Below the pieces are notes generated by a model. That model searched no databases. It was not told where the DNA came from and worked only from the letters and a program-made list of their open reading frames with translations. A stretch of DNA of 64,000 nucleotides, from NCBI RefSeq assembly GCF_016634425.1, contig NZ_JAEPES010000002.1, forward strand, positions 372,001 to 436,000, written 5' to 3'. This document shows, piece after piece, positions 1 to 64,000 of this stretch. The position numbers were made by a program, and so were the translations under genes. How positions within the stretch are numbered: the first letter of the stretch is position 1; each line of letters starts with the position of its first letter. Source of the DNA: Lacisediminihabitans changchengi (lineage in GTDB: Bacteria > Actinomycetota > Actinomycetes > Actinomycetales > Microbacteriaceae).

Positions 1-1
1 A

Positions 2-358
2 ACCGCGGGTGTCGTCACCCTCGAAGACCTGGTGGAGGAACTGGTGGGCGAGGTGGCGGACGAGCACGACCGCACCCGCGCCGGGGTCGTGCGCTCGCGC
101 GACTGGCTCACCTTTCCGGGCAGCCTGCGACCCGACGAACTGCTGGAACGGGCCGAGGTCACGGTTCCGGAGGACGGACCATACGAGACCGTGGGTGGCT
201 ACATCATGAGCGAGCTCGGGCGCCTGCCGATCGAGGGCGACACCGTTGCCGTCGAGGGCGGGGAATTTCGCGTGGAGCGCCTCGACGGCCGCCGCATCGA
301 CCGGGTGCGGTTCACCCCCACACCGAGCGACCCCACCGAGAGCGGAGCGACCTCATGA
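2..358 (+). CDS. CNNM/HlyC-CorC family membrane protein, C-terminal part (5' end outside window)
   Basis: Only the last 118 codons are present. They begin inside the second CBS domain (VVTLEDLVEELVGEV, the typical end of a CBS pair) and continue into a CorC_HlyC domain of about 80 residues (GDWLTFPGS onward, then GGYIMSELGRLPIEGD, the family's conserved GY.....LG.IP.....G pattern). Full-length relatives have an N-terminal DUF21 membrane domain and are linked to Mg2+/Co2+ transport or efflux. The stop codon overlaps the ATG of the next, related gene by 4 bp (ATGA), so the two are co-transcribed and probably translationally coupled. The family call is firm; the transported ion is not visible from sequence. 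Confidence 0.85.
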   Translation, partial: TAGVVTLEDLVEELVGEVADEHDRTRAGVVRSRDWLTFPGSLRPDELLERAEVTVPEDGPYETVGGYIMSELGRLPIEGDTVAVEGGEFRVERLDGRRIDRVRFTPTPSDPTESGATS

Positions 359-1395
359 ATGACTGGGCAGGAATCGCCTGGCTAGTCGTGCTGCTGCTCG
401 TCAACGCCTTCTTCGTCGGTGCCGAATTCGCCGTCATCTCGGCTCGGCGCTCGCAGATCGAGCCGCGCGCCGAGGCCGGAAGCAGGGCGGCGAAGACGAC
501 GCTATTCGCCATGGAGCACGCCACCCAGATGCTCGCGACGAGCCAGCTGGGCATCACCGTCGCCTCGCTGCTGATCCTCAACGTGTCGGAGCCGGCCATC
601 CATCACCTGCTCGAGGGGCCGCTCGGACTCACCGGGTTACCCGAGGGCGCGATCACCACGGTCGGCTTCATCATCACGCTGATCCTGGTGTCGTTCCTGC
701 ACGTGGTGTTCGGCGAGATGGTGCCGAAAAACCTGTCGTTCTCCGTGCCCGACCGGGCCGCGCTGCTGCTCGCGCCGCCGCTGGTGTTCGTCTCACGCAT
801 TTTCCACCCCATCGTGATCTTCCTCAACAAGACCGCCAACGGCGTGCTGCTGCTGTTCCGGGTGCAGCCGAAAGACGAGGCGACCAGCGCGTTCACGGTG
901 GACGAGGTGGCGAATATCGTCGCCGAGTCGACCAAGGAGGGCGTGCTCAACGACGACTACGGGCAGCTCAACGCCGCCTTCGAGTTCAGCGTCAAGAAGG
1001 TCAAAGACATCGCCGTCGGCATGGACAACCTGGTGTCGCTGTCCGAGGCCGCGACGCCGGCGGAGGTCGAACGGGCCGTCGCCCAGCACGGCTTTTCGCG
1101 ATACGTCCTGGTCGCCGACAACGGTGAGCCGACCGGATACCTGCACCTCAAAGATGTCATCGATCTGGAAGACCCGGTCGAGTTCACCGAGCCGGTGCCG
1201 CCGCGCCGCATCCGTCAGCTGATCTCGATCTCGCGAACCGCCGACCTCGAAGACGCGCTGGCATCGATGCGCCGATCGGGCGTGCACCTCGCCCGCGTCT
1301 TCGACGAGCACGACGCGACCCGCGGCATCCTGTTTCTCGAGGACATCATCGAGGAGCTGGTCGGCGAGGTGCAGGACGCGACCCGCCGCGACTAG
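355..1395 (+). CDS. CNNM/HlyC-type membrane protein (DUF21 + CBS pair, no CorC domain)
   Basis: A 346-residue protein. The DUF21 membrane domain occupies about residues 1-190, with hydrophobic segments at about 5-25, 65-85, 95-120 and 135-155 and the family motif GEMVPKNLS near residue 125. A CBS pair fills about 200-335 and ends ILFLEDIIEELVGEV. Unlike its upstream neighbour it stops right after the CBS pair and has no C-terminal CorC_HlyC domain. The ATG overlaps the neighbour's TGA. Tandem CNNM genes of this kind are common in actinobacteria, and the pair may act as a heteromer (inference). The role in divalent cation movement is family knowledge. Confidence 0.88.
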   Translation: MNDWAGIAWLVVLLLVNAFFVGAEFAVISARRSQIEPRAEAGSRAAKTTLFAMEHATQMLATSQLGITVASLLILNVSEPAIHHLLEGPLGLTGLPEGAITTVGFIITLILVSFLHVVFGEMVPKNLSFSVPDRAALLLAPPLVFVSRIFHPIVIFLNKTANGVLLLFRVQPKDEATSAFTVDEVANIVAESTKEGVLNDDYGQLNAAFEFSVKKVKDIAVGMDNLVSLSEAATPAEVERAVAQHGFSRYVLVADNGEPTGYLHLKDVIDLEDPVEFTEPVPPRRIRQLISISRTADLEDALASMRRSGVHLARVFDEHDATRGILFLEDIIEELVGEVQDATRRD

Positions 1396-1619
1396 TCCGC
1401 GCTGGTTTCTCTGTTGTGCAGGAATTGCGGCACAACGGAGTCGGTAGGGGTCGGTACGGTGTTGTGACGGATCTCCGCAGCCCCCGCACTTTCCGAAATG
1501 CAGGAAACTCTGCGCGGCGCGCCGGCGCGGTCGCCTGTCACGCGGCGTGTCGAGTCGAGCTTCCTGCATTTCGGAAATGGGGGAGCCGGGCATCCGTAGT
1601 TCTGCGAGCCAGCCGCGAA
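1396..1619. other. Intergenic region with two inverted repeats
   Basis: This is a non-coding gap between the convergent CNNM and Old Yellow Enzyme genes. It has a small stem, GTTGTGC (1413-1419) with GCACAAC (1430-1436), which could end the CNNM transcript although no T-run follows. Further on is the large palindrome listed separately at 1490-1577. No gene was seen. Confidence 0.6.
1490..1577. repeat. Palindromic repeat, TTTCCGAAATG family, copy 1
   Basis: Perfect 17-bp arms TTTCCGAAATGCAGGAA (1490-1506) and TTCCTGCATTTCGGAAA (1561-1577) enclose a 54-bp GC-rich centre. The left arm is preceded by CCCCC and the right arm is followed by GGGGG. A second member lies at 27075-27158, sharing TTCCGAAATG, TCTGCG just inside the left arm and GGGGGAG after the right arm. 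The element looks like a REP/MITE-like dispersed repeat. Confidence 0.75.
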
Positions 1620-2717
1620 CTACAGCGCGCGGGCGTACTGGCTCGGCCAGTACGGCAGCTCGTAGCCGAGCTCCTTGGCCAGCACCATGGGGAGGTTCGG
1701 GTCGCGGAGCGCAGCCCGGGCGACCATCACGGCGTCGGCCTGGCCGGAGGTGATGATGTCGTCCGCCTGCTTGCCCTCGGTGATGAGTCCGACCGCGCTG
1801 ACGTCGACGGATGACTGGTGCTTGACGAAATCGGCGAAGGTGACCTGGTAGCCCGGTCCGACGGGGATGCGGACCCCGGCCACGAGGCCACCGCTGGAGA
1901 TGTCGAAGAAGTCTGCCCCGGCATCCCTCGCCCATTCGGCGACGATCGCGGTCTGCTCCGGCGTCCAGCCGGTGTCGGAACCGCTGCCATCGACCCAGTC
2001 GGTAGCGGAGAAACGCACGAACAGCGGCACTGACGGGCCGACCTCCGCGCGCACCGCGGCGACCACCTCGAGCAGCAGGCGGGCGCGGTTCTCGAGGTTT
2101 CCGCCGTACTGGTCTCCGCGCAGGTTCGACAGCGGCGACAAGAACTGGTGAAGCAGGTAGCCGTGCGCGGCGTGCAACTCGAGCACGTCGAAGCCCGCGT
2201 CGACGGAGCGGCGCGCTGCGGCGGCGAAGTCCGCGACGACCTGGGCGATTCCCGGGAGGTCGAGCGCGTCTGGCGTTGCGTAGCCCTCGAAGGCGATCGC
2301 GGAGGGGGCGACAGTGGGCCAGCCCCCGTCGTCGAGCGGCACCGAGCCGTGTTCGGACGACCAGGGGCGGAAGGTCGAGGCCTTGCGTCCGGCGTGGGCG
2401 AGCTGGATGCCGGCGGCAGCCCCCTGGGAGTGAACGAAGTCGACGATCGGGCGCCAGGCATCCCGCTGCTGGTCGTTCCAGATGCCGGTGTCCTGCGGCG
2501 AGATGCGGCCCTCGGCGCTGACCGCGCTGGCCTCGGTGATCACGAGGCCGAAGCCGCCTCGGGCCTGCGCTCCGAGATTGACCAGGTGCCACGGGGTGGG
2601 CACGCCGTCCCGCTGCTCAACCGAATACTGGCACATCGGCGCGACCCAGAGCCGGTTGCGGAAGGTCACGTCGTGGATGCTGAGCGGGCTGAACAGGGCG
2701 GGGGTGGTGTCAGACAT
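1620..2717 (-). CDS. NADH:flavin oxidoreductase, Old Yellow Enzyme family (YqjM-like)
   Basis: A 365-residue FMN-dependent ene-reductase of the thermophilic-like OYE class, expected to reduce activated C=C bonds with NAD(P)H in the cytosol. The start is well supported: ATG at 2717 preceded by AAGGA. The APMCQYS motif near residue 25 has the Cys and Tyr that tune FMN in YqjM. HAAHGYLLHQF near residue 165 holds the His pair that binds substrate. RGDQYGGNLENRARL is the family signature. The C-terminal FMN-phosphate-binding region (ADAVMVARAALRDPNLP) is intact. The gene stands alone between a repeat and divergent nnrD. The physiological substrate is unknown. Confidence 0.9.
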   Translation of the reverse strand: MSDTTPALFSPLSIHDVTFRNRLWVAPMCQYSVEQRDGVPTPWHLVNLGAQARGGFGLVITEASAVSAEGRISPQDTGIWNDQQRDAWRPIVDFVHSQGAAAGIQLAHAGRKASTFRPWSSEHGSVPLDDGGWPTVAPSAIAFEGYATPDALDLPGIAQVVADFAAAARRSVDAGFDVLELHAAHGYLLHQFLSPLSNLRGDQYGGNLENRARLLLEVVAAVRAEVGPSVPLFVRFSATDWVDGSGSDTGWTPEQTAIVAEWARDAGADFFDISSGGLVAGVRIPVGPGYQVTFADFVKHQSSVDVSAVGLITEGKQADDIITSGQADAVMVARAALRDPNLPMVLAKELGYELPYWPSQYARAL

Positions 2718-2808
2718 AAATTCCTTGCGTCGCGAGAAAGGGTTTGCCGAGGAAGAAGGCACAGTACTGAAAAGGCCCGGACGGGGTGACTCTATTCCCG
2801 CACCCGCA

Positions 2809-2824
2809 TATCGTGTGACCCATG
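2809..2824 (+). promoter_or_regulatory. Leaderless-type -10 element of nnrD
   Basis: TATCGT (2809-2814) lies 7 nt before the ATG at 2822, and there is no Shine-Dalgarno. The spacing places the transcription start on or next to the start codon. Confidence 0.55.
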
Positions 2825-3640
2825 AGCACCTTTTCCGAATGGACCCCGGCCGACGCCGGCCGCCACATCCGAGTGCCCGTCGCCGACGACGACAAGTACA
2901 GCCGGGGAGTGCTCGGCGTCGTGACCGGTTCGGCCGAATATCCGGGCGCGGCCGTGCTCGGCGTCGAAGCCGCCCTACACACGGGACTCGGGATGCTGCG
3001 CTACCTGGGCCCCGCGCGTGCGAGCGACTTCGTGCTGCAACGCCGACCGGAGACCGTCACAGCGCCGGGCCGGGTGCAGGCCTGGCTGCTGGGATCCGGA
3101 CAGGATGCGGCGGTGCGCGACCCCGAGACCGCCAGCCGGCTCGACGTGGCCCTGCACCAGGGGCTGCCCACCGTGATCGACGCGGGCGCGCTCGATCTGG
3201 TGGAGCGCTCCGGCGGACCCACCATCGTCACCCCGCACTTCGGCGAGCTGGCCCGGATCGTCGACGCGAGCAAGGAGCAGGTGGCGGCGAACCCCGCCGC
3301 GTGGGCCGTGCGCGGCGCGGAGGCGCTGGGCGTGACGGTGCTGCTCAAAGGGCACTCCACCTATGTGGCGGCGCCCGACGGCACTCGCATCGTCGCCGCC
3401 AGTGCTCCGGCCTGGCTCGCGACGGCCGGCGCCGGCGACGCGCTCGGCGGGATCCTCGGCGCACTGGTCGCGACCCACGGCGACGATATCGCCGCCGACA
3501 GTGGCGCGCTCGCTCGCCTCGGCGCCACGGCATCCGTCATCCACGGTCTTGCCGCGAAACGGGCAAGCGCTGGCGGACCGTTCACGATCGTCGATCTCAT
3601 TCGAGCGGTGCCAGCCACCATCGCAGACCTGCTCCGCTGA
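2822..3640 (+). CDS. nnrD: ADP-dependent (S)-NAD(P)H-hydrate dehydratase
   Basis: A 272-residue ribokinase-like protein that repairs NAD(P)HX, the hydrated and damaged form of NAD(P)H, using ADP. Visible family features are the N-terminal DKYSRGVLGVVTGS (substrate/nucleotide loop), LLGSGQD near residue 88, VIDAGALDLV and TIVTPHFGELARI in the middle, LLKGHSTYV, and the catalytic anion-hole motif ATAGAGDALGGILGAL near residue 205. The epimerase partner domain (NnrE), fused to the dehydratase in many bacteria, is not here, so it must be encoded elsewhere. Transcription is probably leaderless. Confidence 0.92.
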   Translation: MSTFSEWTPADAGRHIRVPVADDDKYSRGVLGVVTGSAEYPGAAVLGVEAALHTGLGMLRYLGPARASDFVLQRRPETVTAPGRVQAWLLGSGQDAAVRDPETASRLDVALHQGLPTVIDAGALDLVERSGGPTIVTPHFGELARIVDASKEQVAANPAAWAVRGAEALGVTVLLKGHSTYVAAPDGTRIVAASAPAWLATAGAGDALGGILGALVATHGDDIAADSGALARLGATASVIHGLAAKRASAGGPFTIVDLIRAVPATIADLLR

Positions 3641-3647
3641 CGCCCTC

Positions 3648-3662
3648 TAGGCTGGGGCGGTG
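3648..3662 (+). promoter_or_regulatory. Leaderless-type -10 element of the GT87 gene
   Basis: TAGGCT (3648-3653) is followed after 6 nt by the GTG start at 3660. The element lies just after the nnrD stop codon, so the downstream gene has its own promoter despite the 19-bp gap. Confidence 0.55.
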
Positions 3663-4970
3663 ACCACGCCGCCCTCGCTTCGACCCGCGTGGTACACCGC
3701 CCCGGTGCTGCTCTGGTCTGCCTTCGTCATCGTGCACTTCGTGCTCGGCCTGCTCAACCTTCGCGCGCCCGGATACCCGCTCGGCGATGTGAGCTCGGTG
3801 TACACCTTCTGGACCGACCAGGCGATCGTCGGCCACTACTGGGTCGGCATCAACGGCCCGTGGGTGTACCCGATTCTCGCCATCGTGCCGATGCTCGCCG
3901 CCCGCATGTTCGGGATGTCGGAGTACTCGGGCGTCTGGCTCGCCATGATCATGGTGCTCGATGCCATCGCCTTCGCGGTGATCGTCGGCTGGGGCAAGCG
4001 CCGCCAGAACAGCCTGGTCGCCTGGTGGTGGCTGGGCTTCCTGCTGCTGCTCGGGCCGATAGCTCTGGGCCGCATCGACTCGGTCACCGTGCCGCTGGCC
4101 ATCGTCGGGGTGCTGCTGGTGGCGTCGCGACCCCGGCTGGCCGCATTCATCCTGACGATCGCCACCTGGATCAAGGTCTGGCCGGCGGCGATCATCGTCG
4201 CCATCGTGATCTCGGTGCGCGAGCGTGCCGCGGTGGTGGTCACCGGGCTCATCACCAGCGTGCTGATCATCGCCGGCGCGCTCGCCCTCGGCAGCGGTAC
4301 CAACGTCTTCAGCTTCGTTACGGAGCAGACCGGGCGAGGCCTGCAGGTTGAGGCTCCGATCGCGACGATCTGGCTGTGGGGCGCCACCGCAGGCACCGGA
4401 ACCACCGTCTACTACGACACCGACCTGCTCACCTGGCAGGTGCGCGGTGCTGGGGTCGATGTCGCCAGCGCCGTGACGACCCCGCTCATGCTGCTGGCGT
4501 TTCTGGTGGTGGCGGCCCTGGGGGCGCTGGCCGTGCGGTCGCGGGCGAGGGTGGCGGACATCCTGCCTGCCCTGTCGTTAGGCTTCGTCGCCGCGTTCAT
4601 CGCCTTCAACAAGGTGGGATCGCCGCAGTACATCACCTGGTTCGCGGTGCCGGTGATCCTGGGGCTGGCGACCACCGCGGCGGGAAGCGGGCGGTCGTTT
4701 CGGGTTCCGGCGATCCTGTCGGCGGTGCTGGCCGCGCTCACGCAGGTTATCTATCCGTACCTCTACGGCTATCTGCTGTCGTTGAACCCGCTCATGCTCA
4801 CCGTGATCACGGCCAAAGACCTGCTGCTGTTCGTGCTGCTCGGCTGGTCGATGTGGGCGCTGTGGCGCGAGTGGCGGCGAACGAATGCCTCCGCCGCAGA
4901 GAATCCGGAGTGGCTGCCAGAGGTGTGGCCGTTCTCCGCACTGCCACCCGAAGTCATCCCCAACAAATAA
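3660..4970 (+). CDS. Polytopic glycosyltransferase family 87 / DUF2029-type membrane protein
   Basis: A 436-residue integral membrane protein with about 9-11 hydrophobic segments, the first at residues 10-30. The GT-C (GT87) family uses polyprenyl-phosphate sugars, mostly mannose, on the outer face of the membrane to build lipoglycans or wall glycans. The sequence fits the family by its hydrophobicity pattern, an early extramembrane loop of about 40 residues after TM1, the WIKVWPAAIIV segment near 170 (the K-x-x-P pattern seen in GT87) and FNKVGSPQYITW near 315, also typical. The GTG start follows a -10 element by 6 nt. The acceptor cannot be read from sequence. Confidence 0.75.
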   Translation: MTTPPSLRPAWYTAPVLLWSAFVIVHFVLGLLNLRAPGYPLGDVSSVYTFWTDQAIVGHYWVGINGPWVYPILAIVPMLAARMFGMSEYSGVWLAMIMVLDAIAFAVIVGWGKRRQNSLVAWWWLGFLLLLGPIALGRIDSVTVPLAIVGVLLVASRPRLAAFILTIATWIKVWPAAIIVAIVISVRERAAVVVTGLITSVLIIAGALALGSGTNVFSFVTEQTGRGLQVEAPIATIWLWGATAGTGTTVYYDTDLLTWQVRGAGVDVASAVTTPLMLLAFLVVAALGALAVRSRARVADILPALSLGFVAAFIAFNKVGSPQYITWFAVPVILGLATTAAGSGRSFRVPAILSAVLAALTQVIYPYLYGYLLSLNPLMLTVITAKDLLLFVLLGWSMWALWREWRRTNASAAENPEWLPEVWPFSALPPEVIPNK

Positions 4971-4980
4971 GGAGCCCACC

Positions 4981-5292
4981 ATGCTCGTAGCGTTCTCGGT
5001 CGCCCCCAGCGGCGGCGACACCTCCGGTGATTCCGTTCACGATGCGGTGGCTGCCGCGGTGAAGGTGGTGCGCGACTCCGGTCTGCCGAACCACACCGAT
5101 TCGATGTTCACGACCATCGAGGGCGACTGGGACGAGGTCTTCGCAGTCGTCAAAGCGGCGACGGATGCCGTGGGCGTTTTCGGTACGCGCGTATCGCTGG
5201 TACTGAAGGCCGACATCCGCCCCGGCCACACGGGTGAGCTCACCGGCAAGGTCGAGCGGCTCGAGGCGGCGATCGAGCGCGCCGAGGGCTGA
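4981..5292 (+). CDS. Thiamine-binding protein, MTH1187/YkoF-like
   Basis: A small 103-residue cytosolic protein of the MTH1187/YkoF-like fold (DUF77), made of one beta-alpha-beta-beta-alpha-beta unit. It starts LVAFSVAPSGG and has the central motif GLPNHTDSMFTTIEGDWDEV, typical of actinobacterial members that bind thiamine. The start is ATG at 4981 with AAGGAG eight bases before it; longer readings overlap the previous gene and lack a ribosome site. The gap of 10 bp after the GT87 gene suggests co-transcription. It may buffer or deliver thiamine; no TPP riboswitch was seen. Confidence 0.85.
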   Translation: MLVAFSVAPSGGDTSGDSVHDAVAAAVKVVRDSGLPNHTDSMFTTIEGDWDEVFAVVKAATDAVGVFGTRVSLVLKADIRPGHTGELTGKVERLEAAIERAEG

Positions 5293-5343
5293 GCCCGGGC
5301 GGCCGGCGCCGCGCCGCGTCCCGCCCCGCCGCGCCGCGTCGCT

Positions 5344-5423
5344 CAACAGGCTGAGATCGGCGTTTCTGCGGCCAACAGGATGCATTCGGGATTTCTGGGC
5401 CCGCCATCCTGTTGACTGCAGCC
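5344..5423. repeat. CAACAGGAT dispersed repeat, copy A
   Basis: An 80-bp element in the gap after the thiamine-binding gene. It has CAACAGG at 5344 and 5373 and its complement CCTGTTG at 5408. The end CCATCCTGTTGACTGCAGCC (5404-5423) is the exact reverse complement of 16595-16614. The whole element aligns with the region at 16595-16676 on the other strand. Confidence 0.75.
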
Positions 5424-5465
5424 TGCCCCGGCGCAATGTGTTCGGCGCAGGCGGAAGAATGATGC

Positions 5466-5972
5466 GTGAGTGACGCTACGTGGACCGTCCGGCCGGCCAC
5501 CGTCGATGACATCGAGGCGATTGTCGACCTGCGCATCGCCGGCTGGCGGGTGGCATACGCGCACGTGATGTCGGCGGACTTCCTCGATCGGTTGGCCGCG
5601 CGGCGCGACGTCGAGGCAGCGCGGCGTCGAGCACGGTTCGATGACCCGAGCACTCGACAAATCGTCGGGGAGTGCGACGGCAGGATCGTCGGCTGGGGCA
5701 TGGCCGGACCGAGTACGGATGACGACGCTCCCGCAGCACAGGAGCTCTATGCCCTCTATGTCCACCCCGAACTGCACGGCTCAGGCCTCGCATCCGCCCT
5801 GCTCGAAGCGGTGATCGGCCGCAATCCCGCATCGCTGTGGGTGCTCGGCGCCAACCCGCGCGCGAGGGCGTTCTACAGTAGAGAAGGCTTCGTTGCAGAC
5901 GGAGCGTCCAAGATGCTCGACGGAGAGTTGTCTCACATCCCCGAGATCAGAATGGTCCGCCTCGCCTCATGA
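5466..5972 (+). CDS. GNAT family N-acetyltransferase
   Basis: A 168-residue single-domain GNAT that transfers an acetyl group from acetyl-CoA to an unknown amine. The N-terminal WTVRPATVDDIEAIVDLRIAGW is the standard beta1-alpha1 unit. The acetyl-CoA binding motif A is LYVHPELHGSGLASALLEAV (about residues 98-117, with the R/Q-x-x-G-x-A loop as ELHGSGLA). The C-terminal ARAFYSREGF is the usual beta7 region. The start is a GTG at 5466. The next gene begins 25 bp downstream on the same strand, so co-expression with the MFS exporter is possible, and a resistance role would be speculative. Confidence 0.85.
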   Translation: MSDATWTVRPATVDDIEAIVDLRIAGWRVAYAHVMSADFLDRLAARRDVEAARRRARFDDPSTRQIVGECDGRIVGWGMAGPSTDDDAPAAQELYALYVHPELHGSGLASALLEAVIGRNPASLWVLGANPRARAFYSREGFVADGASKMLDGELSHIPEIRMVRLAS

Positions 5973-5997
5973 ACGCTCCTTTCAAAGACGCTGCCGC

Positions 5998-7263
5998 GTG
6001 ACGACGCTCACGACACCCCAGCTTTCACCCGCCCGCATCCGGATCGCCCTGCTCGTGCTTGCTCTCGGTGGCTTCGGCATCGGATCGACCGAATTCGTCG
6101 CGCTCGGCCTGCTGCCGAACATCGCGCACGACCTGCTGCCTGCCCTGTACGCACGGTCGCCCGAGGACGCCAATGCGCAGGCCGGCCTGCTCGCTTCCGC
6201 GTACGCCCTCGGAGTGGTGGTCGGCGCCCCGACCATCGCCGCCGTCGCCGCGCGATTCCCGCGGAAGAAGCTGCTCGTGGTACTCGCTGCCGCGTTCACC
6301 TTCTTCACGCTGCTCTCCGCGGTGCTACCGACCTTCGGGCTGGTGCTCGCGGCGCGTTTCCTGGCTGGGCTCCCGCACGGCGCTTACTTCGGCATCGCCT
6401 CGCTCGTCGCAGCCTCCCTGATGGGGCCGGGCAAACGCGGTGCGGGCGTTGCCTTCGTGCTCTCGGGGCTCACCATCGCCAACGTGGTCGGGGTGCCGGC
6501 GATCACCTTCCTCGGCCAGGCCACCAACTGGCGCATCGCCTACCTCGCGGTCGCGGCCATCTTCGCCCTCACCCTGGTCTCGTTGATCGCCTTTCTTCCC
6601 GCACAGCCGGGCGACAAGGCCGCAACGATGAAGCGCGAACTGGGCGCATTCGGCCGAGCGCAGGTCTGGCTCACCCTGCTCACCGGCGCCGTCGGCTTCG
6701 GTGGATTCTTCGCCGTGTACACCTACATCTCGCCGATCGCGACCGATGTGAGCCCGCTGCCGCTGCAGGCCGTTCCGCTCGTGCTCGTGGTGGTGGGCCT
6801 CGGCATGACGGTGGGAAACATCATCGGCGGGCGTGCGGCCGACCGCGACGTCGTCCGCACGGTCTACGTCTTCTTCGCGCTGTTCCTGGTGAGCCTGGCG
6901 GGCCTCGCGCTCACCGCGCAGACCCTGCCCGGGCTCTTCATCTTCGTCTTCCTGGTCGGACTGTCGGCTGCCGGACTCTCGCCGGCCATTCAGACTCGGC
7001 TGATGGATGTCGCGGGCGACAGCCAGACGCTCGCTGCGGCCGCCAACCACTCGGCCCTCAATATCGGCAACAGCCTGGGCGCGTACCTGGGCGGCGTGGT
7101 CATCGCCGCGAAGTTCGGCTACATCGCCCCGGTGTGGGTGGGGCTTTTTCTCTGCGTTCCGGGCATCGTACTGATCACGGCCAGCGTCATCCTGCAGCGG
7201 CGTCGCGGCGGAACCCTGAACGGCGAGCACCGCAGCATCCCGGTGCCGCTGGGCGCCGAGTAG
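5998..7263 (+). CDS. MFS transporter, DHA1/AraJ-Cmx type
   Basis: A 421-residue major facilitator with 12 predicted membrane segments. The best start is the GTG at 5998 (protein VTTLTTPQLS...), giving a short cytoplasmic tail before TM1 (IALLVLALGGFGIGSTEFVA). G-S-T-E-F in TM1 and the loop RFPRKKLLVV after TM3 are typical of the AraJ/YdhP/Cmx sugar and drug exporters. A longer reading that starts inside the GNAT gene is less likely. The substrate is unknown. The gene ends before a strong bidirectional terminator. Confidence 0.87.
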   Translation: MTTLTTPQLSPARIRIALLVLALGGFGIGSTEFVALGLLPNIAHDLLPALYARSPEDANAQAGLLASAYALGVVVGAPTIAAVAARFPRKKLLVVLAAAFTFFTLLSAVLPTFGLVLAARFLAGLPHGAYFGIASLVAASLMGPGKRGAGVAFVLSGLTIANVVGVPAITFLGQATNWRIAYLAVAAIFALTLVSLIAFLPAQPGDKAATMKRELGAFGRAQVWLTLLTGAVGFGGFFAVYTYISPIATDVSPLPLQAVPLVLVVVGLGMTVGNIIGGRAADRDVVRTVYVFFALFLVSLAGLALTAQTLPGLFIFVFLVGLSAAGLSPAIQTRLMDVAGDSQTLAAAANHSALNIGNSLGAYLGGVVIAAKFGYIAPVWVGLFLCVPGIVLITASVILQRRRGGTLNGEHRSIPVPLGAE

Positions 7264-7280
7264 CCGCCACACGAACGCAG

Positions 7281-7312
7281 AACGGCGCCCGACCACGAGG
7301 TCGAGCGCCGTT
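7281..7312. terminator. Bidirectional terminator hairpin
   Basis: AACGGCGC (7281-7288) pairs with GCGCCGTT (7305-7312), with a further inner GACC/GGTC stem, and lies between two convergent genes. TTT follows on the plus strand. It would serve both the MFS gene and the response-regulator operon. Confidence 0.75.
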
Positions 7313-7336
7313 TCAGCGTTGTGCGGCGAGAAGCGG

Positions 7337-8035
7337 TTAGAAGCTGTTGGGGGCGTCGGTGGAGATCAGGATGCCGTCTTGGATAGCGCGCTTTCGCAGC
7401 GCCACCTTGGTGCCGACGTCGATGCCCGCGACGCGGTACTTCTCGCGGATGCGCTTGAGGTAGCTCTTGGCAGTCTCCTCGGAGATGCCGAGCTGGAAAG
7501 CGACAGCCTTGACCGGCTCGCCACCGCCGTAGAGGGCCATGACGCGACGCTCCTGCGCGCTGAGCTTGGGCGAGCCGCCCACATCGCTGGCGTTGATCGC
7601 CAGGTCGAGCTCGGCCGAGATGTACGACTCGCCCTTCGACGCGGCGCGAATTGCCTCGACGATCATGTCGGCCTCCTCGCTCTTCACGAGGTAACCGAGC
7701 GCACCGGCACCGAGTGCCTCGCGCACGACGTTCGGCTCGGAGTAGGTGCTCATCAGCACGGTCTTCACGCCGGTGGTCTTCAGGGTGGAGATCTTGAGCG
7801 AGATCGGGATGTTGTCTTTGAGGTCCACGTCGAGCAGCACCACGTCCACCGGGAACTCGGGGTGGCTGAGCAGCTCCGGCCAGGTCGAGACCGCCGCCAC
7901 CATGTCGATGTCGGTTGCTGCCCCGCGGATCCACTCCGTGAGTGCGCCGAGCAGCATCTTGTGGTCGTCTACCAGCGCCAGTCTGATTCGATCGTCTGCC
8001 ACGTTGTTCGTCCGTTTCTCTGTAGTCGCGCTCAT
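7337..8035 (-). CDS. LuxR/NarL-type response regulator 1
   Basis: A 232-residue response regulator. The receiver domain (about residues 15-130) shows the acidic pair in LALVDDHKM, the phospho-acceptor Asp in VVLLDVDLKD, the switch Ser/Thr in VLMSTYSE and the conserved Lys in GYLVKSEE. The helix-turn-helix is about residues 165-225 (LSAQERRVMALYGGGEPVKAVAFQLGIS... TAKSYLKRIREKY). The start is ambiguous: ATG at 8035 or GTG at 8002, neither with a good ribosome site. It is the last gene of a four-gene signalling operon that starts with a closely similar regulator at 11209, and it probably controls transcription on phosphorylation by the kinase at 9311-10492. Confidence 0.88.
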   Translation of the reverse strand: MSATTEKRTNNVADDRIRLALVDDHKMLLGALTEWIRGAATDIDMVAAVSTWPELLSHPEFPVDVVLLDVDLKDNIPISLKISTLKTTGVKTVLMSTYSEPNVVREALGAGALGYLVKSEEADMIVEAIRAASKGESYISAELDLAINASDVGGSPKLSAQERRVMALYGGGEPVKAVAFQLGISEETAKSYLKRIREKYRVAGIDVGTKVALRKRAIQDGILISTDAPNSF

Positions 8036-8057
8036 CAGGATGGCACGTGGGGAAATG

Positions 8058-9314
8058 CTATTGGTCTGCCGGGTTGGCGACCATGCAGTCGATCTCGACA
8101 CGCAGGCTCGAGTTCTGAGTCGAGTCAACGAACCGACCGACCTTGCCGATCGCATCCCAGGTCGCCGGGTCGACACGATTGCGGGCGACCCCGGTGGTGG
8201 TCATGACCACCGGCACGGTGATCATCTTGGTGACGGGATCGGGCAGCGCCGTGACGGGCCCGAGGGTGACCTGTGCCGTGGAGGCACCTTTGCGTTTGTC
8301 GCTGACCAGCAGCCACACGGCCGACAGCAGGCCGTCGCGCTGCACCGGATTGAGCAGCCCGGCGAGCGAACCGCGGTCAGTCAGGGTGACCGACTTGCCG
8401 AGCTGCTCTGACTCCGTGATGGCGTGGTACAGCCAGGTCTCGCGACGCCCCTCGATCAGGTGCAGTCGAAGCTCTGTGGCGAGGGATGCCGCTACCGACG
8501 CCGTCTTCGGAGTCAGGGGGAGTTCGGTGCGCCCGGTTGCCACCGAGTCCAGAAGTTCTTCTGCCGCGAGGTCAAGCCGGGCGAGCTCTTCAGAGGCGAG
8601 CATTCCGACCGCGAAGCGCGGCGCGGAGACGGTGCTCTGCACCAGAACCCGGTCGAGTTCGAGCTGCACGATCCGCCGGAACCATCTCACGACGTACAGA
8701 CCGACGATGGAGGGCGCGATGCAGAGCACCACGGCCAGGATCTGGGCGGGAAGAGTCTGATCGTTCAGCGGAGTGTTGAGCACGATGGCGGTGACCATCG
8801 CCGCGCCGAGCAGCAGCGCGGCGATCAGGATCTCCAGCCCGCGGCGCAGGGCGAGTGCGACCAGCAGACCGAAACCCACGGAGACGGATGCCGTCGCGAA
8901 CCGTCCGATGTCATGCATCGGCCAGATCGCGGTGAAGTCGAGCGCGACGACTCCGGCCAGCACGAGCAGGAAGACCGCGAACATCCAATTGGACATCCGC
9001 TCGCCGCGAGTGGCGATGGAGATGGCCACGCCCACCAGCGCGAGAGCGTAGAGGAACCAGGCCAAGGCGATGGGCAGTAGACGAGGGTAAGCGCCGGCGT
9101 GGCTGAGGAACATCGCGATGCCGTGAACCCCCTGCACGGCGGCGAGCACGCTCGCGCCGGTGCCGAGGTACCCCGTGCCGAGGCTCGCGCCGCGGGCACT
9201 CGCCTGGCGCATGGCGCGGCCCGCGGTGGACGCGGTCGGCACGCCCCGACGGTTGCGTCGCCCGAGGATGACGCCGAGGGTGTTCTCCTCCGGCGCGGTC
9301 CAACCACTGCTCAC
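8058..9314 (-). CDS. Membrane protein of the signalling operon, no kinase domain seen
   Basis: A 418-residue protein with about six to seven hydrophobic segments between residues 45 and 215, then a soluble part of about 200 residues. I do not see H-box, N-box or G-box motifs, so it is not an obvious kinase, although its layout (membrane half plus cytoplasmic half) matches the kinase encoded just upstream. The GTG start overlaps the kinase stop by 4 bp (GTGA), so the two are translationally coupled. It may be a degenerate kinase paralogue that partners the kinase or senses the signal (inference). The soluble half has an alpha-helical region near LAAEELLDSVATGRTELPLTP followed by a beta-rich end. 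Confidence 0.7.
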   Translation of the reverse strand: MSSGWTAPEENTLGVILGRRNRRGVPTASTAGRAMRQASARGASLGTGYLGTGASVLAAVQGVHGIAMFLSHAGAYPRLLPIALAWFLYALALVGVAISIATRGERMSNWMFAVFLLVLAGVVALDFTAIWPMHDIGRFATASVSVGFGLLVALALRRGLEILIAALLLGAAMVTAIVLNTPLNDQTLPAQILAVVLCIAPSIVGLYVVRWFRRIVQLELDRVLVQSTVSAPRFAVGMLASEELARLDLAAEELLDSVATGRTELPLTPKTASVAASLATELRLHLIEGRRETWLYHAITESEQLGKSVTLTDRGSLAGLLNPVQRDGLLSAVWLLVSDKRKGASTAQVTLGPVTALPDPVTKMITVPVVMTTTGVARNRVDPATWDAIGKVGRFVDSTQNSSLRVEIDCMVANPADQ

Positions 9315-10492
9315 TTGGGCACCTCCAGCACGACGGTGGTGCCTGCGCCAGGGGAGGAGAACAGTCGCGCGTTTCCGCCGACCTCCTTCAGCCGGCCGAC
9401 CACGGAGTCTTTGAAGCCGAGGCGCGCCTCGTCGATGTCTTTCAGGTCGAAGCCGACCCCGGCATCCGTCACCATGGCGCGCACGGTGGACTCGTCATCG
9501 GTGATCGTGACGTGGGCGTCGGTGACCCCGGAGTGCCTGCGCACGTTTTCGAGGCACTCGGCGAGGGCGAGCAAAAACGCGTCGAGCACGTCGCTCGGCA
9601 GGAGCACCTGCCCGGTGCCGTGCCAGCTGACCTCGAGGCCCATGCGGCCGAAGCGTTGCTTCACCGACTCCAGCGTGGTTCCGAGCGCACTCTCCTCGAC
9701 TGGCTGCTCCAGGTTGTAGCCGCCGGATGACTGCGGCACCGGCGTCGCCCCCAGTCGCAGTTGGCGCAGCAGACGAGCGTCGTCGTTGGCCTGCTGCTGC
9801 AACGCGGATGGCGCGACGCCGACTCCGGAGTGCGCGAGAAGGGTGAGGGTGGCGAGCACTGTGTCATGTAACAGGCGAGCGCCCTGGCGACGCTGCGCCT
9901 CGGTCTCGCTGGCCTGCCGCTCGGCGCGGTGGGCGCGCCCGATGCTGTAGATGCGCCGTGCGGCGCGCGGCACACTCGCGCTGAGCCAGTAACCGAGCAC
10001 CGCGGCCAGAACCCAGCCGAGAGCGACGGATGCCCCCTCCATGGTCGCAATGGTCGGCGCCCCGATCGTGACCTCGGTTGCGAGCACCGAGGTGAGAAAG
10101 CCGAGAACGAGCACGACGGTGCGACCGATGGTGGAGGTGAGAAGGATTGCGAAGGAGGCCAGCGATCCCGCGGCGAGCGGAACCATCGCGGTCGAGAGCG
10201 CGAAGCTGGCCGACCCGCCGAGCGGCAGCCCGCAGACGATCAGGATGGCGACACCAGAGACGAGTCCGAGGATCACCCAGATCAGCGACATGCTCACGCC
10301 CACCCGCACCTGCGAAAAGATGAGCACGACGAAAAGCGGCAGCACGGAGAGCAGAGTCGTCCCTTCGAGAACGCCCGGAATGCTGAAACAGAGCAATGCG
10401 ACTGCCGACGACCCGAGACCGATGACTCTGGCCGAGCGCTGCAGAAGACGATCGCGCTCTTTGGCGATGAGTTCCACGCTTGCAATAGTCAC
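9311..10492 (-). CDS. Sensor histidine kinase, HisKA_3/HATPase type
   Basis: A 393-residue membrane kinase. About five hydrophobic segments lie at residues 22-175. The dimerisation/phospho-acceptor helix follows with the H-box GARLLHDTVLATLTLLAHSG near 210 (His then Asp, as in NarX/DesK-type kinases). The ATPase domain has the N-box LAECLENVRRHSG near 315 and a G-box VTDAGVGFD near 345, and ends SSPGAGTTVVLEVP. It autophosphorylates and passes phosphate to a response regulator, and two candidate regulators sit in the same operon. The GTG start follows the first regulator by 54 bp. The signal is unknown. Confidence 0.87.
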   Translation of the reverse strand: MTIASVELIAKERDRLLQRSARVIGLGSSAVALLCFSIPGVLEGTTLLSVLPLFVVLIFSQVRVGVSMSLIWVILGLVSGVAILIVCGLPLGGSASFALSTAMVPLAAGSLASFAILLTSTIGRTVVLVLGFLTSVLATEVTIGAPTIATMEGASVALGWVLAAVLGYWLSASVPRAARRIYSIGRAHRAERQASETEAQRRQGARLLHDTVLATLTLLAHSGVGVAPSALQQQANDDARLLRQLRLGATPVPQSSGGYNLEQPVEESALGTTLESVKQRFGRMGLEVSWHGTGQVLLPSDVLDAFLLALAECLENVRRHSGVTDAHVTITDDESTVRAMVTDAGVGFDLKDIDEARLGFKDSVVGRLKEVGGNARLFSSPGAGTTVVLEVPK

Positions 10493-10546
10493 ACAGACCG
10501 TGACCTTAAATGGGGGTACATACGACGTGTCGCTAGCCGGAATCCG

Positions 10547-11209
10547 CTATTCCGGGGCCAGCCAGCCTTCCCGGATGCCGTGGCGGCGGAGCAGGATCTT
10601 GGTACCGAGATCGATGCCCAACTCGCGATACTTGCGCCGCCCACGTTTGATGTACGACTTGACCGTCTCCTCGGTCGTCCCCATCTCGGAAGCCACCTCG
10701 CGGATCGATCGCCCGGAAGCGTAGAGCACGAGAGCTCGCTGCTCCTGCTTGCCGAGACCCGGGTCTTTCGCGGTCGACATCACCTCGAGCGCAGCGGTCA
10801 ACGGAGCGTTGCGGTACTGCGCTCCGCTCGCGGCCGATCGGATTGCGCTCACGATCTCGTCCGCTGCCTCGGTCTTCGGTACGAAGGCAAGTGCTCCCGC
10901 GCGGATGGCGCCGTGGATGGAGGCCAGGTCGGCGTGCCGACTCATGACGACAACATGAGTGCCGGCGGCCGCAAGGGCACGCACCTTCGCCCCAATGGCG
11001 ATGTTGTCGTCGAGATTGAGGTCGAGCACCGCGACATCGACCGGGAAGTCGCGGTGCGAGAGCAGACCGGCCCAACTGGTCTCGGCGATCATCACCGCGA
11101 TTCCGCTGTCGCGCGCACGCAGATGCGCGACGATTCCGTCGACGACGAGGCGATGATCGTCGATTACTGCTGCCGTGATGACGTTCGGGCGCGTCTTCAT
11201 CAGTGCCAA
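10547..11209 (-). CDS. LuxR/NarL-type response regulator 2 (operon leader)
   Basis: A 220-residue paralogue of the regulator at 7337-8035, first gene of the operon. The receiver has AAVIDDHRL, VAVLDLNLDD (phospho-Asp), VVMSRHAD and AFVPKTEA. The DNA-binding part is LGKQEQRALVLYASGRSIREVASEMGTTEETVKSYIKRGRRKY. Both regulators share an unusual tail after the recognition helix (GID-LGTK-LLR---I--G). A TTG start at 11209 has AGGGGA five bases before it. An in-frame ATG at 11200 is the alternative but its spacing to that site is poor. It probably responds to the downstream kinase and may regulate its own operon. Confidence 0.87.
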   Translation of the reverse strand: MALMKTRPNVITAAVIDDHRLVVDGIVAHLRARDSGIAVMIAETSWAGLLSHRDFPVDVAVLDLNLDDNIAIGAKVRALAAAGTHVVVMSRHADLASIHGAIRAGALAFVPKTEAADEIVSAIRSAASGAQYRNAPLTAALEVMSTAKDPGLGKQEQRALVLYASGRSIREVASEMGTTEETVKSYIKRGRRKYRELGIDLGTKILLRRHGIREGWLAPE

Positions 11210-11223
11210 TGAATCCCCTTAGC

Positions 11224-11271
11224 GCGCGGGAATTCGGGTGCCCGCGCAGACTGCTCTGTCTACCCAGCATA
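11224..11271 (-). promoter_or_regulatory. Promoter and leader hairpin of the signalling operon
   Basis: Read on the minus strand, a TATGCT -10 (11266-11271) is followed by a leader with a 7-bp stem GCGCGGG/CCCGCGC (11241-11247 with 11224-11230) just upstream of the AGGGGA ribosome site. An AT-rich stretch with AGTAATCCTTACT (11281-11297) lies upstream and could bind a regulator. Confidence 0.4.
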
Positions 11272-11354
11272 GGAGTAACTCAGTAATCCTTACTAACTGG
11301 GGTCGCTGGCATCCGTTCGCGGCGGTCAGCGCGGTGGGGTGACGCACCGCCGAG

Positions 11355-12557
11355 TCAGCCGGCAAGCAGCCTGGCGACCTCGGGCCCGACGAGTTCGTGT
11401 TCGATCAGAAAACCGTCGTGGCCGAATTCCGAGTGGATGACGACGGCCTCATCCCCGTCGATATTGCCGGTCAGCCCGCGCGCGATCAGCTGCTGATCCG
11501 GCACGGGGAAGAGTCGGTCGCTGTCGATGCCGAGCACGAGGGCGCGTGCGGTGACCCGGGCGAGTGCCGCCGCGACCCCGCCGCGGTCGCGTCCGATGTC
11601 GTGAGAGTTCATCGCCTGCACGAGCAGTACGTAGCTGTTGGCATCGAAGCGCCGGGTGAACTTGTTGCCGTGGAAGTCGAGGTAGCTTTCCACTGCGAAA
11701 CGGCCGTGGGCGCCCAGGGGGCTGATGCTCGACTGCCAACTGCGCTGGAACCGATCGTTCAGCTCGGTGGGGGAGCGGTAATTGAGGAGTGCCATTCTGC
11801 GGGCGAGGGCCAGGCCGCGGTATGGGCCGTCGCCATCCGTCTCGTAGTAGTCCCCGCTCTCGAAGTTCGGGTCCATGTGCACCGCCTCGATCTGCACCGA
11901 ATTCAGGGCGATCTGGTCGGCGCTGCTGATCGACGGCGCCGCGAGGATGGCGACCCTCTCCACGCGGTCGGGATACCCGATGGCCCACTCCAGCGCGTGC
12001 ATCCCGCCCATCGATCCGCCGATGACCGCGGCCCACCGCTCGATGCCGAGCTGGTCGGAGAAGGCGGCCTGCGCGGCGACCTGGTCACGGATGGTCAGGT
12101 ACGGAAAGCGAGCGCCCCACTCCCGACCGTCGGGTGCGAACGAGGCTGGCCCGGTGCTGCCCTGGCATCCGCCGAGCATGTTCGGGGCGACCACGAACCA
12201 GCGATCGGTGTCGATCGCCTTGCCCGGTCCGACGAGGTCGGACCACCACCCGGCGGTCGGATGTCCGGGGCCGGGAGTGCCGAGAACGTGGCTGTCCCCG
12301 GTGAGGGCGTGCAGCACGAGCACCGCGTTACCGCCGTCGGTGTCGAGCTCGCCCCAGGTCTCGTAGGCGATGCGGGCCGACGGGAGCGACCCGCCCCGCT
12401 CGAGCTGGCGTGGCCCGATGGAGACGAAGAGCCGATCGCCGGGCGGATCGCCCTCACGCCAGGCGCCGGTCACCGGAGGCTTGCCGGTGATCGCCCTCGC
12501 GTTCGCCTCGGTCACGAAGCTCGCGGGCGCGGTGTCTTCCGGTGTCTGCCAGTCCAT
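11355..12557 (-). CDS. metX: Homoserine O-acetyltransferase
   Basis: A 400-residue alpha/beta hydrolase fold enzyme that makes O-acetylhomoserine from homoserine and acetyl-CoA, the first committed step to methionine. The nucleophile elbow is GGSMGGMHALEW (Ser), the catalytic Asp is in LVLGIDSDRLFP and the His in EFGHDGFLIE. NMLGGCQGSTGP is the family oxyanion region. I take ATG 12557 (MDWQTPEDTAP); longer readings run into an intergenic repeat. It lies just downstream of metY on the same strand but is separated by 293 bp of repeats, so it may have its own promoter. Its substrate is fed by hom at 54707. Confidence 0.93.
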   Translation of the reverse strand: MDWQTPEDTAPASFVTEANARAITGKPPVTGAWREGDPPGDRLFVSIGPRQLERGGSLPSARIAYETWGELDTDGGNAVLVLHALTGDSHVLGTPGPGHPTAGWWSDLVGPGKAIDTDRWFVVAPNMLGGCQGSTGPASFAPDGREWGARFPYLTIRDQVAAQAAFSDQLGIERWAAVIGGSMGGMHALEWAIGYPDRVERVAILAAPSISSADQIALNSVQIEAVHMDPNFESGDYYETDGDGPYRGLALARRMALLNYRSPTELNDRFQRSWQSSISPLGAHGRFAVESYLDFHGNKFTRRFDANSYVLLVQAMNSHDIGRDRGGVAAALARVTARALVLGIDSDRLFPVPDQQLIARGLTGNIDGDEAVVIHSEFGHDGFLIEHELVGPEVARLLAG

Positions 12558-12850
12558 GTCCCTGCCAGTATCCCAGCGCCGCTGTCGCCGTGCGGATTTG
12601 TTACGGGTTGCAGCCCTATCTCCGGTTGAGGTTGCCGCGACGACCCCTTCGGTGGCCTGGCCCACGCCGCTGGTTGAGCAGGCCGCGACGACTGTCGAGG
12701 GCCTGGACCAAGCCGCCGGTTGAGTAGGCCGCGACGAAGGAGCAGCCGTATCGAAACCACCTGGTGTGTCTCGATACGCGTCCTCCTTCGTCGGGCGCTC
12801 CTCGACCGGCGATGAACTACGCGGTCGCGGCCTACTCGACCGGCGATGAA
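12558..12850. repeat. metY-metX spacer with GGTTGAG repeats and a long hairpin
   Basis: Three related units (GGTTGAG followed by a 14-15 bp tail ending in CCGCGACGA) begin near 12624, 12672 and 12719. The last is the arm of a hairpin: CGACGAAGGAG (from 12732) pairs with CTCCTTCGTCG (12783-12793), with inner CGTATCGA/TCGATACG and CCACCTGGTG. Near the end, CTCGACCGGCGATGAACTAC occurs at 12811 and 12835, the second copy running into the end of metY. The hairpin arms resemble the TATCGAAACC repeats common in actinobacteria. Confidence 0.65.
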
Positions 12851-14176
12851 CTACGCGCTCGCGGCGGCGCGGGTGACCTCGCGGGCGGCCGCCAGACCCT
12901 TGTCGAGGTCGGCGATGATGTCGTCGATGTTCTCGAGGCCCACCGAGAGACGCACGAGCCCCGGCGTCACGCCCGAGGTCAGCTGCTGCTCGGGGGTGAG
13001 CTGCGAGTGGGTGGTCGACGCCGGGTGGATGATGAGGCTCCGCACATCGCCGATGTTGGCCAGGTGGCTGAACAGCGTGACGCTGTCGACCAGGGCGCGC
13101 CCGGCATCCACCCCACCCTTGAGCTCGAACGACAGCACGGCTCCGACGCCGAGGGGGGCGTACTCGTTGGCCTTGGCGTACCAGGGGCTCGACGGGAGGC
13201 CGGAGTAGTTGACCGAGGCCACGTCGTCGTTGCTGTCGAGCCACTCGGCGACGGCCTGGGCGTTCTGCACGTGGCGTTCGATGCGCAGGCTCAGGGTCTC
13301 GATGCCCTGGATGAGCTGCCACGCGCTCGCCGGGGCGATGGCCGAACCGAGGTCGCGGAGCAACTGCACGCGCGCCTTGATGATGTAGGCGATGCCATCG
13401 CCGAGCACGGTGGTGTAGCTGGCGCCGTGGTAGCTCGGGTCGGGCTCGGTGAGTCCGGGGAACTTCTCCACGTTCTTCGACCACTCGAACTTGCCGCCAT
13501 CGACGATGATGCCGCCGATGACCGTGCCGTGGCCGCCGAGGAATTTGGTCGCGGAGTGCACGATGATGTCGGCGCCATGCTCGAACGGACGGATCAGGTA
13601 TGGCGTCGCGATCGTGTTGTCGACGATGAGCGGCACCCCGGCCTCATGGGCGACATCGGAGACGAGCTTGATGTCGAGGATGTTGATCTTCGGGTTGCCG
13701 ATGGTCTCGGCGAAGAAGAGCTTGGTGTTCGGACGTACCGCCGCTGCCCACTCGGCCGCATCATCCTGATCTTCGACGAAGGTCGTCTCGATGCCGAGCT
13801 TCGCGAGCGTGTACTTGAACAGGTTGTATGTGCCGCCGTAAATGGACGACGACGAGACGATATGGTCGCCGGCCTGGGCGATGTTGAGCACCGCGAAAGT
13901 CTCCGCGGCCTGACCGGAGGCGACCAGGAGTGCGGCGGTGCCGCCTTCCAGCGCGGCCACCCGCTCCTCGACGACGTTCTGCGTCGGGTTCTGGATGCGC
14001 GTGTAGATGTTGCCGAACTCGGCGAGAGCGAACAGGTTTTTGGCGTGCTCGGCGTTGTTGAACACGTACGAGGTGGTCTGGTAAATCGGGGTGGCGCGGG
14101 CGTTGGTGACCGGATCCGGGGCCGCTCCGGTGTGGATCTGCTTGGTCTCGAACTTCCAGTCGGCTGCGTCGCTCAT
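12851..14176 (-). CDS. metY: O-acetylhomoserine sulfhydrylase
   Basis: A 441-residue PLP enzyme of the Cys/Met metabolism family that makes homocysteine from O-acetylhomoserine and sulfide (direct sulfhydrylation). The PLP lysine is in IVHSATKFLGGHGT (near residue 210). YQTTSYVFNNAEHAKNLFAL and RIQNPTQNVVEERVAALEGG are typical of the MetY subgroup, as is the length near 430. The start ATG at 14176 has AAGGAG seven bases upstream. It acts directly after MetX, the next gene downstream. I looked for a SAM riboswitch in the 155-bp leader and did not find one. Confidence 0.93.
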   Translation of the reverse strand: MSDAADWKFETKQIHTGAAPDPVTNARATPIYQTTSYVFNNAEHAKNLFALAEFGNIYTRIQNPTQNVVEERVAALEGGTAALLVASGQAAETFAVLNIAQAGDHIVSSSSIYGGTYNLFKYTLAKLGIETTFVEDQDDAAEWAAAVRPNTKLFFAETIGNPKINILDIKLVSDVAHEAGVPLIVDNTIATPYLIRPFEHGADIIVHSATKFLGGHGTVIGGIIVDGGKFEWSKNVEKFPGLTEPDPSYHGASYTTVLGDGIAYIIKARVQLLRDLGSAIAPASAWQLIQGIETLSLRIERHVQNAQAVAEWLDSNDDVASVNYSGLPSSPWYAKANEYAPLGVGAVLSFELKGGVDAGRALVDSVTLFSHLANIGDVRSLIIHPASTTHSQLTPEQQLTSGVTPGLVRLSVGLENIDDIIADLDKGLAAAREVTRAAASA

Positions 14177-14331
14177 TGGGTTCTCCTTGCAACAGTCGTG
14201 AGTGTGGGTGATGGCTCTCGAGAGCGAGCCTAGGCAGGCCGTTTCCGAGCGGCAATGGACCGCGACACACGACGTAACCGGATGACCGGCCGAATTTGAC
14301 GACGTCGGACTAGTCATGTGAGAGTAGTCGC
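14177..14331. promoter_or_regulatory. Divergent promoter region metY / padR-like gene
   Basis: A 155-bp interval between divergent genes. Near the right end GACTA and TAGTC flank TCATGTGAGAG (about 14309-14330). PadR regulators often bind ATGT/ACAT palindromes near their own start, so this is a candidate operator, but the symmetry here is imperfect. GAGAGT six bases before the GTG of the PadR gene could be its -10. Confidence 0.35.
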
Positions 14332-14928
14332 GTGTCATCGATCAGATTATTCGTGTTGGGATCCCTCGCTGAGCGGGGCCCGATGCATGGTCGCGCTCTC
14401 GTGCACCTGGCTGAGGAAGAGCACATCGACGAATGGACCGACTTCGCCGCCAGCGCGATCTACGGTGCTATCAAGCGTCTTGCGACTGAAGGACTGATCG
14501 TCTCGGAGCGCATCGAGAAACAGGGCAATTACCCGGAGCGACAGGTGTACCGGGTGAGCGATGACGGCCGTCGGGTGTTATATGAATTGCGGGAGAAGAC
14601 TCTCGCCGACATCGTCATCAAACCGGATCCGATCGACCTGGCACTGGCCCGACTCGACCCGGAACGGCTGGATGAGCTGCCCACCGTGCTCGGGGACCGC
14701 GCCGAGCGTATCCGCTCCACCCTGGCCGACGAGGAGCAGCACCTCACCGAGATCCGTCAATACCTCACCCTCGCCGAGAGCTGGTCGATGCGACACAAGC
14801 TCTCCCGACTGCGCGGAGAGCTCGCCTGGCACGACGACCTGCTCTCCGTGCTTCCCGACATCATCGCCGAAGAAAAACTCCGAACGTCGAAATCCCGAAC
14901 GTCCGCGAAAGGACACCCAGACTCATGA
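14332..14928 (+). CDS. PadR family transcriptional regulator
   Basis: A 198-residue regulator. The N-terminal winged helix has the PadR signature: FVLGSLAERGPMHGRALVHL, then FAASAIYGAIKRLATEGLI and the wing YRVSDDGRRVL (residues 5-85). The C-terminal half is alpha-helical (PadR_C-like/Vir), rich in Glu and Arg, and used for dimerisation. The stop overlaps the ATG of a 14-TM efflux pump by 4 bp, the usual arrangement for a local repressor of a drug exporter. The GTG start has no clear ribosome site and may be leaderless. Confidence 0.9.
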   Translation: MSSIRLFVLGSLAERGPMHGRALVHLAEEEHIDEWTDFAASAIYGAIKRLATEGLIVSERIEKQGNYPERQVYRVSDDGRRVLYELREKTLADIVIKPDPIDLALARLDPERLDELPTVLGDRAERIRSTLADEEQHLTEIRQYLTLAESWSMRHKLSRLRGELAWHDDLLSVLPDIIAEEKLRTSKSRTSAKGHPDS

Positions 14929-16520
14929 CCGAAACCGTTCCAACCCCGTCGGCGCCGCCGTCCGGCCGGCCCGCCTGGGAAGCCCCGGCCGGCGTGACCG
15001 ACAAGCGTGCATGGGCGACCCTGGCCGTGCTGCTCGTCGGCATGTTCATGTCCCTCCTCGACACGACCATCGTCAACGTCGCGCTTCCCACCATCCGTGA
15101 CAGCATCAATGCCGACGAGGCGACGCTCGCCTGGATCATCTCCGGCTACGCGCTCGCATTCGGCCTGGTGCTCATCCCTGCCGGACGCATGGGCGACCGT
15201 TTCGGTCACAAGTGGGTCTTCATCATCGGACTCACGCTGTTCACCGTCGCGAGCCTCGCGGCAGGTCTCGCCCAGGATTCGACCACTCTCATCATGGCCC
15301 GGGTCGTGCAGGGCCTTGGTGGCGGCATCTTCTTCCCGCCAGTGACCGCGTTCATCCAGCTGCTGTTCCCGCCCATGAAGCGGGGCAAGGCCTTCGCCAT
15401 CATGGGTGCGGTGATCGGTGTCTCCTCGGCTCTTGGACCCGTGGTCGGCGGCCTCATCATCCAGGCCCTCGGTGAGACGAGTGGCTGGCGCTACATCTTC
15501 TTCGTGAACCTGCCGATCGGGATCATCGGCGTCGTTGCGGCGATCTTCGTGCTGCCGAAGCTGGTCGCTGGCGCGAAATCGCGGATGGACTTCTTCGGAC
15601 TCCTGCTGCTCGCCGGTGCCCTGGTCGCCATCCTGGTTCCGCTGATCCAGGGTCAGGACGAGGGATGGCCCGCCTGGACGTATGTCTCGCTCGCTGGCGG
15701 CGTCGTGCTGCTGGTGCTGTTCGCGCTCTGGGAGCGCCGGGTCGCCGCCGGCGGTGGATCGCCGTTGGTGCCGCCGCACCTGTTCTCGCACGCGGCCTTC
15801 ACCGGGGGTACGATCCTCGCGCTGGTCTACTTCGCCGCGTTCACCAGCATCTTCTTCACGATCTCGCTGCTCTGGCAGGCCGGCCTCGGCCACACTGCCC
15901 TCGAGTCTGGACTGGTCTCGATCCCGTTCGCGATCGGCAACATCTTCGCGGCCTCGCAGAGCGACCGGCTGGCGCAGAAGCTCGGACGCGGGGTGCTGGT
16001 GCTCGGGACCGTGCTCGTCGCGGTGGGCCTGATCGCGCTCTGGCTGATCCTGCTGAACGTGGAGGCGAAGGACCTCACCAACTGGATACTGCTCGCCCCG
16101 CTGTTCATCGCGGGTGTCGGTAACGGATTCTTCATCGCGCCGAACGCGCGCTTCATCGTCGCGACAGTCGACCGCGCCGAGGCCGGAGCGGCGAGCGGTG
16201 TCATCGGAACCATGCAGCGCATCGGTAGCGCCATCGGTATCGCCGTCGTGAGCAGCGTGCTGTTCGGTATCGCCAACCTCGGCGGGCTGAAGGACGAGAT
16301 CGCGGCCAAGGTGACCAAGGCAATCCCGGCGGCGATGCAGTCGGGCGACTATGCCACCCCGGCCGACGCAGCCAAGGCGCTGGGCTCGCAGTTCTCGAAG
16401 CAGCTGCTCGCCAGTCACTTCGGCGATGCGGCCACGATGGCGCTGTTCGTCAGCGCGATCTTCGCGATCGTCGCGGTGGCGCTGGTCTTCGTGCTGCCCA
16501 AGCGCGTGAGCCTGCACTAG
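14925..16520 (+). CDS. DHA2 family (EmrB/QacA-type) multidrug efflux MFS transporter
   Basis: A 531-residue transporter with 14 predicted membrane segments. TM1 carries LLVGMFMSLLDTTIVNVALP, the DHA2 signature with the membrane Asp. Motif A is AGRMGDRFGHKWVF, and motif C in TM5 follows as IGVSSALGPVVGGLI. A C-terminal loop of about 50 residues lies between TM13 and TM14. It overlaps the PadR gene by 4 bp, so its expression is probably controlled by that regulator and induced by a substrate drug. It ends before a strong hairpin terminator. The substrate is unknown. Confidence 0.92.
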   Translation: MTETVPTPSAPPSGRPAWEAPAGVTDKRAWATLAVLLVGMFMSLLDTTIVNVALPTIRDSINADEATLAWIISGYALAFGLVLIPAGRMGDRFGHKWVFIIGLTLFTVASLAAGLAQDSTTLIMARVVQGLGGGIFFPPVTAFIQLLFPPMKRGKAFAIMGAVIGVSSALGPVVGGLIIQALGETSGWRYIFFVNLPIGIIGVVAAIFVLPKLVAGAKSRMDFFGLLLLAGALVAILVPLIQGQDEGWPAWTYVSLAGGVVLLVLFALWERRVAAGGGSPLVPPHLFSHAAFTGGTILALVYFAAFTSIFFTISLLWQAGLGHTALESGLVSIPFAIGNIFAASQSDRLAQKLGRGVLVLGTVLVAVGLIALWLILLNVEAKDLTNWILLAPLFIAGVGNGFFIAPNARFIVATVDRAEAGAASGVIGTMQRIGSAIGIAVVSSVLFGIANLGGLKDEIAAKVTKAIPAAMQSGDYATPADAAKALGSQFSKQLLASHFGDAATMALFVSAIFAIVAVALVFVLPKRVSLH

Positions 16521-16539
16521 CCACACCACGCAGCACTGG

Positions 16540-16567
16540 AGCGGGGCGGTCTTCGGGCCGCCCCGCT
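16540..16567 (+). terminator. Hairpin terminator after the padR-efflux operon
   Basis: AGCGGGGCGG (16540-16549) pairs perfectly with CCGCCCCGCT (16558-16567) around an 8-nt loop containing TTCG. The following bases are only weakly T-rich (TCGTCGTT). Confidence 0.75.
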
Positions 16568-16594
16568 TCGTCGTTAAGGTGCACTCGGTCTTTC

Positions 16595-16676
16595 GGCTGC
16601 AGTCAACAGGATGGGGCGGCCGAAAGTACCGAATCTGTCCTGTTGGCGGACGAAACCGCGATGTGGTCCTGTTGGC
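16595..16676. repeat. CAACAGGAT dispersed repeat, copy B
   Basis: It begins with GGCTGCAGTCAACAGGATGG (16595-16614), the exact complement of the end of copy A at 5404-5423. TCCTGTTGG then occurs at 16638 and 16667, matching the other two units of copy A. The interior GCGGACGAAACCGCGAT matches copy A's CGCAGAAACGCCGAT region. Confidence 0.75.
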
Positions 16677-16722
16677 GGACGGAGTGCAGGGGGATGGAGT
16701 GCAGGCTGGCGGGGTGCAGCGG

Positions 16723-17856
16723 CTAGCGCTGGGGGCGGCGGGCGCCGGTCGGGTCGGTGCGCGAGCCCCGCCCCGGCTTGTCGTCGAGCTCGATGAACAG
16801 CCAGCGCGGCTTCGGCTCGATCAGCGGGCGGAACACCGTGCGGATGATGGGACTGGCCAGGGCGATCGAAATCGCGATGGCAGCGAGGATCACCGCGGCA
16901 AGGAGCCAGTCCGACGGATGCTCGCCCTTCAGTACGCCGGTCTCTCGCAGCGGGTAGAGCACGAAACTGTGCAGCAGGTAGATGTACATCGTCGCCTGAC
17001 CGAAGCCGGTGATCCAGCTCTGCGATCGGGGAACCAGCACGAAGAACGCCGCGCTCAGGATGGCCGCCAGCGCGAGAAAGGCGAGCCGAACGAATCCGGC
17101 CCACCAGGCATCCTGACCGAGCCCGTCGTAGCTGTCGTCGTAGAAGAACCAGTGGACGCTGATCTCCTTCCAGAACCCGATGAAGAAGACGACGCTGAGG
17201 GCCCAGGTGATGAGTACCGCTGCCGCGATGAGCCGCACCCAGAGGGCCTGACGGTCGAGCATCCGCCATTTCTCGGCTAGCTTCCATTGCCGCACCTGCC
17301 AGCCGAGCACGAAGAACGGGAGGATGCCGATGGCCCGGGAGAGGGAGAACGTGCTGTCGACGTTGCTCAGGTAGCCGACCCCGACCGAGAACACGATCGA
17401 CCAGAGCAGTGGGAAGCGCAGCAGCACAAGATAGGGCAGCACCAGCCGGAAGACCGCGAGGGCGAGCAGGAACCACAGGGTCCAGTGCGGGGTGGTCGGG
17501 TTGAGGCTGGTCGACCCCTCGGCGAGGTACTGAACTACCGTCCAGATGGTCTGCATGATCGCGTACGGCAGCAGGATGTCGGTGATGACCTTGCGCATCT
17601 GTCGCGACCCAGGCGGGCTGGCCTTGGAGAAGTAGCCGCTGATGATCGCGAAGGCCGGCATGTGGAACGCGTAGATGAAGACGTAGACCATGAGCGCGTG
17701 GTCAGATTGCCCGGTCAGCCGCTGCACGGAGTGGCCGATGACCACGAGCGCGACGCAGAGGAAGCGCGCGTTATCCCAGAGCGGAACGCGGCGCTTGCGG
17801 GCTGGCGCAGGGCTCGGCGCTATTGAGGGCGAAACCTCGGCGGTCGCTGACGTCAC
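16723..17856 (-). CDS. Acyltransferase 3 family membrane protein (fucose 4-O-acetylase-like)
   Basis: A 377-residue membrane protein with about 10 hydrophobic segments. The start of the domain, RVPLWDNARFLCVALVVIGHSVQRL, has the conserved Arg and His pair of acyltransferase-3 enzymes. FHMPAFAIISGYF and PHWTLWFLLALAVFRL are typical of the fucose 4-O-acetylase-like branch. Such proteins O-acetylate sugars of surface polysaccharides, taking the acyl group across the membrane. I place the start at GTG 17856, which lies 7 nt after TAGGGT (leaderless). It is divergent from the SDR gene with a 52-bp gap. The acceptor is unknown. Confidence 0.82.
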   Translation of the reverse strand: MTSATAEVSPSIAPSPAPARKRRVPLWDNARFLCVALVVIGHSVQRLTGQSDHALMVYVFIYAFHMPAFAIISGYFSKASPPGSRQMRKVITDILLPYAIMQTIWTVVQYLAEGSTSLNPTTPHWTLWFLLALAVFRLVLPYLVLLRFPLLWSIVFSVGVGYLSNVDSTFSLSRAIGILPFFVLGWQVRQWKLAEKWRMLDRQALWVRLIAAAVLITWALSVVFFIGFWKEISVHWFFYDDSYDGLGQDAWWAGFVRLAFLALAAILSAAFFVLVPRSQSWITGFGQATMYIYLLHSFVLYPLRETGVLKGEHPSDWLLAAVILAAIAISIALASPIIRTVFRPLIEPKPRWLFIELDDKPGRGSRTDPTGARRPQR

Positions 17857-17908
17857 GGCGACAACCCTAGCCGCGCTAGCGTTTAACCCATCGAATGAGG
17901 GAGAGACG

Positions 17909-18685
17909 TTGACAGCGAGACGAGTGGTGGTAACGGGCGCGAGTTCGGGCATCGGCGCGGCAACAGCGCGCCTGTTCCGGGCGCACGGCTGGGATGTCGT
18001 GGCCGTCGCCCGCCGCACCGAACGCCTCGAGGCGCTCGCCGACGAGACCGGCTGCGACATCTTCACCGCCGACCTCACCGATCAACTTCAGGTGGATGCC
18101 CTGCGCGACTACGTCCAGGCGCTCGGGCCGGTGCACGCTCTCGTCAACAACGCGGGGGGCGCGTTCGGCCTGGCGTCGGTCGAGGCGGGGGATCCGGAGG
18201 ACTGGATCCGCATGTTCGACGTGAACGTCGTCGCCGTGAAGCGGGTCACGAGCGCGCTGCTGCCGCTGCTGCGTGCGGCGTCCGTTGACGGGGGCCACGC
18301 AGACATCCTCACCGTCACCTCGATCGCCGGCCACGTCGCCTACGAGGGCGGTGGCGGGTACAACGCCGCGAAGTTCGCCGAGCACGCGATGGTGGCGGTG
18401 CTGAGGCTGGAGCTCGCGGGCGAGCCGATCCGGGTGCTCGAGGTGGCGCCCGGAATGGTTCACACCGAGGAGTTCTCGCTGGTGCGCTTCGCCGGCGACC
18501 AGGCCAAGGCCGATGCGGTCTACGACAACGTGCCGGAGCCGCTCGTGGCGGAGGACATCGCCGAGGCGATCGTGCACGCCATCGAGCTTCCTGGCCACGT
18601 GAACCTCGATCTGGTCACGATCAAGCCGGTGGCGCAGGCCGCCCCGTGGAAGGTTATCCGCGGCGAGCTGAAGCCCAAGCTCTAG
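17909..18685 (+). CDS. Short-chain dehydrogenase/reductase (YdfG-like)
   Basis: A 258-residue classical SDR. The NAD(P) site is VVVTGASSGIGAATARLF, followed by VAVARRTERL, whose basic residues suggest NADP. NNAG occurs near residue 85, and the catalytic Ser and YNAAK motif are in TVTSIAGHVAYEGGGGYNAAK. The C-terminal stretch EVAPGMVHTEEFSLVRF is typical of the NADP-dependent 3-hydroxy acid dehydrogenase (YdfG) branch. TTG at 17909 follows GAGGGAGAGA and gives the right family length. Longer readings would run into the divergent acyltransferase. Its stop shares the bases CTAG with the convergent MFS gene. Confidence 0.87.
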   Translation: MTARRVVVTGASSGIGAATARLFRAHGWDVVAVARRTERLEALADETGCDIFTADLTDQLQVDALRDYVQALGPVHALVNNAGGAFGLASVEAGDPEDWIRMFDVNVVAVKRVTSALLPLLRAASVDGGHADILTVTSIAGHVAYEGGGGYNAAKFAEHAMVAVLRLELAGEPIRVLEVAPGMVHTEEFSLVRFAGDQAKADAVYDNVPEPLVAEDIAEAIVHAIELPGHVNLDLVTIKPVAQAAPWKVIRGELKPKL

Positions 18686-20160
18686 GCGGGGAGCGCGGCG
18701 TCGGCGAAGGCGAGTTTCGGCACGAAGAACAGCAGCACGGCGGCCACGAGCGCGCCCGCACCGCAGATCACCCAGACGGTCATATAGCCGGCGAGGCTGG
18801 ATGCCGTGCTCGACACGGCCCCGCTCGATACAGCACTGATGACTCCGCCGGCCAGCACGATGCCGAATACGGCGGAGGCGAACGATCCGCCGATCGTCTT
18901 GGTGGTGTTCGTCAGAGCGGCCGCGATGCCGGTCTGCCCGAGGGGTGCGGCCGCAGCGGCCGCGGCCGGCATCGCGCCGACCAGAGCGCCGGAGCCGAGG
19001 CCGGCGATGAACATGTTCATGAACACCTCCCAGACCTGCAGATGCAGGGGGAGGAAGAGCAGGTACCCGATCGCAACCAGGAAGGCGGCGCCGATCAGGG
19101 CCACTCGCGGCGTGAGGCGCCGTGACAGCACGGGGAAGAACAGGGCGCCGATGATCATCGAAATCAGGTAGACGCCGATCAGGGTCGAGCGGTCACCGGA
19201 GTCGAGCCCCAGCCCGTAGCCGTTCGCCGGATCCGTTCCCGCGTAGGCACTGAGCGGTGCCTGCGCGCCGAGCAGGCTTATGCCGATCAGCGCCGCGGTG
19301 AGCTGCACGGGCCACATGGTGGGCTGCATCAGCACCCGCAGATCGATGGCGGGGTCATCCTGTCGCAGCTCGTAACGGGCGAAGGGCACGAAGGCGGCGA
19401 TGCCCGCCACGATCAGCAGGTACGCCCACCACGCGGTCATCCCGTTCAGGCGAAGGAAGGTGAGGCCAGAGGTGATGAGCAGCAGGCCGACGGTGAGGAT
19501 GCTGAAGCCCACGATGTCGAGGCGTCGCCCGGGCAGCGGGGTCGACTCCGGCACGCCGAATAGCACCGCGAAGAACACCAGAGTGACCGCGATCGCCGGG
19601 ATCATGAGGGTGAGCGGAACGTTGTGATCGAACCATCCGAACACCCGGCCGCCCAGCAGGGCGCCGACGATCGCGCCGGTCTCGAGCGCCACCACCAGGA
19701 AGCCGGCGGCACGCCGGGTCTGCGACGGACCGCGACCGGTGCGGCGCCCGCGATCGAAGATGAGCGCGATCTCCAGGGGCAGCCAGACCGTGTAGAAACC
19801 CTGAAGCGCCCAGGCGATGAGAAACAGCACGAAGTTGTCGGCGAAGACCAGCGCCCAGGTGGCGAGCCCCGTGAGCACGGTCGAGATCAGCAGGATGCGC
19901 TTGTGCCCGAACATGTCGCCGAGCTTGGCGAGCACCGGCACCGTGAGCGCGGCGACGAGCAGTTGCGCAGCCTCGAACCAGTTGAAATCGGCGTCGCGGA
20001 TGTGCAGGTATTTCACCAGGTCGCTGATCAGCGGCACGTAGTAGCCCTGCAGGATGCCGCTGACGATCTCCACCAGAAACAGAAAGCCGATGAGACCGAA
20101 CGTCACGCTGCCGGCTCGCGGCACATTCTGTGACGTGCTAGATGCTGGCGCCGTCGTCAT
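18682..20160 (-). CDS. MFS transporter (14-TM type)
   Basis: A 492-residue MFS protein with about 14 hydrophobic segments. TM1 region: SVTFGLIGFLFLVEIVSGILQGYYVP. The motif A-like loop is AKLGDMFGHKRILLIST. A basic cytoplasmic loop (FDRGRRTGRGPSQTRRAAG) lies between TM4 and TM5. The ATG at 20160 lies 6 nt after TAGCAT (minus strand), with no ribosome site, so it is probably leaderless. Its stop codon overlaps the stop of the convergent SDR gene in a single CTAG. Substrate unknown; a DHA2-like drug or organic acid exporter is most likely. Confidence 0.85.
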   Translation of the reverse strand: MTTAPASSTSQNVPRAGSVTFGLIGFLFLVEIVSGILQGYYVPLISDLVKYLHIRDADFNWFEAAQLLVAALTVPVLAKLGDMFGHKRILLISTVLTGLATWALVFADNFVLFLIAWALQGFYTVWLPLEIALIFDRGRRTGRGPSQTRRAAGFLVVALETGAIVGALLGGRVFGWFDHNVPLTLMIPAIAVTLVFFAVLFGVPESTPLPGRRLDIVGFSILTVGLLLITSGLTFLRLNGMTAWWAYLLIVAGIAAFVPFARYELRQDDPAIDLRVLMQPTMWPVQLTAALIGISLLGAQAPLSAYAGTDPANGYGLGLDSGDRSTLIGVYLISMIIGALFFPVLSRRLTPRVALIGAAFLVAIGYLLFLPLHLQVWEVFMNMFIAGLGSGALVGAMPAAAAAAAPLGQTGIAAALTNTTKTIGGSFASAVFGIVLAGGVISAVSSGAVSSTASSLAGYMTVWVICGAGALVAAVLLFFVPKLAFADAALPA

Positions 20161-20166
20161 GATCGG

Positions 20167-20222
20167 ATGCTAGTGGCAGGAGGGTCATGATCGACACATC
20201 CGGGCCTGTACCGTTGTCTCAT
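20167..20222. promoter_or_regulatory. Divergent leaderless-type promoters
   Basis: On the minus strand TAGCAT (20167-20172) lies 6 nt before the MFS ATG at 20160. On the plus strand TACCGT (20209-20214) lies 6 nt before the phosphoribosyltransferase ATG at 20221. Confidence 0.55.
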
Positions 20223-20706
20223 GGCTGAAGTCGAACGTGAAATTCTGGGTTGGGACGAGTTCGGGAATGCGTCCCGGGAACTCGCGAGAAGCATTCACGG
20301 AAGTGGCTTCGAAGCGGATGTCGTGGTCGCCATCGCCCGCGGAGGGCTGCTGCTGGCCGGCGCCGTGGCGTACGCGCTCGACGTGAAGAGCTGCGGAGCA
20401 CTGAACGCCGAGTTCTACACCGGTGTCGACGCCCGCTTGGACGAGCCGGTCATCCTGGCGCCATACCTCGACGAGGTTTCGCTCTCGGGCAAGAAGGTGT
20501 TGCTGGTGGATGACGTCTCGGACTCCGGCCGCACCCTCGCGATGGTGCTCGACCTGATTCGTCTGGCCGGCGCCGACGTGCGCACGGTGTGCCTGTACTC
20601 CAAGCCGCAGACCGTGCTCGAGCCAGACTACGTGTGGCGCAAGACCGCGAAGTGGATCGCCTTCCCGTGGTCGTCGAAGCCGCCCGTCACGCTCGAGGCC
20701 AACTGA
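20221..20706 (+). CDS. Phosphoribosyltransferase domain protein
   Basis: A 161-residue type I PRTase. The PRPP-binding motif is KVLLVDDVSDSGRTLAM (residues 95-111), preceded by VVAIARGGLLLAGAVAYAL (the PPi loop). The substrate hood is short and the end (DYVWRKTAKWIAFPW) matches a group of xanthine/hypoxanthine-guanine PRTase-like proteins whose substrate is often not tested. It could salvage a purine base, but I would not assign one. Transcription is probably leaderless. The gene is followed by 60 bp of short GACGC/GACAC iterations and then ung. Confidence 0.85.
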   Translation: MAEVEREILGWDEFGNASRELARSIHGSGFEADVVVAIARGGLLLAGAVAYALDVKSCGALNAEFYTGVDARLDEPVILAPYLDEVSLSGKKVLLVDDVSDSGRTLAMVLDLIRLAGADVRTVCLYSKPQTVLEPDYVWRKTAKWIAFPWSSKPPVTLEAN

Positions 20707-20766
20707 CGCGCTGACGCAGCGACAGACCGACGCGACGACACACCGACATAACGACACACTGACGCC
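20703..20766. repeat. Short imperfect tandem repeat before ung
   Basis: The gap consists almost entirely of GACGC, GACAG and GACAC units 7-10 bp apart (CTGACGC, GCGACAG, CCGACGC, GCGACGACAC, CGACAT, CGACACAC). It carries CACACT six bases before the ung GTG, which could serve as a -10. Confidence 0.45.
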
Positions 20767-21429
20767 GTGGCCAAATCGCTCTCCGAGCTGATCGACCCCG
20801 GGTGGGCGGAGGCCCTCGCGCCCGTCGCCGACCAGGTGGCGGCGATGGGAGAGTTTCTGCGCGCCTCCGGGCCCTACCTGCCCGCCGGCGCGCACGTGCT
20901 GCGCGCCTTCGAGCGACCGTTCGCGGATGTCCGGGTGCTGATCGTGGGTCAGGACCCGTACCCGACGCCGGGGCACGCCATCGGGCTCTCCTTCGCGGTC
21001 GACCGGGCAGTGCGCCCGCTGCCACGCAGCCTGCAGAACATCTACCGCGAGCTGAAGGACGACCTCGGCATCGAGCATCCCGAGCACGGCGACCTGAGCG
21101 CATGGGCCGACCAGGGCGTGATGCTGCTCAACCGGGTGCTGACCGTGGCGCCGGGGGAGTCCGCCTCGCACAAGGGCAAGGGCTGGGAGGCGATCACCGC
21201 GACCGCCATCCACGCACTGGCGACGCGCGGTGGGCCGCTGGTGGCGATTCTGTGGGGGCGTGATGCCATCGCGTTGGAGCCGATGCTCGGGCAGGTCCCG
21301 GTGGTGAAGTCCGTGCATCCGAGCCCACTGTCGGCGTCGCGCGGCTTCTTCGGATCGAAGCCGTTCAGTCGAACGAACGCCCTATTGGTCGCGCAGGGCT
21401 CGACACCGATCGATTGGTCCGTACGCTGA
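20767..21429 (+). CDS. ung: Uracil-DNA glycosylase
   Basis: A 220-residue family 1 UDG that removes uracil from DNA. The water-activating loop is [17 protein letters not shown] (Asp and Tyr present; near residue 62), [24 protein letters not shown] is the middle signature with the uracil-binding Asn, and [14 protein letters not shown] near 180 holds the His and the minor-groove loop. All family 1 hallmarks are intact and the length is usual. GTG start at 20767. Confidence 0.95.
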
Positions 21430-21467
21430 GCTTCACCACCTGAAGCATTCCGACCGGACGGGACCGC

Positions 21468-22883
21468 ATGTCGACGCAGACCACCGATGCTCCGGCCAGC
21501 ACGATCGGCGCGGTCGCGCGCTACGGACTGCTGATCGGTCCGCTGCTCAGCATGATCGACTCGAGCATCGTCAACGTGGCTGTGCCCGACATCGCGACGG
21601 AGCTGACAGCGCAGCTCGACGAGGTGCAGTGGGTGGTCAGCGGGTACCTGCTCGCGCTCGGCGTCTCGCTCGCCCTCACCGCCTATCTCGCCAAGCGCTA
21701 CGGCGTGCTGCGGGTCTACACGGTGAGCATGGTGCTGTTCGTGCTGGCGTCGGCAGCGTGTGCCGTCGCGCCGAACATCGAGTTCCTGATCGCGTTCCGT
21801 GCGGTGCAGGGATTCGTCGGTGCTCCGCTCGTTCCACTCGCGCTCAGCATCCTGCTCGGAAAAGACGGGATCGGCGGCGGCAAAGTGCCTATCTCGGCGG
21901 CGCTCACTCTGTTCCTCGCGCCCGCGCTCGGTCCGACACTGGGCGGCCTCCTCATCGGTGCGGGGGGTTGGCGCTGGATCTTCATCGTCAACGTGCCGGT
22001 CGGGGTGATCGGACTGCTGCTCCTGCTGCGGGTTCCGACGTCGGTCGGTGCTCTCGGGTCGTCATCGGCGCGATTCGATCCGGTCGGCTTCGTGTTGCTC
22101 GCTCTCGGGCTGACAGGGGCTCTGTTCGGGGCCACGGAAGGGACATCCGAGGGGTGGGACAGTCCCGTCTCCTGGCTTCCGCTCGGGCTCGGCCTGGCGC
22201 TGCTGGTCGGCTACGTGTTCTGGGCGCTCCGTCGCGCCCATCCGGCGGTGGACCTGCAGATGATGCGGCACCGCAACTCGGCGATCGCTCTCGTATTACA
22301 GGTGTTCTGTTCCGTGGTCGCGTTCGGCACGGTCTTCTTGCTGCCGGTCTTCACCCAGTCGGTGCAGGGGCACAGCGCCTTCGCGACCGGTATCGCGCTG
22401 CTGCCGCAGGGGATTGTGATGGGAGTTGCGACGTTCTTCGGGCAGAAGCTCTCGGTGCGGGTGCCACTCAAGATCTTGGTCGTGTCCGGCTTCGCGATCC
22501 TCGCGATCTCGAGCGTGTTCCTGATCACCCTCGAACAAGACACACCACTCTGGGCAACCGCCCTCATCCTGTCCGGACGCGCGATCGCGATCGGTCTGGT
22601 CACCGCGCCCCTGCTCGTGGCGATGCTCGCGCCCCTGCCAGAAGATCAGCTCGCCGACGGCAACACGCTGTTCAACATCACCCAGCGGCTCGGCGGGTCG
22701 ATCGGGGTCAGCATCCTCGGGTCCGTCGTCGCGGGCGGGGCGACCCTCGCGGCCACGATCGATTCCTTCCACCTGGTCGGCGCAATCCTGGTAGCCATCG
22801 CGGTGGTCGCGGGTATCGTCTCGCTCTTCCTCACCCAGGATCGCAGCACTCCCGTGCGCTCGGTCAGCCCGCTCGGCGAATAG
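21468..22883 (+). CDS. DHA2 family MFS efflux transporter
   Basis: A 471-residue, 14-TM transporter. TM1 carries GLLIGPLLSMIDSSIVNVAVPDIA, the DHA2 signature with the membrane Asp. Then comes LDEVQWVVSGYLLALGVSLALTAYLAKRYG. Motif C is in APALGPTLGGLLIGAGGWRW. It probably exports drugs or toxic metabolites. It starts 38 bp after ung and precedes a Pat-like acetyltransferase that has its own promoter. Efflux plus N-acetylation next to each other could form a detoxification pair, but that is only suggested by position. Confidence 0.9.
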   Translation: MSTQTTDAPASTIGAVARYGLLIGPLLSMIDSSIVNVAVPDIATELTAQLDEVQWVVSGYLLALGVSLALTAYLAKRYGVLRVYTVSMVLFVLASAACAVAPNIEFLIAFRAVQGFVGAPLVPLALSILLGKDGIGGGKVPISAALTLFLAPALGPTLGGLLIGAGGWRWIFIVNVPVGVIGLLLLLRVPTSVGALGSSSARFDPVGFVLLALGLTGALFGATEGTSEGWDSPVSWLPLGLGLALLVGYVFWALRRAHPAVDLQMMRHRNSAIALVLQVFCSVVAFGTVFLLPVFTQSVQGHSAFATGIALLPQGIVMGVATFFGQKLSVRVPLKILVVSGFAILAISSVFLITLEQDTPLWATALILSGRAIAIGLVTAPLLVAMLAPLPEDQLADGNTLFNITQRLGGSIGVSILGSVVAGGATLAATIDSFHLVGAILVAIAVVAGIVSLFLTQDRSTPVRSVSPLGE

Positions 22884-22898
22884 CAGTCCTCGAAAAGT

Positions 22899-22913
22899 TA
22901 GGCTTGCCCCATG
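22899..22913 (+). promoter_or_regulatory. Leaderless-type -10 of the Pat-like GNAT gene
   Basis: TAGGCT (22899-22904) lies 6 nt before the ATG at 22911. The same hexamer and spacing occur at 3648, 25517 and 48228. Confidence 0.55.
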
Positions 22914-23507
22914 CTCGAGGAGGAATACCTAGCCCACCACCGGCCGTTGCAGGCGCAGCGCAACCTGCCCCCGCTCGAGGTGCCGTTCGTCTACGAAATC
23001 CGGGATGCCGTGGAGACCGACCTCCCCGACATTCGCGAGATCTACAACCACTACGTCGCCAACTCCACCGTCACCTTCGACGAGACGCCGATGACGATCC
23101 GCGCCTGGCGCACCAAGTTCGCTCACGTGCGCAAGGTGAACATGCCGTTTCTGGTGGCGCAGAGCCCCAGCGGCCAGATACTCGGTTTTGCCTACGTCTA
23201 CCCGTGGAAAGAGAAGGCCGCGTACCGTTTCACGGTCGAGGACTCGATCTACCTGGGTGCGGCATCCACCGGTAAGGGGCTCGGCCCGGTGCTGATGGAA
23301 GCGCTGATCGAGGCGTCGCGCGAGGCCGGCATCAAGGAGATCATCGCCGTGATCGCCGACAAGGGAGCGGATGCCTCGATCGCCATGCACCGCAACTTCG
23401 GCTTCAAGGAGATCGGGCACATGGGAAAGGTCGGCTTCAAGTTCGACCGCTGGCTCGGAACCGTGCTCATGCAGAAGTCGTTGAAGGGCTCGGGATCCCG
23501 CAAGTAG
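22911..23507 (+). CDS. GNAT acetyltransferase, phosphinothricin N-acetyltransferase-like
   Basis: A 198-residue GNAT. From residue 28 it follows the Pat/Bar/MnaT pattern: IRDAVETDLPDIREIYNHYVANSTVTFDETPMT, then AYVYPWKEKAAYRFTVEDSIYLGAASTGKGLGPVLM (with the acetyl-CoA loop TGKGLG) and AVIADKGADASIAMHRNFGFKEIGHM. The N-terminal 27 residues are an extra arm not seen in classical Pat. Family members acetylate phosphinothricin or methionine sulfoximine/sulfone. Which of these applies cannot be judged from sequence. Confidence 0.85.
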   Translation: MLEEEYLAHHRPLQAQRNLPPLEVPFVYEIRDAVETDLPDIREIYNHYVANSTVTFDETPMTIRAWRTKFAHVRKVNMPFLVAQSPSGQILGFAYVYPWKEKAAYRFTVEDSIYLGAASTGKGLGPVLMEALIEASREAGIKEIIAVIADKGADASIAMHRNFGFKEIGHMGKVGFKFDRWLGTVLMQKSLKGSGSRK

Positions 23508-23514
23508 TCGTGGG

Positions 23515-23841
23515 CTAGTGCTTGCCACCGAGTTCGAGCAGCACGACGCCGCCGATCACCAACACCATGCCGACGATCTGTAGCCAGGTGAGCGGTTCTT
23601 TGAACAGCAGCCAGCTGATCACGACGACGAGCACCACGCCGACCCCGGCCCAGATCGCGTAGGAGATGCCGAGTGGCACACCCCGAGTGAGGGACTGCGA
23701 GAGCAGGAAGAACGCTCCGACGTAACCGGCCGTGACGATGATGTACGGCACGACCTTATTGCCCTCGCCGGTGGCGAACTTGAGGGCTGTGGTGGCGATG
23801 ACCTCGGCGATGATCGCGCCGGCGAGGAAGAGATAGCCCAT
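23515..23841 (-). CDS. Small multidrug resistance (SMR) family transporter
   Basis: A 108-residue protein with four membrane segments, the standard SMR size. The essential membrane carboxylate is Glu13 in TM1 (LFLAGAIIAEVIATTALKFA). The TM3 signature GISYAIWAGVGVVLVVVISW is that of the Qac/EmrE drug-export branch rather than the guanidinium exporters. I choose ATG at 23841 because TACGCT lies exactly 6 nt upstream, as in other leaderless genes here; a GTG one codon earlier is possible. It is divergent from the next small gene with 35 bp between starts. SMR proteins work as antiparallel dimers. Confidence 0.9.
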   Translation of the reverse strand: MGYLFLAGAIIAEVIATTALKFATGEGNKVVPYIIVTAGYVGAFFLLSQSLTRGVPLGISYAIWAGVGVVLVVVISWLLFKEPLTWLQIVGMVLVIGGVVLLELGGKH

Positions 23842-23847
23842 CACTCG

Positions 23848-23879
23848 AGCGTACCGGCGGCGGCTACAGTCGAAGCATG
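23848..23879. promoter_or_regulatory. Divergent leaderless-type promoters (SMR gene / small protein)
   Basis: On the minus strand TACGCT (23848-23853) lies 6 nt before ATG 23841. On the plus strand TACAGT (23865-23870) lies 6 nt before ATG 23877. The two -10 elements are only 11 bp apart, so polymerases on the two promoters should exclude each other. Confidence 0.5.
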
Positions 23880-24239
23880 CCAGAAGCCCCGCGCACCCGC
23901 CCGTCCGGCGCCGTCGTGGTCCACTCCTTCGCCGGTCATCTGAAGGCCCGCCCGAGAGCGGTATTCGAGGCGCTCGACCGGCGGTTCAGCCCAGGTTCGG
24001 CGGGACAGAGCCGGTACCTCGCCGACCCCAATGCGTTTCTGATCGTGGCCGAGGGCGGCCGGTGGTACCGCGGCGAATATCGCATGGTGCCCGATGAGCA
24101 CGGGTCGAACCTCGAGCACATCATGCTCAACATCGCCGGCCAGCAGAAACTTTCGAGGTTCACCGGTCGACGCGAGATCAAGAGCGCCCCCGCCGAGTTC
24201 GAGCGCCTGCTGCGGGAGCTGCGGCTCGAACTGCAGTAG
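23877..24239 (+). CDS. Small uncharacterised protein, 120 aa
   Basis: I do not recognise this with certainty. It has no signal peptide or membrane segment. The pattern VVVHSFAGHLKARPRAVFEALDRRF, then a beta-rich middle (DPNAFLIVAEGGRWYRGEYRMVPDEHGSNLEHIMLNIA) and a C-terminal helix (APAEFERLLRELRLEL) is compatible with a short SRPBCC/START-like fold, but no motif proves it. Codon use matches the neighbours and a -10 element sits 6 nt upstream, so it is a real gene. It converges on the LCP gene with 3 bp between stops. Confidence 0.7.
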   Translation: MPEAPRTRPSGAVVVHSFAGHLKARPRAVFEALDRRFSPGSAGQSRYLADPNAFLIVAEGGRWYRGEYRMVPDEHGSNLEHIMLNIAGQQKLSRFTGRREIKSAPAEFERLLRELRLELQ

Positions 24240-24242
24240 CGG

Positions 24243-25481
24243 TTACCCCTTCGCGCGCTGCCCCTTCGTGCAGGTGTTCTGCGCGGCGGTCTGCCCGTTG
24301 ACCGAGCTCGGCAAGGCGACGGCACTCGGGGCGGGAGTTGCGGCATCCGTCGGGGCTGCGCTGGTCGTGGCAGGCGTCGTGGGCGACGTGACGGTCGGAT
24401 TGTTCGGGTCGAGGGTGGTTCCCTCTCCGGTTCCGCCGGTGAGCGCGATCGGCTGGTCGTTTCGGAGGGCTGTGAACAGGATGTCCGCGGCAGCTTTCGA
24501 GGGGAGCACCCCATTCTGTCCCGCCGCGGTGCCGTAGCCGGAGGGATACTTCACAAAGACGACATCCTCGAAGCTGATGTCTTTCACCGCGAGCGCCATC
24601 GACACCATCGTCGTGAGGTTGCTGAGCGATTCGGAGCGCTTGGTGTTGTCGACCACCGCCTTGGCCAGCTCGTAATCCTTCACCGGATTGCCGAGCACCT
24701 CGGGGGTCTTGATCTTGCGGACCAGAGCCGAGAGGAACGACTGCTGATTGCTGATGCGGGCGAGGTCGCTGCCGTCGCCCACTCCGTAGCGCACCCGAAG
24801 GAACTGCACCGCATCCTGTCCGACCAGAGTCTGCTGCCCGGCTTCGAGGTCGAAGTGGATCTGCTCGTCGTGAATCGCCTTGGCGATGCAGACCGTGACC
24901 CCTCCGACGGCGTTCGACATGCCGACCACGCCCTGAAACTCGGTGAGAGCGGCGAATGGAATGGTCATTCCGGTGAGGTTCTCGACGGTCTTGACGATGC
25001 AGGGAAGCCCGCCGTAGGTGAGGGCCACATTGATCTTGTTGACCTGGGCGGGGTAGTTTCCGCCCTTGCCGTTCGGGCAGGAGGCGATCGGGATGATCAG
25101 GTCGCGGGGAAAACTCACGACGGTGGCGCTCTGGTGGTCGGCCGAGACGTGCAGCAGCATGGTCACGTCATTGAGGTGCTCGCCACGCTTGCCATAGGCC
25201 GGGTCACCCTCGGCGCTGTCGCTGGCGGCGACGAGCACGTTGATCTCACCGTCGTAGGCGCCGAGCCCGGGCGGTGCCTTCGCCACCGGCTGCCCGATCA
25301 GCTTCACGCCGCCGGTGGTCACCGTGGTGGACAGGTCATAGACCGCTACCGCGCCGACCGCCGCCGAACTCACGGCGACGACCGCGATCGCCGCGACGAC
25401 GAACTTCGCCGCGGTGGCCAACGGGCGCGGGTGGGAGAGCCGGCCGTGGCGGGCGAGGGGAGTCTGAGGGCGGCTCGGCAT
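24243..25481 (-). CDS. LytR-CpsA-Psr (LCP) family cell-wall ligase
   Basis: A 412-residue protein: cytoplasmic Arg/His-rich start, one membrane anchor (about residues 25-48) and an extracellular LCP domain with NVLVAASDSAEG near 82, SFPRDLIIPIASC (polyprenyl-phosphate-binding Arg and Asp), NKINVALTYGG and VRYGVGDGSDLARISNQQSFL (second Arg cluster). A Thr/Ala/Pro-rich tail of about 70 residues ends in two charged residues. LCP enzymes attach glycopolymers to peptidoglycan. The usual VGYR-like segment reads VRYGV here. Transcription is leaderless from one half of the mirror-image promoter at 25483-25496. Confidence 0.88.
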   Translation of the reverse strand: MPSRPQTPLARHGRLSHPRPLATAAKFVVAAIAVVAVSSAAVGAVAVYDLSTTVTTGGVKLIGQPVAKAPPGLGAYDGEINVLVAASDSAEGDPAYGKRGEHLNDVTMLLHVSADHQSATVVSFPRDLIIPIASCPNGKGGNYPAQVNKINVALTYGGLPCIVKTVENLTGMTIPFAALTEFQGVVGMSNAVGGVTVCIAKAIHDEQIHFDLEAGQQTLVGQDAVQFLRVRYGVGDGSDLARISNQQSFLSALVRKIKTPEVLGNPVKDYELAKAVVDNTKRSESLSNLTTMVSMALAVKDISFEDVVFVKYPSGYGTAAGQNGVLPSKAAADILFTALRNDQPIALTGGTGEGTTLDPNNPTVTSPTTPATTSAAPTDAATPAPSAVALPSSVNGQTAAQNTCTKGQRAKG

Positions 25482-25482
25482 T

Positions 25483-25527
25483 CTCCGAGCCTACGGGGTT
25501 AGCCCACCAAGCGCCGTAGGCTCGGAG
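25483..25527. promoter_or_regulatory. Mirror-image divergent leaderless promoters
   Basis: CTCCGAGCCTACGG (25483-25496) and CCGTAGGCTCGGAG (25514-25527) form a perfect 14-bp inverted repeat. Each arm contains TAGGCT read outward, 6 nt before a start codon: the ATG of the LCP gene (25481, minus) and the GTG of the amidase (25529, plus). Confidence 0.65.
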
Positions 25528-25528
25528 G

Positions 25529-26953
25529 GTGTTCGAACTCCATCACCTCAGTGCCCAGGAGCAGTGGGACTGGCTGCAGCGCGGCGAGATCACCCCGACC
25601 GAATTGACCGAGCACTACCTCTCGCGTATCGAGCGGATCGATCCCGAGATCGGCGCCTTCGTGACGGTGACCGCGGATGCCGCGCGCTCACGCTCGGCGT
25701 CACTCGACGCCGTTCCGCGCACCGCGGCCCTCTGGGGGCTGCCCTTCGCCGACAAGGATCTCTATGACCGGGCCGGCGTTCCCACTCGCTCCGGCTCGCG
25801 CCTGCTGGCCGACTACGTCGCAGCGGACGACCATGACATCGTGCGCACCTTGGACGAGGCCGGCGGGGTGAGCCTCGGCAAGACCGCGACGCCCGAGTTC
25901 GGGTTGTCGTCCTCCTCGGAGTTGCTAGCAGGTCAGGTGACCCGCAACCCCTGGGATCTCGGGGTGGGTACCGGTGGGTCGAGCGCGGGGGCTGCGGCGG
26001 CAGTGGCCGCGGGGCTACTTCCCTTCGCTCCGGGGTCGGATGGCGGCGGCAGCATCCGTATTCCCGCGGCGGCGACCGGGCTGGTCGGTCTGAAGCCCTC
26101 GCGCGGTCGCGTACCGGCGCAGTCGGGAATCGCCAGCATCGCCGGGTTGGCCGTGGGTGGACCGATCGCCCGCACCGTTGCGGATGCCGCCATGCTGCTC
26201 GACGCGATGGTCTCGCCGACGGGGCTGCCACCCGAGCATCTCTATGCGTTGCGAGCGCCGGAGAGCTTCGAGGGCGCCTTCCTCGGCGATGCGATGCGCG
26301 GGGAGGGACGGTTTCAGATCGCGGTGATGACGACGTCCCCCTGGGACGATGTGCAGCAGATCGAGATCGACCCCGGCATTCGGGCCGCACTCGATGGGAC
26401 CGTGGACTTTCTGGTCGAGCTCGGTCACGGCATGGAGGAGATCGCGCTGCAGCCGAGTGACTACCCGGCGCTGTTCACTACCGTGTGGAAGGCGAGCGCG
26501 GCGGGGATCCCCGCGCGCACACCGGGCGAGCTCGAGCTGCTCGAGCCGATCACCCGCTGGCTGGTCGAACAGGGGCGCGCGATGTCGGCCGAGACGTTGC
26601 TTCAGGCGCAGGCCGGATTGTTCGCGTTCGAGCGATCGGTGATCCGCCAGTTCGCCTCGTACGACGCGGTGCTGACCCCGACCCTCGCGCAGTCGTCCCG
26701 CCCCATCGGGTGGTACTCGACCGACGACCCGGAGCTGAATTTCGCCCAGCAGGTGGCGTACGCGCCTTTCACGTCGTTCGTGAACGTGGCTGGGCTTCCC
26801 GCGATCTCCCTGCCGTTCGCCGTGGATGAGGCAGGCATGCCGGTGGGGGTTCAGCTGATCGGCCGGCCCGGGGGAGAGTCGGCGTTGCTCTCGATCGGTC
26901 GGCAGCTGGAGCGTCGGGCCCGGTGGGAGCGGCGGCACCCGCCGCAGTGGTGA
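25529..26953 (+). CDS. Amidase signature family hydrolase
   Basis: A 474-residue amidase. The Ser-cisSer-Lys triad is visible: Lys in WGLPFADKDLYD (near residue 75), the Gly/Ser-rich signature GTGGSSAGAAAAVAAGLLPFAPGSDGGGSIRIPA is at about 149-182 (split here only by reading), and LVGLKPSRGRVP follows. These enzymes hydrolyse amides or act as the GatA subunit of the tRNA amidotransferase. There is no gatB/gatC nearby and the C-terminal half (YSTDDPELNFAQQVAYAPFTSFVNVAGLPAISLP) fits the free amidase/AtzF-like group, so GatA is unlikely. The GTG start is leaderless. Confidence 0.9.
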   Translation: MFELHHLSAQEQWDWLQRGEITPTELTEHYLSRIERIDPEIGAFVTVTADAARSRSASLDAVPRTAALWGLPFADKDLYDRAGVPTRSGSRLLADYVAADDHDIVRTLDEAGGVSLGKTATPEFGLSSSSELLAGQVTRNPWDLGVGTGGSSAGAAAAVAAGLLPFAPGSDGGGSIRIPAAATGLVGLKPSRGRVPAQSGIASIAGLAVGGPIARTVADAAMLLDAMVSPTGLPPEHLYALRAPESFEGAFLGDAMRGEGRFQIAVMTTSPWDDVQQIEIDPGIRAALDGTVDFLVELGHGMEEIALQPSDYPALFTTVWKASAAGIPARTPGELELLEPITRWLVEQGRAMSAETLLQAQAGLFAFERSVIRQFASYDAVLTPTLAQSSRPIGWYSTDDPELNFAQQVAYAPFTSFVNVAGLPAISLPFAVDEAGMPVGVQLIGRPGGESALLSIGRQLERRARWERRHPPQW

Positions 26954-26989
26954 GTGTGCCGCGTCGGTAGCTCGTCCGGTCCGTCCTGT

Positions 26990-27071
26990 CTGGTTCTGTC
27001 GTTCCCGTTTCTGGTTCTGTCGTTCCCGTTTCTGGTTCTGTCGTCCCCGCTCTGGTTTTGTCGTCCCCGCT
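26990..27071. repeat. Tandem repeat, four units of 20-21 bp
   Basis: Units start at 26990, 27011, 27032 and 27052. The consensus begins CTGGTTCTGTCGT and ends TCCCGTTT in the first two and CCCCGCT in the last two. There are no spacers between units. Confidence 0.85.
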
Positions 27072-27074
27072 CTC

Positions 27075-27158
27075 TTCCGAAATGACGGAGATTCTGCGAA
27101 AACCGTCCCGGATCCCGGTGTTCTCTGCCGGATGGTCGAAATCTCCGCCATTTCGGAA
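27075..27158. repeat. Palindromic repeat, TTTCCGAAATG family, copy 2
   Basis: TTCCGAAATGACGGAGATT (27075-27093) pairs with AATCTCCGCCATTTCGGAA (27140-27158) with one mismatch. It shares the outer arm and flanks with copy 1 at 1490-1577 (TCTGCG after the left arm, GGGGGAG after the right arm). The inner arm differs by base changes that keep pairing. Confidence 0.75.
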
Positions 27159-27180
27159 CGGGGGAGTTTCGTTTGCGTCA

Positions 27181-27271
27181 TGTCAGTTCGGGCTGACATT
27201 GGCGGGAACTGACATTGGGCCGGCCGTGATGTCAGTTCGGGCTGGTGTTAGCGCGAACTAACAACACGAAA
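27181..27271. repeat. TGTCAGTTCGGGCTG inverted repeats
   Basis: TGTCAGTTC at 27181 pairs with GAACTGACA ending at 27214. A second unit, TGTCAGTTCGGGCTG from 27230, is followed by the near-complement TTAGCGCGAACTAACA. It is the same family as 40718-40797. Confidence 0.65.
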
Positions 27272-27284
27272 TCGACGAGCCTTA

Positions 27285-27314
27285 CAGCGGCAGCGGCAGC
27301 GGCAGCGGCAGCGC
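27285..27314. repeat. CAGCGG hexamer microsatellite
   Basis: Four perfect CAGCGG units and one CAGCGC, ending 11 bp before the stop codon of the ABC ATPase gene at 27326. Confidence 0.85.
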
Positions 27315-27325
27315 GGTCGCGCGGC

Positions 27326-28144
27326 TCACTCTGCCGCGCCGGTCGAGGCGTCAAGCGACGGCACCGCGGCAATCAACTGCCGGGTGTACGGATGCTGCGG
27401 ATCCTCCAGCACCGCGAGCGTGGGCCCGCTCTCGACCACGATCCCATCCTTCATCACCATGATCCGTTCGCACAGGTGGTAGACCAGCCCGATGTCGTGC
27501 GACACCAGGATCATGCTCAGCCCGAGGTCGCGACGCAGGTCGCGCAGCAGCTCCAGAATCTGCGCGCGCACAGTCACGTCGAGTGCGCTCAGCGGTTCGT
27601 CGCCGACCAGTAGCCGCGGGCCATGAACCAGCGCGCGAGACAGGGCTATGCGCTGTCGCTGTCCGCCCGAGAATTCGTGCGGATAGCGGTCGACGCTGTC
27701 GGCCTCGAGCCCCACCCGCTCCAGGATGCGCGCCACCATCGCGTGGTGATCGCCCGCGATGCCGAGCGCTTGCAGCGGTTCCGCGATGATCGCGCCCACC
27801 GACATCCGCGGGTCGAGCGAGGCGTACGGATCTTGCAGCACAATGCCGGTCTCCCGCCGAAGCCAGCGCAGGGAGCGGGCCGTGCCCCTCATCACAGGGC
27901 GGCCCTCGAACTCGATCGTGCCCGCGGTCGGTGTGTCGAGGGCCAGCAGCAGCCGCATCAGCGTCGACTTGCCCGAGCCGGATTCACCGATGATCGCGAG
28001 CGCCTCACCGTGGTCGATCGTAAGGTCGACATCGCGCAGCGCAGGCTTCACCAGCGGGCGGGCGAAGATGCCCTCGCGCGGCAGGTGGTAATCGCGGCTC
28101 AGTCGCGTCGCGGTCAGCAGTGGGGCAGCCGACAGTGCGGTCAT
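27326..28144 (-). CDS. Oligopeptide/nickel-type ABC importer ATPase 2 (DppF-like)
   Basis: A 272-residue ATPase. Walker A is IIGESGSGKSTLMRLL (near residue 53), the Q-loop IVLQDPYASLD, the signature FSGGQRQRIALSRALV near 160, Walker B LLVGDEPLSALD and the switch His in LVSHDIGLVYH. This fits the DppF/OppF half of the peptide/nickel/glutathione importer family. It is somewhat short because it lacks the C-terminal zinc/oligopeptide tail. The start overlaps the stop of ATPase 1 by 4 bp (ATGA). It is the last gene of a five-gene operon. Confidence 0.9.
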   Translation of the reverse strand: MTALSAAPLLTATRLSRDYHLPREGIFARPLVKPALRDVDLTIDHGEALAIIGESGSGKSTLMRLLLALDTPTAGTIEFEGRPVMRGTARSLRWLRRETGIVLQDPYASLDPRMSVGAIIAEPLQALGIAGDHHAMVARILERVGLEADSVDRYPHEFSGGQRQRIALSRALVHGPRLLVGDEPLSALDVTVRAQILELLRDLRRDLGLSMILVSHDIGLVYHLCERIMVMKDGIVVESGPTLAVLEDPQHPYTRQLIAAVPSLDASTGAAE

Positions 28145-28944
28145 GCGACACCGCCCGGAGTCCAGGAGGTGGCGCGGGCCGCGGCGAGCAGACCCTGCGT
28201 GACGGGATGCTGCGGCGCCCGCACGATGTCGGCGACCGGCCCCGACTCGACCGCCGCGCCGTGCGAGAGCACCACGACATCCGTCGCCACCTCGGCGAGC
28301 ACAGCGAGATCGTGGGTGACAAAGATCAGCGAGGCGCCGGTCGTGGTCACCAGCTCGTCGAACAGCTCGAGGATCTCGGCCTGGATGGTCACGTCGAGCG
28401 CCGTGGTCGGTTCGTCTGCGATGATCAGCGACGGGGAGCGGGCGATGGCCATGGCGATCGCGACCCGCTGCCGCTGACCGCCGGACAGCTCGTGCGGGTA
28501 GCGCTTCAGCAGCCGCTCCGGCTCTGGCAGCAGAACGTCGCGCGCCAGCTCGATTGCCCTCTGGTCGGCCTCTCGCTTCGAGAGCCGATCGTGGATGCGC
28601 AGGGGTTCGCCGATCTGCCGACCGACTCGGCGCAGCGGATTCAGGGCGGTGCGGGGCTCCTGGAAGACCATGCCGATCTCGCTGCCCCGGATGTGCGCGA
28701 GCTCGCGGTCGTCACGCCCGAGCAGCTCGATCTCTTCCCCTCCATCGATGGTCAGCAGGATGCTCCCGGTGGCGGTCGCGGCATCCGGGAGAAGGCCGAG
28801 CACGGCCAGCGCGGTGAGCGACTTTCCGGAGCCGGACTCGCCGATGATGCCGAATCGGGCGCCGTCGGCAACGCGGAAGCTCAGGTGATCGACCACCGTG
28901 CGGCCGCCGATCTTGATGCTGAGGTCGGTGACGGTCAGGCTCAT
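28141..28944 (-). CDS. Oligopeptide/nickel-type ABC importer ATPase 1 (DppD-like)
   Basis: A 267-residue ATPase. It starts MSLTVTDLSIKIGGRTVVDHLSF at 28944; its ATG overlaps the permease stop by 4 bp. Walker A GIIGESGSGKSLTALAVLG, Q-loop MVFQEPRTALNPLRRVG, signature LSGGQRQRVAIAMAIA, Walker B LIIADEPTTALD and His switch FVTHDLAVLAE are all intact. MVFQEPMTALNP-like Q-loops mark the DppD branch. It pairs with the DppF-like subunit downstream to power the transporter. Confidence 0.9.
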   Translation of the reverse strand: MSLTVTDLSIKIGGRTVVDHLSFRVADGARFGIIGESGSGKSLTALAVLGLLPDAATATGSILLTIDGGEEIELLGRDDRELAHIRGSEIGMVFQEPRTALNPLRRVGRQIGEPLRIHDRLSKREADQRAIELARDVLLPEPERLLKRYPHELSGGQRQRVAIAMAIARSPSLIIADEPTTALDVTIQAEILELFDELVTTTGASLIFVTHDLAVLAEVATDVVVLSHGAAVESGPVADIVRAPQHPVTQGLLAAARATSWTPGGVA

Positions 28945-29813
28945 CGGGCAAGCCCCCGTCGTCGTGACCGCGCCGCCCGAGAGACCTTGAGCCGCGGGTC
29001 CGTCGCCTCGCGGAGGGCATCGCCCAGCAGGTTGAGGCCGAGCACGGTGATCGTGATGGTGAGCCCGGGCCAGAGCACCGACCACGGGTGGATGGTGATG
29101 TAGCGCTGCAGGGAGCTGAGCAGTCGGCCCCAGGAAGCGGTCGACGACGGTGCTCCGTAGCCGAGGAACGACAGCCCGGCCTCGGAGAGGATCGACACCG
29201 CAGCCGCGAGCGACAGTTGAACGATGAACACCGGGGCCACGTTCGGGAGAATGTGCCGGATCAGGATGCGCCAGGAGCCCGCGCCGCTCGCCTTGGCGGC
29301 GAGCACGTAGTCGGTGCCGAGGGCACCGCGCACCTCACCGCGGGCGACCCGCGCGAGGTTTACGCCGAATCCGATGCCGACAGCGATGATCACGACGGTG
29401 AGCGAGCCGCCGAAGACCGCAGACAGCAGCATGGCAATCAGCAGGATCGGGAAGGCGATCAGCACATCGATCAGCACCGCGACCGGCTCGCGCACCCAGT
29501 GCGAGGTGAGCGAACCGAGGGCGGTCAGCCCGACGCCGATCAGCCCGGCGACGATGGCCGAGAAGAACGCGACCAGCACGGTGGTCTTGCTGCCGGCCAT
29601 GAGGTAGCTGAAGATGTCTGACCCGATGGCGTCGGTGCCGAACAGGTGGGCTAACGAGGGAGCTTGCCACGCGATCGACGGATTGGCGGTGAACGGATTC
29701 TGCGGGGTCCAGAACAGGGCGACGGCCGCGGTCAGCAGCAGCACGACCACGACCACGGTGCCGATGATGCCGGCCGGTCGCCGCCAGAGCTCGCGGAAGA
29801 ACGGCAGTATCAC
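28941..29813 (-). CDS. ABC importer permease 2 (DppC-like)
   Basis: A 290-residue permease with six hydrophobic segments. The N-terminal FFRELWRRPAGIIGTVVVVVLLLTA is the OppC_N pattern. The extracytoplasmic AHLFGTDAIGSDIFSYLMAG is diagnostic for DppC/OppC permeases. The EAA loop is about YVLAAKASGAGSWRILIRHILPN. The GTG start overlaps the stop of permease 1 (GTGA). Confidence 0.9.
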   Translation of the reverse strand: MILPFFRELWRRPAGIIGTVVVVVLLLTAAVALFWTPQNPFTANPSIAWQAPSLAHLFGTDAIGSDIFSYLMAGSKTTVLVAFFSAIVAGLIGVGLTALGSLTSHWVREPVAVLIDVLIAFPILLIAMLLSAVFGGSLTVVIIAVGIGFGVNLARVARGEVRGALGTDYVLAAKASGAGSWRILIRHILPNVAPVFIVQLSLAAAVSILSEAGLSFLGYGAPSSTASWGRLLSSLQRYITIHPWSVLWPGLTITITVLGLNLLGDALREATDPRLKVSRAARSRRRGLAR

Positions 29814-30766
29814 GACGACACCTCCGTGCGCTGGCGCGGGTCGATGAGCCGGTGTGCGATATCGACGGCGAAGCCGACCAGCAGCACGATGGCGGTGAGC
29901 GTGAAGATGTCGCCCTGCACCTTGGGCAGGTCGCGGTTGCCCACGTCGGTGACCAGCATCCGTCCGATCCCGGGCAGTTGAAACAGTTGCTCGACAATGA
30001 CCGCGCCGACGATGAGACCGGCGATCTGCAGGCCCAGTGACGAGATGACCGAGAGCATCACATTGGGCAGGCCGTGGCTGACCAGCGCGCGGGTTTTGGT
30101 GAGGCCGATCGCGGCCGCTGTGCGCACATAGTCCTGTCCGATGGCATCGAGCGCGGCCGAGCGAGTGAAGCGCAGCAGCACGGCCCCCTCGATCACCCCG
30201 ATAGTGAGTGCCGGCAGGATCAGCGAACGGATGGCGCGGCCCGGTTCGTCCCAGCCGTCGAGGGGAAATCCCTGCGTCGGTAGCCAGCGCAGCGCGAGAC
30301 CGAACACCGAGATCAGCAGCACTCCCGCCCAGACCGCCGGCACCGCGGCCAGTGCCTGGGCCGAAATCGCGATCGCCGCTCCGCTCGCCTTGGCATGACG
30401 GATGGCGGAGACGACGCCGAGAGGAATGCCGATTGCGAGCCCGAAGATCAGCGAGAGCAGAGCGAGGGGGAGCGTCACCGAGAGCTTTGCGGCGATCTCG
30501 ATGGCGACGGGAGTGCCGGTGACCAGGGAATCGCCGAGATCGAAGCGCAACAGACCGGATACCCAGTCGGTGTATTGCACGAAGATGTTGCGGTCTAGAC
30601 CCAGCGACTTTCTGATCGCCTCGACCTGCGCGGGCGTGGCCTGGGTGCCGCCGATCACCTGAGCGACGTCGCCGGGAAGCACACGCAGGGTGAAGAAGAT
30701 GAGCGCGCTGGCGATCAGCAGGCCGAGAACGAGAAGAAGGAGCCGGGTGATGATGAAACGGATCAC
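29810..30766 (-). CDS. ABC importer permease 1 (DppB-like)
   Basis: A 318-residue permease with six membrane segments. The start MIRFIITRLLLLVLGLLIASALIFFTLRVLPGD is the classic DppB/OppB N-terminus. DRNIFVQYTDWVSGLLRFDLGDSL follows as the periplasmic loop, and YVRTAAAIGLTKTRALVSHGLPN is the EAA loop. It lies 49 bp downstream of the solute-binding protein gene and overlaps the next permease by 4 bp. Confidence 0.92.
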   Translation of the reverse strand: MIRFIITRLLLLVLGLLIASALIFFTLRVLPGDVAQVIGGTQATPAQVEAIRKSLGLDRNIFVQYTDWVSGLLRFDLGDSLVTGTPVAIEIAAKLSVTLPLALLSLIFGLAIGIPLGVVSAIRHAKASGAAIAISAQALAAVPAVWAGVLLISVFGLALRWLPTQGFPLDGWDEPGRAIRSLILPALTIGVIEGAVLLRFTRSAALDAIGQDYVRTAAAIGLTKTRALVSHGLPNVMLSVISSLGLQIAGLIVGAVIVEQLFQLPGIGRMLVTDVGNRDLPKVQGDIFTLTAIVLLVGFAVDIAHRLIDPRQRTEVSS

Positions 30767-30815
30767 TCGGCCCCTTCGCTCGTTCGAATCATGATTGCGC
30801 TCTAGCCAGTGCTCA

Positions 30816-32318
30816 CTATCCCTTGACGGAGAGCTTGGCCAGGTTCAGGCGGGCACTGGTGGAGTCCGTCGGGAAGCCCGAGATGCCCTTCTTGATCACC
30901 GTAAGCGTTGTCGCGGTGAACAGCCACTCGGCGGGGGCGTCTTCGGCGACGAGCTTCGCAGCCTGCTTGAGCTTCGCCGCGGCGACGGCCGGGTCGGTCG
31001 CCGCGAGCGACTCGGTGTAGAGCGCGTCGACCTGCGGGTTCGAGTAGCCGAAGTAGTACTTCGGGTTGGCCCAATTGCCGAAGTCGTGCGACTCGGCGTG
31101 GTCGACGTAGCTGAGCTGGAAGTCGTGGTTCGTGTAGACATCGGTGAGCCAGGTCGCAAACTCCACCGAGTTCACCTTCAGCGTGATTCCGACGGCGGCG
31201 AGCTGGGAGACCAGCACGTCGGCGACGGTGGTGCCGTAGAAGTTGGGGATGGTCAGCGTCAGGTTCAGGTTCGTCTGCCCTGCCTCGGCCAGCAGCTTCT
31301 TCGCGTTGGCGGGATCGTACGCGTCGACCGAGTCGAGGTTCTCGTAGCCGGGGTCGATCTCGGGGATCGGACCGCCCTGGGCGACACCGGCGCCGCCGAT
31401 GGTCTTCAGGATCGCCTTCACGTCGATGGCCTGGCGGATCGCCTGACGCACCCGGATGTCGGTGAACGGCGCGACCGCATTGTTGAAGGCGAGCGTGTAC
31501 TTGTCCGTGGTCTTGCCGCGGTGGATCACCAGGTCCTTGTCCGAGTCCAGCTGCTTGGTCAACGTGGCATCGAACTGGGTCTGCACCTGCGTGTCGCCGT
31601 TCACCAGGGCGTTGGCCTGTGCGCTCGCATCGGTGATGTAGCGGAAGACGATCTTGCCTACCTTCGCCTTGTCGCCCCAGTAGTCGGGGTTGCGCACGAG
31701 GGTGAGGCTGTCGCCCTGTTTCCACGAGGAGAGCTTGTACGGCCCGGTGCCGATCGCCGTGGTGTTCAGCTTGTTCTTCGCGGCCTTCTCGAGAACGAGA
31801 CCCGCGCGTCCCGACAGCGCCCAGAGCAGGTTCGAATTCGGCTTCGACAGGGTGAGTACGACGGTGTTGTCGCCATCCTTCGTGACCGAGGTCACATTCG
31901 CGAGGTCGGCGTTGCCGGCGTATTTCGCGTTGGTACGCACCTGATCGATCGACCAGACCACGTCATCCGCGGTCAGCGTGTTGCCATCGTCGAAGGTGAT
32001 GCCGGTGTTGAGCGGGAACGTGTAGGTGAGGCCGTCTTTCGACACGCTGTGGCTCTTGGCGATCACGTCGACGATGTCGTTGGTCGAGGTGCGACCGACC
32101 AGGCCCTGGTAGACGTTGTCGATGAGCACCTGGTCGAGCGCGATGCCCGTGGTGGTGCGGATGTCGAGGTTCGTCGGCTCCAGGACCAGTCCGACGTCGA
32201 CGGTGGGCAGGGAGCTCGAATCTGTGCCTCCGCCAGTGCAGCCGGAGAGGATGAGGGCGGCGGTGACGGCGATGCCGGCGAATGCGAGGGACTTCTTACC
32301 GAAATGGCGAAGCGCCAT
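30816..32318 (-). CDS. Solute-binding lipoprotein, family 5 (peptide/nickel type)
   Basis: A 500-residue family 5 solute-binding protein. The start ATG at 32318 follows GGAAGGAAA, an excellent ribosome site, and opens with a lipoprotein signal peptide whose lipobox is LILSGC (Cys near residue 25). The mature part has EPTNLDIRTTTGIALDQVLIDNVYQGLV, the family-5 N-terminal signature, and TDIRVRQAIRQAIDVKAI near 290. It captures the substrate for the four downstream genes. Binding residues for peptide, nickel or opine cannot be separated by reading alone. A polyglutamine-like QQQTQ region upstream is untranslated. Confidence 0.92.
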   Translation of the reverse strand: MALRHFGKKSLAFAGIAVTAALILSGCTGGGTDSSSLPTVDVGLVLEPTNLDIRTTTGIALDQVLIDNVYQGLVGRTSTNDIVDVIAKSHSVSKDGLTYTFPLNTGITFDDGNTLTADDVVWSIDQVRTNAKYAGNADLANVTSVTKDGDNTVVLTLSKPNSNLLWALSGRAGLVLEKAAKNKLNTTAIGTGPYKLSSWKQGDSLTLVRNPDYWGDKAKVGKIVFRYITDASAQANALVNGDTQVQTQFDATLTKQLDSDKDLVIHRGKTTDKYTLAFNNAVAPFTDIRVRQAIRQAIDVKAILKTIGGAGVAQGGPIPEIDPGYENLDSVDAYDPANAKKLLAEAGQTNLNLTLTIPNFYGTTVADVLVSQLAAVGITLKVNSVEFATWLTDVYTNHDFQLSYVDHAESHDFGNWANPKYYFGYSNPQVDALYTESLAATDPAVAAAKLKQAAKLVAEDAPAEWLFTATTLTVIKKGISGFPTDSTSARLNLAKLSVKG

Positions 32319-32421
32319 GGGGTTTCCTTCCGATGCTGCTGTGTGGGTGCTACTGCGCTGCGTTTGTTGTTGCACGGGAGTCGTGTCCGAGTGGGCAGTC
32401 GAGTGGGGATGAATCACCAGA

Positions 32422-33333
32422 CTACGCACGTGGCCGAGTGCGGTGACCGACGGCCTCCGCGAACGACCGGATGACGGCGGCGAGCTCCACCGGCTTCTCC
32501 TCCTGTACGTTGTGGCCCGTGTCGAGCTGCACCCCGGTAGTACCGGGCACCCGAGCCAGGAAATCATCGACGACGGCGGGAGACAGGAAACCGTGTTCGG
32601 CGCGCACCAGCAGCACCGGCACGGTGATCTTCTCGAGCTGCGGCCAGAGGCTGTCGAAGTCCTGCAGCTGCACCGTCTCGCCCGGCTCCAGGTTCGTGAG
32701 CTGGTGCTTGAAGATCACCTTCCCGTCGCCTCGCACCCGGGTATTCAGCACGATCCCACGGTCGAGGGCCGCGCGGGAGGCGCCGAATCCGAAGGCGATG
32801 GCCCGCTCCGCGATCCCGTCCCGCGAGGCGAAGATCTGAGGGCCGGCCAGAAATCCGGTGACCTGCTCCGCGGCATCCGGAGTCAGCCCGGGACTGAAGT
32901 CGACGATCACAAGCGCGCGCACGAGATCCGGTCGCTGTGCGGCGAGGGCGATCGCCGTGCCGCCGCCGAGCGACTGGCCCACGACCAGCTGCGGTCCGAT
33001 GCCGAGAGCGTCGAGAACGGATGCCACGGCCCCCGCATTGGTCGAGGGGCGGTAATCGCGATCCGTCCGCCAGGCCGAATCACCGTGACCGGGGAGGTCG
33101 ATCGCGATCGCGGGAATGCCGAGTTCGGCGATGGTCGAATCCCAGGTGTGGGCGTTCAGCCCCGCCCCGTGCAGATACGTGGTCGACGGATGCTCGCCCC
33201 AGACGATCGCGCTGACGTCGTAGCCCGCCTGGTCGATCACCGTCGCGCGGTGCGGGGTCTGGAGCGGGGTGAGGATGCCGAACTCTGCGGCCTCCTGCTC
33301 GAGATAGGAGAATTCGTCGTCGGGCGATGGCAT
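32422..33333 (-). CDS. Alpha/beta hydrolase
   Basis: A 303-residue alpha/beta hydrolase. The oxyanion motif is TYLHGAGLNAHTWD (HG), the nucleophile elbow LVVGQSLGGGTAIALA (Ser near residue 112), the acid probably in PVLLVRAEHGFLS, or the preceding Asp-rich loop, and the catalytic His in LDTGHNVQEEKP near 283. IDLPGHGDSAW is typical of the epoxide hydrolase/lyase-like subgroup. I take ATG 33333 (MPSPDDEF); a GTG 24 bp upstream is possible. No ribosome site is obvious; TAGAGT lies next to the ATG, too close for a leaderless start. Substrate unknown. Confidence 0.82.
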   Translation of the reverse strand: MPSPDDEFSYLEQEAAEFGILTPLQTPHRATVIDQAGYDVSAIVWGEHPSTTYLHGAGLNAHTWDSTIAELGIPAIAIDLPGHGDSAWRTDRDYRPSTNAGAVASVLDALGIGPQLVVGQSLGGGTAIALAAQRPDLVRALVIVDFSPGLTPDAAEQVTGFLAGPQIFASRDGIAERAIAFGFGASRAALDRGIVLNTRVRGDGKVIFKHQLTNLEPGETVQLQDFDSLWPQLEKITVPVLLVRAEHGFLSPAVVDDFLARVPGTTGVQLDTGHNVQEEKPVELAAVIRSFAEAVGHRTRPRA

Positions 33334-33399
33334 GACTCTATGCTGCCGTGATTCCACGACCGCGGGCGTTTGATGACGGGCTGTTTCCCAGGGAAGGGA

Positions 33400-33429
33400 T
33401 TAGGTAAGGCATGCCATACTTAGGGCGTG
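33400..33429 (+). promoter_or_regulatory. Iron-box-like operator over a leaderless -10
   Basis: TTAGGTAAGGCATGCCATA (33400-33418) resembles the DtxR/IdeR box: the left half TTAGG is complete and the core GGCATGCC is palindromic. It overlaps CATACT (33415-33420), which lies 6 nt before the GTG at 33427. Confidence 0.6.
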
Positions 33430-33783
33430 CTTAGTTCCAACGTCGCGCTCGACTCCATCCGCTGGAGTCCCTCGGCGACCGACAAACTTCTGCTCGCCGG
33501 CACCGAGCGCAGCATTCCCGTACTCCGCGCCATTCTCGCCTCGCTCCCGGCCAAGGCGCGCGGCCAGGTGTTCGTCGAGGTGGCCAGTGCCGACGACATC
33601 GACCCGATCGCCGGTCCCGGCCGGGTGATGGTCTGCTGGTTGCTCCGCGACCGCGGCCAGTCGCTGCAGCGTTCCGTCGACTCCTGGCTCAGCGAGATGC
33701 TTCCGACCGAGTTCGACCGCGAGCACAACGTCTACGCCTGGGTCGACGGCGCGGGCGCGGCTCGCACCCTCAGCTCGAACTGA
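33427..33783 (+). CDS. Stand-alone SIP domain protein (siderophore-interacting, C-terminal NAD(P)H-binding half)
   Basis: A 118-residue protein that matches the C-terminal (SIP) half of siderophore-interacting flavin reductases: LLLAGTERSIPVLRAILASLPAKARGQVFVEVAS, then a Pro/Gly segment and VMVCWLLRDRG. Full-length family members (about 270 residues) have an N-terminal FAD-binding barrel, which is missing here. Single-domain versions are known in actinobacteria. An iron-box-like site over its promoter supports a role in iron release from siderophores. The GTG start is leaderless. Its end overlaps the convergent SDR gene by 14 bp. Confidence 0.82.
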   Translation: MLSSNVALDSIRWSPSATDKLLLAGTERSIPVLRAILASLPAKARGQVFVEVASADDIDPIAGPGRVMVCWLLRDRGQSLQRSVDSWLSEMLPTEFDREHNVYAWVDGAGAARTLSSN

Positions 33784-34603
33784 GCCCGAGCAGCCTCTCG
33801 GTTCGCTCCCAGAGGTCGCGAGGGACCCGGGGATCGTCGGCCATTTTATTGGCGCGACCGTTCGGCGTCAGCCGACTGAAGTAGGTGCCGTTCGCCGCGT
33901 CGACGTGCTCGCTGCCCGCCAAGAAGATCAGCCCCTCCGCCCCCTGCTCCGGTGTCGAGAAGAAGAAGCGGCCGGCCACCGCCTCCCCGAATCTCATCAG
34001 CGGGAGCCCCGCGCTGAAGCCGCTGCGCACCTCGCCGGGGTGATACGAATACGACTGAAGTCCCGTGCGCCGGCCCAACTCCTTGGCGAACAGGATGTTC
34101 TCGAGCTTCGTATTCGCGTAGGCACGCCAGCCGCCCAGCCACCGTTCGTTCGCGAATTGCAGGTCATTCAGATCGAGCTTCGCCCAGAGCGTGGCGTTGC
34201 TCGAGGTGGTGATCACCCGCGCGTCGCTCGCCTGCAGGCGATCGAGCAGCAGGCGGGTGAGGAGGAATGACGCGAGGTAGTTGCTCTGCTGCGCCGTGTC
34301 GAAGCCGTCGACGGTCGTGCTGCGCCGGGAGAAGAACCCGCCGGCGTTGTTCGCCAGCACGTCGATCCGGTCGTAGCGCGCGAGCAGGGCATCCGCCAGA
34401 GCCCGTACCTCGTCGAGGCGGGTGAAGTCGGCGAGGAACGCCGTGCCGCCGACCTGCGCCGCAACGGCGCGGGTTCGCTCCGGATTGCGGCCGACGACGG
34501 CGACCTCCGCTCCCCGGGACGCGAGCGCGACGGCAGCGGCCTGTCCGACGCCGGAACTGGCGCCGGTGATGACCATGATCGTGCCCGCGAGGTCGCGCGT
34601 CAT
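33770..34603 (-). CDS. Short-chain dehydrogenase (retinol dehydrogenase-like), paralogue 1
   Basis: A 277-residue SDR of the WWOX/RDH-like group. IMVITGASSGVGQAAAVAL is the cofactor motif, VVGRNPERT follows beta2 (Arg suggests NADP), LANNAGGFF is the NNAG motif, and the active site is VITTSSNATLW...YANTKLENILF (YxxxK). C-terminal PGEVRSGFSAGLPLMRFG and LAGSEHVDAANGTYFSRL fit the RDH group. The ATG overlaps the stop of paralogue 2 by 4 bp, so both are one operon. The substrate is unknown; steroid, retinal or lipid carbonyls are typical. Confidence 0.87.
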   Translation of the reverse strand: MTRDLAGTIMVITGASSGVGQAAAVALASRGAEVAVVGRNPERTRAVAAQVGGTAFLADFTRLDEVRALADALLARYDRIDVLANNAGGFFSRRSTTVDGFDTAQQSNYLASFLLTRLLLDRLQASDARVITTSSNATLWAKLDLNDLQFANERWLGGWRAYANTKLENILFAKELGRRTGLQSYSYHPGEVRSGFSAGLPLMRFGEAVAGRFFFSTPEQGAEGLIFLAGSEHVDAANGTYFSRLTPNGRANKMADDPRVPRDLWERTERLLGLSSS

Positions 34604-35448
34604 GCGGGGAGTCCGAGGATGCGGGCGGTGTCGTCCCACAGTCTGGCGCGGGCATCCGCGTCGTTGGCGAGCTTGCGTGTGCGACCGAACGGCTTCAGGC
34701 CGTCGAAGTACGTGCCGTTCGGCACGTCGAGCTCCTCGGTCGACGCGAGGTGCACGAGGGGAGCCGCTCCCTGCTGGGGGCTGATGGCGAGGCTGTTTCG
34801 CGTGACGAAATTGCCCAGCCGCACCAACGCCGAGTCCGCGCCGAACTCGGTGGCGACGTAGCCGGGGTGGAACGAGTATGCCGTGATGCCCGGCACGCGC
34901 TTTGCCAGCTCGCGGATGAACATGATCGTCTCCAGCTTGCTCGTTCCATACGGAACCCAGCCGCCGAGGTACGGGCGCGCGGCGAACTCCAGGTCGTCGA
35001 AGCGGAGCGAACTGAACATGTTGGCGCCGCTCGCCGTGGAGATCACTCGACCGTTCGACTCGACCAGTCGCTTGCCGAGAAGGGCGGTGAGCAGAAACGG
35101 TGCCAGGTGGTTGTGCTGGAAGGTGCGCTCATGGCCGTCGGCGGAGATGCCGCGCTTCGCCACCAGCCCGCCCGCGTTGTTCGCCAGCACGTCGATCTCG
35201 TCGTAGGCCTCGAGCAGGGATCCGGCCAGCGCTCGCACGTCGTCGAGCCGATCGAAGTCGGCGAGAAACGGTCGCCCGCCGACCTGGTTGGCGACTATCC
35301 GGGTGCGCTCGGGGTTGCGCCCGACGACCGCGAGGGTCGCACCCTGCTCGGCGAGGGCGATCGCCGCGGCGCGCCCGATTCCAGAGCTCGCTCCGGTGAT
35401 GACAATCGTGGTGTTCTCGAGCTGAGTGTTCTGCGGGGAGTCGGGCAT
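34600..35448 (-). CDS. Short-chain dehydrogenase (retinol dehydrogenase-like), paralogue 2
   Basis: A 282-residue SDR clearly homologous to the next gene: both share VITGASSG-GRAAA/QAAA, VVGRNPERTR, GG--FLADF-RLD-VRALA, the NNAGG motif, YxxTKLE and a tail with NGTYF. The catalytic region is VISTASGANMF...YGTSKLETIMF. The start is ATG 35448 (MPDSPQNTQ). It is first in a two-gene operon divergent from mshA. The pair reflects an old tandem duplication, since identity is spread over the whole length but much diverged. Confidence 0.87.
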   Translation of the reverse strand: MPDSPQNTQLENTTIVITGASSGIGRAAAIALAEQGATLAVVGRNPERTRIVANQVGGRPFLADFDRLDDVRALAGSLLEAYDEIDVLANNAGGLVAKRGISADGHERTFQHNHLAPFLLTALLGKRLVESNGRVISTASGANMFSSLRFDDLEFAARPYLGGWVPYGTSKLETIMFIRELAKRVPGITAYSFHPGYVATEFGADSALVRLGNFVTRNSLAISPQQGAAPLVHLASTEELDVPNGTYFDGLKPFGRTRKLANDADARARLWDDTARILGLPA

Positions 35449-35507
35449 GATCTTGTTTGTACACCAGTACGCCGTCAGCGGGCCCGCTCGCCACCAGGTC
35501 GCGCCGA

Positions 35508-35522
35508 TATGGTTGCGGCATG
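35508..35522 (+). promoter_or_regulatory. Leaderless-type -10 of mshA
   Basis: TATGGT (35508-35513) lies 6 nt before ATG 35520, with no Shine-Dalgarno in between. Confidence 0.55.
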
Positions 35523-36770
35523 TCAGCCAGCGGTCCACTCCGAGTCGCGATGGTGTCGATGCACACTTCGCCGACCGCGGTCGCCGGGCGGGGTGATGCC
35601 GGGGGAATGAACGTGGCCACCCTGTCGACCGCGATGGAACTCGCGAGACGCGGCGCAACGGTCGACCTGCTGACGCGCGCCGTGGGGCCCGCGCAGAGTC
35701 GCACGATCGCGCCCGGTGTCACCCTGCATGAGGTGGAGGCCGGCCCGATCGGTCCGTTGCCGAAGGATCGTCTCGCCGAGGTGGTCGACGAGTTCGGCGA
35801 GGCCGTTGCGGTGCTCACCGGGCGCTCCGCTGCCCGGTACGACATCATCCACGCGCACTACTGGCTGAGCGGGCTCGCCGTGCTGCCGGTGGCGCTCGAG
35901 CTGGGCATCCCGCTGGTCGAGAGTTTCCACACCGTCGCCGCGCTCACCAACGCGACTCTACGGGCTGGTCAACCCGGCCAGCCCGTCGAGCCGGTCGAGC
36001 CAGAGCGCCGGGTGATGACGGAGATGTTCCTGGCGCATCAGGCGAGTGCGATCGTCGCCGGGTCGGCCGCCGAGGCGACCGCCCTGATCGACCTCGCTCG
36101 GGCTCCGGCGGACAAGATCTGGGTGGTACCGCCGGGCGTCGACCTCGAGCTGTTTCGACCGGGTCTGCCACCGGATGACTCCGGCTCACGGTTTCGCGAT
36201 GCCCTCCATATCGCGCCCGCCCGCCCGATCCTGGCCGTCGTCGGACGCATCCAGCCGCTGAAAGACCAGGAGCTGGCCATCCGCGCGCTCGCGCTGTTGC
36301 CGGACGAGCGTCCGGTGCTCGTGATCGCGGGGGAGCCGACACCCGGCGAGGAGAAGTATCGCGACCGGCTGAGTGCGCTCGCCGATGAGCTCGGAATCGG
36401 GGACGACGTGCGATTCGTCGGTGCGCTCGGCCGCGGCGAGGTGGCCGAGTTGTTCGCGGCGGCGAGCCTCACCGTCATCCCGTCCCGCGTGGAGACGTTT
36501 GGCCTCGTCGCGCTGGAGTCGGCGGCCAGCGGCACGCCCGTGGTCGCGTTCCACGGCTCGGGGCTGGTCGAATCGGTCGCCGACGGGACATCGGGGGTGC
36601 TGGTTCGCTCGCGTGAAGCGGAGGATTGGGCGCGTGTCATCGCGCGGCTACTGAACGATCGCCACGCGCTGGCGGAGCTCTCGCTCACCGCTCGGCATCA
36701 CGCCGAGGCGTTCAGCTGGGCGGCGACCGCCACCAGCCTGCTCGGAGTGTACGCGAGCCTGCGGCGCTGA
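35520..36770 (+). CDS. mshA: GT4 glycosyltransferase, probable D-inositol 3-phosphate glycosyltransferase
   Basis: A 416-residue GT-B enzyme. The N-terminal SMHTSPTAVAGRGDAGGMNVATLSTAMELARRG closely follows MshA (HTSP...GDAGGMNVY...), the inositol-phosphate-binding region, and IIHAHYWLSGLA matches the MshA IVHSHYWLSG. The sugar-nucleotide site is in the C-terminal half: VVGRIQPLKDQ, FVGALGRGEVAELFAAASLTVIPSRVETFGLVALESAASGTPVVA. MshA makes the first intermediate of mycothiol, the main low-molecular-weight thiol of actinobacteria. No other mycothiol gene is nearby; the following flavoprotein gene is on the other strand. A related GT4 function remains possible. Confidence 0.78.
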   Translation: MSASGPLRVAMVSMHTSPTAVAGRGDAGGMNVATLSTAMELARRGATVDLLTRAVGPAQSRTIAPGVTLHEVEAGPIGPLPKDRLAEVVDEFGEAVAVLTGRSAARYDIIHAHYWLSGLAVLPVALELGIPLVESFHTVAALTNATLRAGQPGQPVEPVEPERRVMTEMFLAHQASAIVAGSAAEATALIDLARAPADKIWVVPPGVDLELFRPGLPPDDSGSRFRDALHIAPARPILAVVGRIQPLKDQELAIRALALLPDERPVLVIAGEPTPGEEKYRDRLSALADELGIGDDVRFVGALGRGEVAELFAAASLTVIPSRVETFGLVALESAASGTPVVAFHGSGLVESVADGTSGVLVRSREAEDWARVIARLLNDRHALAELSLTARHHAEAFSWAATATSLLGVYASLRR

Positions 36771-36782
36771 GGCCCCTTCGGC

Positions 36783-36801
36783 CCCTGAGCTTGTCGAAGG
36801 G
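36783..36801. repeat. CCCTGAGCNTGTCGAAGGG motif, copy 1
   Basis: CCCTGAGCTTGTCGAAGGG sits between the convergent mshA and flavoprotein stop codons. Three more copies are at 42230-42314. The ends are complementary (CCCT..AAGGG-like), so it forms a weak hairpin. It is a widespread dispersed motif in GC-rich bacteria. Confidence 0.7.
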
Positions 36802-36811
36802 CGGCCGGCGG

Positions 36812-38284
36812 TTACGGCCGGCCGTAGGTCTCGAGCAGGCGCAGCCAGATCTCGTTGATGGTCGGATACGCGGGCACAGCGTGCCACAGCCGGTCGATCG
36901 GCACCTGTCCGACGACGGCGGTTGTCGCACCGTGCAGCAACTCCGCGACATCCTTGCCCACGAAGGTCACGCCGAGGATCACCTTGCGCTTTTCGTCGAC
37001 GATCATGCGCGCGTGGCCCTCGTAGCCATCGGCCTGCACGGATGCTCCGGCCACCCACCCGAGGTCGTAGTCGATCACCCGGATGTCGTATCCGGCCTTC
37101 TCCGCGGCAGCGGCGGTGAGACCCACCGACGCCACCGCGGGGTCGCTGAACGTCACCTGCGGCACCATCTCGTGGTCGGCCGTCGCGGCATGCGTGCCGA
37201 ACGGGGAATCGTCGACGGGCGTGCCGAGCGCCCGTGCCGCGATCACGTCGCCGGCAGCTCGAGCCTGGTACTTGCCCTGGTGGGTCAGGAGCACGCGGTG
37301 GTTGACGTCGCCGCAGGCGTACAGCCAGTCGAAGCCCTTCACGAGCATGGTGTCGTCGACGTCCAGCCAGTCGCCGGGAGTGAGTCCGATCGCCTCGAAG
37401 CCGAGGTCCATGGTGCGCGGCACTCGGCCGACGGCGACGAGCACCTCATCCGCGACGACGGTCGAGCCGTCATCCAGAGTCAACTCCACGCCGACATCCG
37501 TGCGCTTCGCCGACGCCGTGTTCGCACCGACCAGCACGCTGACGCCAGCGGCCTCGAGCGACTTCGTTACCGTCTCGCTCACGAACGGCTCCTGGGTGTT
37601 CAGCAGCGGAGTGCGGCTGAGGATGGTGATCGTGGTGCCGAAGCTCGCGTAGGCGGTCGCCATCTCGACGCTGACCACGCCGCCCCCGATGATCGCCAGG
37701 CTGCGGGGAGCGGTCTGTGCGCTCGTGGCGTGCCGGCTGGTCCATGGGCTCACGTCTGCCAGTCCCGGGATGTCGGGCAACAGCGGGTCGGAGCCGACGC
37801 TGACCGCGATGGCATGCCGAGCCGTGTAGGTCGTGCCGTCGACATCCAGCACCTTCGGGCCGGTGAAGCGTGCGTGCCCGCGAACCAGGGCGACGCCGGC
37901 GCCAATCACCCAGTCGATCTGGCTCTGGTCGTTCCAGTCGTGGGTGAAGCTGTTTCGGCGGGCCAGTGTCGCGGCGACGTCGAGCGTGCCGGTGATGGCC
38001 TCCTCTGCGCCCTCGACGGCCTGGGCCGCTCGCAGCACGATGCCGCTGCGCAGCAGCACCTTCGACGGCATACACGCCCAGTACGAGCACTCTCCACCGA
38101 CCAGCTCGCTCTCCACCAGCAGCACGGTGAGGCCGCGCTGCATCGCGCGATCGGCGATGTTCTCACCGACGGCTCCTGCACCGATCACGATGACATCGAA
38201 CTCGGTCGTGTCGGGAACCGGCACGGGGGGCATGGTCAGCTGGGGCAGCCCGCTGCTTGTCTGTGACACTGGTCCTTGTGACAC
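36812..38284 (-). CDS. FAD-dependent pyridine nucleotide-disulfide oxidoreductase homologue
   Basis: A 490-residue protein of the dihydrolipoamide dehydrogenase/mycothione reductase/MerA fold. FAD site: FDVIVIGAGAVGENIAD. The redox-active pair is in GGECSYWACMPSKVLLR (C-x4-C present, unusual intervening residues). NAD(P) site: LAIIGGGVVSVEMATAYASFG; second FAD contact: WLYACGDVNHR. At the dimer-interface end the sequence is HAVPAYPTINEIW: the residue before PT, normally the catalytic His (HPT..E), is Tyr, so ordinary disulfide reductase chemistry is doubtful. AGGAGG lies four bases before the GTG start. It faces mshA, but a mycothiol role is only a guess. Confidence 0.85.
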   Translation of the reverse strand: MSQGPVSQTSSGLPQLTMPPVPVPDTTEFDVIVIGAGAVGENIADRAMQRGLTVLLVESELVGGECSYWACMPSKVLLRSGIVLRAAQAVEGAEEAITGTLDVAATLARRNSFTHDWNDQSQIDWVIGAGVALVRGHARFTGPKVLDVDGTTYTARHAIAVSVGSDPLLPDIPGLADVSPWTSRHATSAQTAPRSLAIIGGGVVSVEMATAYASFGTTITILSRTPLLNTQEPFVSETVTKSLEAAGVSVLVGANTASAKRTDVGVELTLDDGSTVVADEVLVAVGRVPRTMDLGFEAIGLTPGDWLDVDDTMLVKGFDWLYACGDVNHRVLLTHQGKYQARAAGDVIAARALGTPVDDSPFGTHAATADHEMVPQVTFSDPAVASVGLTAAAAEKAGYDIRVIDYDLGWVAGASVQADGYEGHARMIVDEKRKVILGVTFVGKDVAELLHGATTAVVGQVPIDRLWHAVPAYPTINEIWLRLLETYGRP

Positions 38285-38308
38285 TGTTCCTCCTGGACTG
38301 AACTGCGG

Positions 38309-39091
38309 TTATCGACCGACGAATTCGGCCGGCGTGCGGGTGACGAAAGCATTCATGCCGATCGCGGCATCTTCGCTTGACGCTAGTCGCACCAGCTCGC
38401 TCTGCAACCCCGCCTCGGCTGCCGCATCCCCGTCGCGGACGGCGGTGCGGGCGTTTGCCAGTGCAGCCTGCACCGCGAGCGGAGCCTGGGCGGCGACCTT
38501 ATGCGCCAGTTCGAGGCCGCGCTCGTACTGCTGGCCGTGAGGAACGACCTCCTGAACCAGCCCGATCCGGTGTGCTTCGGTAGCGTCGAACAGGTCGCCG
38601 GTGAGGATCCAGCGCATCGCGTTTCCCCAGCCGACCGCGCGCGGGAAGCGAATCGTGGCGCCACCGAAGGGCAGGATGCCGCGGGCGACCTCGATCTGCC
38701 CGAACCGGGTCGAGTCTGCCGCCACCGCGATGTCGCTAGCCAGGATCAGCTCGATGCCGAGGGTGAGGCAGGTGCCCTGCACGGCGATCACCACCGGTTT
38801 AGTGAGGCGCTGCCCGGAGACCTGCCAGGGATCGATGCCGCCCTCGGGCGTGATGTCGAGTCCGTCCGCTCCGATGCGGGGGGCGACGTCCGCCAGATCG
38901 AGGCCACCGGTGAAGTGGTCGCCGTGCGCGTAGACGAAACCGACCCGGAGTTCGGTGTCGCGCTCGAGCTCGCCGTAGGCGAGTGACAGCTCCTGCAGCA
39001 GCTGCAGGTCGGCGGCATTGCGCTTGTCTGCGCGATCGAAGCCGATGAGCAGAACGTGGCCGTCGCGATCGACAGTGATTCGGTTGGTCAT
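38309..39091 (-). CDS. Enoyl-CoA hydratase/isomerase (crotonase) family protein
   Basis: A 260-residue crotonase. The oxyanion-hole regions are YAHGDHFTGGLDLADV (near residue 60) and VQGTCLTLGIELILASD (near 105-120). The region after it, SRFGQIEVARGILPFGGAT, would place an acidic residue near the active site, and the PRAVGWGNAMRWILTGDLFDATEAHRIGLVQEVV block is typical. The second oxyanion motif has TCLTLG rather than the usual AAxGGG, which is seen in less characterised members. The start ATG 39091 lies 7 nt after TAGCAT on the minus strand (leaderless). It is next to genes for a flavoprotein and an arginase-like enzyme without a shared operon signal. Confidence 0.85.
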   Translation of the reverse strand: MTNRITVDRDGHVLLIGFDRADKRNAADLQLLQELSLAYGELERDTELRVGFVYAHGDHFTGGLDLADVAPRIGADGLDITPEGGIDPWQVSGQRLTKPVVIAVQGTCLTLGIELILASDIAVAADSTRFGQIEVARGILPFGGATIRFPRAVGWGNAMRWILTGDLFDATEAHRIGLVQEVVPHGQQYERGLELAHKVAAQAPLAVQAALANARTAVRDGDAAAEAGLQSELVRLASSEDAAIGMNAFVTRTPAEFVGR

Positions 39092-39141
39092 GCTGTCGAT
39101 GCTAGTGATGCCGTTGGTAAAGACCTCACATTATGGGCAGG

Positions 39142-39960
39142 TCAGCTGGCGAGGGCGCCGATGATGCGCAGGATGCTGCCGAGGTCGTCGACCGCCGCTT
39201 CCGGTGCTGCTGGTGCGAACTCGGTCACCCCGGCGCCGGCCAGCGGGAGTGCTGCCTTTGCGGCGGCGATCACCTCGAGCAGTTGCGGAAGAGTGACGCC
39301 GAAGGGCTCGGGAAATCCGACACCGTCGATGAACGCGGGGTCGAGCACGTCGAGGTCGACGTGGATGTAGACCCGGGAGGCGCCGGTGGCGACCAGCGAC
39401 TCGGTGACGGCCGCGGCATCCAGATCTTCGGGCGCGATGACGCCGATGCCCGCGGATTGCGCGTACTCCGCCTCGGCCTCGTCGAACGCGCGGGTGCCGG
39501 CGAGCACGAGGTGGCGCGGGTCGAGCGGGATGCTGGGGGTCGCGACATCCGGTCCCTCGCCGAGGAGGGTGCGCACCACCATGCCGTGAAAGGCGCCGGA
39601 CGGCGACGACGCGGGGGTGTTGAGGTCGGGGTGCGCGTCGAGCCACAGCACCGCCGTATCCCCGGTTTCGATGGCCCGCCCGATCGGTGCCAGTTCGACG
39701 CCGCAATCGCCACCGATGGTGATTGCGAGGCCGGTCGACATCGAGATCTCGGCCAGCAGCGCGTCGCGCACGGCGACGATCGAGCTGAGCCGCTGCACCG
39801 GAGTGCCTTCGTCGCTTCCCGCGCCGCTCGGGATATCGACGCGAACCGTGGATGACACGGGGAGGTCTTCGCGGATCGCCTCGGCTCCGTCGATCAGTCG
39901 CATTGCGCGCGAGGAGCCGGAGCCCTGCCATTGGGGGACGACGAAAAAGGTGGCAGCCAC
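39142..39960 (-). CDS. Arginase/agmatinase/formiminoglutamase (ureohydrolase) family protein with a GGDC motif
   Basis: A 272-residue ureohydrolase-fold protein. Two of the three metal motifs are normal: LWLDAHPDLNTP (Asp-His-Asp) near residue 125 and YIHVDLDVLDP near 212. The first motif, normally GGDHS with a metal-binding His, reads GGDCGVELAP, so one Mn ligand is Cys. A loop FHGMVVRTLLGEG follows the second motif as in arginases of actinobacteria. The substrate may be arginine, agmatine or formiminoglutamate, or another guanidino compound. The GTG start is inside the 3' arm of an apparent terminator and has its own -10 in the loop. Confidence 0.82.
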   Translation of the reverse strand: MAATFFVVPQWQGSGSSRAMRLIDGAEAIREDLPVSSTVRVDIPSGAGSDEGTPVQRLSSIVAVRDALLAEISMSTGLAITIGGDCGVELAPIGRAIETGDTAVLWLDAHPDLNTPASSPSGAFHGMVVRTLLGEGPDVATPSIPLDPRHLVLAGTRAFDEAEAEYAQSAGIGVIAPEDLDAAAVTESLVATGASRVYIHVDLDVLDPAFIDGVGFPEPFGVTLPQLLEVIAAAKAALPLAGAGVTEFAPAAPEAAVDDLGSILRIIGALAS

Positions 39961-39981
39961 ACCCTAAGTATGGCTGCCACC
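39944..39981 (-). terminator. Intrinsic terminator overlapping the promoter and start codon of the arginase-family gene
   Basis: On the minus strand GGTGGCAGCC (39981-39972), a 13-nt loop and GGCTGCCACC (39958-39949) are followed by TTTTT (39948-39944). It lies 36 bp after the stop of the F420-type reductase. The bases of the 3' arm and T-run are also the first codons of the next gene (GTG GCT GCC ACC TTT TTC). Confidence 0.75.
39958..39974 (-). promoter_or_regulatory. Leaderless -10 (CATACT) inside the terminator loop
   Basis: Read on the minus strand, CATACT then TAGGGT then GTG. The stretch CCATACTTAGGG followed by one base and GTG also occurs in front of the SIP gene at 33414-33429. Confidence 0.6.
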
Positions 39982-40016
39982 TCGGTCGTTCGTGTGGCTG
40001 GTTAGTGCGACCGTGG

Positions 40017-40658
40017 TTAGACGGTGCGGGGTGCCTTTGCCAGGTTCGCCTCGAGCTCGGCGACGTTCTGGCGGCTGACGTACGCGGGGCGGTCACGCTC
40101 GAAGCGCCAGCTCTCGCTCAGCGGGCTGGCGTCCACGGCGTCGAAGCCGGCCTTGTCGAGGAAGTCGATGAGGAACTCGGCTGCCTCGGGGAAGTCGGAG
40201 GCGATGGGCAGGGCACGGCGGTTCGGGGTCCCCGCCGGGGTGCCGTCCGTGGTGATGTCGCCGGACATGATGTTGTTGAAGCCCTTGACCACGCGCGAGG
40301 TCGGCAGGTGCTCCTGGAGCATGCCGGACACGGTGGTGGTGCCCTCGTCGAGCGCCGGGATCCGACCGTCACGCTCGAAGTAGTAGTTGTTGGTGTCGAT
40401 CACGATCTTGCCGGCGAGCGGCTCGACCGGAACCTGCGTGTAGTTCTTGAGCGGTACGGTGACGACGGCGATGTCCGCAGCCTCTGCAGCCTCGACGGCG
40501 GTAGCCGCGCGCGCCTTCGGCCCGAGCTCCGCGACGAGGTCGCTGAGAGTCTCCGGTCCGCGAGAGTTGCTGATCACCACGTCATAGCCCTGCGTGATTG
40601 CCACGCGGGCGAGCTGGCTGCCGATATGTCCTGCACCGATGAGTCCGATTGTTGTCAT
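40017..40658 (-). CDS. NADPH-dependent F420 reductase-like protein
   Basis: A 213-residue Rossmann protein of the F420-dependent NADP reductase/pyrroline-5-carboxylate reductase-like group. It starts TTIGLIGAGHIGSQLARVAITQGYDVVISNSRGPETL; the NS-R after beta2 contacts the NADP phosphate. VVTVPLKNY and IVIDTNNYYFERDG follow. VVKGFNNIMSGDI and a short helical end complete the fold. I use ATG 40658 rather than a TTG 12 bp earlier; neither has a good ribosome site. Related proteins move hydride between NADP and F420 or reduce other compounds. The gene is followed by the hairpin at 39944-39981. Confidence 0.82.
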   Translation of the reverse strand: MTTIGLIGAGHIGSQLARVAITQGYDVVISNSRGPETLSDLVAELGPKARAATAVEAAEAADIAVVTVPLKNYTQVPVEPLAGKIVIDTNNYYFERDGRIPALDEGTTTVSGMLQEHLPTSRVVKGFNNIMSGDITTDGTPAGTPNRRALPIASDFPEAAEFLIDFLDKAGFDAVDASPLSESWRFERDRPAYVSRQNVAELEANLAKAPRTV

Positions 40659-40717
40659 GGGTTCATTCAACGTGCTGAGGCTCAGGATGTTCCCGACTCG
40701 CCGTGTCGATTTTGCAT

Positions 40718-40797
40718 TGTCAGTTCGCGCTGATGTCAGTTCGCGCTGTTGTCAGTTCGCGCTGATGTCAGTTCGCGCTGATGTCAGCGCGAACTGG
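40718..40797. repeat. TGTCAGTTCGCGCTG tandem repeat ending in a palindrome
   Basis: Four 16-bp units TGTCAGTTCGCGCTG(A/T) at 40718, 40734, 40750 and 40766, then TCAGCGCGAACT. The last unit and this complement form a perfect 12-bp stem: AGTTCGCGCTGA (40771-40782) and TCAGCGCGAACT (40785-40796). Related copies lie at 27181-27271. Confidence 0.85.
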
Positions 40798-40805
40798 CAT
40801 AGCGG

Positions 40806-41576
40806 CTACTGCAGCGTGATCGGGGCGACCGGCCCCGTCACCAGGTCGTTCGAGAGAAAAGTGCCAGCGGCATCCGTTCGTCCGAAGTCGATCGCGGCGG
40901 AAACGCCGTAACTACCGGCCCCGACCGACGGCAGGTCGGCGGGGAACGCCTCGGCCAGATCGTCATCAACCGAGCAGCGCACCGGTGTGAACGTCGCCGG
41001 GTAGCTCATCGACGCACCGGGGGCGAGATCGACGGCCGCGACCATCATCACCGTCGCGCCGTTGCTGTGCCAGAGCACCGTGCCGTTCTGCGAGAGAGTG
41101 ATCGCCGGGCTCGCTGCGGTCGTGCCGATGAGCCGCTCGGTTCCCGTGTTCGTCATCGTGACCTGCCCGGTGATGCTCGGGGCGCTCGCGGACGCCGTGG
41201 CCGGAAAGTCGACGGCGAGCACGAGTCCGGATGCGGCCGGCGCCACGTCGGCGAGCGGACCGCCACACAGGTTGATGCGATCGGCGGGAGCTCGCTTCCC
41301 GCCGCTGAACGGAGCTGCGCTCTCGCTGTGCGGGGCGTTGTCGGCACTCGAGGCTGCGCTTCCCGACGACGTCGCGGGCGTGGGGAAAGAACGGATGCCG
41401 GCCACTCCCGCCGCGCCGATCCCCACAACAGCGAGCGTGCTGAGGGCGCCGACGGCCACCTGCTGACCGTGGTGGCGCCGGGCGCTGCGACGCATCACGG
41501 CGCCGAGGTCGATTCTCGGGGTCGTACCGGACGGCTCGCCGTGGAGCATGCCGCGGAGGTCGGATTCACTGAGCAT
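40806..41576 (-). CDS. Membrane protein coupled to an ECF sigma factor (possible anti-sigma)
   Basis: A 256-residue protein: cytoplasmic N-terminal 37 residues (MLSESDLRGMLHGEPSG, then RIDLGAVMRRSARRHHGQ), one membrane segment (about 38-60), a Ser/Ala-rich linker and an extracellular beta-rich domain with ITGQVTMTNTGTERLIGTT and GASMSYPATFTPVRC. It overlaps the sigma gene by 11 bp, so it is translationally coupled and the natural candidate for its regulator. The zinc anti-sigma motif (H-x3-C-x2-C) is absent and the cytoplasmic part is very short, so this is inferred from position. Two Cys (NLCGG and PVRCS) could form a disulfide outside. Confidence 0.75.
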   Translation of the reverse strand: MLSESDLRGMLHGEPSGTTPRIDLGAVMRRSARRHHGQQVAVGALSTLAVVGIGAAGVAGIRSFPTPATSSGSAASSADNAPHSESAAPFSGGKRAPADRINLCGGPLADVAPAASGLVLAVDFPATASASAPSITGQVTMTNTGTERLIGTTAASPAITLSQNGTVLWHSNGATVMMVAAVDLAPGASMSYPATFTPVRCSVDDDLAEAFPADLPSVGAGSYGVSAAIDFGRTDAAGTFLSNDLVTGPVAPITLQ

Positions 41577-42108
41577 TTCTGCCCTCTCTGTCGAAGGTGA
41601 TGTCTGGGGTGTCGAGAGCTGCGCCGAGTTTGCCGAGCGCGTCGCTGACATAGCGCTTGACCGTTCCCGGGCTGATGCCCAGTTGGTCGGCCACATCGGC
41701 GATCGTGAGGTCGTCGTAGTAGCGCAATACGATGCAGGCTCGCTCGCGCGGGCTGAGTAAGGCGAGGTGGCCGTCGAGGTCGACGCGCGCATCGGTGGCG
41801 GGCGCGCTCGACTCTTGCAATTCCGGGGTCGCCGCGAAGTGCTCGATCCGGCGCCAGCGGCTGGTGCGGCGGCCACCGTCGAGATAGCTGTTGAGGATGG
41901 CGCGGCGCACGTATGCCTCCGCGCTTGCCACCGAGAACCCGTTGCGCAGCCGACCGAATGTCTTCACCAGGGCGTCCTGCACCAGATCGGCGGCGTCATC
42001 GTTGTTGCCGCTGATCAGGCGGGCGTAGCGAGTGAGGGCGTCGCCGCGCTCGGCGACCAGCGTCGTCAGGACGGCGCGCCAGCCGTCATCCGTCTGCGCG
42101 GTCGTCAT
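41566..42108 (-). CDS. ECF RNA polymerase sigma factor
   Basis: A 180-residue ECF sigma. Region 2: ALTRYARLISGNNDDAADLVQDALVKTFGRLR (residues 23-55); region 4: LDGHLALLSPRERACIVLRYYDDLTIADVADQLGISPGTVKRYVSDALGKL (about 115-165). No extra C-terminal domain is present. The type resembles the small SigE-like group of Streptomyces and relatives (about 170-180 residues). The membrane protein encoded next overlaps it by 11 bp. A GGAAC motif about 25 bases before the ATG could be a self-recognised -35, but its partner -10 is unclear. Confidence 0.88.
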   Translation of the reverse strand: MTTAQTDDGWRAVLTTLVAERGDALTRYARLISGNNDDAADLVQDALVKTFGRLRNGFSVASAEAYVRRAILNSYLDGGRRTSRWRRIEHFAATPELQESSAPATDARVDLDGHLALLSPRERACIVLRYYDDLTIADVADQLGISPGTVKRYVSDALGKLGAALDTPDITFDREGRNAQ

Positions 42109-42423
42109 GTCTTCATACTTCGGGTCACACGTGTTCCTGTCTTTTCTCTTGCACCTGTCTACTTGCTAAGACGCACGGGGATCGCAAAAGGTTGGGGCGG
42201 ATGCTGCGCAGCCTCGGTAGCCCGTCGTTCACTGAGCTTGTCGAAGGGTTCTGAATTGGGTCCCTGAGCGTGTCGAAGGGCGGCAGTATTTCGGTCCCTG
42301 AGCGTGTCGAAGGGTGGCCCTCTTTTCCTCCACAGGTAGCCCGGCGTGGTGGGTTATAAACAGGGTCTGGTCAGCATTATTCATACTCCTTCGAATGTCG
42401 GTGGTCGCTGCGACAATCGGGTC
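42109..42423. other. Divergent intergenic region with three CCCTGAGC repeats
   Basis: 315 bp between the sigma factor and the HNH gene. It contains three copies of CCCTGAGCNTGTCGAAGGG spaced 32-34 bp apart (42230-42248, 42262-42280, 42296-42314). GACAAT (42412-42417) lies 6 nt before the HNH ATG, again a leaderless arrangement. No gene was seen. Confidence 0.65.
42230..42314. repeat. CCCTGAGCNTGTCGAAGGG motif, copies 2-4
   Basis: CACTGAGCTTGTCGAAGGG at 42230, CCCTGAGCGTGTCGAAGGG at 42262 and the identical 19-mer at 42296. Copy 1 is at 36783. Confidence 0.8.
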
Positions 42424-43788
42424 ATGAAGGTCTCCACCGACGCATTGGCCGCCCATCTCGCGGCCCTGGCGCAGGCGTGGGACGACACCATCGTTGACCA
42501 ACCCGGCATGCTGTTGCAGTTGATCGGGGAGCTGGCGGCGGTGCAGCGTCGCATCGATGCGCTGCGGGTTGCAGTTGCGGGAGAACTTGCGGACTTGTCC
42601 GCTGCCCACCGCGGCGGCGAGGGGATGGCGCGCCGGGCCGGACATTCCCGACCCGGCTCGTATCTGGCCGAGCTGTGGCAGATCAGCGTCGCCGAAGCAA
42701 CCAGGCTGTGTGAGCTGGGTCTGGCAACGCGGCAACGGACCGCCTTGGACGGCTCGCTATTGCCGGCCCGATACCCGGCTGTGGGCGAGGCGATCGGCGC
42801 CGGGTCGGTCGGGGTGGAGGCGGCCGTGGTGATCGTGCGGGAACTGGACCAGGCCGCCCCCTTCTGCTCGGCCGAAGCGCGCGCGGCGGGGGAGCGACTG
42901 CTGGTGGAGCATGCGCAGGGGTTGACGGTGAAGCAGGTGCAGGGGGTGGGCCGGCAGGTGCGGGACCGACTGGATGAGGACGGTGCCGAATCCCGGGATG
43001 TGATCCGGAGGCAGCGACGGGCGCTGTCGTGGGTGACTGAACCGGATGGGATGGTGCGTCTGGTCTGGGTGATGCCCCCAGAAACCGCAGGGCTAGTGCG
43101 AGCCGGGATAGATCAGCTCGTGGGCGAGCAGTTGCGGGCTGCCCGCGACCGGGTTCCCGAATCCGCGGCACCGGCCGCATTGGCCGACACCGGGTTCGTC
43201 GACAGTGATGATCGGACCATGCCGCACCGCCGCGCCGACGCGGCCGAAGACCTGTTCCGGCAGGCGGTCAACTGCACGTGCGGTGCTGGTCGGGGTGGTG
43301 GTAGTCCGTTGGTGACGATGATCGTGCGGATGAGCCTCGACCAGTTACGCGACGGCCTCGGTGCCGCCCAGATCGATGGGATCGATGCCGGGATCTCCGC
43401 CACCCGGGCGCGAATCCTGGCGGCAGATGCGAACATCATCCCGATTGTGCTCGGCGGTGCCGGGGAAGTCCTTGATCTGGGCAGGTCGCGGCGACTATTC
43501 AGCCCCGCCCAACGCCACGCGTTGGCCGAAACGTATGGCGGGTGCGCGTTCCCGGCCTGCGGTCACCCACCCAGCTACACCGAAGCCCACCACCTCCACT
43601 GGTGGTCCAGCGGTGGGGTAACGGATCTGGACAACGGGATCCCGTTGTGTTCGTTCCACCACCACCGCATCCACGACGACGGGTGGGAAATCCAACTTCG
43701 GGAGCAGGTGCCGTATTTCATCCCGCCACCCTGGATCGACCCCGACCAAACACCCCGACGAGGAGGAAAGGTGGTGATAACGATGTGA
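42424..43788 (+). CDS. DUF222/13E12 repeat family protein with HNH endonuclease domain
   Basis: A 454-residue protein. The N-terminal two thirds are helical DUF222 (13E12) sequence: HSRPGSYLAELWQISVAEATRLCELG, and VGVEAAVVIVRELDQAAPF. The C-terminal HNH nuclease is GCAFPACGHPPSYTEAHHLHWWSSGGVTDLDNGIPLC (read in two halves) ending FHHHRIHDDGWEI, with the paired Cys, HH and N of the zinc-finger-like nuclease. Such genes are present in many copies in actinobacterial genomes. Their function is not established; suggestions include DNA processing or selfish spread. The chosen ATG (42424) lies 6 nt after GACAAT. Confidence 0.88.
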   Translation: MKVSTDALAAHLAALAQAWDDTIVDQPGMLLQLIGELAAVQRRIDALRVAVAGELADLSAAHRGGEGMARRAGHSRPGSYLAELWQISVAEATRLCELGLATRQRTALDGSLLPARYPAVGEAIGAGSVGVEAAVVIVRELDQAAPFCSAEARAAGERLLVEHAQGLTVKQVQGVGRQVRDRLDEDGAESRDVIRRQRRALSWVTEPDGMVRLVWVMPPETAGLVRAGIDQLVGEQLRAARDRVPESAAPAALADTGFVDSDDRTMPHRRADAAEDLFRQAVNCTCGAGRGGGSPLVTMIVRMSLDQLRDGLGAAQIDGIDAGISATRARILAADANIIPIVLGGAGEVLDLGRSRRLFSPAQRHALAETYGGCAFPACGHPPSYTEAHHLHWWSSGGVTDLDNGIPLCSFHHHRIHDDGWEIQLREQVPYFIPPPWIDPDQTPRRGGKVVITM

Positions 43789-43836
43789 GCCAGGCACAGC
43801 GGCGGCCCTGCGCGCACCACGACCGATGCTGAGCCG

Positions 43837-43926
43837 GTCAGACACAGTGCATTAGTCAGACGCAGTGCATTAGTCAGGCGCGGTGCATTGGTCAGGCGCG
43901 GTGCATTGGTCAGGCGCAGTGCATTA
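43837..43926. repeat. Tandem repeat, five 18-bp units, ending in the stop codon of the flavoprotein gene
   Basis: Units begin at 43837, 43855, 43873, 43891 and 43909; consensus GTCAGRCGCRGTGCATTR. The last unit ends at 43926 and supplies TTA (TAA on the minus strand), the stop codon of the BBE-type gene. Confidence 0.88.
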
Positions 43927-45474
43927 GAACGACTGCGGTTGACTGAAGAACCCGGTCGGATCGTATTTCTTGCGCACCGCAGCCAAGCGGGTTTTGTTCG
44001 CCTTGAAGTAGCTTTCGAGCGGGTCGGTGAGCGATGCATCCGCGTAGTTGACGTAGGCACCATCGCCCCACTGGGGCACCAGCGCCGCGCGGAAGCCCCG
44101 CACGAACGCATCCAACGGAGCCGGATCGACCCCGTCGGCAAACGTGGCGGTGTACTGCACCGTCATGAGCGCGGAGCGGTGCGGGAAAGCGGTGGCGTCG
44201 GCCGCGAGCGCTCCCACCTGGCCGCCCAGGGCGTCCATCGAGATCCCGCCCTCCTTCATCCCCGGTACCGATTTTGCCGACGCGACCTGCGCAATCAAAG
44301 TCTGGATGCCGCTTGCGTCCAGCGGCTGGTAGGCCACATGCGAGGTGGCTGCGAACGACTCCCGCTTCAGCGATCCACCCGAACCGGTGTTGCACTGCGC
44401 GATCGGTACGGCGGCGCAGCCGGCGTACGACAGCATCGCGTCTCGATAACTGTGCTGCGATGACCCGTTGTGTGTGGGTGTGCCGGCGCCGGCGATGATC
44501 GGCGCCAACTGTGCCTGCAGCTCGGCGGCGGCGCCCAGCCAGGTGCCGGAGAGGAATACTCCGATGCCGTTGTTGTAGTTCGCCCCTGTGAGCAGTTTCA
44601 GCGTCGACCACAGCTTGGGATCCGCGGTCGGAGCCCAACTCTGCCACGCCCTGACCACCGCGGCAGCGGATGCGGCGGGCCAGGTCAGCGAGAACATCGT
44701 GACGGTCGGCGCCGGTTGAGTGGCGAAGGTCAGCGAGGTCACCACACCGAGATGTCCACCGCCACCGCCGCGACAGGCCCAGAACAGGTCGGCATCGGTC
44801 TTGGCGGTCGCGGTGTGCACCGTGCCGTCCGCGGTGACGATCTCCACCGCGGTCAGGGAGTCGCAGGTCAAACCATACGCACGGGTGAGCACACCGACCC
44901 CGCCGCCGAGGGTGAGACCGGTGATCCCCACCGTGGCACAGGATCCCGCAGCGATCGATCGCCCCTTTGCCCCGATGGTGTCGTAGACAACGGCGAGGGA
45001 GGCACCGGCCCCAAGGGTGACGGTGTTGTCAGCAGCGAGCGTGATCGCGTCGAGCGGCCGAACATCGATGACGAGCGAGGGCTTCACGTCGGTGCCAGCG
45101 GCGCCACCCGCGGAGTATCCGGGATAACCGTGGCCGCCGGCGCGGAGGGCGACCGGGATTCGGTATCGGGCGGCGAAGGCCAGCGCGGCCGCGACATCCT
45201 TCGCCGATACGGCGCTCAGCACCGCGAGCGGCATCGCCGCGTCCCAGCGAGGGTTTTCGACCAGTTTCACGGTGGCGTAGTCCGCGGTGCCGGGGAGCGC
45301 GAGAGCGCCGGTTACGGTCGAGGCGAGCTCCGACCAGTTCGGAGGTCCGACCGGCGTCGGTGATGCGCTCGGCGCGGGCGCGCTCGGGGTGCACGCGGTC
45401 AGCAGAGTCGCGGTACCGAGTGCGCCTACGGTCAGTCCGGCGGCGAGCACCGAGCGTCGGGTCGGCTGCGTCAT
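43924..45474 (-). CDS. Tat-exported FAD-linked oxidase, berberine bridge enzyme (BBE) type
   Basis: A 516-residue flavoprotein. The N-terminus TRRSVLAAGLTVGALGTATLLTAC is a twin-arginine signal with a lipobox ending in Cys, so a Tat-exported lipoprotein is likely. An Ala/Pro/Ser linker leads to the FAD-binding PCMH domain with RAGGHGYPGYS (8-alpha-histidyl His) and GSCATVGITGLTLGGGVG (6-S-cysteinyl Cys), which suggests bicovalent FAD. The BBE C-terminal end is YVNYADASLTDPLESYFKANKTRL...KKYDPTGFFSQPQSF. GAGG precedes the ATG. Substrates in this family are sugars, alcohols and alkaloids. Tandem repeats flank both ends of the gene. Confidence 0.9.
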   Translation of the reverse strand: MTQPTRRSVLAAGLTVGALGTATLLTACTPSAPAPSASPTPVGPPNWSELASTVTGALALPGTADYATVKLVENPRWDAAMPLAVLSAVSAKDVAAALAFAARYRIPVALRAGGHGYPGYSAGGAAGTDVKPSLVIDVRPLDAITLAADNTVTLGAGASLAVVYDTIGAKGRSIAAGSCATVGITGLTLGGGVGVLTRAYGLTCDSLTAVEIVTADGTVHTATAKTDADLFWACRGGGGGHLGVVTSLTFATQPAPTVTMFSLTWPAASAAAVVRAWQSWAPTADPKLWSTLKLLTGANYNNGIGVFLSGTWLGAAAELQAQLAPIIAGAGTPTHNGSSQHSYRDAMLSYAGCAAVPIAQCNTGSGGSLKRESFAATSHVAYQPLDASGIQTLIAQVASAKSVPGMKEGGISMDALGGQVGALAADATAFPHRSALMTVQYTATFADGVDPAPLDAFVRGFRAALVPQWGDGAYVNYADASLTDPLESYFKANKTRLAAVRKKYDPTGFFSQPQSF

Positions 45475-45962
45475 CGAACCTCGTATTCTCGCCTGACTGC
45501 CAAGCGAAACTGACTGCCAAGCGAAACTGACTGCCAATCGAAACTGACCACCAAGCGAGACTGACTGCCAAGCGAAACTGGTGACCATCACAAGGATCAC
45601 GATGCTGGATTCGCCGCTACCGACCCGCTCCGGGGGGTGGGCTCGGCGAAGTAACCACAATCCGCCGAGCCCCGGTCGCCTCACCTCGGATCAGGAAGAA
45701 AGGGGCGACCACAACGAATGCTAACCCACCGCTCGCCGCGCGCAAGGAGTGTTTGGGCCATTGAGAGGACGTGCAGAAAGCTGGGCGTGAACGCGATGAC
45801 CGACGGAGTAAATTCTTTCCCGCGTGGAAAAAAGCGGGTCGAAAAAGGGGCCTCTCGCGGCGCAGGCGACATGCCCCACGCCGGGTTACTCCGAACGGCG
45901 ATATGTCGCAACCCCCGAGCCCGGCGCGGCGGCCGGCCCGGTCGCGACCTAGAGTTGTGGGC
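45475..45962. other. Non-coding interval of 488 bp
   Basis: The region opens with a 17-bp tandem repeat (45494-45580). I found no convincing gene in the rest. An open frame of 82 codons at 45718-45966 has no ribosome site and no recognised motif. Around 45800-45850 there is a locally AT-rich stretch with CCCGC and GCGGG around GTGGAAAAAA, which could be a small hairpin of unknown use. Confidence 0.5.
45494..45580. repeat. Tandem repeat, five 17-bp units upstream of the BBE-type gene
   Basis: Units start at 45494, 45511, 45528, 45545 and 45562; consensus TGACTGCCAAGCGAAAC, with two units diverged by one to four bases. The array lies 20-105 bp upstream of the start codon. Confidence 0.88.
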
Positions 45963-45965
45963 GTG
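45950..45965 (+). promoter_or_regulatory. Leaderless-type -10 of the lipoprotein gene at 45963
   Basis: TAGAGT (45950-45955) is followed after 7 nt by GTG at 45963. Confidence 0.5.
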
Positions 45966-46391
45966 AAAATGCGAGCTCTCGGTATCCCTGTGCTCGGAGC
46001 AGCACTTCTCATCGCGCTGAGCGGATGCTCGGCGCCGCAAACCGAGACACGGTGCGATCCCGGTGCCCTCGCCGCCACCCCGAACGTCGTCGCGCCGGGA
46101 GAGACGGTCACTGTGACGGCCGCCCCCGTTGCCTGCGCGATCGAATTCACCGCCGGTCGCCGGTACACCCTCGATCTCGGATACGTGGGCGACAGTGGAG
46201 TTCTCTGGTCGGGCGACGTGCGGGTGGCCGCCGATGGATCGTTTAGCACAGTGGTGCGGATTCCGCGCGACGTTCCGCCCGGGCAGGCCTACCTGCGCGT
46301 CGCCGACGGCTACCAGCCCAGCTGTGATGACACCGGCGCCTGCGTCGACGACAGCGTCAGCATCCGCGTGGCCGCTCCCGCGGGTCAGTGA
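45963..46391 (+). CDS. Small secreted lipoprotein of unknown function
   Basis: A 142-residue protein with a lipoprotein signal peptide (KMRALGIPVLGAALLIALSGC, lipobox LSGC). The mature part is a short beta-sandwich-like sequence: VAPGETVTVTAAPVACAIEFT, then DVRVAADGSFSTVVRIPRDVPPGQAYLRVADG, the pattern of an Ig-like/bacterial surface domain. Four to five Cys besides the lipid Cys (TETRC, VACAIEF, QPSCDD, GACVDD) suggest disulfides. No specific family is recognised. The start is GTG 45963 with a -10 element 7 nt before it; ATG 45969 is two codons later. Confidence 0.78.
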   Translation: MKMRALGIPVLGAALLIALSGCSAPQTETRCDPGALAATPNVVAPGETVTVTAAPVACAIEFTAGRRYTLDLGYVGDSGVLWSGDVRVAADGSFSTVVRIPRDVPPGQAYLRVADGYQPSCDDTGACVDDSVSIRVAAPAGQ

Positions 46392-46413
46392 GCAGTTCGC
46401 CGGGCTTCGGCAA

Positions 46414-47262
46414 TTACGGCAGCGTGCCGACCGCCACAGTCGCCTCGCGCTCGTCCGAGTGAACGGAATGGGCGTCGAAGCCGCCCTCTCGTAACAGGCG
46501 AACGGTCGTCGCAGCCTGGTGAGCGCTGGTTTCGATGAGCACGGTCGAACCCGCCGCCAACCAGCGACGCGACTCGGCGATGATGCGGCGCTGCAGGTCG
46601 AGCCCGTCGGCGCCCCCGTCGAGAGCAACCCGGTGTTCGTGGTCCCGGGCTTCCGAGGGCATGGTGGCGATGTCATCCGTCGGCACATATGGCGCGTTCG
46701 CCACCAGGATGTCGACCCGGCCGAGCAGGGTCGGCGGCAGCGGGGCGAACAGGTCGCCCGTGAACACGGTGCCGCGATCGGCGAGATTTTGGCGCGCGTA
46801 CGCGGTGGCGTCGGGGTCGATATCGCTCGCTATCAGCTCGCTGGCCGGCAGTGCCGCGCCGATCGCCGCGGCGACGGCCCCGGTTCCGCAGCACAGGTCG
46901 ACGACCACCGGATGCGCGGTCTGCGCGGCGAGGATCGCCCGCTCCGCGAGAAACTCGGTTCTGCGTCGCGGCACGAATACCCCCGGCCCGACGGCGATGC
47001 GGAGTCCGGCAAACTCGGCCCAGCCGAGCAGGTGTTCGAGCGGCAGCCCCGCCACGCGCTGGGCGATGAGCGCCTCGAGCTTGTCGAGGTCCAGATGCTG
47101 GTTGCCGGCAGCACGCTTCTCGCCGGCACGATGCTTCTCGCGGGCGCTGCCGGAGACGGATGTCGCGGCCTCCACCAGCAGCGTCGCTTCCTCCTCTGCG
47201 AACACACAGCCGGCCGCGCGCAGCCGGGTAACGACGTCGGCGGGAGGTTCGGGCGCGGTCAT
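46414..47262 (-). CDS. PrmC-related putative protein-glutamine N5-methyltransferase (NAPY variant)
   Basis: A 282-residue SAM-dependent methyltransferase with the PrmC architecture: an N-terminal helical part, then [33 protein letters not shown] (the target-binding region), the SAM motif VVDLCCGTGAVAAAIGAAL and, at the catalytic motif IV, ANAPYVP instead of the NPPY of PrmC/HemK. This matches a known PrmC-related actinobacterial family (TIGR03704) of unknown substrate. The genuine PrmC of this genome is at 61933-62853. CATGCT lies 6 nt before the ATG (47262), suggesting a leaderless start. It ends 23 bp from the convergent lipoprotein gene. Confidence 0.85.
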   Translation of the reverse strand: MTAPEPPADVVTRLRAAGCVFAEEEATLLVEAATSVSGSAREKHRAGEKRAAGNQHLDLDKLEALIAQRVAGLPLEHLLGWAEFAGLRIAVGPGVFVPRRRTEFLAERAILAAQTAHPVVVDLCCGTGAVAAAIGAALPASELIASDIDPDATAYARQNLADRGTVFTGDLFAPLPPTLLGRVDILVANAPYVPTDDIATMPSEARDHEHRVALDGGADGLDLQRRIIAESRRWLAAGSTVLIETSAHQAATTVRLLREGGFDAHSVHSDEREATVAVGTLP

Positions 47263-47291
47263 CCGTTCAGCATGGCACCCCGGCCTGCCGA

Positions 47292-47942
47292 TCAGGGCCA
47301 GACGACTTTCGCGATCTCGCCGATCAGACCGTTGGTCGCAAAGTTCGCCTGTCCGACGAAGATCCAGGTGGTGCCGCGCAGGAAGTAGGTTTTCGCGTCA
47401 TCGACCGGGTACTGCTCGTCTTTGGTGATGCGCTGGCACTGCTGCCCCCCGTACTTGGTCGCGCAGGTGAAGCCCTCGCCGGGAAGCGAGGCGAGGTAGC
47501 CGGCCGCCACCGCGGCATCCACCGTTCCGATGGTGGCCTCGAGGTAGGTGATGTCGGCGTTCGGGTCGCGCCAGATGCAGTGCAGCTGGGCTGCACTCGC
47601 GAGTACCTCGTCGACGGCAGCTCCCGCCGGGGGAGTGAGCGGGGTTACAGCGCCGGTCGTGCCAGGCTCCGCGACGGCCGGGTCGTTGAGCGGAGTCGTG
47701 CCGAAGGTGCTCGCATAAACGGTGGAACCGACGATGGCCTTGCAGTCCTTCGGGATCGTCGCGACCTCGGCTGCGGACGAGGCCGATGCACTGGGGGACG
47801 GGGAGCTGGAGGGGCCGCCGGCCGACGCGGACGGTGAGGCGGACCCGCTCGGTGCGGCGGAAGGAAAGCTGCACCCACTCAGCAGCAGAACTCCGAGAGT
47901 GACGGCGATGGCGGCCCTGATAGTCGGGCGTTGAGCAGACAT
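47292..47942 (-). CDS. Lipoprotein with Ser/Pro-rich linker, DUF3558-like domain
   Basis: A 216-residue lipoprotein: signal peptide ending LLLSGC, a Ser/Pro/Ala-rich linker of about 40 residues, then a Cys-containing domain with IPKDCKAIVG, LHCIWRDPNADITYLEATIG and FTCATKYGGQQCQRI. The C-x-W pattern and late helix-strand order resemble DUF3558 lipoproteins. It has the same design as the lipoprotein at 49766-50422. GGAG precedes the ATG. It faces the cell exterior, bound to the membrane; function unknown. Confidence 0.78.
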   Translation of the reverse strand: MSAQRPTIRAAIAVTLGVLLLSGCSFPSAAPSGSASPSASAGGPSSSPSPSASASSAAEVATIPKDCKAIVGSTVYASTFGTTPLNDPAVAEPGTTGAVTPLTPPAGAAVDEVLASAAQLHCIWRDPNADITYLEATIGTVDAAVAAGYLASLPGEGFTCATKYGGQQCQRITKDEQYPVDDAKTYFLRGTTWIFVGQANFATNGLIGEIAKVVWP

Positions 47943-48125
47943 GCGGTCTCCGTGGGCTCGAGTGTTCGCGACGAACAGGTGCCCTCGGGTGGGCGAGTTG
48001 CCTCAGCATATTGCGCGGGGGATCGACGCCGGATAACGATTCGGGCCGGTTGCGACCGCGCCGCCGACGTCATCCGGGAGATCACGGACACGGCAACGGG
48101 CTGCGCAAGATCAGGGCTTGTGATG

Positions 48126-48200
48126 TGGTGCCCCCAGGCAGATTCGAACTGCCGCCCCTGCCTCCGGAGGGCAGTGCTCTATCCCCTGAGCTATGGGGGC
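48126..48200 (-). tRNA. tRNA-Arg (CCG anticodon)
   Basis: On the minus strand it folds as a complete cloverleaf of 72 nt plus encoded CCA: acceptor GCCCCCA/TGGGGGC, D arm GCTC...GAGC, anticodon arm CTGCC-CTCCGGA-GGCAG with anticodon CCG, variable loop of 4 and T arm GGCAG-TTCGAAT-CTGCC. It decodes CGG. Confidence 0.95.
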
Positions 48201-48227
48201 CCAGGCGCTCATCTACGGTAGCAGTTC

Positions 48228-48242
48228 TAGGCTGACCCCATG
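48228..48242 (+). promoter_or_regulatory. Leaderless-type -10 of pdxH
   Basis: TAGGCT (48228-48233) lies 6 nt before ATG 48240. It starts 27 bp beyond the 5' end of the divergent tRNA gene. Confidence 0.55.
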
Positions 48243-48899
48243 ACCCAAGCCGACTGGCGTGACCGCCTGCGAAATCTTCCCGTTTTCAGCGGCACACTGC
48301 CGGATTTCGATCCGGATGCCGCCCCAACAGACCCGCTCGACCTGTTCGAGGAGTGGCTGGGCTTCGCCATCGACTCGGGCGTCTCGCAGCCGCAGGCCAT
48401 GGCGCTGGCGACCGCCGGTAGCTCCGGCGATCCGTCGGTGCGCACCCTTCTGCTCAAAGACATCACCGCGGAAGGGCTGTGGTTCGCGACCCTGTCGACG
48501 AGCCCGAAGGGGCACGACCTGGCGCAGAATCCGCGCGCCTCCGTGGTGCTGTACTGGCGCGAGCAGGGGCGGCAGATCAGGGTGAGTGGAGCGGTGGAGG
48601 CCGGGTCGCGCGAGCTTGCCGAAAGCGACTTCTTGCGGCGGCATCCGAACGCCAGGGCGATCGCCGCGGTCGGGACACAAAGCCAGCCCATCGCCGACCA
48701 AGCGGTCTACGATCGAGCGATCGCGGAGCAGCAGGCGCGCATCGCGGCGAATCCCGACTACGTTCCCGAAGACTGGGTGGCGTATCTCCTGCGTCCGCAG
48801 ACCTGGGAGTTCTGGCAGGCCGCTCGCGAGCGCGACCAAGTGCGGCTGCGCTACAGCAGGAACGGCGATCAGTGGAGCCGCGACATCCTCTGGCCGTAG
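48240..48899 (+). CDS. pdxH: Pyridoxine/pyridoxamine 5'-phosphate oxidase
   Basis: A 219-residue FMN-binding split-barrel protein that oxidises pyridoxamine/pyridoxine phosphate to PLP. The core pattern is PQAMALATAGSSGDPSVRTLLLKDITAEGLWFATLSTSPKGHDLAQNPRASVVLYWREQGRQIRVSGAVE (read as several motifs): VRTLLLKDIT and KGHDLAQNP are FMN contacts. The C-terminal dimerisation domain (TWEFWQAARERDQVRLRY and W-x-R-x-x-LWP end) is complete. PLP made here is needed by MetY, LysA and ThrC encoded in the window. A PdxH-like paralogue of other substrate is less likely because the C-terminal R-x-H/RLRY element is intact. Confidence 0.87.
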   Translation: MTQADWRDRLRNLPVFSGTLPDFDPDAAPTDPLDLFEEWLGFAIDSGVSQPQAMALATAGSSGDPSVRTLLLKDITAEGLWFATLSTSPKGHDLAQNPRASVVLYWREQGRQIRVSGAVEAGSRELAESDFLRRHPNARAIAAVGTQSQPIADQAVYDRAIAEQQARIAANPDYVPEDWVAYLLRPQTWEFWQAARERDQVRLRYSRNGDQWSRDILWP

Positions 48900-48964
48900 C
48901 TGCGGTTGCCCACGCGATCGTCTCTCGACACGTGAGCGAAACACCGGCGTGTCATCATCGGGGA

Positions 48965-49759
48965 ATGCTCCGCACCGTCTCCGCCCACATGGAACTCGAC
49001 ATCTCGGGTCGCACCAGCATGGTGTTCAGTCTTGCCGTTGCCCAGGGAGCCGATCTGGCCTCAGAGCGGTTGTCGCTGAGCCTCGACGGACGCCGTATCG
49101 AACCCCGCGAACTGGTCGATCGGCACGGCTCGCGACTGCACGAACTCATCTCCGAGGCGGGACGGATGACGGTGGACTACGCCGCCGAGGTACGGGGCCA
49201 GTCATCGCCCGCGCCCGTCGACGACCTCGACCTCGTCGTCTACCTGCGCCCGAGCCGCTACTGCGAGTCCGATGTGCTCACACCGACCGCCCGCTCCGAA
49301 TTCTGGGGCTTGTCCGGCCAGGTGCTGCTGAGCGCCGTCGGCTCCTGGGTGAGCGAGCGCGTGAGCTATGTGCCCGGATCCAGCCGGGTCACGGATGGCG
49401 CGGTCGGCACGCTCCTCGCCCGTCAGGGGGTCTGCCGCGACTACGCCCACCTGGTGATCGCGCTGCTGCGGGGCATCGACGTGCCGGCGCGCATGGCCGC
49501 GGTGTACGCGCCCGGGCTCAGCCCGATGGACTTCCACGCGGTGGCGGAGGCGTACATCGACGGTCGCTGGCAGATCGTCGATGCGACCGGTCTCGCACCC
49601 CGGCAGAGCCTGGTGCGCATCTCGACCGGGAGGGATGCCGCCGACATCGCCTTCCTCACCAACCACTGGGCCGATCTCACCCTGCTCGACCTGCAGGTGC
49701 TGGCCATCGTCGACGAGCTTCCGCGCGACTCCGCGGAGCTGGCGGTACAGCTGCGCTAG
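48965..49759 (+). CDS. Transglutaminase-like cysteine protease
   Basis: A 264-residue soluble protein. The transglutaminase core is near residues 155-235: LARQGVCRDYAHLVIALLRGIDVPARMAAVYAPG (catalytic Cys), then DFHAVAEAYIDGRWQIVDATGL (His and Asp). An N-terminal beta-rich half precedes it (MLRTVSAHMELDISGRTSMVFSLAV). This matches the arylesterase/DUF-type transglutaminase proteins of actinobacteria, probably proteases or hydrolases rather than cross-linkers. CATCAT lies 6 nt before the ATG. It ends 6 bp from the convergent lipoprotein gene. Confidence 0.85.
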   Translation: MLRTVSAHMELDISGRTSMVFSLAVAQGADLASERLSLSLDGRRIEPRELVDRHGSRLHELISEAGRMTVDYAAEVRGQSSPAPVDDLDLVVYLRPSRYCESDVLTPTARSEFWGLSGQVLLSAVGSWVSERVSYVPGSSRVTDGAVGTLLARQGVCRDYAHLVIALLRGIDVPARMAAVYAPGLSPMDFHAVAEAYIDGRWQIVDATGLAPRQSLVRISTGRDAADIAFLTNHWADLTLLDLQVLAIVDELPRDSAELAVQLR

Positions 49760-49765
49760 CGGCAG

Positions 49766-50422
49766 TTAGAGAGCAGCCACCGCCGACGAGACGAGGGTGC
49801 GAGCATCCTCTGCCGTCGAGAAGTAGACGGATGTCGCGACAACCCAGTACTTGCCGTCGAACACGTCGACCCGGCCCACCTGACCGCTCGTGGAGAAGTA
49901 GGCGGAATCACCGAGGCCGCTCGCGGCGGTACCTTTCGCGGCGGACGCCTTGATGCTCGCCAGATCTGTGGCCGACGGCTGCGCGACCGCGATGGTCACG
50001 GTGTCCCCGCTGGTCTGATTCAGCCAGTTGCACGCGACGCCCTTGTCGGCCTTGGCCGTCGCTGCCGGGGTGCCGCTCTTCGGGCTGAAAGCATCGTCGA
50101 GTCCGAAGTTGGGGTTGAAGTCGTACATCGTCTGCGCGGAGACGAGCGAGCCACACGCAACGGTGACCGGGGTGCCGCCGCCGGCGACAGCGCTCGCCGA
50201 GGGGGAGGGAGATGCCGACGTGCCGCCCGCGCCTGCAGACGCCGAGGCCGACGGGGACGCGGATGCCCGCGGGGTGCTCGAGTTCGAGGCCGACGGCGTC
50301 GGCTCCGGAGCGCAGCCGGAGAGAACGACGAGCGTGAGGGATGCGACGAGGGCGAGCGGAACGACGGTGCGGAGCGGAACGACGGTGCGGAGCGGAACGA
50401 CGGTGTGGAGCGGTGAGCGCAT
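49766..50422 (-). CDS. Lipoprotein with repeat-expanded signal peptide, DUF3558-like domain
   Basis: A 218-residue lipoprotein. The signal peptide contains three copies of LRTVVP (residues 5-24, one in altered form at the start) caused by an 18-bp DNA repeat, followed by LALVASLTLVVLSGC (lipobox). A Ser/Pro/Ala linker of about 50 residues leads to a domain with VACGSLVSAQTMYDFNPNFGL and KGVACNWLNQTSGDTVTIAVA (C-x-W as in DUF3558), then DVFDGKYWVVATSVYFSTAEDARTLV. GGGGAGG precedes the ATG. Same design as 47292-47942. Confidence 0.8.
   Translation of the reverse strand: MRSPLHTVVPLRTVVPLRTVVPLALVASLTLVVLSGCAPEPTPSASNSSTPRASASPSASASAGAGGTSASPSPSASAVAGGGTPVTVACGSLVSAQTMYDFNPNFGLDDAFSPKSGTPAATAKADKGVACNWLNQTSGDTVTIAVAQPSATDLASIKASAAKGTAASGLGDSAYFSTSGQVGRVDVFDGKYWVVATSVYFSTAEDARTLVSSAVAAL
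50354..50410. repeat. 18-bp tandem repeat inside the lipoprotein signal peptide
   Basis: GAGCGGAACGACGGTGCG at 50354, 50372 and (last bases altered) 50390, then a partial unit. The length keeps the frame, adding six residues per unit to the signal peptide n-region. Confidence 0.85.
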
Positions 50423-50492
50423 GGCCCCATCCTCCCCGACGCCGGAGCCGCGGACGGCGCGGACGCGCCCGGTCCGCACGGATGACGGCCGA

Positions 50493-50507
50493 TAGAATCT
50501 CTGCGTG
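50493..50507 (+). promoter_or_regulatory. Leaderless-type -10 of argS
   Basis: TAGAAT (50493-50498) lies 6 nt before the GTG start at 50505. Confidence 0.6.
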
Positions 50508-52166
50508 ACTCCCTCCGAACTCTCCGCCCAGCTGCTCACCATCGTCGATGGCGCACTCGAGCGCCGTGGCGAGTCCACGCTTACCGTCGGCATCGACGAC
50601 GTACCGCTCGAGCGTCCGAAGAATCGCGACCATGGCGACTGGGCCTCCAATATCGCGATGAAGCTGGCGAAGCCGCTGGGGACCAACCCGCGCGCGCTCG
50701 CCGAGGAGTTGGCCGAGGGCATCCGTGCCATTGACGGCGTCGCGGCAGTGGATGTCGCCGGCCCCGGTTTCATCAACGTCACCCTCGACGCGGCAGCGGC
50801 GGGCGCTCTCGCCAAGACCATCGTCGAGACGGGCGATTCGTTCGGTACCGGCGACCTCTATCTCGGCGTGAAGATCAACCTCGAGTTCGTTTCGGCGAAC
50901 CCGACCGGCCCCATCCATCTCGGTGGCGTGCGCTGGGCTGCGGTGGGTGACAGCCTTGCCCGTATCTTCCAGGCGGAGGGCGGCGATGTCACCCGCGAGT
51001 ACTACTTCAACGACCACGGCGGCCAGATCGACCGATTCGCTCGCAGCCTGCTCGCCAGCTATCTCGGCGAGCCGACCCCGGAAGACGGCTACGGCGGCCA
51101 GTACATCCACGACATCGCGGCGCGCGTCGTCGCCGCGTTCCCGGATGACCTCGCCGTCGTCGCCCGAGACGACCAGCAGGAGATCTTCCGCTCCTACGGT
51201 GTCGACCTCATGTTCGGCGACATCAAAAAAAGCCTTCATGACTTCGGTGTCGACTTCGACGTCTACTTCCACGAGAACAACCTGCATGAGTCCGGTGCCG
51301 TGGAGAAGGCGGTCAACCGCCTTCGCGAGCTCGGTCACATCTTTGAGGCGGATGGCGCCGTCTGGTTCCGCTCCACCGAGTTCGGCGACGACAAAGACCG
51401 CGTCGTGATCAAGAGCGACGGGGAGGCCGGCTACGTGTCGGGTGACCTCGCCTACTACCTCAACAAGAGGGAGCGCGGCTTCGAGCGCAACTTCATCATG
51501 CTCGGCGCGGATCACCACGGCTACGTCAAGCGGCTGATGGCGATGACCGCGGCCTTCGACGACGAACCGTACGTGAACCTCGAGGTGCTCATCGGCCAGA
51601 TGGTCAACCTGCTCAAGGACGGCACGCCGCAGCGGATGAGCAAGCGCGCGGGCACCGTCGTGGTGCTCGAGGACCTGGTGGAGGCCGTCGGGGTCGACGC
51701 TGCGCGATACGCGCTGGTGCGGTCATCCAGCGACTCGCAGCTCGACATCGACCTCGACCTGCTCACCAAACGCACCAATGACAACCCGGTCTACTACGTG
51801 CAGTACGCGCACGCCCGCACCCGGTCGGTGGCACGCAACGCGGCGGCGAGTGGGGTGGATCGCAGTGCTTTCGACGCGGCGCTGCTCACCGACCCGACCG
51901 AGAGTACGCTGCTGGGCGTTCTCGCCGAATACCCGCGCATCGTGCGTCAGGCTGCCGAACTGCGCGAGCCGCACCGGGTCGCCCGCTATGCCGAAGAGCT
52001 CGCCGGCACCTACCACCGCTGGTACGACAGCTGCCGGGTAACGCCGCTCGGCGACGAGCCGGTCACCGACCTTCACCGCACCCGCCTCTGGCTCAACGAC
52101 GCGACCGGCCAGGTGCTGCGCAATGCGCTCGGCCTGCTCGGCGTCAGCGCGCCGGAGCGGATGTAG
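50505..52166 (+). CDS. argS: Arginyl-tRNA synthetase
   Basis: A 553-residue class Ia synthetase charging tRNA-Arg. The N-terminal Add1 domain (1-110) is followed by [28 protein letters not shown], which holds the HIGH-equivalent HLGG. The KMSKS-equivalent is [16 protein letters not shown] near residue 380. The DALR anticodon-binding domain ends [20 protein letters not shown] and [21 protein letters not shown], typical of bacterial ArgRS. It heads the conserved argS-lysA-hom-thrC-thrB-rho block. A tRNA-Arg gene lies 2.3 kb upstream. Confidence 0.97.
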
Positions 52167-52168
52167 CG

Positions 52169-52218
52169 GGAGCAGTGCGGATGACGGAGCAGTGCGGATG
52201 ACGGAGCAGTGCGGATGA
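52169..52218 (+). promoter_or_regulatory. Tandem start modules with two six-codon uORFs before the LmeA-like gene
   Basis: A 17-bp unit GGAGCAGTGCGGATGAC occurs three times (from 52169, 52186 and 52203). Each gives GGAG, 8 nt, ATG at 52181, 52198 and 52215. The first two ATGs read M-T-E-Q-C-G-stop, and each TGA overlaps the next ATG (ATGA). The third ATG starts the gene. Confidence 0.8.
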
Positions 52219-53030
52219 CGGAGAGCATCGAGACGATAGAGATCATCGAGGTCGCGCCGGTGAAGCGGCGTCGGCGTCGGTGGCCGATCGTTCTCGCCGT
52301 GGTGGTCGTCGTGCTCATCGTGGTCGTCGTCGTCGCAGACTTCGTCGCCCGCGGCTTTGCAGAGCGGCTGATCGCCGACAAGGCACGCACCGCGCTCGGA
52401 GTGTCGGCATCCACTCCGCTCGAGGTGACGGTTGGCGGTGGACCGGTACTGCTCCAGGCCGCCGGCGGAAAGCTCGACGATGTGCGCATCGAGGCCCCGG
52501 GGCTCTCGGTGGGCGACCTGCGCGGCGATGCCGTGCTGACCGTTCACGGAGTGCCGTTCGACCAATCGAAACCGCTCGACACCGCCGACCTCCGCTTCTC
52601 GACCGACGACACGGGGCTCAGCAGCCTGATCTCGGGTCTGACTAAGGGCCAGGATCTGCCGGTCACGATCTCCGGCGTCACCATCGCGAAGGGTGCGGTC
52701 CAGCTCGCCACCGAGGTTCCGGTGTTCGGCGCCAAGATCCCGGCCGCGATCGCCGTGGCCCCGGGCGCCAAGGGCGGCCAGATCACCCTCACCCCGACGT
52801 CGTTCTCCATCAGCGGGGCGACCTTCACCCCCGCCGACGTGTCGAAGAACCTCGGCACGCTCGGCACCGAGCTCGCTCAGACCCGCACGATCTGCGTGGC
52901 GAATCAGCTGCCGAAGGGCTTCCGGCTCGAGAGCTTGCGGGTCAGTGGCAGCGATCTGGTGCTGGGAGTGACCGCAAAGTCGGTTGTGCTCGGCTCCGAG
53001 TTGTTCCACTCCAAGGGCAGCTGCCCCTAG
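52215..53030 (+). CDS. LmeA-like (DUF2993) phospholipid-binding domain protein
   Basis: A 271-residue protein: basic cytoplasmic start (PVKRRRRRWP), one membrane anchor (residues 20-40) and an extracytoplasmic DUF2993 domain with FVARGFAERLIADKARTALG, GGPVLLQAAGGKLDDVRIEAPGLSVGDL and DLRFSTDDTGLSSLISG. The related mycobacterial LmeA binds phospholipid and supports lipomannan maturation. The C-terminus contains TICVANQLPKGFRLESLRVSGSDLVLGVT, the usual end of the family. Whether it acts on lipoglycans in this organism is not shown. Translation may be governed by the two short uORFs in front of it. Confidence 0.82.
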   Translation: MTESIETIEIIEVAPVKRRRRRWPIVLAVVVVVLIVVVVVADFVARGFAERLIADKARTALGVSASTPLEVTVGGGPVLLQAAGGKLDDVRIEAPGLSVGDLRGDAVLTVHGVPFDQSKPLDTADLRFSTDDTGLSSLISGLTKGQDLPVTISGVTIAKGAVQLATEVPVFGAKIPAAIAVAPGAKGGQITLTPTSFSISGATFTPADVSKNLGTLGTELAQTRTICVANQLPKGFRLESLRVSGSDLVLGVTAKSVVLGSELFHSKGSCP

Positions 53031-53040
53031 CCTGCCCGCC

Positions 53041-53097
53041 GAGTCTTCACGTACGGCTCTTCGTTCGCCGTCGAAGCGCCGCCGTTCGTGAAGACTC
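53041..53097. repeat. Long hairpin after the LmeA-like gene
   Basis: GAGTCTTCACGTACGGC (53041-53057) pairs with GCCGTTCGTGAAGACTC (53081-53097) with one mismatch across 17 bp. It starts 11 bp after the stop codon. No T-run follows, so it may be a Rho-assisted end or a dispersed palindrome. Confidence 0.65.
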
Positions 53098-53228
53098 GCG
53101 CAACAACTCGCGCACCGAGAGCCGCGCGCGGGCGGCCTGATCCGCACGTAATAAGCTTCAGGAACGCCGCTGGCCCGGTCCGGCGCTTTCCCCGTGTAAC
53201 CGTTTCCCGACCATCACTTCGAGGTACC

Positions 53229-54710
53229 GTGTCAGCCAATCCGCTCGCTCCCGACTGGCTTGCGCTGCCGGTCGACGCCAACGACCTGCCTGATACCGTG
53301 TGGCCTGCCCATGCCGAGCGGGCTGCCACCGGAGAGCTGGTCATCGGCGGAGTGACCGCCGCAGCTCTCGCCGCCGAGTTCGGAACACCGCTCTTCGTGA
53401 TGGACGAGTGGGATGTCCGCGACCGCGCCGCTTCTGCCCGCGCCGCCTTCGACCGTGAGTTCGCTCGCATCGGAACCACCGCGAAGGTCTACTACGCCGC
53501 CAAGGCGTTTCTCTCCGCCGAGGTCGCCCGCTGGGTCGACGAGGCGGGGCTCTACATTGACGTCTGCAGCGGGGGAGAACTCGCCGTCGCTCTGGCCGCG
53601 GGCATCGAGCCTGCTCGCCTCGGCTTCCACGGCAACAACAAATCGGTCGCCGAGATCGAGCGCGCCGTCGGCGTGGGCATCGGCGTCATCGTGATCGACA
53701 GTCTGATCGAGATCGGTCGGGTCGCCGACGCCGCGGCCAGAGCCGGTCGCGTGCAGAAAGTGCGGCTGCGCACCAACAGCGGGGTTCACGCCCACACCCA
53801 CGAATACCTCGCCACCGCGCGCGAGGACCAGAAGTTCGGAATCGCCCTGGCCGATACGGTGGCGGCGGTCGCCGACATCCGTTCGCACGATTCGCTCGAG
53901 TTCCTCGGGCTGCACGCGCACATCGGCTCACAGATCTTCGAGCCGGACGGCTTCGTCGAGTCGGCTCGGCGCCTACTTTCACTGCAAGCCGAGTTGCTCA
54001 CGACCGGGCCCGTTCCCGAGCTGAATCTAGGCGGCGGCTTCGGAATTGCGTACACGGCAGCGGAGGAGGCCCTGCCGATCGAACAGATCGCCGTGGCGCT
54101 GGCCGACATCGTCGCCGCCGAGTGCGCGCGCCTCGGCATCGCGGTGCCGGTCGTCGCGGTGGAGCCCGGCCGGTCGATTGTCGGCCCGTCCACCGTGACC
54201 CTGTACGAGGTGGGCACGATCAAAGACGTTCTGGTGAGCGATGCGTCCGATGGCGCGAGCGGCGAGGACGTGTTTCGCAAGTACGTCTCCGTCGACGGCG
54301 GCATGAGCGACAACGCCCGCCCCGCCCTCTACGAGGCTGATTACACCGCCCGCCTGGCGAACCGGGTCTCGGATGCCGCTCCCGCGCTCGTGCGCGTCGC
54401 CGGCAAGCACTGCGAGAGCGGCGATATCGTCGTGCGCGCGGACTACCTCCCCGGTGACGTCGCCGCGGGAGACCTGCTCGCGGTCGCCGCCACCGGCGCC
54501 TACTGCTGGTCTCTGTCGAGCAACTACAACTATCTCGGCCGACCCGCCGTCGTCGCGGTGCGTGACGGAGCTGCGCGCGTGATCGTGCGCGGGGAGACCG
54601 AGGCCGACCTGCTCGCTCGCGATGCCGGCATCCACCCGCCCACTATTCACAGCACTGCCAATCAGAACACTGCCGCCGCCAACGCCGCACCCACGAACGG
54701 AGCACGATGA
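53229..54710 (+). CDS. lysA: Diaminopimelate decarboxylase
   Basis: A 493-residue PLP enzyme of alanine racemase-like fold III making lysine from meso-diaminopimelate. The PLP lysine is in KVYYAAKAFLSAEVARWV (near residue 85). HGNNKS, GLHAHIGSQIFE, LNLGGGFGIAY, EPGRSIVG and KYVSVDGGMSDNARPALYEA follow in the standard order. HCESGDIVVRADYLPGDVAAGDLL has the catalytic Cys. I select GTG at 53229, five bases after GAGG. Longer readings add Arg-rich non-conserved sequence. The stop overlaps the hom ATG by 4 bp. The Ala/Asn/Thr-rich tail is not conserved. Confidence 0.94.
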   Translation: MSANPLAPDWLALPVDANDLPDTVWPAHAERAATGELVIGGVTAAALAAEFGTPLFVMDEWDVRDRAASARAAFDREFARIGTTAKVYYAAKAFLSAEVARWVDEAGLYIDVCSGGELAVALAAGIEPARLGFHGNNKSVAEIERAVGVGIGVIVIDSLIEIGRVADAAARAGRVQKVRLRTNSGVHAHTHEYLATAREDQKFGIALADTVAAVADIRSHDSLEFLGLHAHIGSQIFEPDGFVESARRLLSLQAELLTTGPVPELNLGGGFGIAYTAAEEALPIEQIAVALADIVAAECARLGIAVPVVAVEPGRSIVGPSTVTLYEVGTIKDVLVSDASDGASGEDVFRKYVSVDGGMSDNARPALYEADYTARLANRVSDAAPALVRVAGKHCESGDIVVRADYLPGDVAAGDLLAVAATGAYCWSLSSNYNYLGRPAVVAVRDGAARVIVRGETEADLLARDAGIHPPTIHSTANQNTAAANAAPTNGAR

Positions 54711-56026
54711 TCGAGTACCGCAACCTCCGGGTAGCACTTCTGGGGGCCGGATCGGTCGGTGCGCAGGTAGCGTCGCTGCTGCTCGAGCACGGTCCGGAGT
54801 TGGCCACCCGCGCCGGCGCTGGCCTCGAACTGGTCGGCATCGCCGTGCGAGACCTCGACGCACCGCGCACCGCCGACCTGCCACGCGAACTGTTCACCAC
54901 CGACGCCGAATCGCTCATCCTCGGCGCCGACATAGTCATCGAGCTGATGGGCGGCATCGAGCCGGCCCGCACGCTCATTCTGCAGGCGCTCGGTTCCGGT
55001 GCCGACGTCATCACCGGCAACAAGGCGCTGCTGGCGACCCACGGCCCAGAGCTGTTCGAGATGGCCGAGCAGGTCGGCGCGCAGCTGTACTACGAGGCCG
55101 CGGTCGCTGGCGCGATTCCTATCATCCGGCCGCTGCGCGACAGCCTGGCCGGCGATCGCATCAAGCGCATCCTCGGCATCGTCAACGGCACCACCAACTT
55201 CATCCTCGACCGCATGGACACCGCGGGGGAGAGCCTCGAGCAGGCGCTCGCCACGGCCACCGACCTCGGGTACGCGGAGAAGTCGGACCCGTCCGCCGAC
55301 ATCGAGGGCTTCGATGCCGCACAGAAGACGGCGATCCTCGCGAGCCTCGCCTTCCACACCACGGTGCCGCTCGACCTGGTCTACCGCGAAGGCATCACCG
55401 GCGTGACGTTGGCCGAGGTCGAGGCCGCCAAGCGCGCCGGGTATGTCGTCAAACTGCTGGCAATCTGCGAACGGCTGACGGATGCCGACGGGGTCGAGGG
55501 TGTGTCGGCCCGGGTCTACCCGGCGCTCGTGCCCCGCTCGCATCCGCTTGCCGCCGTCCATGGCGCCAAGAACGCGGTGTTCATCGAGGCCGAGGCCGCG
55601 GGCGACCTGATGTTCTACGGTGCGGGTGCCGGCGGAGTCGAGACGGCCTCGGCCGTGCTCGGCGACCTGGTGTCGGCAGCGCGCCGTCATGTCATCGGCG
55701 GCCCCGGGGTCGCGGAGTCGACCCACGCCAACCTGCCGATCCTTCCGATCTCCCACGTCACCACCCGATACCAGATCACGCTGTCGGTGACCGACGAGCC
55801 GGGTGTGCTCGCCTCCGTCGCGACGCTGTTCAGCGAGCACGGGGTGTCGGTGGAGGCCGTTACGCAATCGGTCAGCTCCAGCGAAGAGGGTGCGCACCCC
55901 ACCGCTACCCTGGTGATCGGCACGCACGAGGCGTCGGAAGCCGCGCTCGCAGCGACGGTCGCCGCGCTCGGCGAGAGCGCCGTCGTCAGTCATGTCACGT
56001 CCGTCCTCCGAGTAGAAGGTTCCTGA
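54707..56026 (+). CDS. hom: Homoserine dehydrogenase
   Basis: A 439-residue enzyme reducing aspartate semialdehyde to homoserine. The NAD(P) domain starts [23 protein letters not shown]. The catalytic region has ANKALL-like [29 protein letters not shown], and [41 protein letters not shown] carries the key catalytic Asp and Lys. A C-terminal ACT domain ([28 protein letters not shown]) is typical for feedback inhibition by threonine. The product feeds ThrB in this operon and MetX at 11355. thrC begins one base after the stop. Confidence 0.95.
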
Positions 56027-56027
56027 A

Positions 56028-57110
56028 TTGGCTCACCAGTGGCGCGGAGTTCTCCGCGAATATGCAGACCGCCTCGACATCTCTGATGCGACGCCGATCA
56101 TCACCCTGGGGGAGGGTGGCACGCCGCTGATCCCCGCGCCGGCGCTCTCCGCGCGCACCGGTGCGAACGTCTACGTGAAGTTCGAGGGGATGAACCCGAC
56201 CGGGTCGTTCAAAGACCGCGGCATGACCATGGCGATCTCGAAGGCCGTCGAGCACGGCGCGAAAGCAGTGATCTGCGCCTCGACCGGCAACACTTCCGCC
56301 AGCGCCGCAGCGTACGCAGCGCACGCCGGCATCACCGCGGCCGTGCTGGTTCCCGAGGGCAAGATCGCGCTCGGCAAGCTCAGCCAGGCGATCGCGCACA
56401 ACGCGGAGCTGCTGCAGATCCAGGGCAACTTCGACGACTGTCTCGATATCGCTCGCGAACTCGCCGCGAACTACCCGGTTCACCTCGTCAACTCGGTCAA
56501 CCCCGACCGCATCGAGGGGCAGAAGACGGCAGCCTTCGAGGTCGTGGAGACGCTCGAAGACGCCCCGGACATCCACATCGTCCCGGTCGGCAACGCCGGC
56601 AACTACACGGCGTACCACCGCGGCTACCGTGAGGAGCTCGACCGCGGCGTGAGCACGAAGCTGCCCCGCATGTTCGGATTCCAGGCCGCGGGCAGCGCCC
56701 CGATCGTGCTCGGCGCGATCGTGAAGAATCCCGACACCATCGCCAGCGCCATCCGCATCGGCAACCCGGCCTCCTGGGAGCTCGCCCTCGCTGCCCAGGC
56801 CGACAGCGACGGCTACTTCGGCGCGATCAGCGACGACAAGATCCTCGAGGCACACCGCATCCTCTCTGCCGAGGTCGGCATCTTCGTCGAGCCTGCCTCC
56901 GCGATCAGCGTCGCCGGACTGCTCGAGCGCGCCGAGGCCGGTCAGATCCCGCGCGGCGCGACCGTCGTGCTCACCGTCACCGGCCATGGGCTGAAAGACC
57001 CGCAGTGGGCGCTCCGCGGCAAGGACGGCGTGGATGTCGCCCCCACGGTGGTCGCGAACGATACCGCCGAGGTGGCCGGCGTGCTCGGCCTCGCCAAGGT
57101 CGCCGGATGA
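56028..57110 (+). CDS. thrC: Threonine synthase
   Basis: A 360-residue PLP enzyme (fold type II) making threonine from phosphohomoserine. The PLP lysine is in [18 protein letters not shown] (near residue 62), followed by [17 protein letters not shown] and [16 protein letters not shown] (phosphate-binding). The length of about 350 and the start [15 protein letters not shown] are those of the shorter actinobacterial ThrC. The TTG at 56028 has AAGG eight bases before it and directly follows the hom stop; it is an unusual start but fixed by alignment to family members. It overlaps thrB by 4 bp. Confidence 0.95.
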
Positions 57111-58165
57111 CTCAGCCCGGCGCCGATCCGACCGTTGTTGCTTCGAACGGCGCCGCTCAGCCTGTTGCCGCTCAGCCTGTCGCCGCTCAGCCCGTCGCCG
57201 CATCTGCCGCTCCGTCCGCCGAGCCGACCGCGGAGCTGATCGGCCGTTCCGTCACCGTTCGCGTGCCCGCGACCACGGCGAACCTCGGCCCCGGATTCGA
57301 CACTCTTGGCCTCGCCCTGGCCGTGTACGACGAGCTGACCGTCACCGCGCGAGAAACGCCGGGCGCGACCGTCGAGGTCATCGGTGTCGGCGCGGGGGAG
57401 GTTTCGACCGACGAGACGAACCTCGTCGTGCGAGCGATCGCCTACACCTTCGCTGCCTACTCTCAGCCGCTGCCGGGTCTCGATCTGATTGCGCGCAACG
57501 CCATCCCGCACGGCCGCGGCCTCGGGTCGTCCGGGGCGGCGATCGTCTCCGGCATCATGGCGGCCAAGGGCCTGCTCAGCGGGATCGTCGAGATCGACTC
57601 CAACGCCCTTCTCGCCCTCGCCACGACCCTCGAAGGTCATCCCGACAACGTCGCCCCCGCCCTGTTCGGCGGACTCACCATCGCCTGGACGACGGATGCC
57701 GGCCCGCAGCACAAGAAACTGATCGTCCACCGCGGTGTCTCCCCGCTCATCGCGGTGCCGGGCTTCACGATGTCGACGGAACTGGCGCGCAGTCTGCGGC
57801 CGGCATCCGTTCCGCACGAGGACGCGATCTTCAACGTCTCGCGGTCGGCTCTGCTCATCGCCGCGCTCATCCAGAGCCCGGAACTGTTGCTCGCCGCGAC
57901 CGAGGACAGGCTTCACCAGAGCTATCGCGCCGCCGCCATGCCGGAGACCGAATCGCTCATCGGCGATCTTCGCGCGCGGGGCCTTCCCGCGGTGGTTTCG
58001 GGGGCAGGTCCGTCGATCCTGGTGCTGTGCAGTGACCCCGCGCAGCGACTTCTGGCCGCCGAAGTGATCGCGGAGCACGACGGCACGCCGTGGGAATCGC
58101 TGCTACTGGCCGTCGACTTCAAAGGTGCTACAGTGACAATGCACCCGGTAGAAACCTCGGCATAG
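57107..58165 (+). CDS. thrB: Homoserine kinase
   Basis: A 352-residue GHMP kinase. The N-terminal 40 residues are a non-conserved Ala/Pro-rich arm with three QPVAA units. The fold starts [30 protein letters not shown]. The ATP loop is [24 protein letters not shown] (near residue 135). [19 protein letters not shown] and [10 protein letters not shown] close the active site. It phosphorylates homoserine for ThrC. The start ATG 57107 overlaps thrC's stop (ATGA). The repeats at 57155-57199 come from 15-bp DNA units and sit outside the conserved fold. Confidence 0.94.
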
Positions 58166-58382
58166 TCGAGTTCCCGAGCCGCAAGTTACAAGGACTGCGC
58201 TTCTCAGGCCAGCCCATCACCAGCACTCGCTCAACGCTTTCCACACATTGCACGAAGCCTCTGCACATCACCGAGCGGCCCCGCGCAATTCACGCAGGAT
58301 GGCCGCGAACGACAAGCTCTCCCGCAAGCATGCATCACGCCATCAGGCGAAGCTCTTGTGAGGGGAAAGGAACACACCCCTA
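58166..58382 (+). promoter_or_regulatory. rho leader region, C-rich and G-poor
   Basis: 217 bp of untranslated sequence. From about 58205 to 58290 C clearly exceeds G and there are few stable stems, as expected for a Rho utilisation (rut) site. Rho is often autoregulated by early termination in its leader. AAGGA lies about 12 nt before the GTG start. Confidence 0.45.
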
Positions 58383-60851
58383 GTGACTGACCTCACTGTC
58401 CGCGCCTCAGGCCAGGACTCCACCGCGTCTCTCTCCAAACTCCGCATGCCAGAGCTCCAGGCTCTCGCCGCACAGTTGGGCGTGAACGGCGCTTCCAAAC
58501 TTCGTAAAGGAGAACTCGTGGACGCAATCTCCGAGATCCAGAACAGCAACTCCGCCCCGACCGGCACCGTTGACAGCAGCAACAGCAACACCGCCAACAC
58601 CAACACCGTCGCCAACGTGGTGAGCACCGACTCTGCAGTGAGCACCGATTCTGCAGCGAGCACCGACTCGGCCGCCGAGGCCGCCCGCACCGCCGCGGAC
58701 ATCGAGGCAGCGGCTGCCGCGACCCAGGCGCGCATCGTCGCCCCGGGCGCCAAGAAGCGCGCACCGCGTCGCGCGACCACGTCTGTGGTCGACGCGAGCA
58801 CCGCATCCGTCGCTGCCGAGACGACAGTCGCGCCGAAGTCGGCCGTCGCCCACGCCAACAACGGCCAGAGCGGCATCGACCTCGTTCCCGGCCAGGAGGC
58901 CGAGCGCGCGTCGCAGGCCGATGGCGGCATGCCCGGCGACCGTATCCCCGGCCAGGAGGCCGAGCGCGTCGCGATCGCCGACGCGACGGCGACCAAGCGT
59001 CCGACCCGTAGCCGTCGTGCCCGCAGTGGCGATGTCCCTGCTGCCAGCACTGGCACCGATCTTCCGGCCGGCACCGTGCCGACCCCCGAGAACGACACCC
59101 CGATCGATCGCATCCCCGGCCAGGAGGCCGAGCGCGCGTCGCAGGCCGATGGCGGCGCCCCCGGCGACCTGTTGCCCGGCCAGGAGGCCGAGCGTGCAGC
59201 GCTTGCCGACCAGCGTGGCGACGACCGTAACGGCGAGGAGGGCGGCCAGCAGTCCCGCAACTCGCGTGGACGCGGCCGCAACCGCGACCGCAACAACGGT
59301 GACCGCCAGAACAACGGTGACCGCCAGAACACCGGCAACCAGAACAACGGCAACCAGAACGCTGACCGCCAGACCAATGGCAGCCAGAACAACGGTGGCC
59401 AGAACAACGGTGGCCAGAACGTCGACCAGACGCAGAACGAGCGCCAGAACGGTGAGCAGGATGCCCGCCAGAACGGCGACCAGCAGCGCAACAACCGCGC
59501 TGGGCGCAATCAGAACGAGCGTACCGAGCGCAATCAGAACAACCAGAACGAGCGCAACCAGAACGGCGGCAACGGCCCGCGTCAGCAGCAACAGCAGATG
59601 CAGGATGACGATGAGCGCGGCGGCCGCGGCCGCTTCCGTGACCGCAAGCGTCGCGGCCAGGGCCAGAACGACGACTTCGAGCCCGAACTGACCGAGGATG
59701 ACGTGCTCATCCCCGTCGCCGGAATCCTCGACGTTCTCGACAACTACGCCTTCGTTCGCACCTCGGGCTACCTCCCGGGCAACAACGACGTCTACGTCTC
59801 CCTCGGCCAGGTCAAGAAGTACAACCTGCGCAAGGGCGACGCCGTGGTCGGCGCCATCCGCCAGCCGCGCGACAACGACAACAACGGCCGCCAGAAGTAC
59901 AACGCGATCGTCAAGATCGACTCGATCAACGGGCTCCCCGTCGACCAGGCCGGCGACCGCGTCGAGTTCGGCAAGCTGACCCCGCTCTACCCCTCCGAGC
60001 GCCTTCGCCTCGAGACCGAGTCGGGCAAGCTCACCACCCGCATCATCGACCTCGTGTCGCCGATCGGCAAGGGCCAGCGCGGCCTGATCGTCTCCCCGCC
60101 GAAGGCGGGCAAGACCCTCGTGCTGCAGGCCATCGCCAACGCCATTGCCAAGAACAACCCCGAGGTCCACCTCATGGTCGTGCTCGTCGACGAGCGTCCG
60201 GAAGAGGTCACCGACATGCAGCGCACGGTGAAGGGTGAGGTCATCGCCTCCACCTTCGACCGTCCCGCCGAAGACCACACCACCGTCGCCGAACTCGCTA
60301 TCGAGCGTGCGAAGCGTCTGGTGGAGCTCGGCCACGACGTGGTCGTGCTTCTCGACTCGATCACCCGCCTGGGCCGTGCGTACAACCTGGCCGCCCCGGC
60401 GTCCGGTCGCATCCTCTCCGGTGGCGTCGACTCGTCTGCCCTGTACCCGCCGAAGCGCTTCTTCGGAGCCGCGCGCAACATCGAGGACGGCGGTTCGCTG
60501 ACCATCCTCGCCACCGCGCTCGTCGAGACCGGATCCAAGATGGACGAGGTCATCTTCGAGGAGTTCAAGGGCACCGGCAACATGGAACTGCGCCTGTCGC
60601 GCCAGCTGGCCGACAAGCGCATCTTCCCCGCCGTTGACGTGAACGCCTCCGGCACCCGTCGCGAGGAGATGCTCATGGGCGTCGACGAGACGAAGGTCAA
60701 CTGGAAGCTCCGCCGTGCGCTGGCCGGTCTCGAGACGCAGCAGGCGCTCGAGCTCGTGCTCTCGCAGCTCAAAGACACCTCGAGCAACGTCGAGTTCCTG
60801 ATGAAGATCCAGAAGTCGCTTCCGGGCGCTTCGGGCTCCAAAGAGGACTAA
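58383..60851 (+). CDS. rho: Transcription termination factor Rho with large disordered insert
   Basis: An 822-residue Rho, roughly twice the E. coli length. Residues 15-50 are the Rho_N domain ([19 protein letters not shown]). Residues 50-430 form a low-complexity insert: an Ala-rich part, four PGQEAER motifs, then about 150 residues rich in Asn, Gln, Arg and Asp. The cold-shock-like RNA-binding domain is near 440-500, Walker [15 protein letters not shown] near 570, Walker [17 protein letters not shown], and the Q- and R-loop region [14 protein letters not shown] with GTGNMEL. Long N-terminal inserts of this type in actinobacteria can raise RNA affinity and allow condensate formation. The start GTG 58383 is in frame with the Rho_N domain. 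Confidence 0.97.
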
Positions 60852-60853
60852 GC

Positions 60854-61936
60854 ATGTTCGAGTCAGTAAAGACTTTGCTGGCCGAGCATGAGGAGCTTCA
60901 GGATCAGCTCGCCGATCCCGAGCTGCACTCCAACCCGGCCAAGTCGAAGAAGGTCAATCGGCGCTACGCCGAGCTCAGCCGCATCGTCGATGCCTACCAC
61001 CGCTGGATCGCCCTGACGGATGATCTGGCGGCGGCAACGGAGATGGCGGCTGAGGACGCCTCCTTCGCCGAGGAGGTTCCGCGCATCACCGAGGACCTCG
61101 CGGTGATGGAGGAGCGCCTGCGGCGCCTGCTCATCCCGCGCGACGAGAACGACGGCCGCGACGTGATCATGGAGATCAAGATGGGCGAGGGTGGTGCGGA
61201 GTCCGCGCTGTTCGCCGCCGATCTGCTGCGCATGTACCTCCACTACGCCGAGTCGAAGAAGTGGAAGACGGAGATCATCGAGCAGACCCAGAGCGATCTG
61301 GGTGGCTATAAGGATGTCCAACTTGCCATCAAGGGCAACTCCACCGACCCTGCCGAGGGCGTCTGGGCTCACCTCAAGTACGAGGGTGGCGTGCACCGCG
61401 TGCAACGCGTCCCGGCGACCGAGTCGCAGGGACGAATCCACACCTCCGCGGCGGGTGTGCTCGTCTTCCCCGAGGTCGACGAGCCGGAAGAGGTCGAGAT
61501 CAGCCCCAACGATCTCAAGATCGACGTCTATCGCTCGAGCGGCCCCGGCGGCCAGTCGGTCAACACGACCGACTCCGCTGTGCGCATCACCCACCTCCCG
61601 ACCGGCATCGTCGTGGCAATGCAGAACGAGAAATCACAGCTGCAGAACCGCGAAGCCGGTATGCGGGTGTTGCGCGCTCGCGTGCTCGCTCGCCAGCAGG
61701 AGGAGATAGATGCAGCCGCCTCCGCGGTGCGCAAGAGCCAGATCCGCACGATGGACCGGTCAGAGCGCATCCGCACCTACAACTTCCCCGAGAACCGCAT
61801 CGCCGACCATCGCACGGGATACAAGGCCTACAACCTCGACGCCGTGATGAACGGTGCGCTTGATGCCGTCATCCAGAGCGACATCGACGCCGACGAGGAA
61901 GCTCGGCTCGAAGCGCTCGGCGACACCGAGTCATGA
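60854..61936 (+). CDS. prfA: Peptide chain release factor 1
   Basis: A 360-residue RF1 recognising UAA and UAG. The GGQ catalytic loop is [21 protein letters not shown] (near residue 232), whose Gln is methylated by Prm[26 protein letters not shown] is domain 2 start. The stop-codon anticodon tripeptide region lies in [16 protein letters not shown] (PAT type, as expected for RF1 rather than SPF of RF2). It begins 3 bp after the rho stop and its stop overlaps the prmC ATG by 4 bp. Confidence 0.96.
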
Positions 61937-62853
61937 GTCTGACCGCCCAGCCCGCTCGACCCATGCCCAATTCGTTCATGCACAGCCCCGACATCGACAC
62001 CTCCATCGCGGGGGTCCTCCATCGTGCGGTCGAGGTACTGAGCGGAGCCGGCGTGCCCTCGCCCGACGTCGACGCTGAGCTGCTGCTCGGTCACGTGCTC
62101 GGACTCGGCCGCGGTCAGCTGCAGGCGCGCGCCGCTATCGGCGCCACCCTGGCGCCGACCGACGCCGTGGAGTATTTCGGGCTGGTGGAGCGCCGCGCCG
62201 CTCGCGAACCGCTTCAGCACATCACCGGTGTCGCGCCGTTCCGCACCATCGAACTAGCGGTCGGGCCCGGAGTCTTCGTGCCGCGACCCGAGACCGAACT
62301 GGTCGCCCAGTACGCGATCGATGCGCTGCAGGCATCCCCCGGCCCCCAGCCGATCGGCGTCGACCTCGGCACCGGGAGCGGCGCGATCGCGCTGGCCATG
62401 GCCACCGAGGTGCCGCATGCCTCCGTGATCGGCGTGGAGAACTCGCCGCTCGCCTTCGTCTGGACCAAGCAGAACTTCCGCCGGATCGCCCCCAACAATG
62501 CCCGCCCGGTCTTCATCGACCTCGCCGACGCGCTGCCCGAGCTCAATGGCACGGTGGCAGTCGTCATCTCCAACCCGCCCTACATCCCGCTCGGCGCCAT
62601 CCCGCGGGACCCCGAGGTGCGCCTGTTCGATCCCGAGGCGGCGCTCTACGGGGGAGTGGACGGACTGGATGTCGTCCGCACCGTGTCCGCGACCGCTCGA
62701 CGTCTGCTGCACCAGGGTGGCACTCTCGTGCTCGAGCACGGCGAGTTGCAGGGTGCCGAGATCGCCGCGCTGCTCGAGCAGGACGGCTGGAGGGCCATCG
62801 CCACCCACCGCGACCTGCTCGGACGCGATCGGGCGACGACGGCCCTCAAATAG
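61933..62853 (+). CDS. prmC: Release factor glutamine methyltransferase
   Basis: A 306-residue enzyme that methylates the GGQ glutamine of RF1/RF2. An N-terminal helical domain ([20 protein letters not shown], then [33 protein letters not shown]) precedes the SAM-binding motif [16 protein letters not shown] and the catalytic SNPPYIP near residue 213. It overlaps prfA, whose product is its substrate, by 4 bp. The extra 12-15 residues at the start come from using the overlapping ATG; the internal ATG at about 61978 is a possible alternative. Confidence 0.95.
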
Positions 62854-62859
62854 CGCGCT

Positions 62860-63297
62860 TTACGCTTCGTCGTCTTCTGTGTTGTCTTCGTCGGACGCTT
62901 CCGCGAGCTGAACTTCGGCTCCGGAGGCGACCGCGAGCATGACCTGCGCGTCGGCGAGCAGTCCGTCGAGGCCGTTCGCCTCGGCGATCTCCGCGGACTG
63001 CTGGAACAGGTTCGACGCTCCCACCGGGTCTCCGGCCGAGTGAACGATGCGTCCGCTCTCCAGCAGGATGCGCGTGACGACGACCGGGGCATCCTCCGCC
63101 TCGATCTCGATCAGGATGTCGGCGGCCTCGTCGTACCTGCCCTGCAGGCCGAGGGCGCGTGCGAGCTGAGTCTTCAGCTCTGCGCGTTCGATGTCGTCGT
63201 ACGGGCCGCCCTCGTCGAGTTCGACGCGCACGCGGGCCTCGCTCTGCTCGGCGTCATCGGCGTCCCAGATCTCGTCGAGGGTCTTCTGGTCGAGCAT
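62860..63297 (-). CDS. Small acidic tetratricopeptide-like protein
   Basis: A 145-residue, strongly acidic protein. It is all helical with TPR-like spacing: ELKTQLARALGLQGRYDEAADILIEIEAED (one clear TPR unit), then a second (VVVTRILLESGRIVHSAGDPVGASNLFQQSAEIAEANG). The end is a Glu/Asp-rich tail. The start ATG 63297 is preceded by AAAGGA. No partner can be named. It is convergent with prmC (6 bp between stops) and 19 bp downstream of the HAD gene, probably co-transcribed. Confidence 0.75.
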   Translation of the reverse strand: MLDQKTLDEIWDADDAEQSEARVRVELDEGGPYDDIERAELKTQLARALGLQGRYDEAADILIEIEAEDAPVVVTRILLESGRIVHSAGDPVGASNLFQQSAEIAEANGLDGLLADAQVMLAVASGAEVQLAEASDEDNTEDDEA

Positions 63298-63316
63298 TGT
63301 GGGTCCTTTCGAGGGG

Positions 63317-63967
63317 TTAATGCTGGGTGGTGCTGCGCGCGCGGGCGAAGTCTTCGATGGCGGCGCGCAAGGATGCTGCATCGGTGAAAAGGTGCGCGGT
63401 GATGCCCACCGCGGTCGCGCCATCGACGTTCACCTGCAGGTCGTCGGCGAAGAAGACATCCTCTGGTCGGCGGTGGTACCGGTCGAGCACGGCCTCGAAG
63501 ACCTCCGCGGTCGGCTTGCGGGCGCGGTAGTCGGCGGAGGTGAGCAGATGATCGCCGAACACCGGAACCAGCTCGGACGCCATCGAGCGGATGTGGCGGG
63601 CCGTCATCGGGCCGTTGTTGGTGAGGAGAGTGACGTCTCCGAGCTCTGCCGCCCGCTCCACCGCGGCGATCGAGTCGGGCCACGGGGTCATCGCACCGCC
63701 GCGGATCGCCACCCACTGCTCCTCGGTGATCGGCACTCCGATCGCCTCGATGAAGGCGGCGAGGTAGTCGTCAGCGTCGGCGAAGCGCCCCGCCTCGGCG
63801 GCGTGCTCGCCCTCCGCATGCCACCAGCGCTCGCGCAACTCCGCCTCACTGAAGCCGGTGAGTTCGGTGAGCGCTGCCATGCGGCCGGGCACGTCGTAGT
63901 CGTAGAGCACGTCATCCATGTCGAAGACGAACAGCAGTCGATTCGGTTCGGGCGCGGCGGCGTTCAT
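63317..63967 (-). CDS. HAD superfamily hydrolase
   Basis: A 216-residue HAD subfamily IA hydrolase. Motif I is LFVFDMDDVLYDYD (nucleophile and acid/base Asp near residues 14 and 16), motif II is LLTNNGPM (near 103), motif III Lys is in RARKPTAEVF and motif IV is VFFADDLQVNVDGATAVGI. The helical cap lies between about 25 and 90. Substrates are small phosphorylated compounds. The ATG overlaps the likely stop of a further gene at the window edge. Confidence 0.88.
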   Translation of the reverse strand: MNAAAPEPNRLLFVFDMDDVLYDYDVPGRMAALTELTGFSEAELRERWWHAEGEHAAEAGRFADADDYLAAFIEAIGVPITEEQWVAIRGGAMTPWPDSIAAVERAAELGDVTLLTNNGPMTARHIRSMASELVPVFGDHLLTSADYRARKPTAEVFEAVLDRYHRRPEDVFFADDLQVNVDGATAVGITAHLFTDAASLRAAIEDFARARSTTQH

Positions 63968-64000
63968 CGCTGCGAAAATCTCTCGATCGCGCCGAGGAGG
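63964..64000 (-). CDS. 3' end of an unidentified upstream gene (partial)
   Basis: On the minus strand the bases at the window edge read LLGAIERFSQR followed by TGA, and that TGA overlaps the HAD start as ATGA, the arrangement seen in most operons here. Only 11 codons are visible, so this is tentative and the product cannot be named. Confidence 0.35.
   Translation of the reverse strand, partial: LLGAIERFSQR

Follow-up and report, generated by a model that had tools for sequence, protein, structure and literature searches.

How does a gene stay independent of a neighbor that ends just ahead of it? Tandem genes with very short gaps must somehow do so. In the window analyzed here (a 64,000-nt stretch of the Lacisediminihabitans changchengi genome), the stop codon of an oxidoreductase gene precedes the GTG start codon of an arginase-family gene by only 56 nt. 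The initial annotation assigned to a single hairpin at this junction the terminator of the first gene as well as the promoter and the start codon of the second. We found that an inverted repeat, a predicted promoter and the first codons coincide within a few dozen bases, a segment that likely performs several jobs at once. The best explanation, to which we assign a probability of about one half, is that the inverted repeat acts as a read-through block between the two genes and is merged with a leaderless promoter. The features of the locus, in window coordinates, are the following:

39142..39960, minus strand: arginase-family gene with a GTG start, predicted to be leaderless (PF00491, E 4.4e-34)
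40017..40658, minus strand: preceding gene in tandem, carrying the 'NADP oxidoreductase coenzyme F420-dependent' domain (PF03807, E 6.3e-20)
39948..39982, minus strand: hairpin core of 12 Watson-Crick pairs, more with G-U (predicted fold and pair counts)
39972..39982, minus strand: 5' arm AGGTGGCAGCC, non-coding, -22 to -12 from the GTG (sequence; identity across nine genomes)
39948..39958, minus strand: 3' arm GGCTGCCACCT, coding, from the last base of codon 1 to the first base of codon 5
39944..39948, minus strand: T5 run, codons TTT TTC (sequence)
39967..39972, minus strand: predicted -10 element CATACT, -12 to -7 from the GTG (sequence and relatives)

Family searches confirmed the proposed gene identities at the level of domains, PF03807 upstream and PF00491 downstream. 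The NCBIfam model of NADPH-dependent F420 reductase scores 33.9 bits on the upstream gene, far under its cut-off of 149.8, and none of the arginase/agmatinase NCBIfam models attains its cut-off on the downstream gene. The N-terminus of the arginase-family protein can be aligned across relatives, which, where records are named, are mostly Microbacteriaceae. At window 40718-40800, shortly before the oxidoreductase gene begins, 4.4 copies of a 16-bp unit, TGTCAGTTCGCGCTGA, are followed by a partial inverted copy; in the whole genome a 20-base pattern over two units occurs only here, at three places, with up to one mismatch. Two ORFs precede this repeat (window 41566-42108 and 40806-41575), the former of which, judging from its translation, presumably resembles a sigma-factor-type regulator.

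A long predicted hairpin across a start codon

On the minus strand the segment runs GGTGGCAGCC (39981-39972), ATACTTAGGGTGT (39971-39959), GGCTGCCACC (39958-39949) and TTTTT (39948-39944), reading ...GAGGTGGCAGCCATACTTAGGGTGTGGCTGCCACCTTTTTCGTC... as a whole. Inspection of the sequence confirmed the 10-bp stem, the 13-nt gap and the T5 run, as well as the statement that the 3' arm and the T-run encode the beginning of the protein (GTG GCT GCC ACC TTT TTC from 39960). The perfect Watson-Crick helix is longer than initially described and comprises 12 bp, 39982-39971 with 39959-39948. A very stable hairpin is predicted over 39938-39989, with 12 perfect pairs, or 17 if G-U pairs are counted, and T5 next to it. 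In the predicted 58-nt RNA fold, the 17-pair run including G-U leaves a 3-nt loop and has a free energy of -36.4 kcal/mol (z -6.5); none of 200 shuffles was as stable. The lowest two pairs of this fold consume the first two T of T5. The hexamer CATACT does lie where it was first placed (39972-39967), but in the predicted fold it falls mostly in the upper stem and not within the loop.

A generic consensus scan for promoters and terminators returned neither the hairpin nor the promoter of this segment. A comparison with the known RNA families of Rfam yielded six matches at E up to 1 (microRNA and CRISPR-repeat families), all below gathering scores. Nor is the segment a dispersed repeat, as it is single-copy in its own genome. 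The window also holds a second 9-bp perfect match (39954-40000), formed by CAGCCACAC (40000-39992) and GTGTGGCTG (39962-39954). By pairing with the start region it might act as a competitor of the hairpin, in an antiterminator-like manner; by eye, the gaps in the remaining genus genomes showed no match of this type.

The rarity of the hairpin was assessed over the window and a further 400 kb of this genome (464 kb in total), using a rough purpose-made gene caller and the best candidate start of each gene. In stability (-39.2 kcal/mol), the start-spanning hairpin ranks first among the 374 predicted starts. Starts as a group avoid such structure relative to in-gene controls, values of -20 kcal/mol or below being found at 93 of 374 starts versus 179 of 356 in-gene control codons. 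The locus is likewise first by the longest perfect start-spanning helix, 12 bp compared with 11 bp for the runner-up. The start of the latter (C2:4526) is probably mis-called: its hairpin lies between two genes, and a later start is possible. At that site (L115, 4505-4545), a long perfect hairpin sits just past the stop codon of one ORF and ahead of another, which from sequence resemblance we take to be solute-binding-protein-like and permease-like, respectively. The listed contamination of the genome is 11.6%, and an assembly artifact at our locus is unlikely because eight other genomes show the same arrangement.

Conservation of the arms and distribution of the hairpin

The genus set comprised 13 genomes, 12 of which encode the arginase-family protein; the remaining one (G011, 64% complete) gave no match. 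In all 12 the oxidoreductase gene lies upstream in tandem, at a gap of 16-56 nt. The hairpin is present in nine of these genomes (G000, G001, G002, G003, G004, G005, G007, G008 and G012; hereafter bearers) and absent in three (G006, G009 and G010). Intergenic gaps are 37-56 nt in bearers versus 16-40 nt in non-bearers. In the nine bearers the stem and the -10 element occur together, as the initial annotation had suggested looking for; the other three genomes have stem-breaking differences, which that annotation had listed as evidence against its reading. Perfect start-spanning helices were surveyed in 116 distinct loci (12 in the genus and 104 others), with identical loci counted once and unclear starts excluded. 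A helix of at least 10 bp is present in eight of the 12 genus genomes; G012 has 8 bp and the remaining three have at most 4 bp. The same length is reached at none of the 104 other loci of the gene and at four of 912 control sites (ATG or GTG sites within the genus loci).

The limits of the feature within the group are blurred, because in the arginase-protein tree two stemless loci out of the 104, L033 and L036, fall among members of the genus. This tree places the window's gene beside that of the stemless G009 (98/99). The upstream-gene tree disagrees, putting G009 beside G012, G003 and G007 (92/90). G005 and G010 were left out of both trees, and G006 (64 residues only) also out of the arginase tree. 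Whichever tree is correct, the hairpin is dispensable, with probably more than one loss or gain.

Start-spanning stems were also noticed at some loci beyond the genus. One locus of another genus (L019 of G033, start at 1501) has an unrelated, very stable start-spanning hairpin at the same gene (-40.3 kcal/mol), and a -10-like CACACT lies at the loop; by eye, only a short possible stem is seen in G060, the one further genome of that genus. In genus g99, a GGGAG/CTCCC stem spans the start in three of nine loci (L136, L137 and L138), and L139-L144 fold weaker. One genome of this genus encodes the same protein sequence as Cryobacterium fucosi L071. Of the loci assigned to Cryobacterium by name, L071 and L069 have a stem of the same type and L062 has a partial one. 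In L069, L071, L136, L137 and L138, pairing of GGGAGCATAC with GTATGGCTCCC, leaving one base bulged, would span the -10 and the ATG. Convergence, that is, an independent origin of the hairpin in other genera, is not claimed; at none of the 104 loci outside the genus genomes is the longest perfect helix above 8 bp.

It might be argued that the palindrome has no function and arose by local duplication or template switch on the self-complementary start sequence GTGGCNGCCAC, persisting by chance. Because GTGGCNGCCAC is itself palindromic, its direct duplication gives an inverted repeat, and three of the 12 genomes lack the palindrome. However, mean pairwise identity among the nine bearers is 0.91 in the 5' arm (-20 to -12) and 0.33 in the neighboring non-coding stretch upstream (-37 to -22; coordinates of G012 shifted by one base by hand), a contrast that disfavors a chance or mutational origin. 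The corresponding values are 0.94 for the -10 hexamer and 0.50 for the stretch from -6 to -1. In addition, the center bases of the arms are complementary in all nine bearers and identical in none (A-T in four, G-C in five), and G012 keeps the pairing though its arms are no longer self-complementary. We therefore regard a functionless palindrome as very unlikely.

Covariation was analyzed with five measures for the core ten pairs: 98.9% of their 90 cells are paired, and both partners differ in two pairs, one of them in G012, where an outer T-A has become A-T together with a Thr to Ser change in the protein. Slid versions of the core alignment gave at most 74.4% of cells paired and no pair with both partners changed. 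One of 500 shuffles attained the covariation score and the number of paired cells, and more attained the weaker measures (pairs changed on both sides, 31 of 500; pair types, 481 of 500). Extending the helix by three outer pairs gives 92.3% of 117 cells paired, or 83.3% of 156 if the three non-bearers are included; for these 13 pairs shuffles attained the both-side changes in 123 and the pair types in 483 of 500 cases. Covariation is thus limited and provides moderate evidence: it comes from two pairs, and the kinship of the sequences inflates the remaining measures. The identity contrast between arm and flank is the stronger indication of putative selection on pairing.

The repeat might alternatively act as a DNA site, either with a dimeric regulator bound to both arms around the -10 or as a cruciform that aids or hinders promoter melting. 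The dyad is indeed near-perfect and centered on the promoter. Its innermost perfect pair has an identical position in eight of nine bearers, and its unpaired center (-10 to +1 in eight of nine) is close to the stretch melted by RNA polymerase, about -11 to +2. However, copies elsewhere in the genome or genus, as would mark an operator, were not found: the exact palindrome pattern occurs in eight of the 13 genomes, each time only at this locus, which disfavors a regulator site. Allowing one mismatch yielded 12 further places versus 23 for a reversed control, with a pattern that is blind to the G012 version and to other spacings. Moreover, the arm sequence changes while pairing stays, the G012 spacer is one base longer, and family searches detected no regulator domain in the arginase-family gene or in three tested neighbors. 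Overall, a role as a DNA site appears quite unlikely.

Predicted leaderless promoter and possible terminator

All 12 genus genomes have a -10 element at leaderless spacing, in agreement with the initial proposal. It is CATACT in ten genomes and CATAAT in two, at -12 to -7 from the GTG; in G012 it is one base further away. Among 108 distinct loci of relatives (counted without L004 and L010, for which the anchor was too strict, and without L114), the hexamer starts at -12 in 35, at -13 in 20 and at -11 in 11 (66 of 108 altogether), with a single case at any other offset between -20 and -1, using a short list of hexamers drawn up after the sequences had been viewed. A broader -10 pattern gave 33, 21 and 11 at the same offsets and at most 10 at others. 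A Shine-Dalgarno-like pattern is present at 27 of the 108 loci, and inspection of the sequence ahead of the GTG at 39960 revealed no such site at the usual spacing. The position of the -10 element thus supports well the prediction that transcription starts at the GTG itself, producing a leaderless mRNA. Relatives retain this position much more broadly than they do the hairpin, also at loci without one, as expected for leaderless genes.

Leaderless genes are described from Actinobacteria: in Mycobacterium tuberculosis, 22% of 2,524 genes expressed in exponential phase are reported to be leaderless, with TANNNT as the dominant -10 (PMC3898074). As in the actinobacterial leaderless genes described in that source, the hexamer here is at a near-fixed distance from the start codon, and a Shine-Dalgarno-like site at the usual spacing is lacking. 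The locus differs from that description in its hexamer (CATACT, nANNNT, instead of TANNNT). It is also unlike such genes in that its start codon is modeled to sit in a hairpin of the RNA arriving from upstream.

The other putative function is termination. Like an intrinsic (Rho-independent) terminator, the segment has a G+C-rich hairpin past a stop codon, with T5 next to it in the window. A G+C-rich stable hairpin is predicted in all nine bearers (-21.4 to -36.1 kcal/mol for 51-52 nt) and was matched in stability by 0 to 3 of 200 shuffles, in the window by none. Unlike in an ordinary terminator, the 3' arm and the T-run are coding sequence of the next gene, and the T-run is not kept in all relatives. 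The described T5 tail directly follows the 10-bp stem in the window, but among bearers a run of T4 or longer is retained in six of nine, G012 having T3, and G001 and G002 having T2; none of the three non-bearers exceeds T2. A terminator score, based on a classical formula made for E. coli and on the stem end that maximized it, is positive in the six bearers with T4 or longer and negative in G001, G002 and G012.

Codon usage might be taken to favor a selected T-run, as the run is built from codons with low overall usage (by rough gene calls, 9.0% of Phe for TTT and 4.5% of Thr for ACT). However, T-ending codons are commoner near starts (in codons 2-9, TTT accounts for 14 of 79 and ACT for 38 of 322), and the T-richness of this segment follows in part from its conserved Phe-Leu/Phe-Val codons. 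Because TTT and ACT are less rare near starts and the sequences share ancestry, this evidence is suggestive only. A modest tail is nevertheless compatible with termination, since U enrichment is reported to be weak also in Streptomyces lividans, where 194 of 1,640 mapped 3' ends have a G+C-rich stretch and a U-rich tail (PMC6742748). Taken together, the sequence features make termination at this segment plausible.

Since stems outlast T-runs, the closest rival is a role of the hairpin without intrinsic termination. It might mark or protect the 3' end of the oxidoreductase transcript, or block only read-through translation, the overlap with the promoter being a by-product of the short gap. This is consistent with the better conservation of the stem than of the T-run, with the negative terminator score in three of nine bearers and, by eye, with a strong predicted hairpin just upstream of the gene in many Microbacterium, Clavibacter and Agromyces loci. 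It does not account for a T-run of T4 or longer past the stem in six of nine bearers and none of three non-bearers, and we consider it unlikely. In the Microbacterium loci (L041, L046, L057-L060, L079, L080, L082-L084 and L086-L090), the predicted hairpin at the same gene has about -32 to -40 kcal/mol and ends some 18-25 nt ahead of the start. Many of these loci have a GGAGG-like site preceding the start, according to inspection by eye of the 104 loci with a protein anchor out of 110 examined.

Proposed read-through block and insulation

If the inverted repeat is a read-through block, as we favor, a polymerase entering from the oxidoreductase gene would copy both arms and the resulting RNA would fold. 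The folded RNA would be either released at the T-run or left with the GTG locked in the stem. An RNA started at the GTG would escape the block, because it lacks the 5' arm, and could then be translated as a leaderless mRNA.

Modeling of these RNAs gave a mixed picture. In the modeled read-through RNA (-40 to +60), the second and third bases of the start codon have unpaired probabilities of at most 0.02 in all nine bearers; the start codon is paired in two of three non-bearers too. In a 60-nt leaderless RNA, every base of the start codon has an unpaired probability below 0.5 in six of nine bearers (0.14 to 0.24 in the window); G001 is mixed, and G003 and G012 are unpaired above 0.7 or about 0.7. 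Thus, of the original claim that RNA started at the GTG cannot fold, the absence of the 5' arm stands, but the conclusion is too simple, the start codon being predicted mostly paired in six of nine bearers. A clean contrast between a locked and an open start codon is not supported by folding, because the leaderless start is often paired and so is the read-through start of non-bearers. The difference between the two RNAs would lie in stability, in the early loading of ribosomes at the 5' end and in termination.

The fullest version of the proposal is that some 40 bp serve at once as a terminator, as the promoter and start codon of the next gene and as a lock on read-through RNA, making the gene a self-insulating leaderless one in which the open center of the hairpin corresponds to the polymerase-melted stretch. 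We put this forward tentatively, as a possibility that is less likely than not. The inverted repeat at the start codon is confirmed, rare and retained by most genus members, and insulation by its predicted hairpin is plausible.

The transposase genes of IS10/Tn10 are protected from outside transcripts by fold-back. Similarly, read-through RNA here would hide the start, and RNA from the gene's own promoter would be without the 5' arm. In contrast to IS10/Tn10, the protected gene would be an ordinary chromosomal enzyme gene, predicted to be leaderless and with a possible terminator tail. The proposed insulating role also resembles that of a mobile-element terminator credited with insulator action. 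Unlike that terminator, for which no such merger was seen, the predicted hairpin here is merged with a predicted promoter and a start codon. The component parts are known. Within the titles and abstract openings searched in the open-licence literature, no terminator hairpin holding the leaderless start of the next gene is described.

The locus makes it testable whether leaderless starts permit terminators that overlap coding sequence. If they do, such elements may form a class that can escape 3'-end mapping, since ends located deeper than about 10 bases within the following gene may be filtered out. In one published Streptomyces 3'-end pipeline, an end was allowed to reach no further than 10 bp into the following gene (PMC8780764); under such a rule the ends predicted here, about 13-17 bases inside the gene, would be dropped. 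For the arginase-family gene the proposed arrangement would mean that a leaderless gene is shielded from its neighbor at no extra cost in DNA, since the leaderless RNA begins downstream of the 5' arm.
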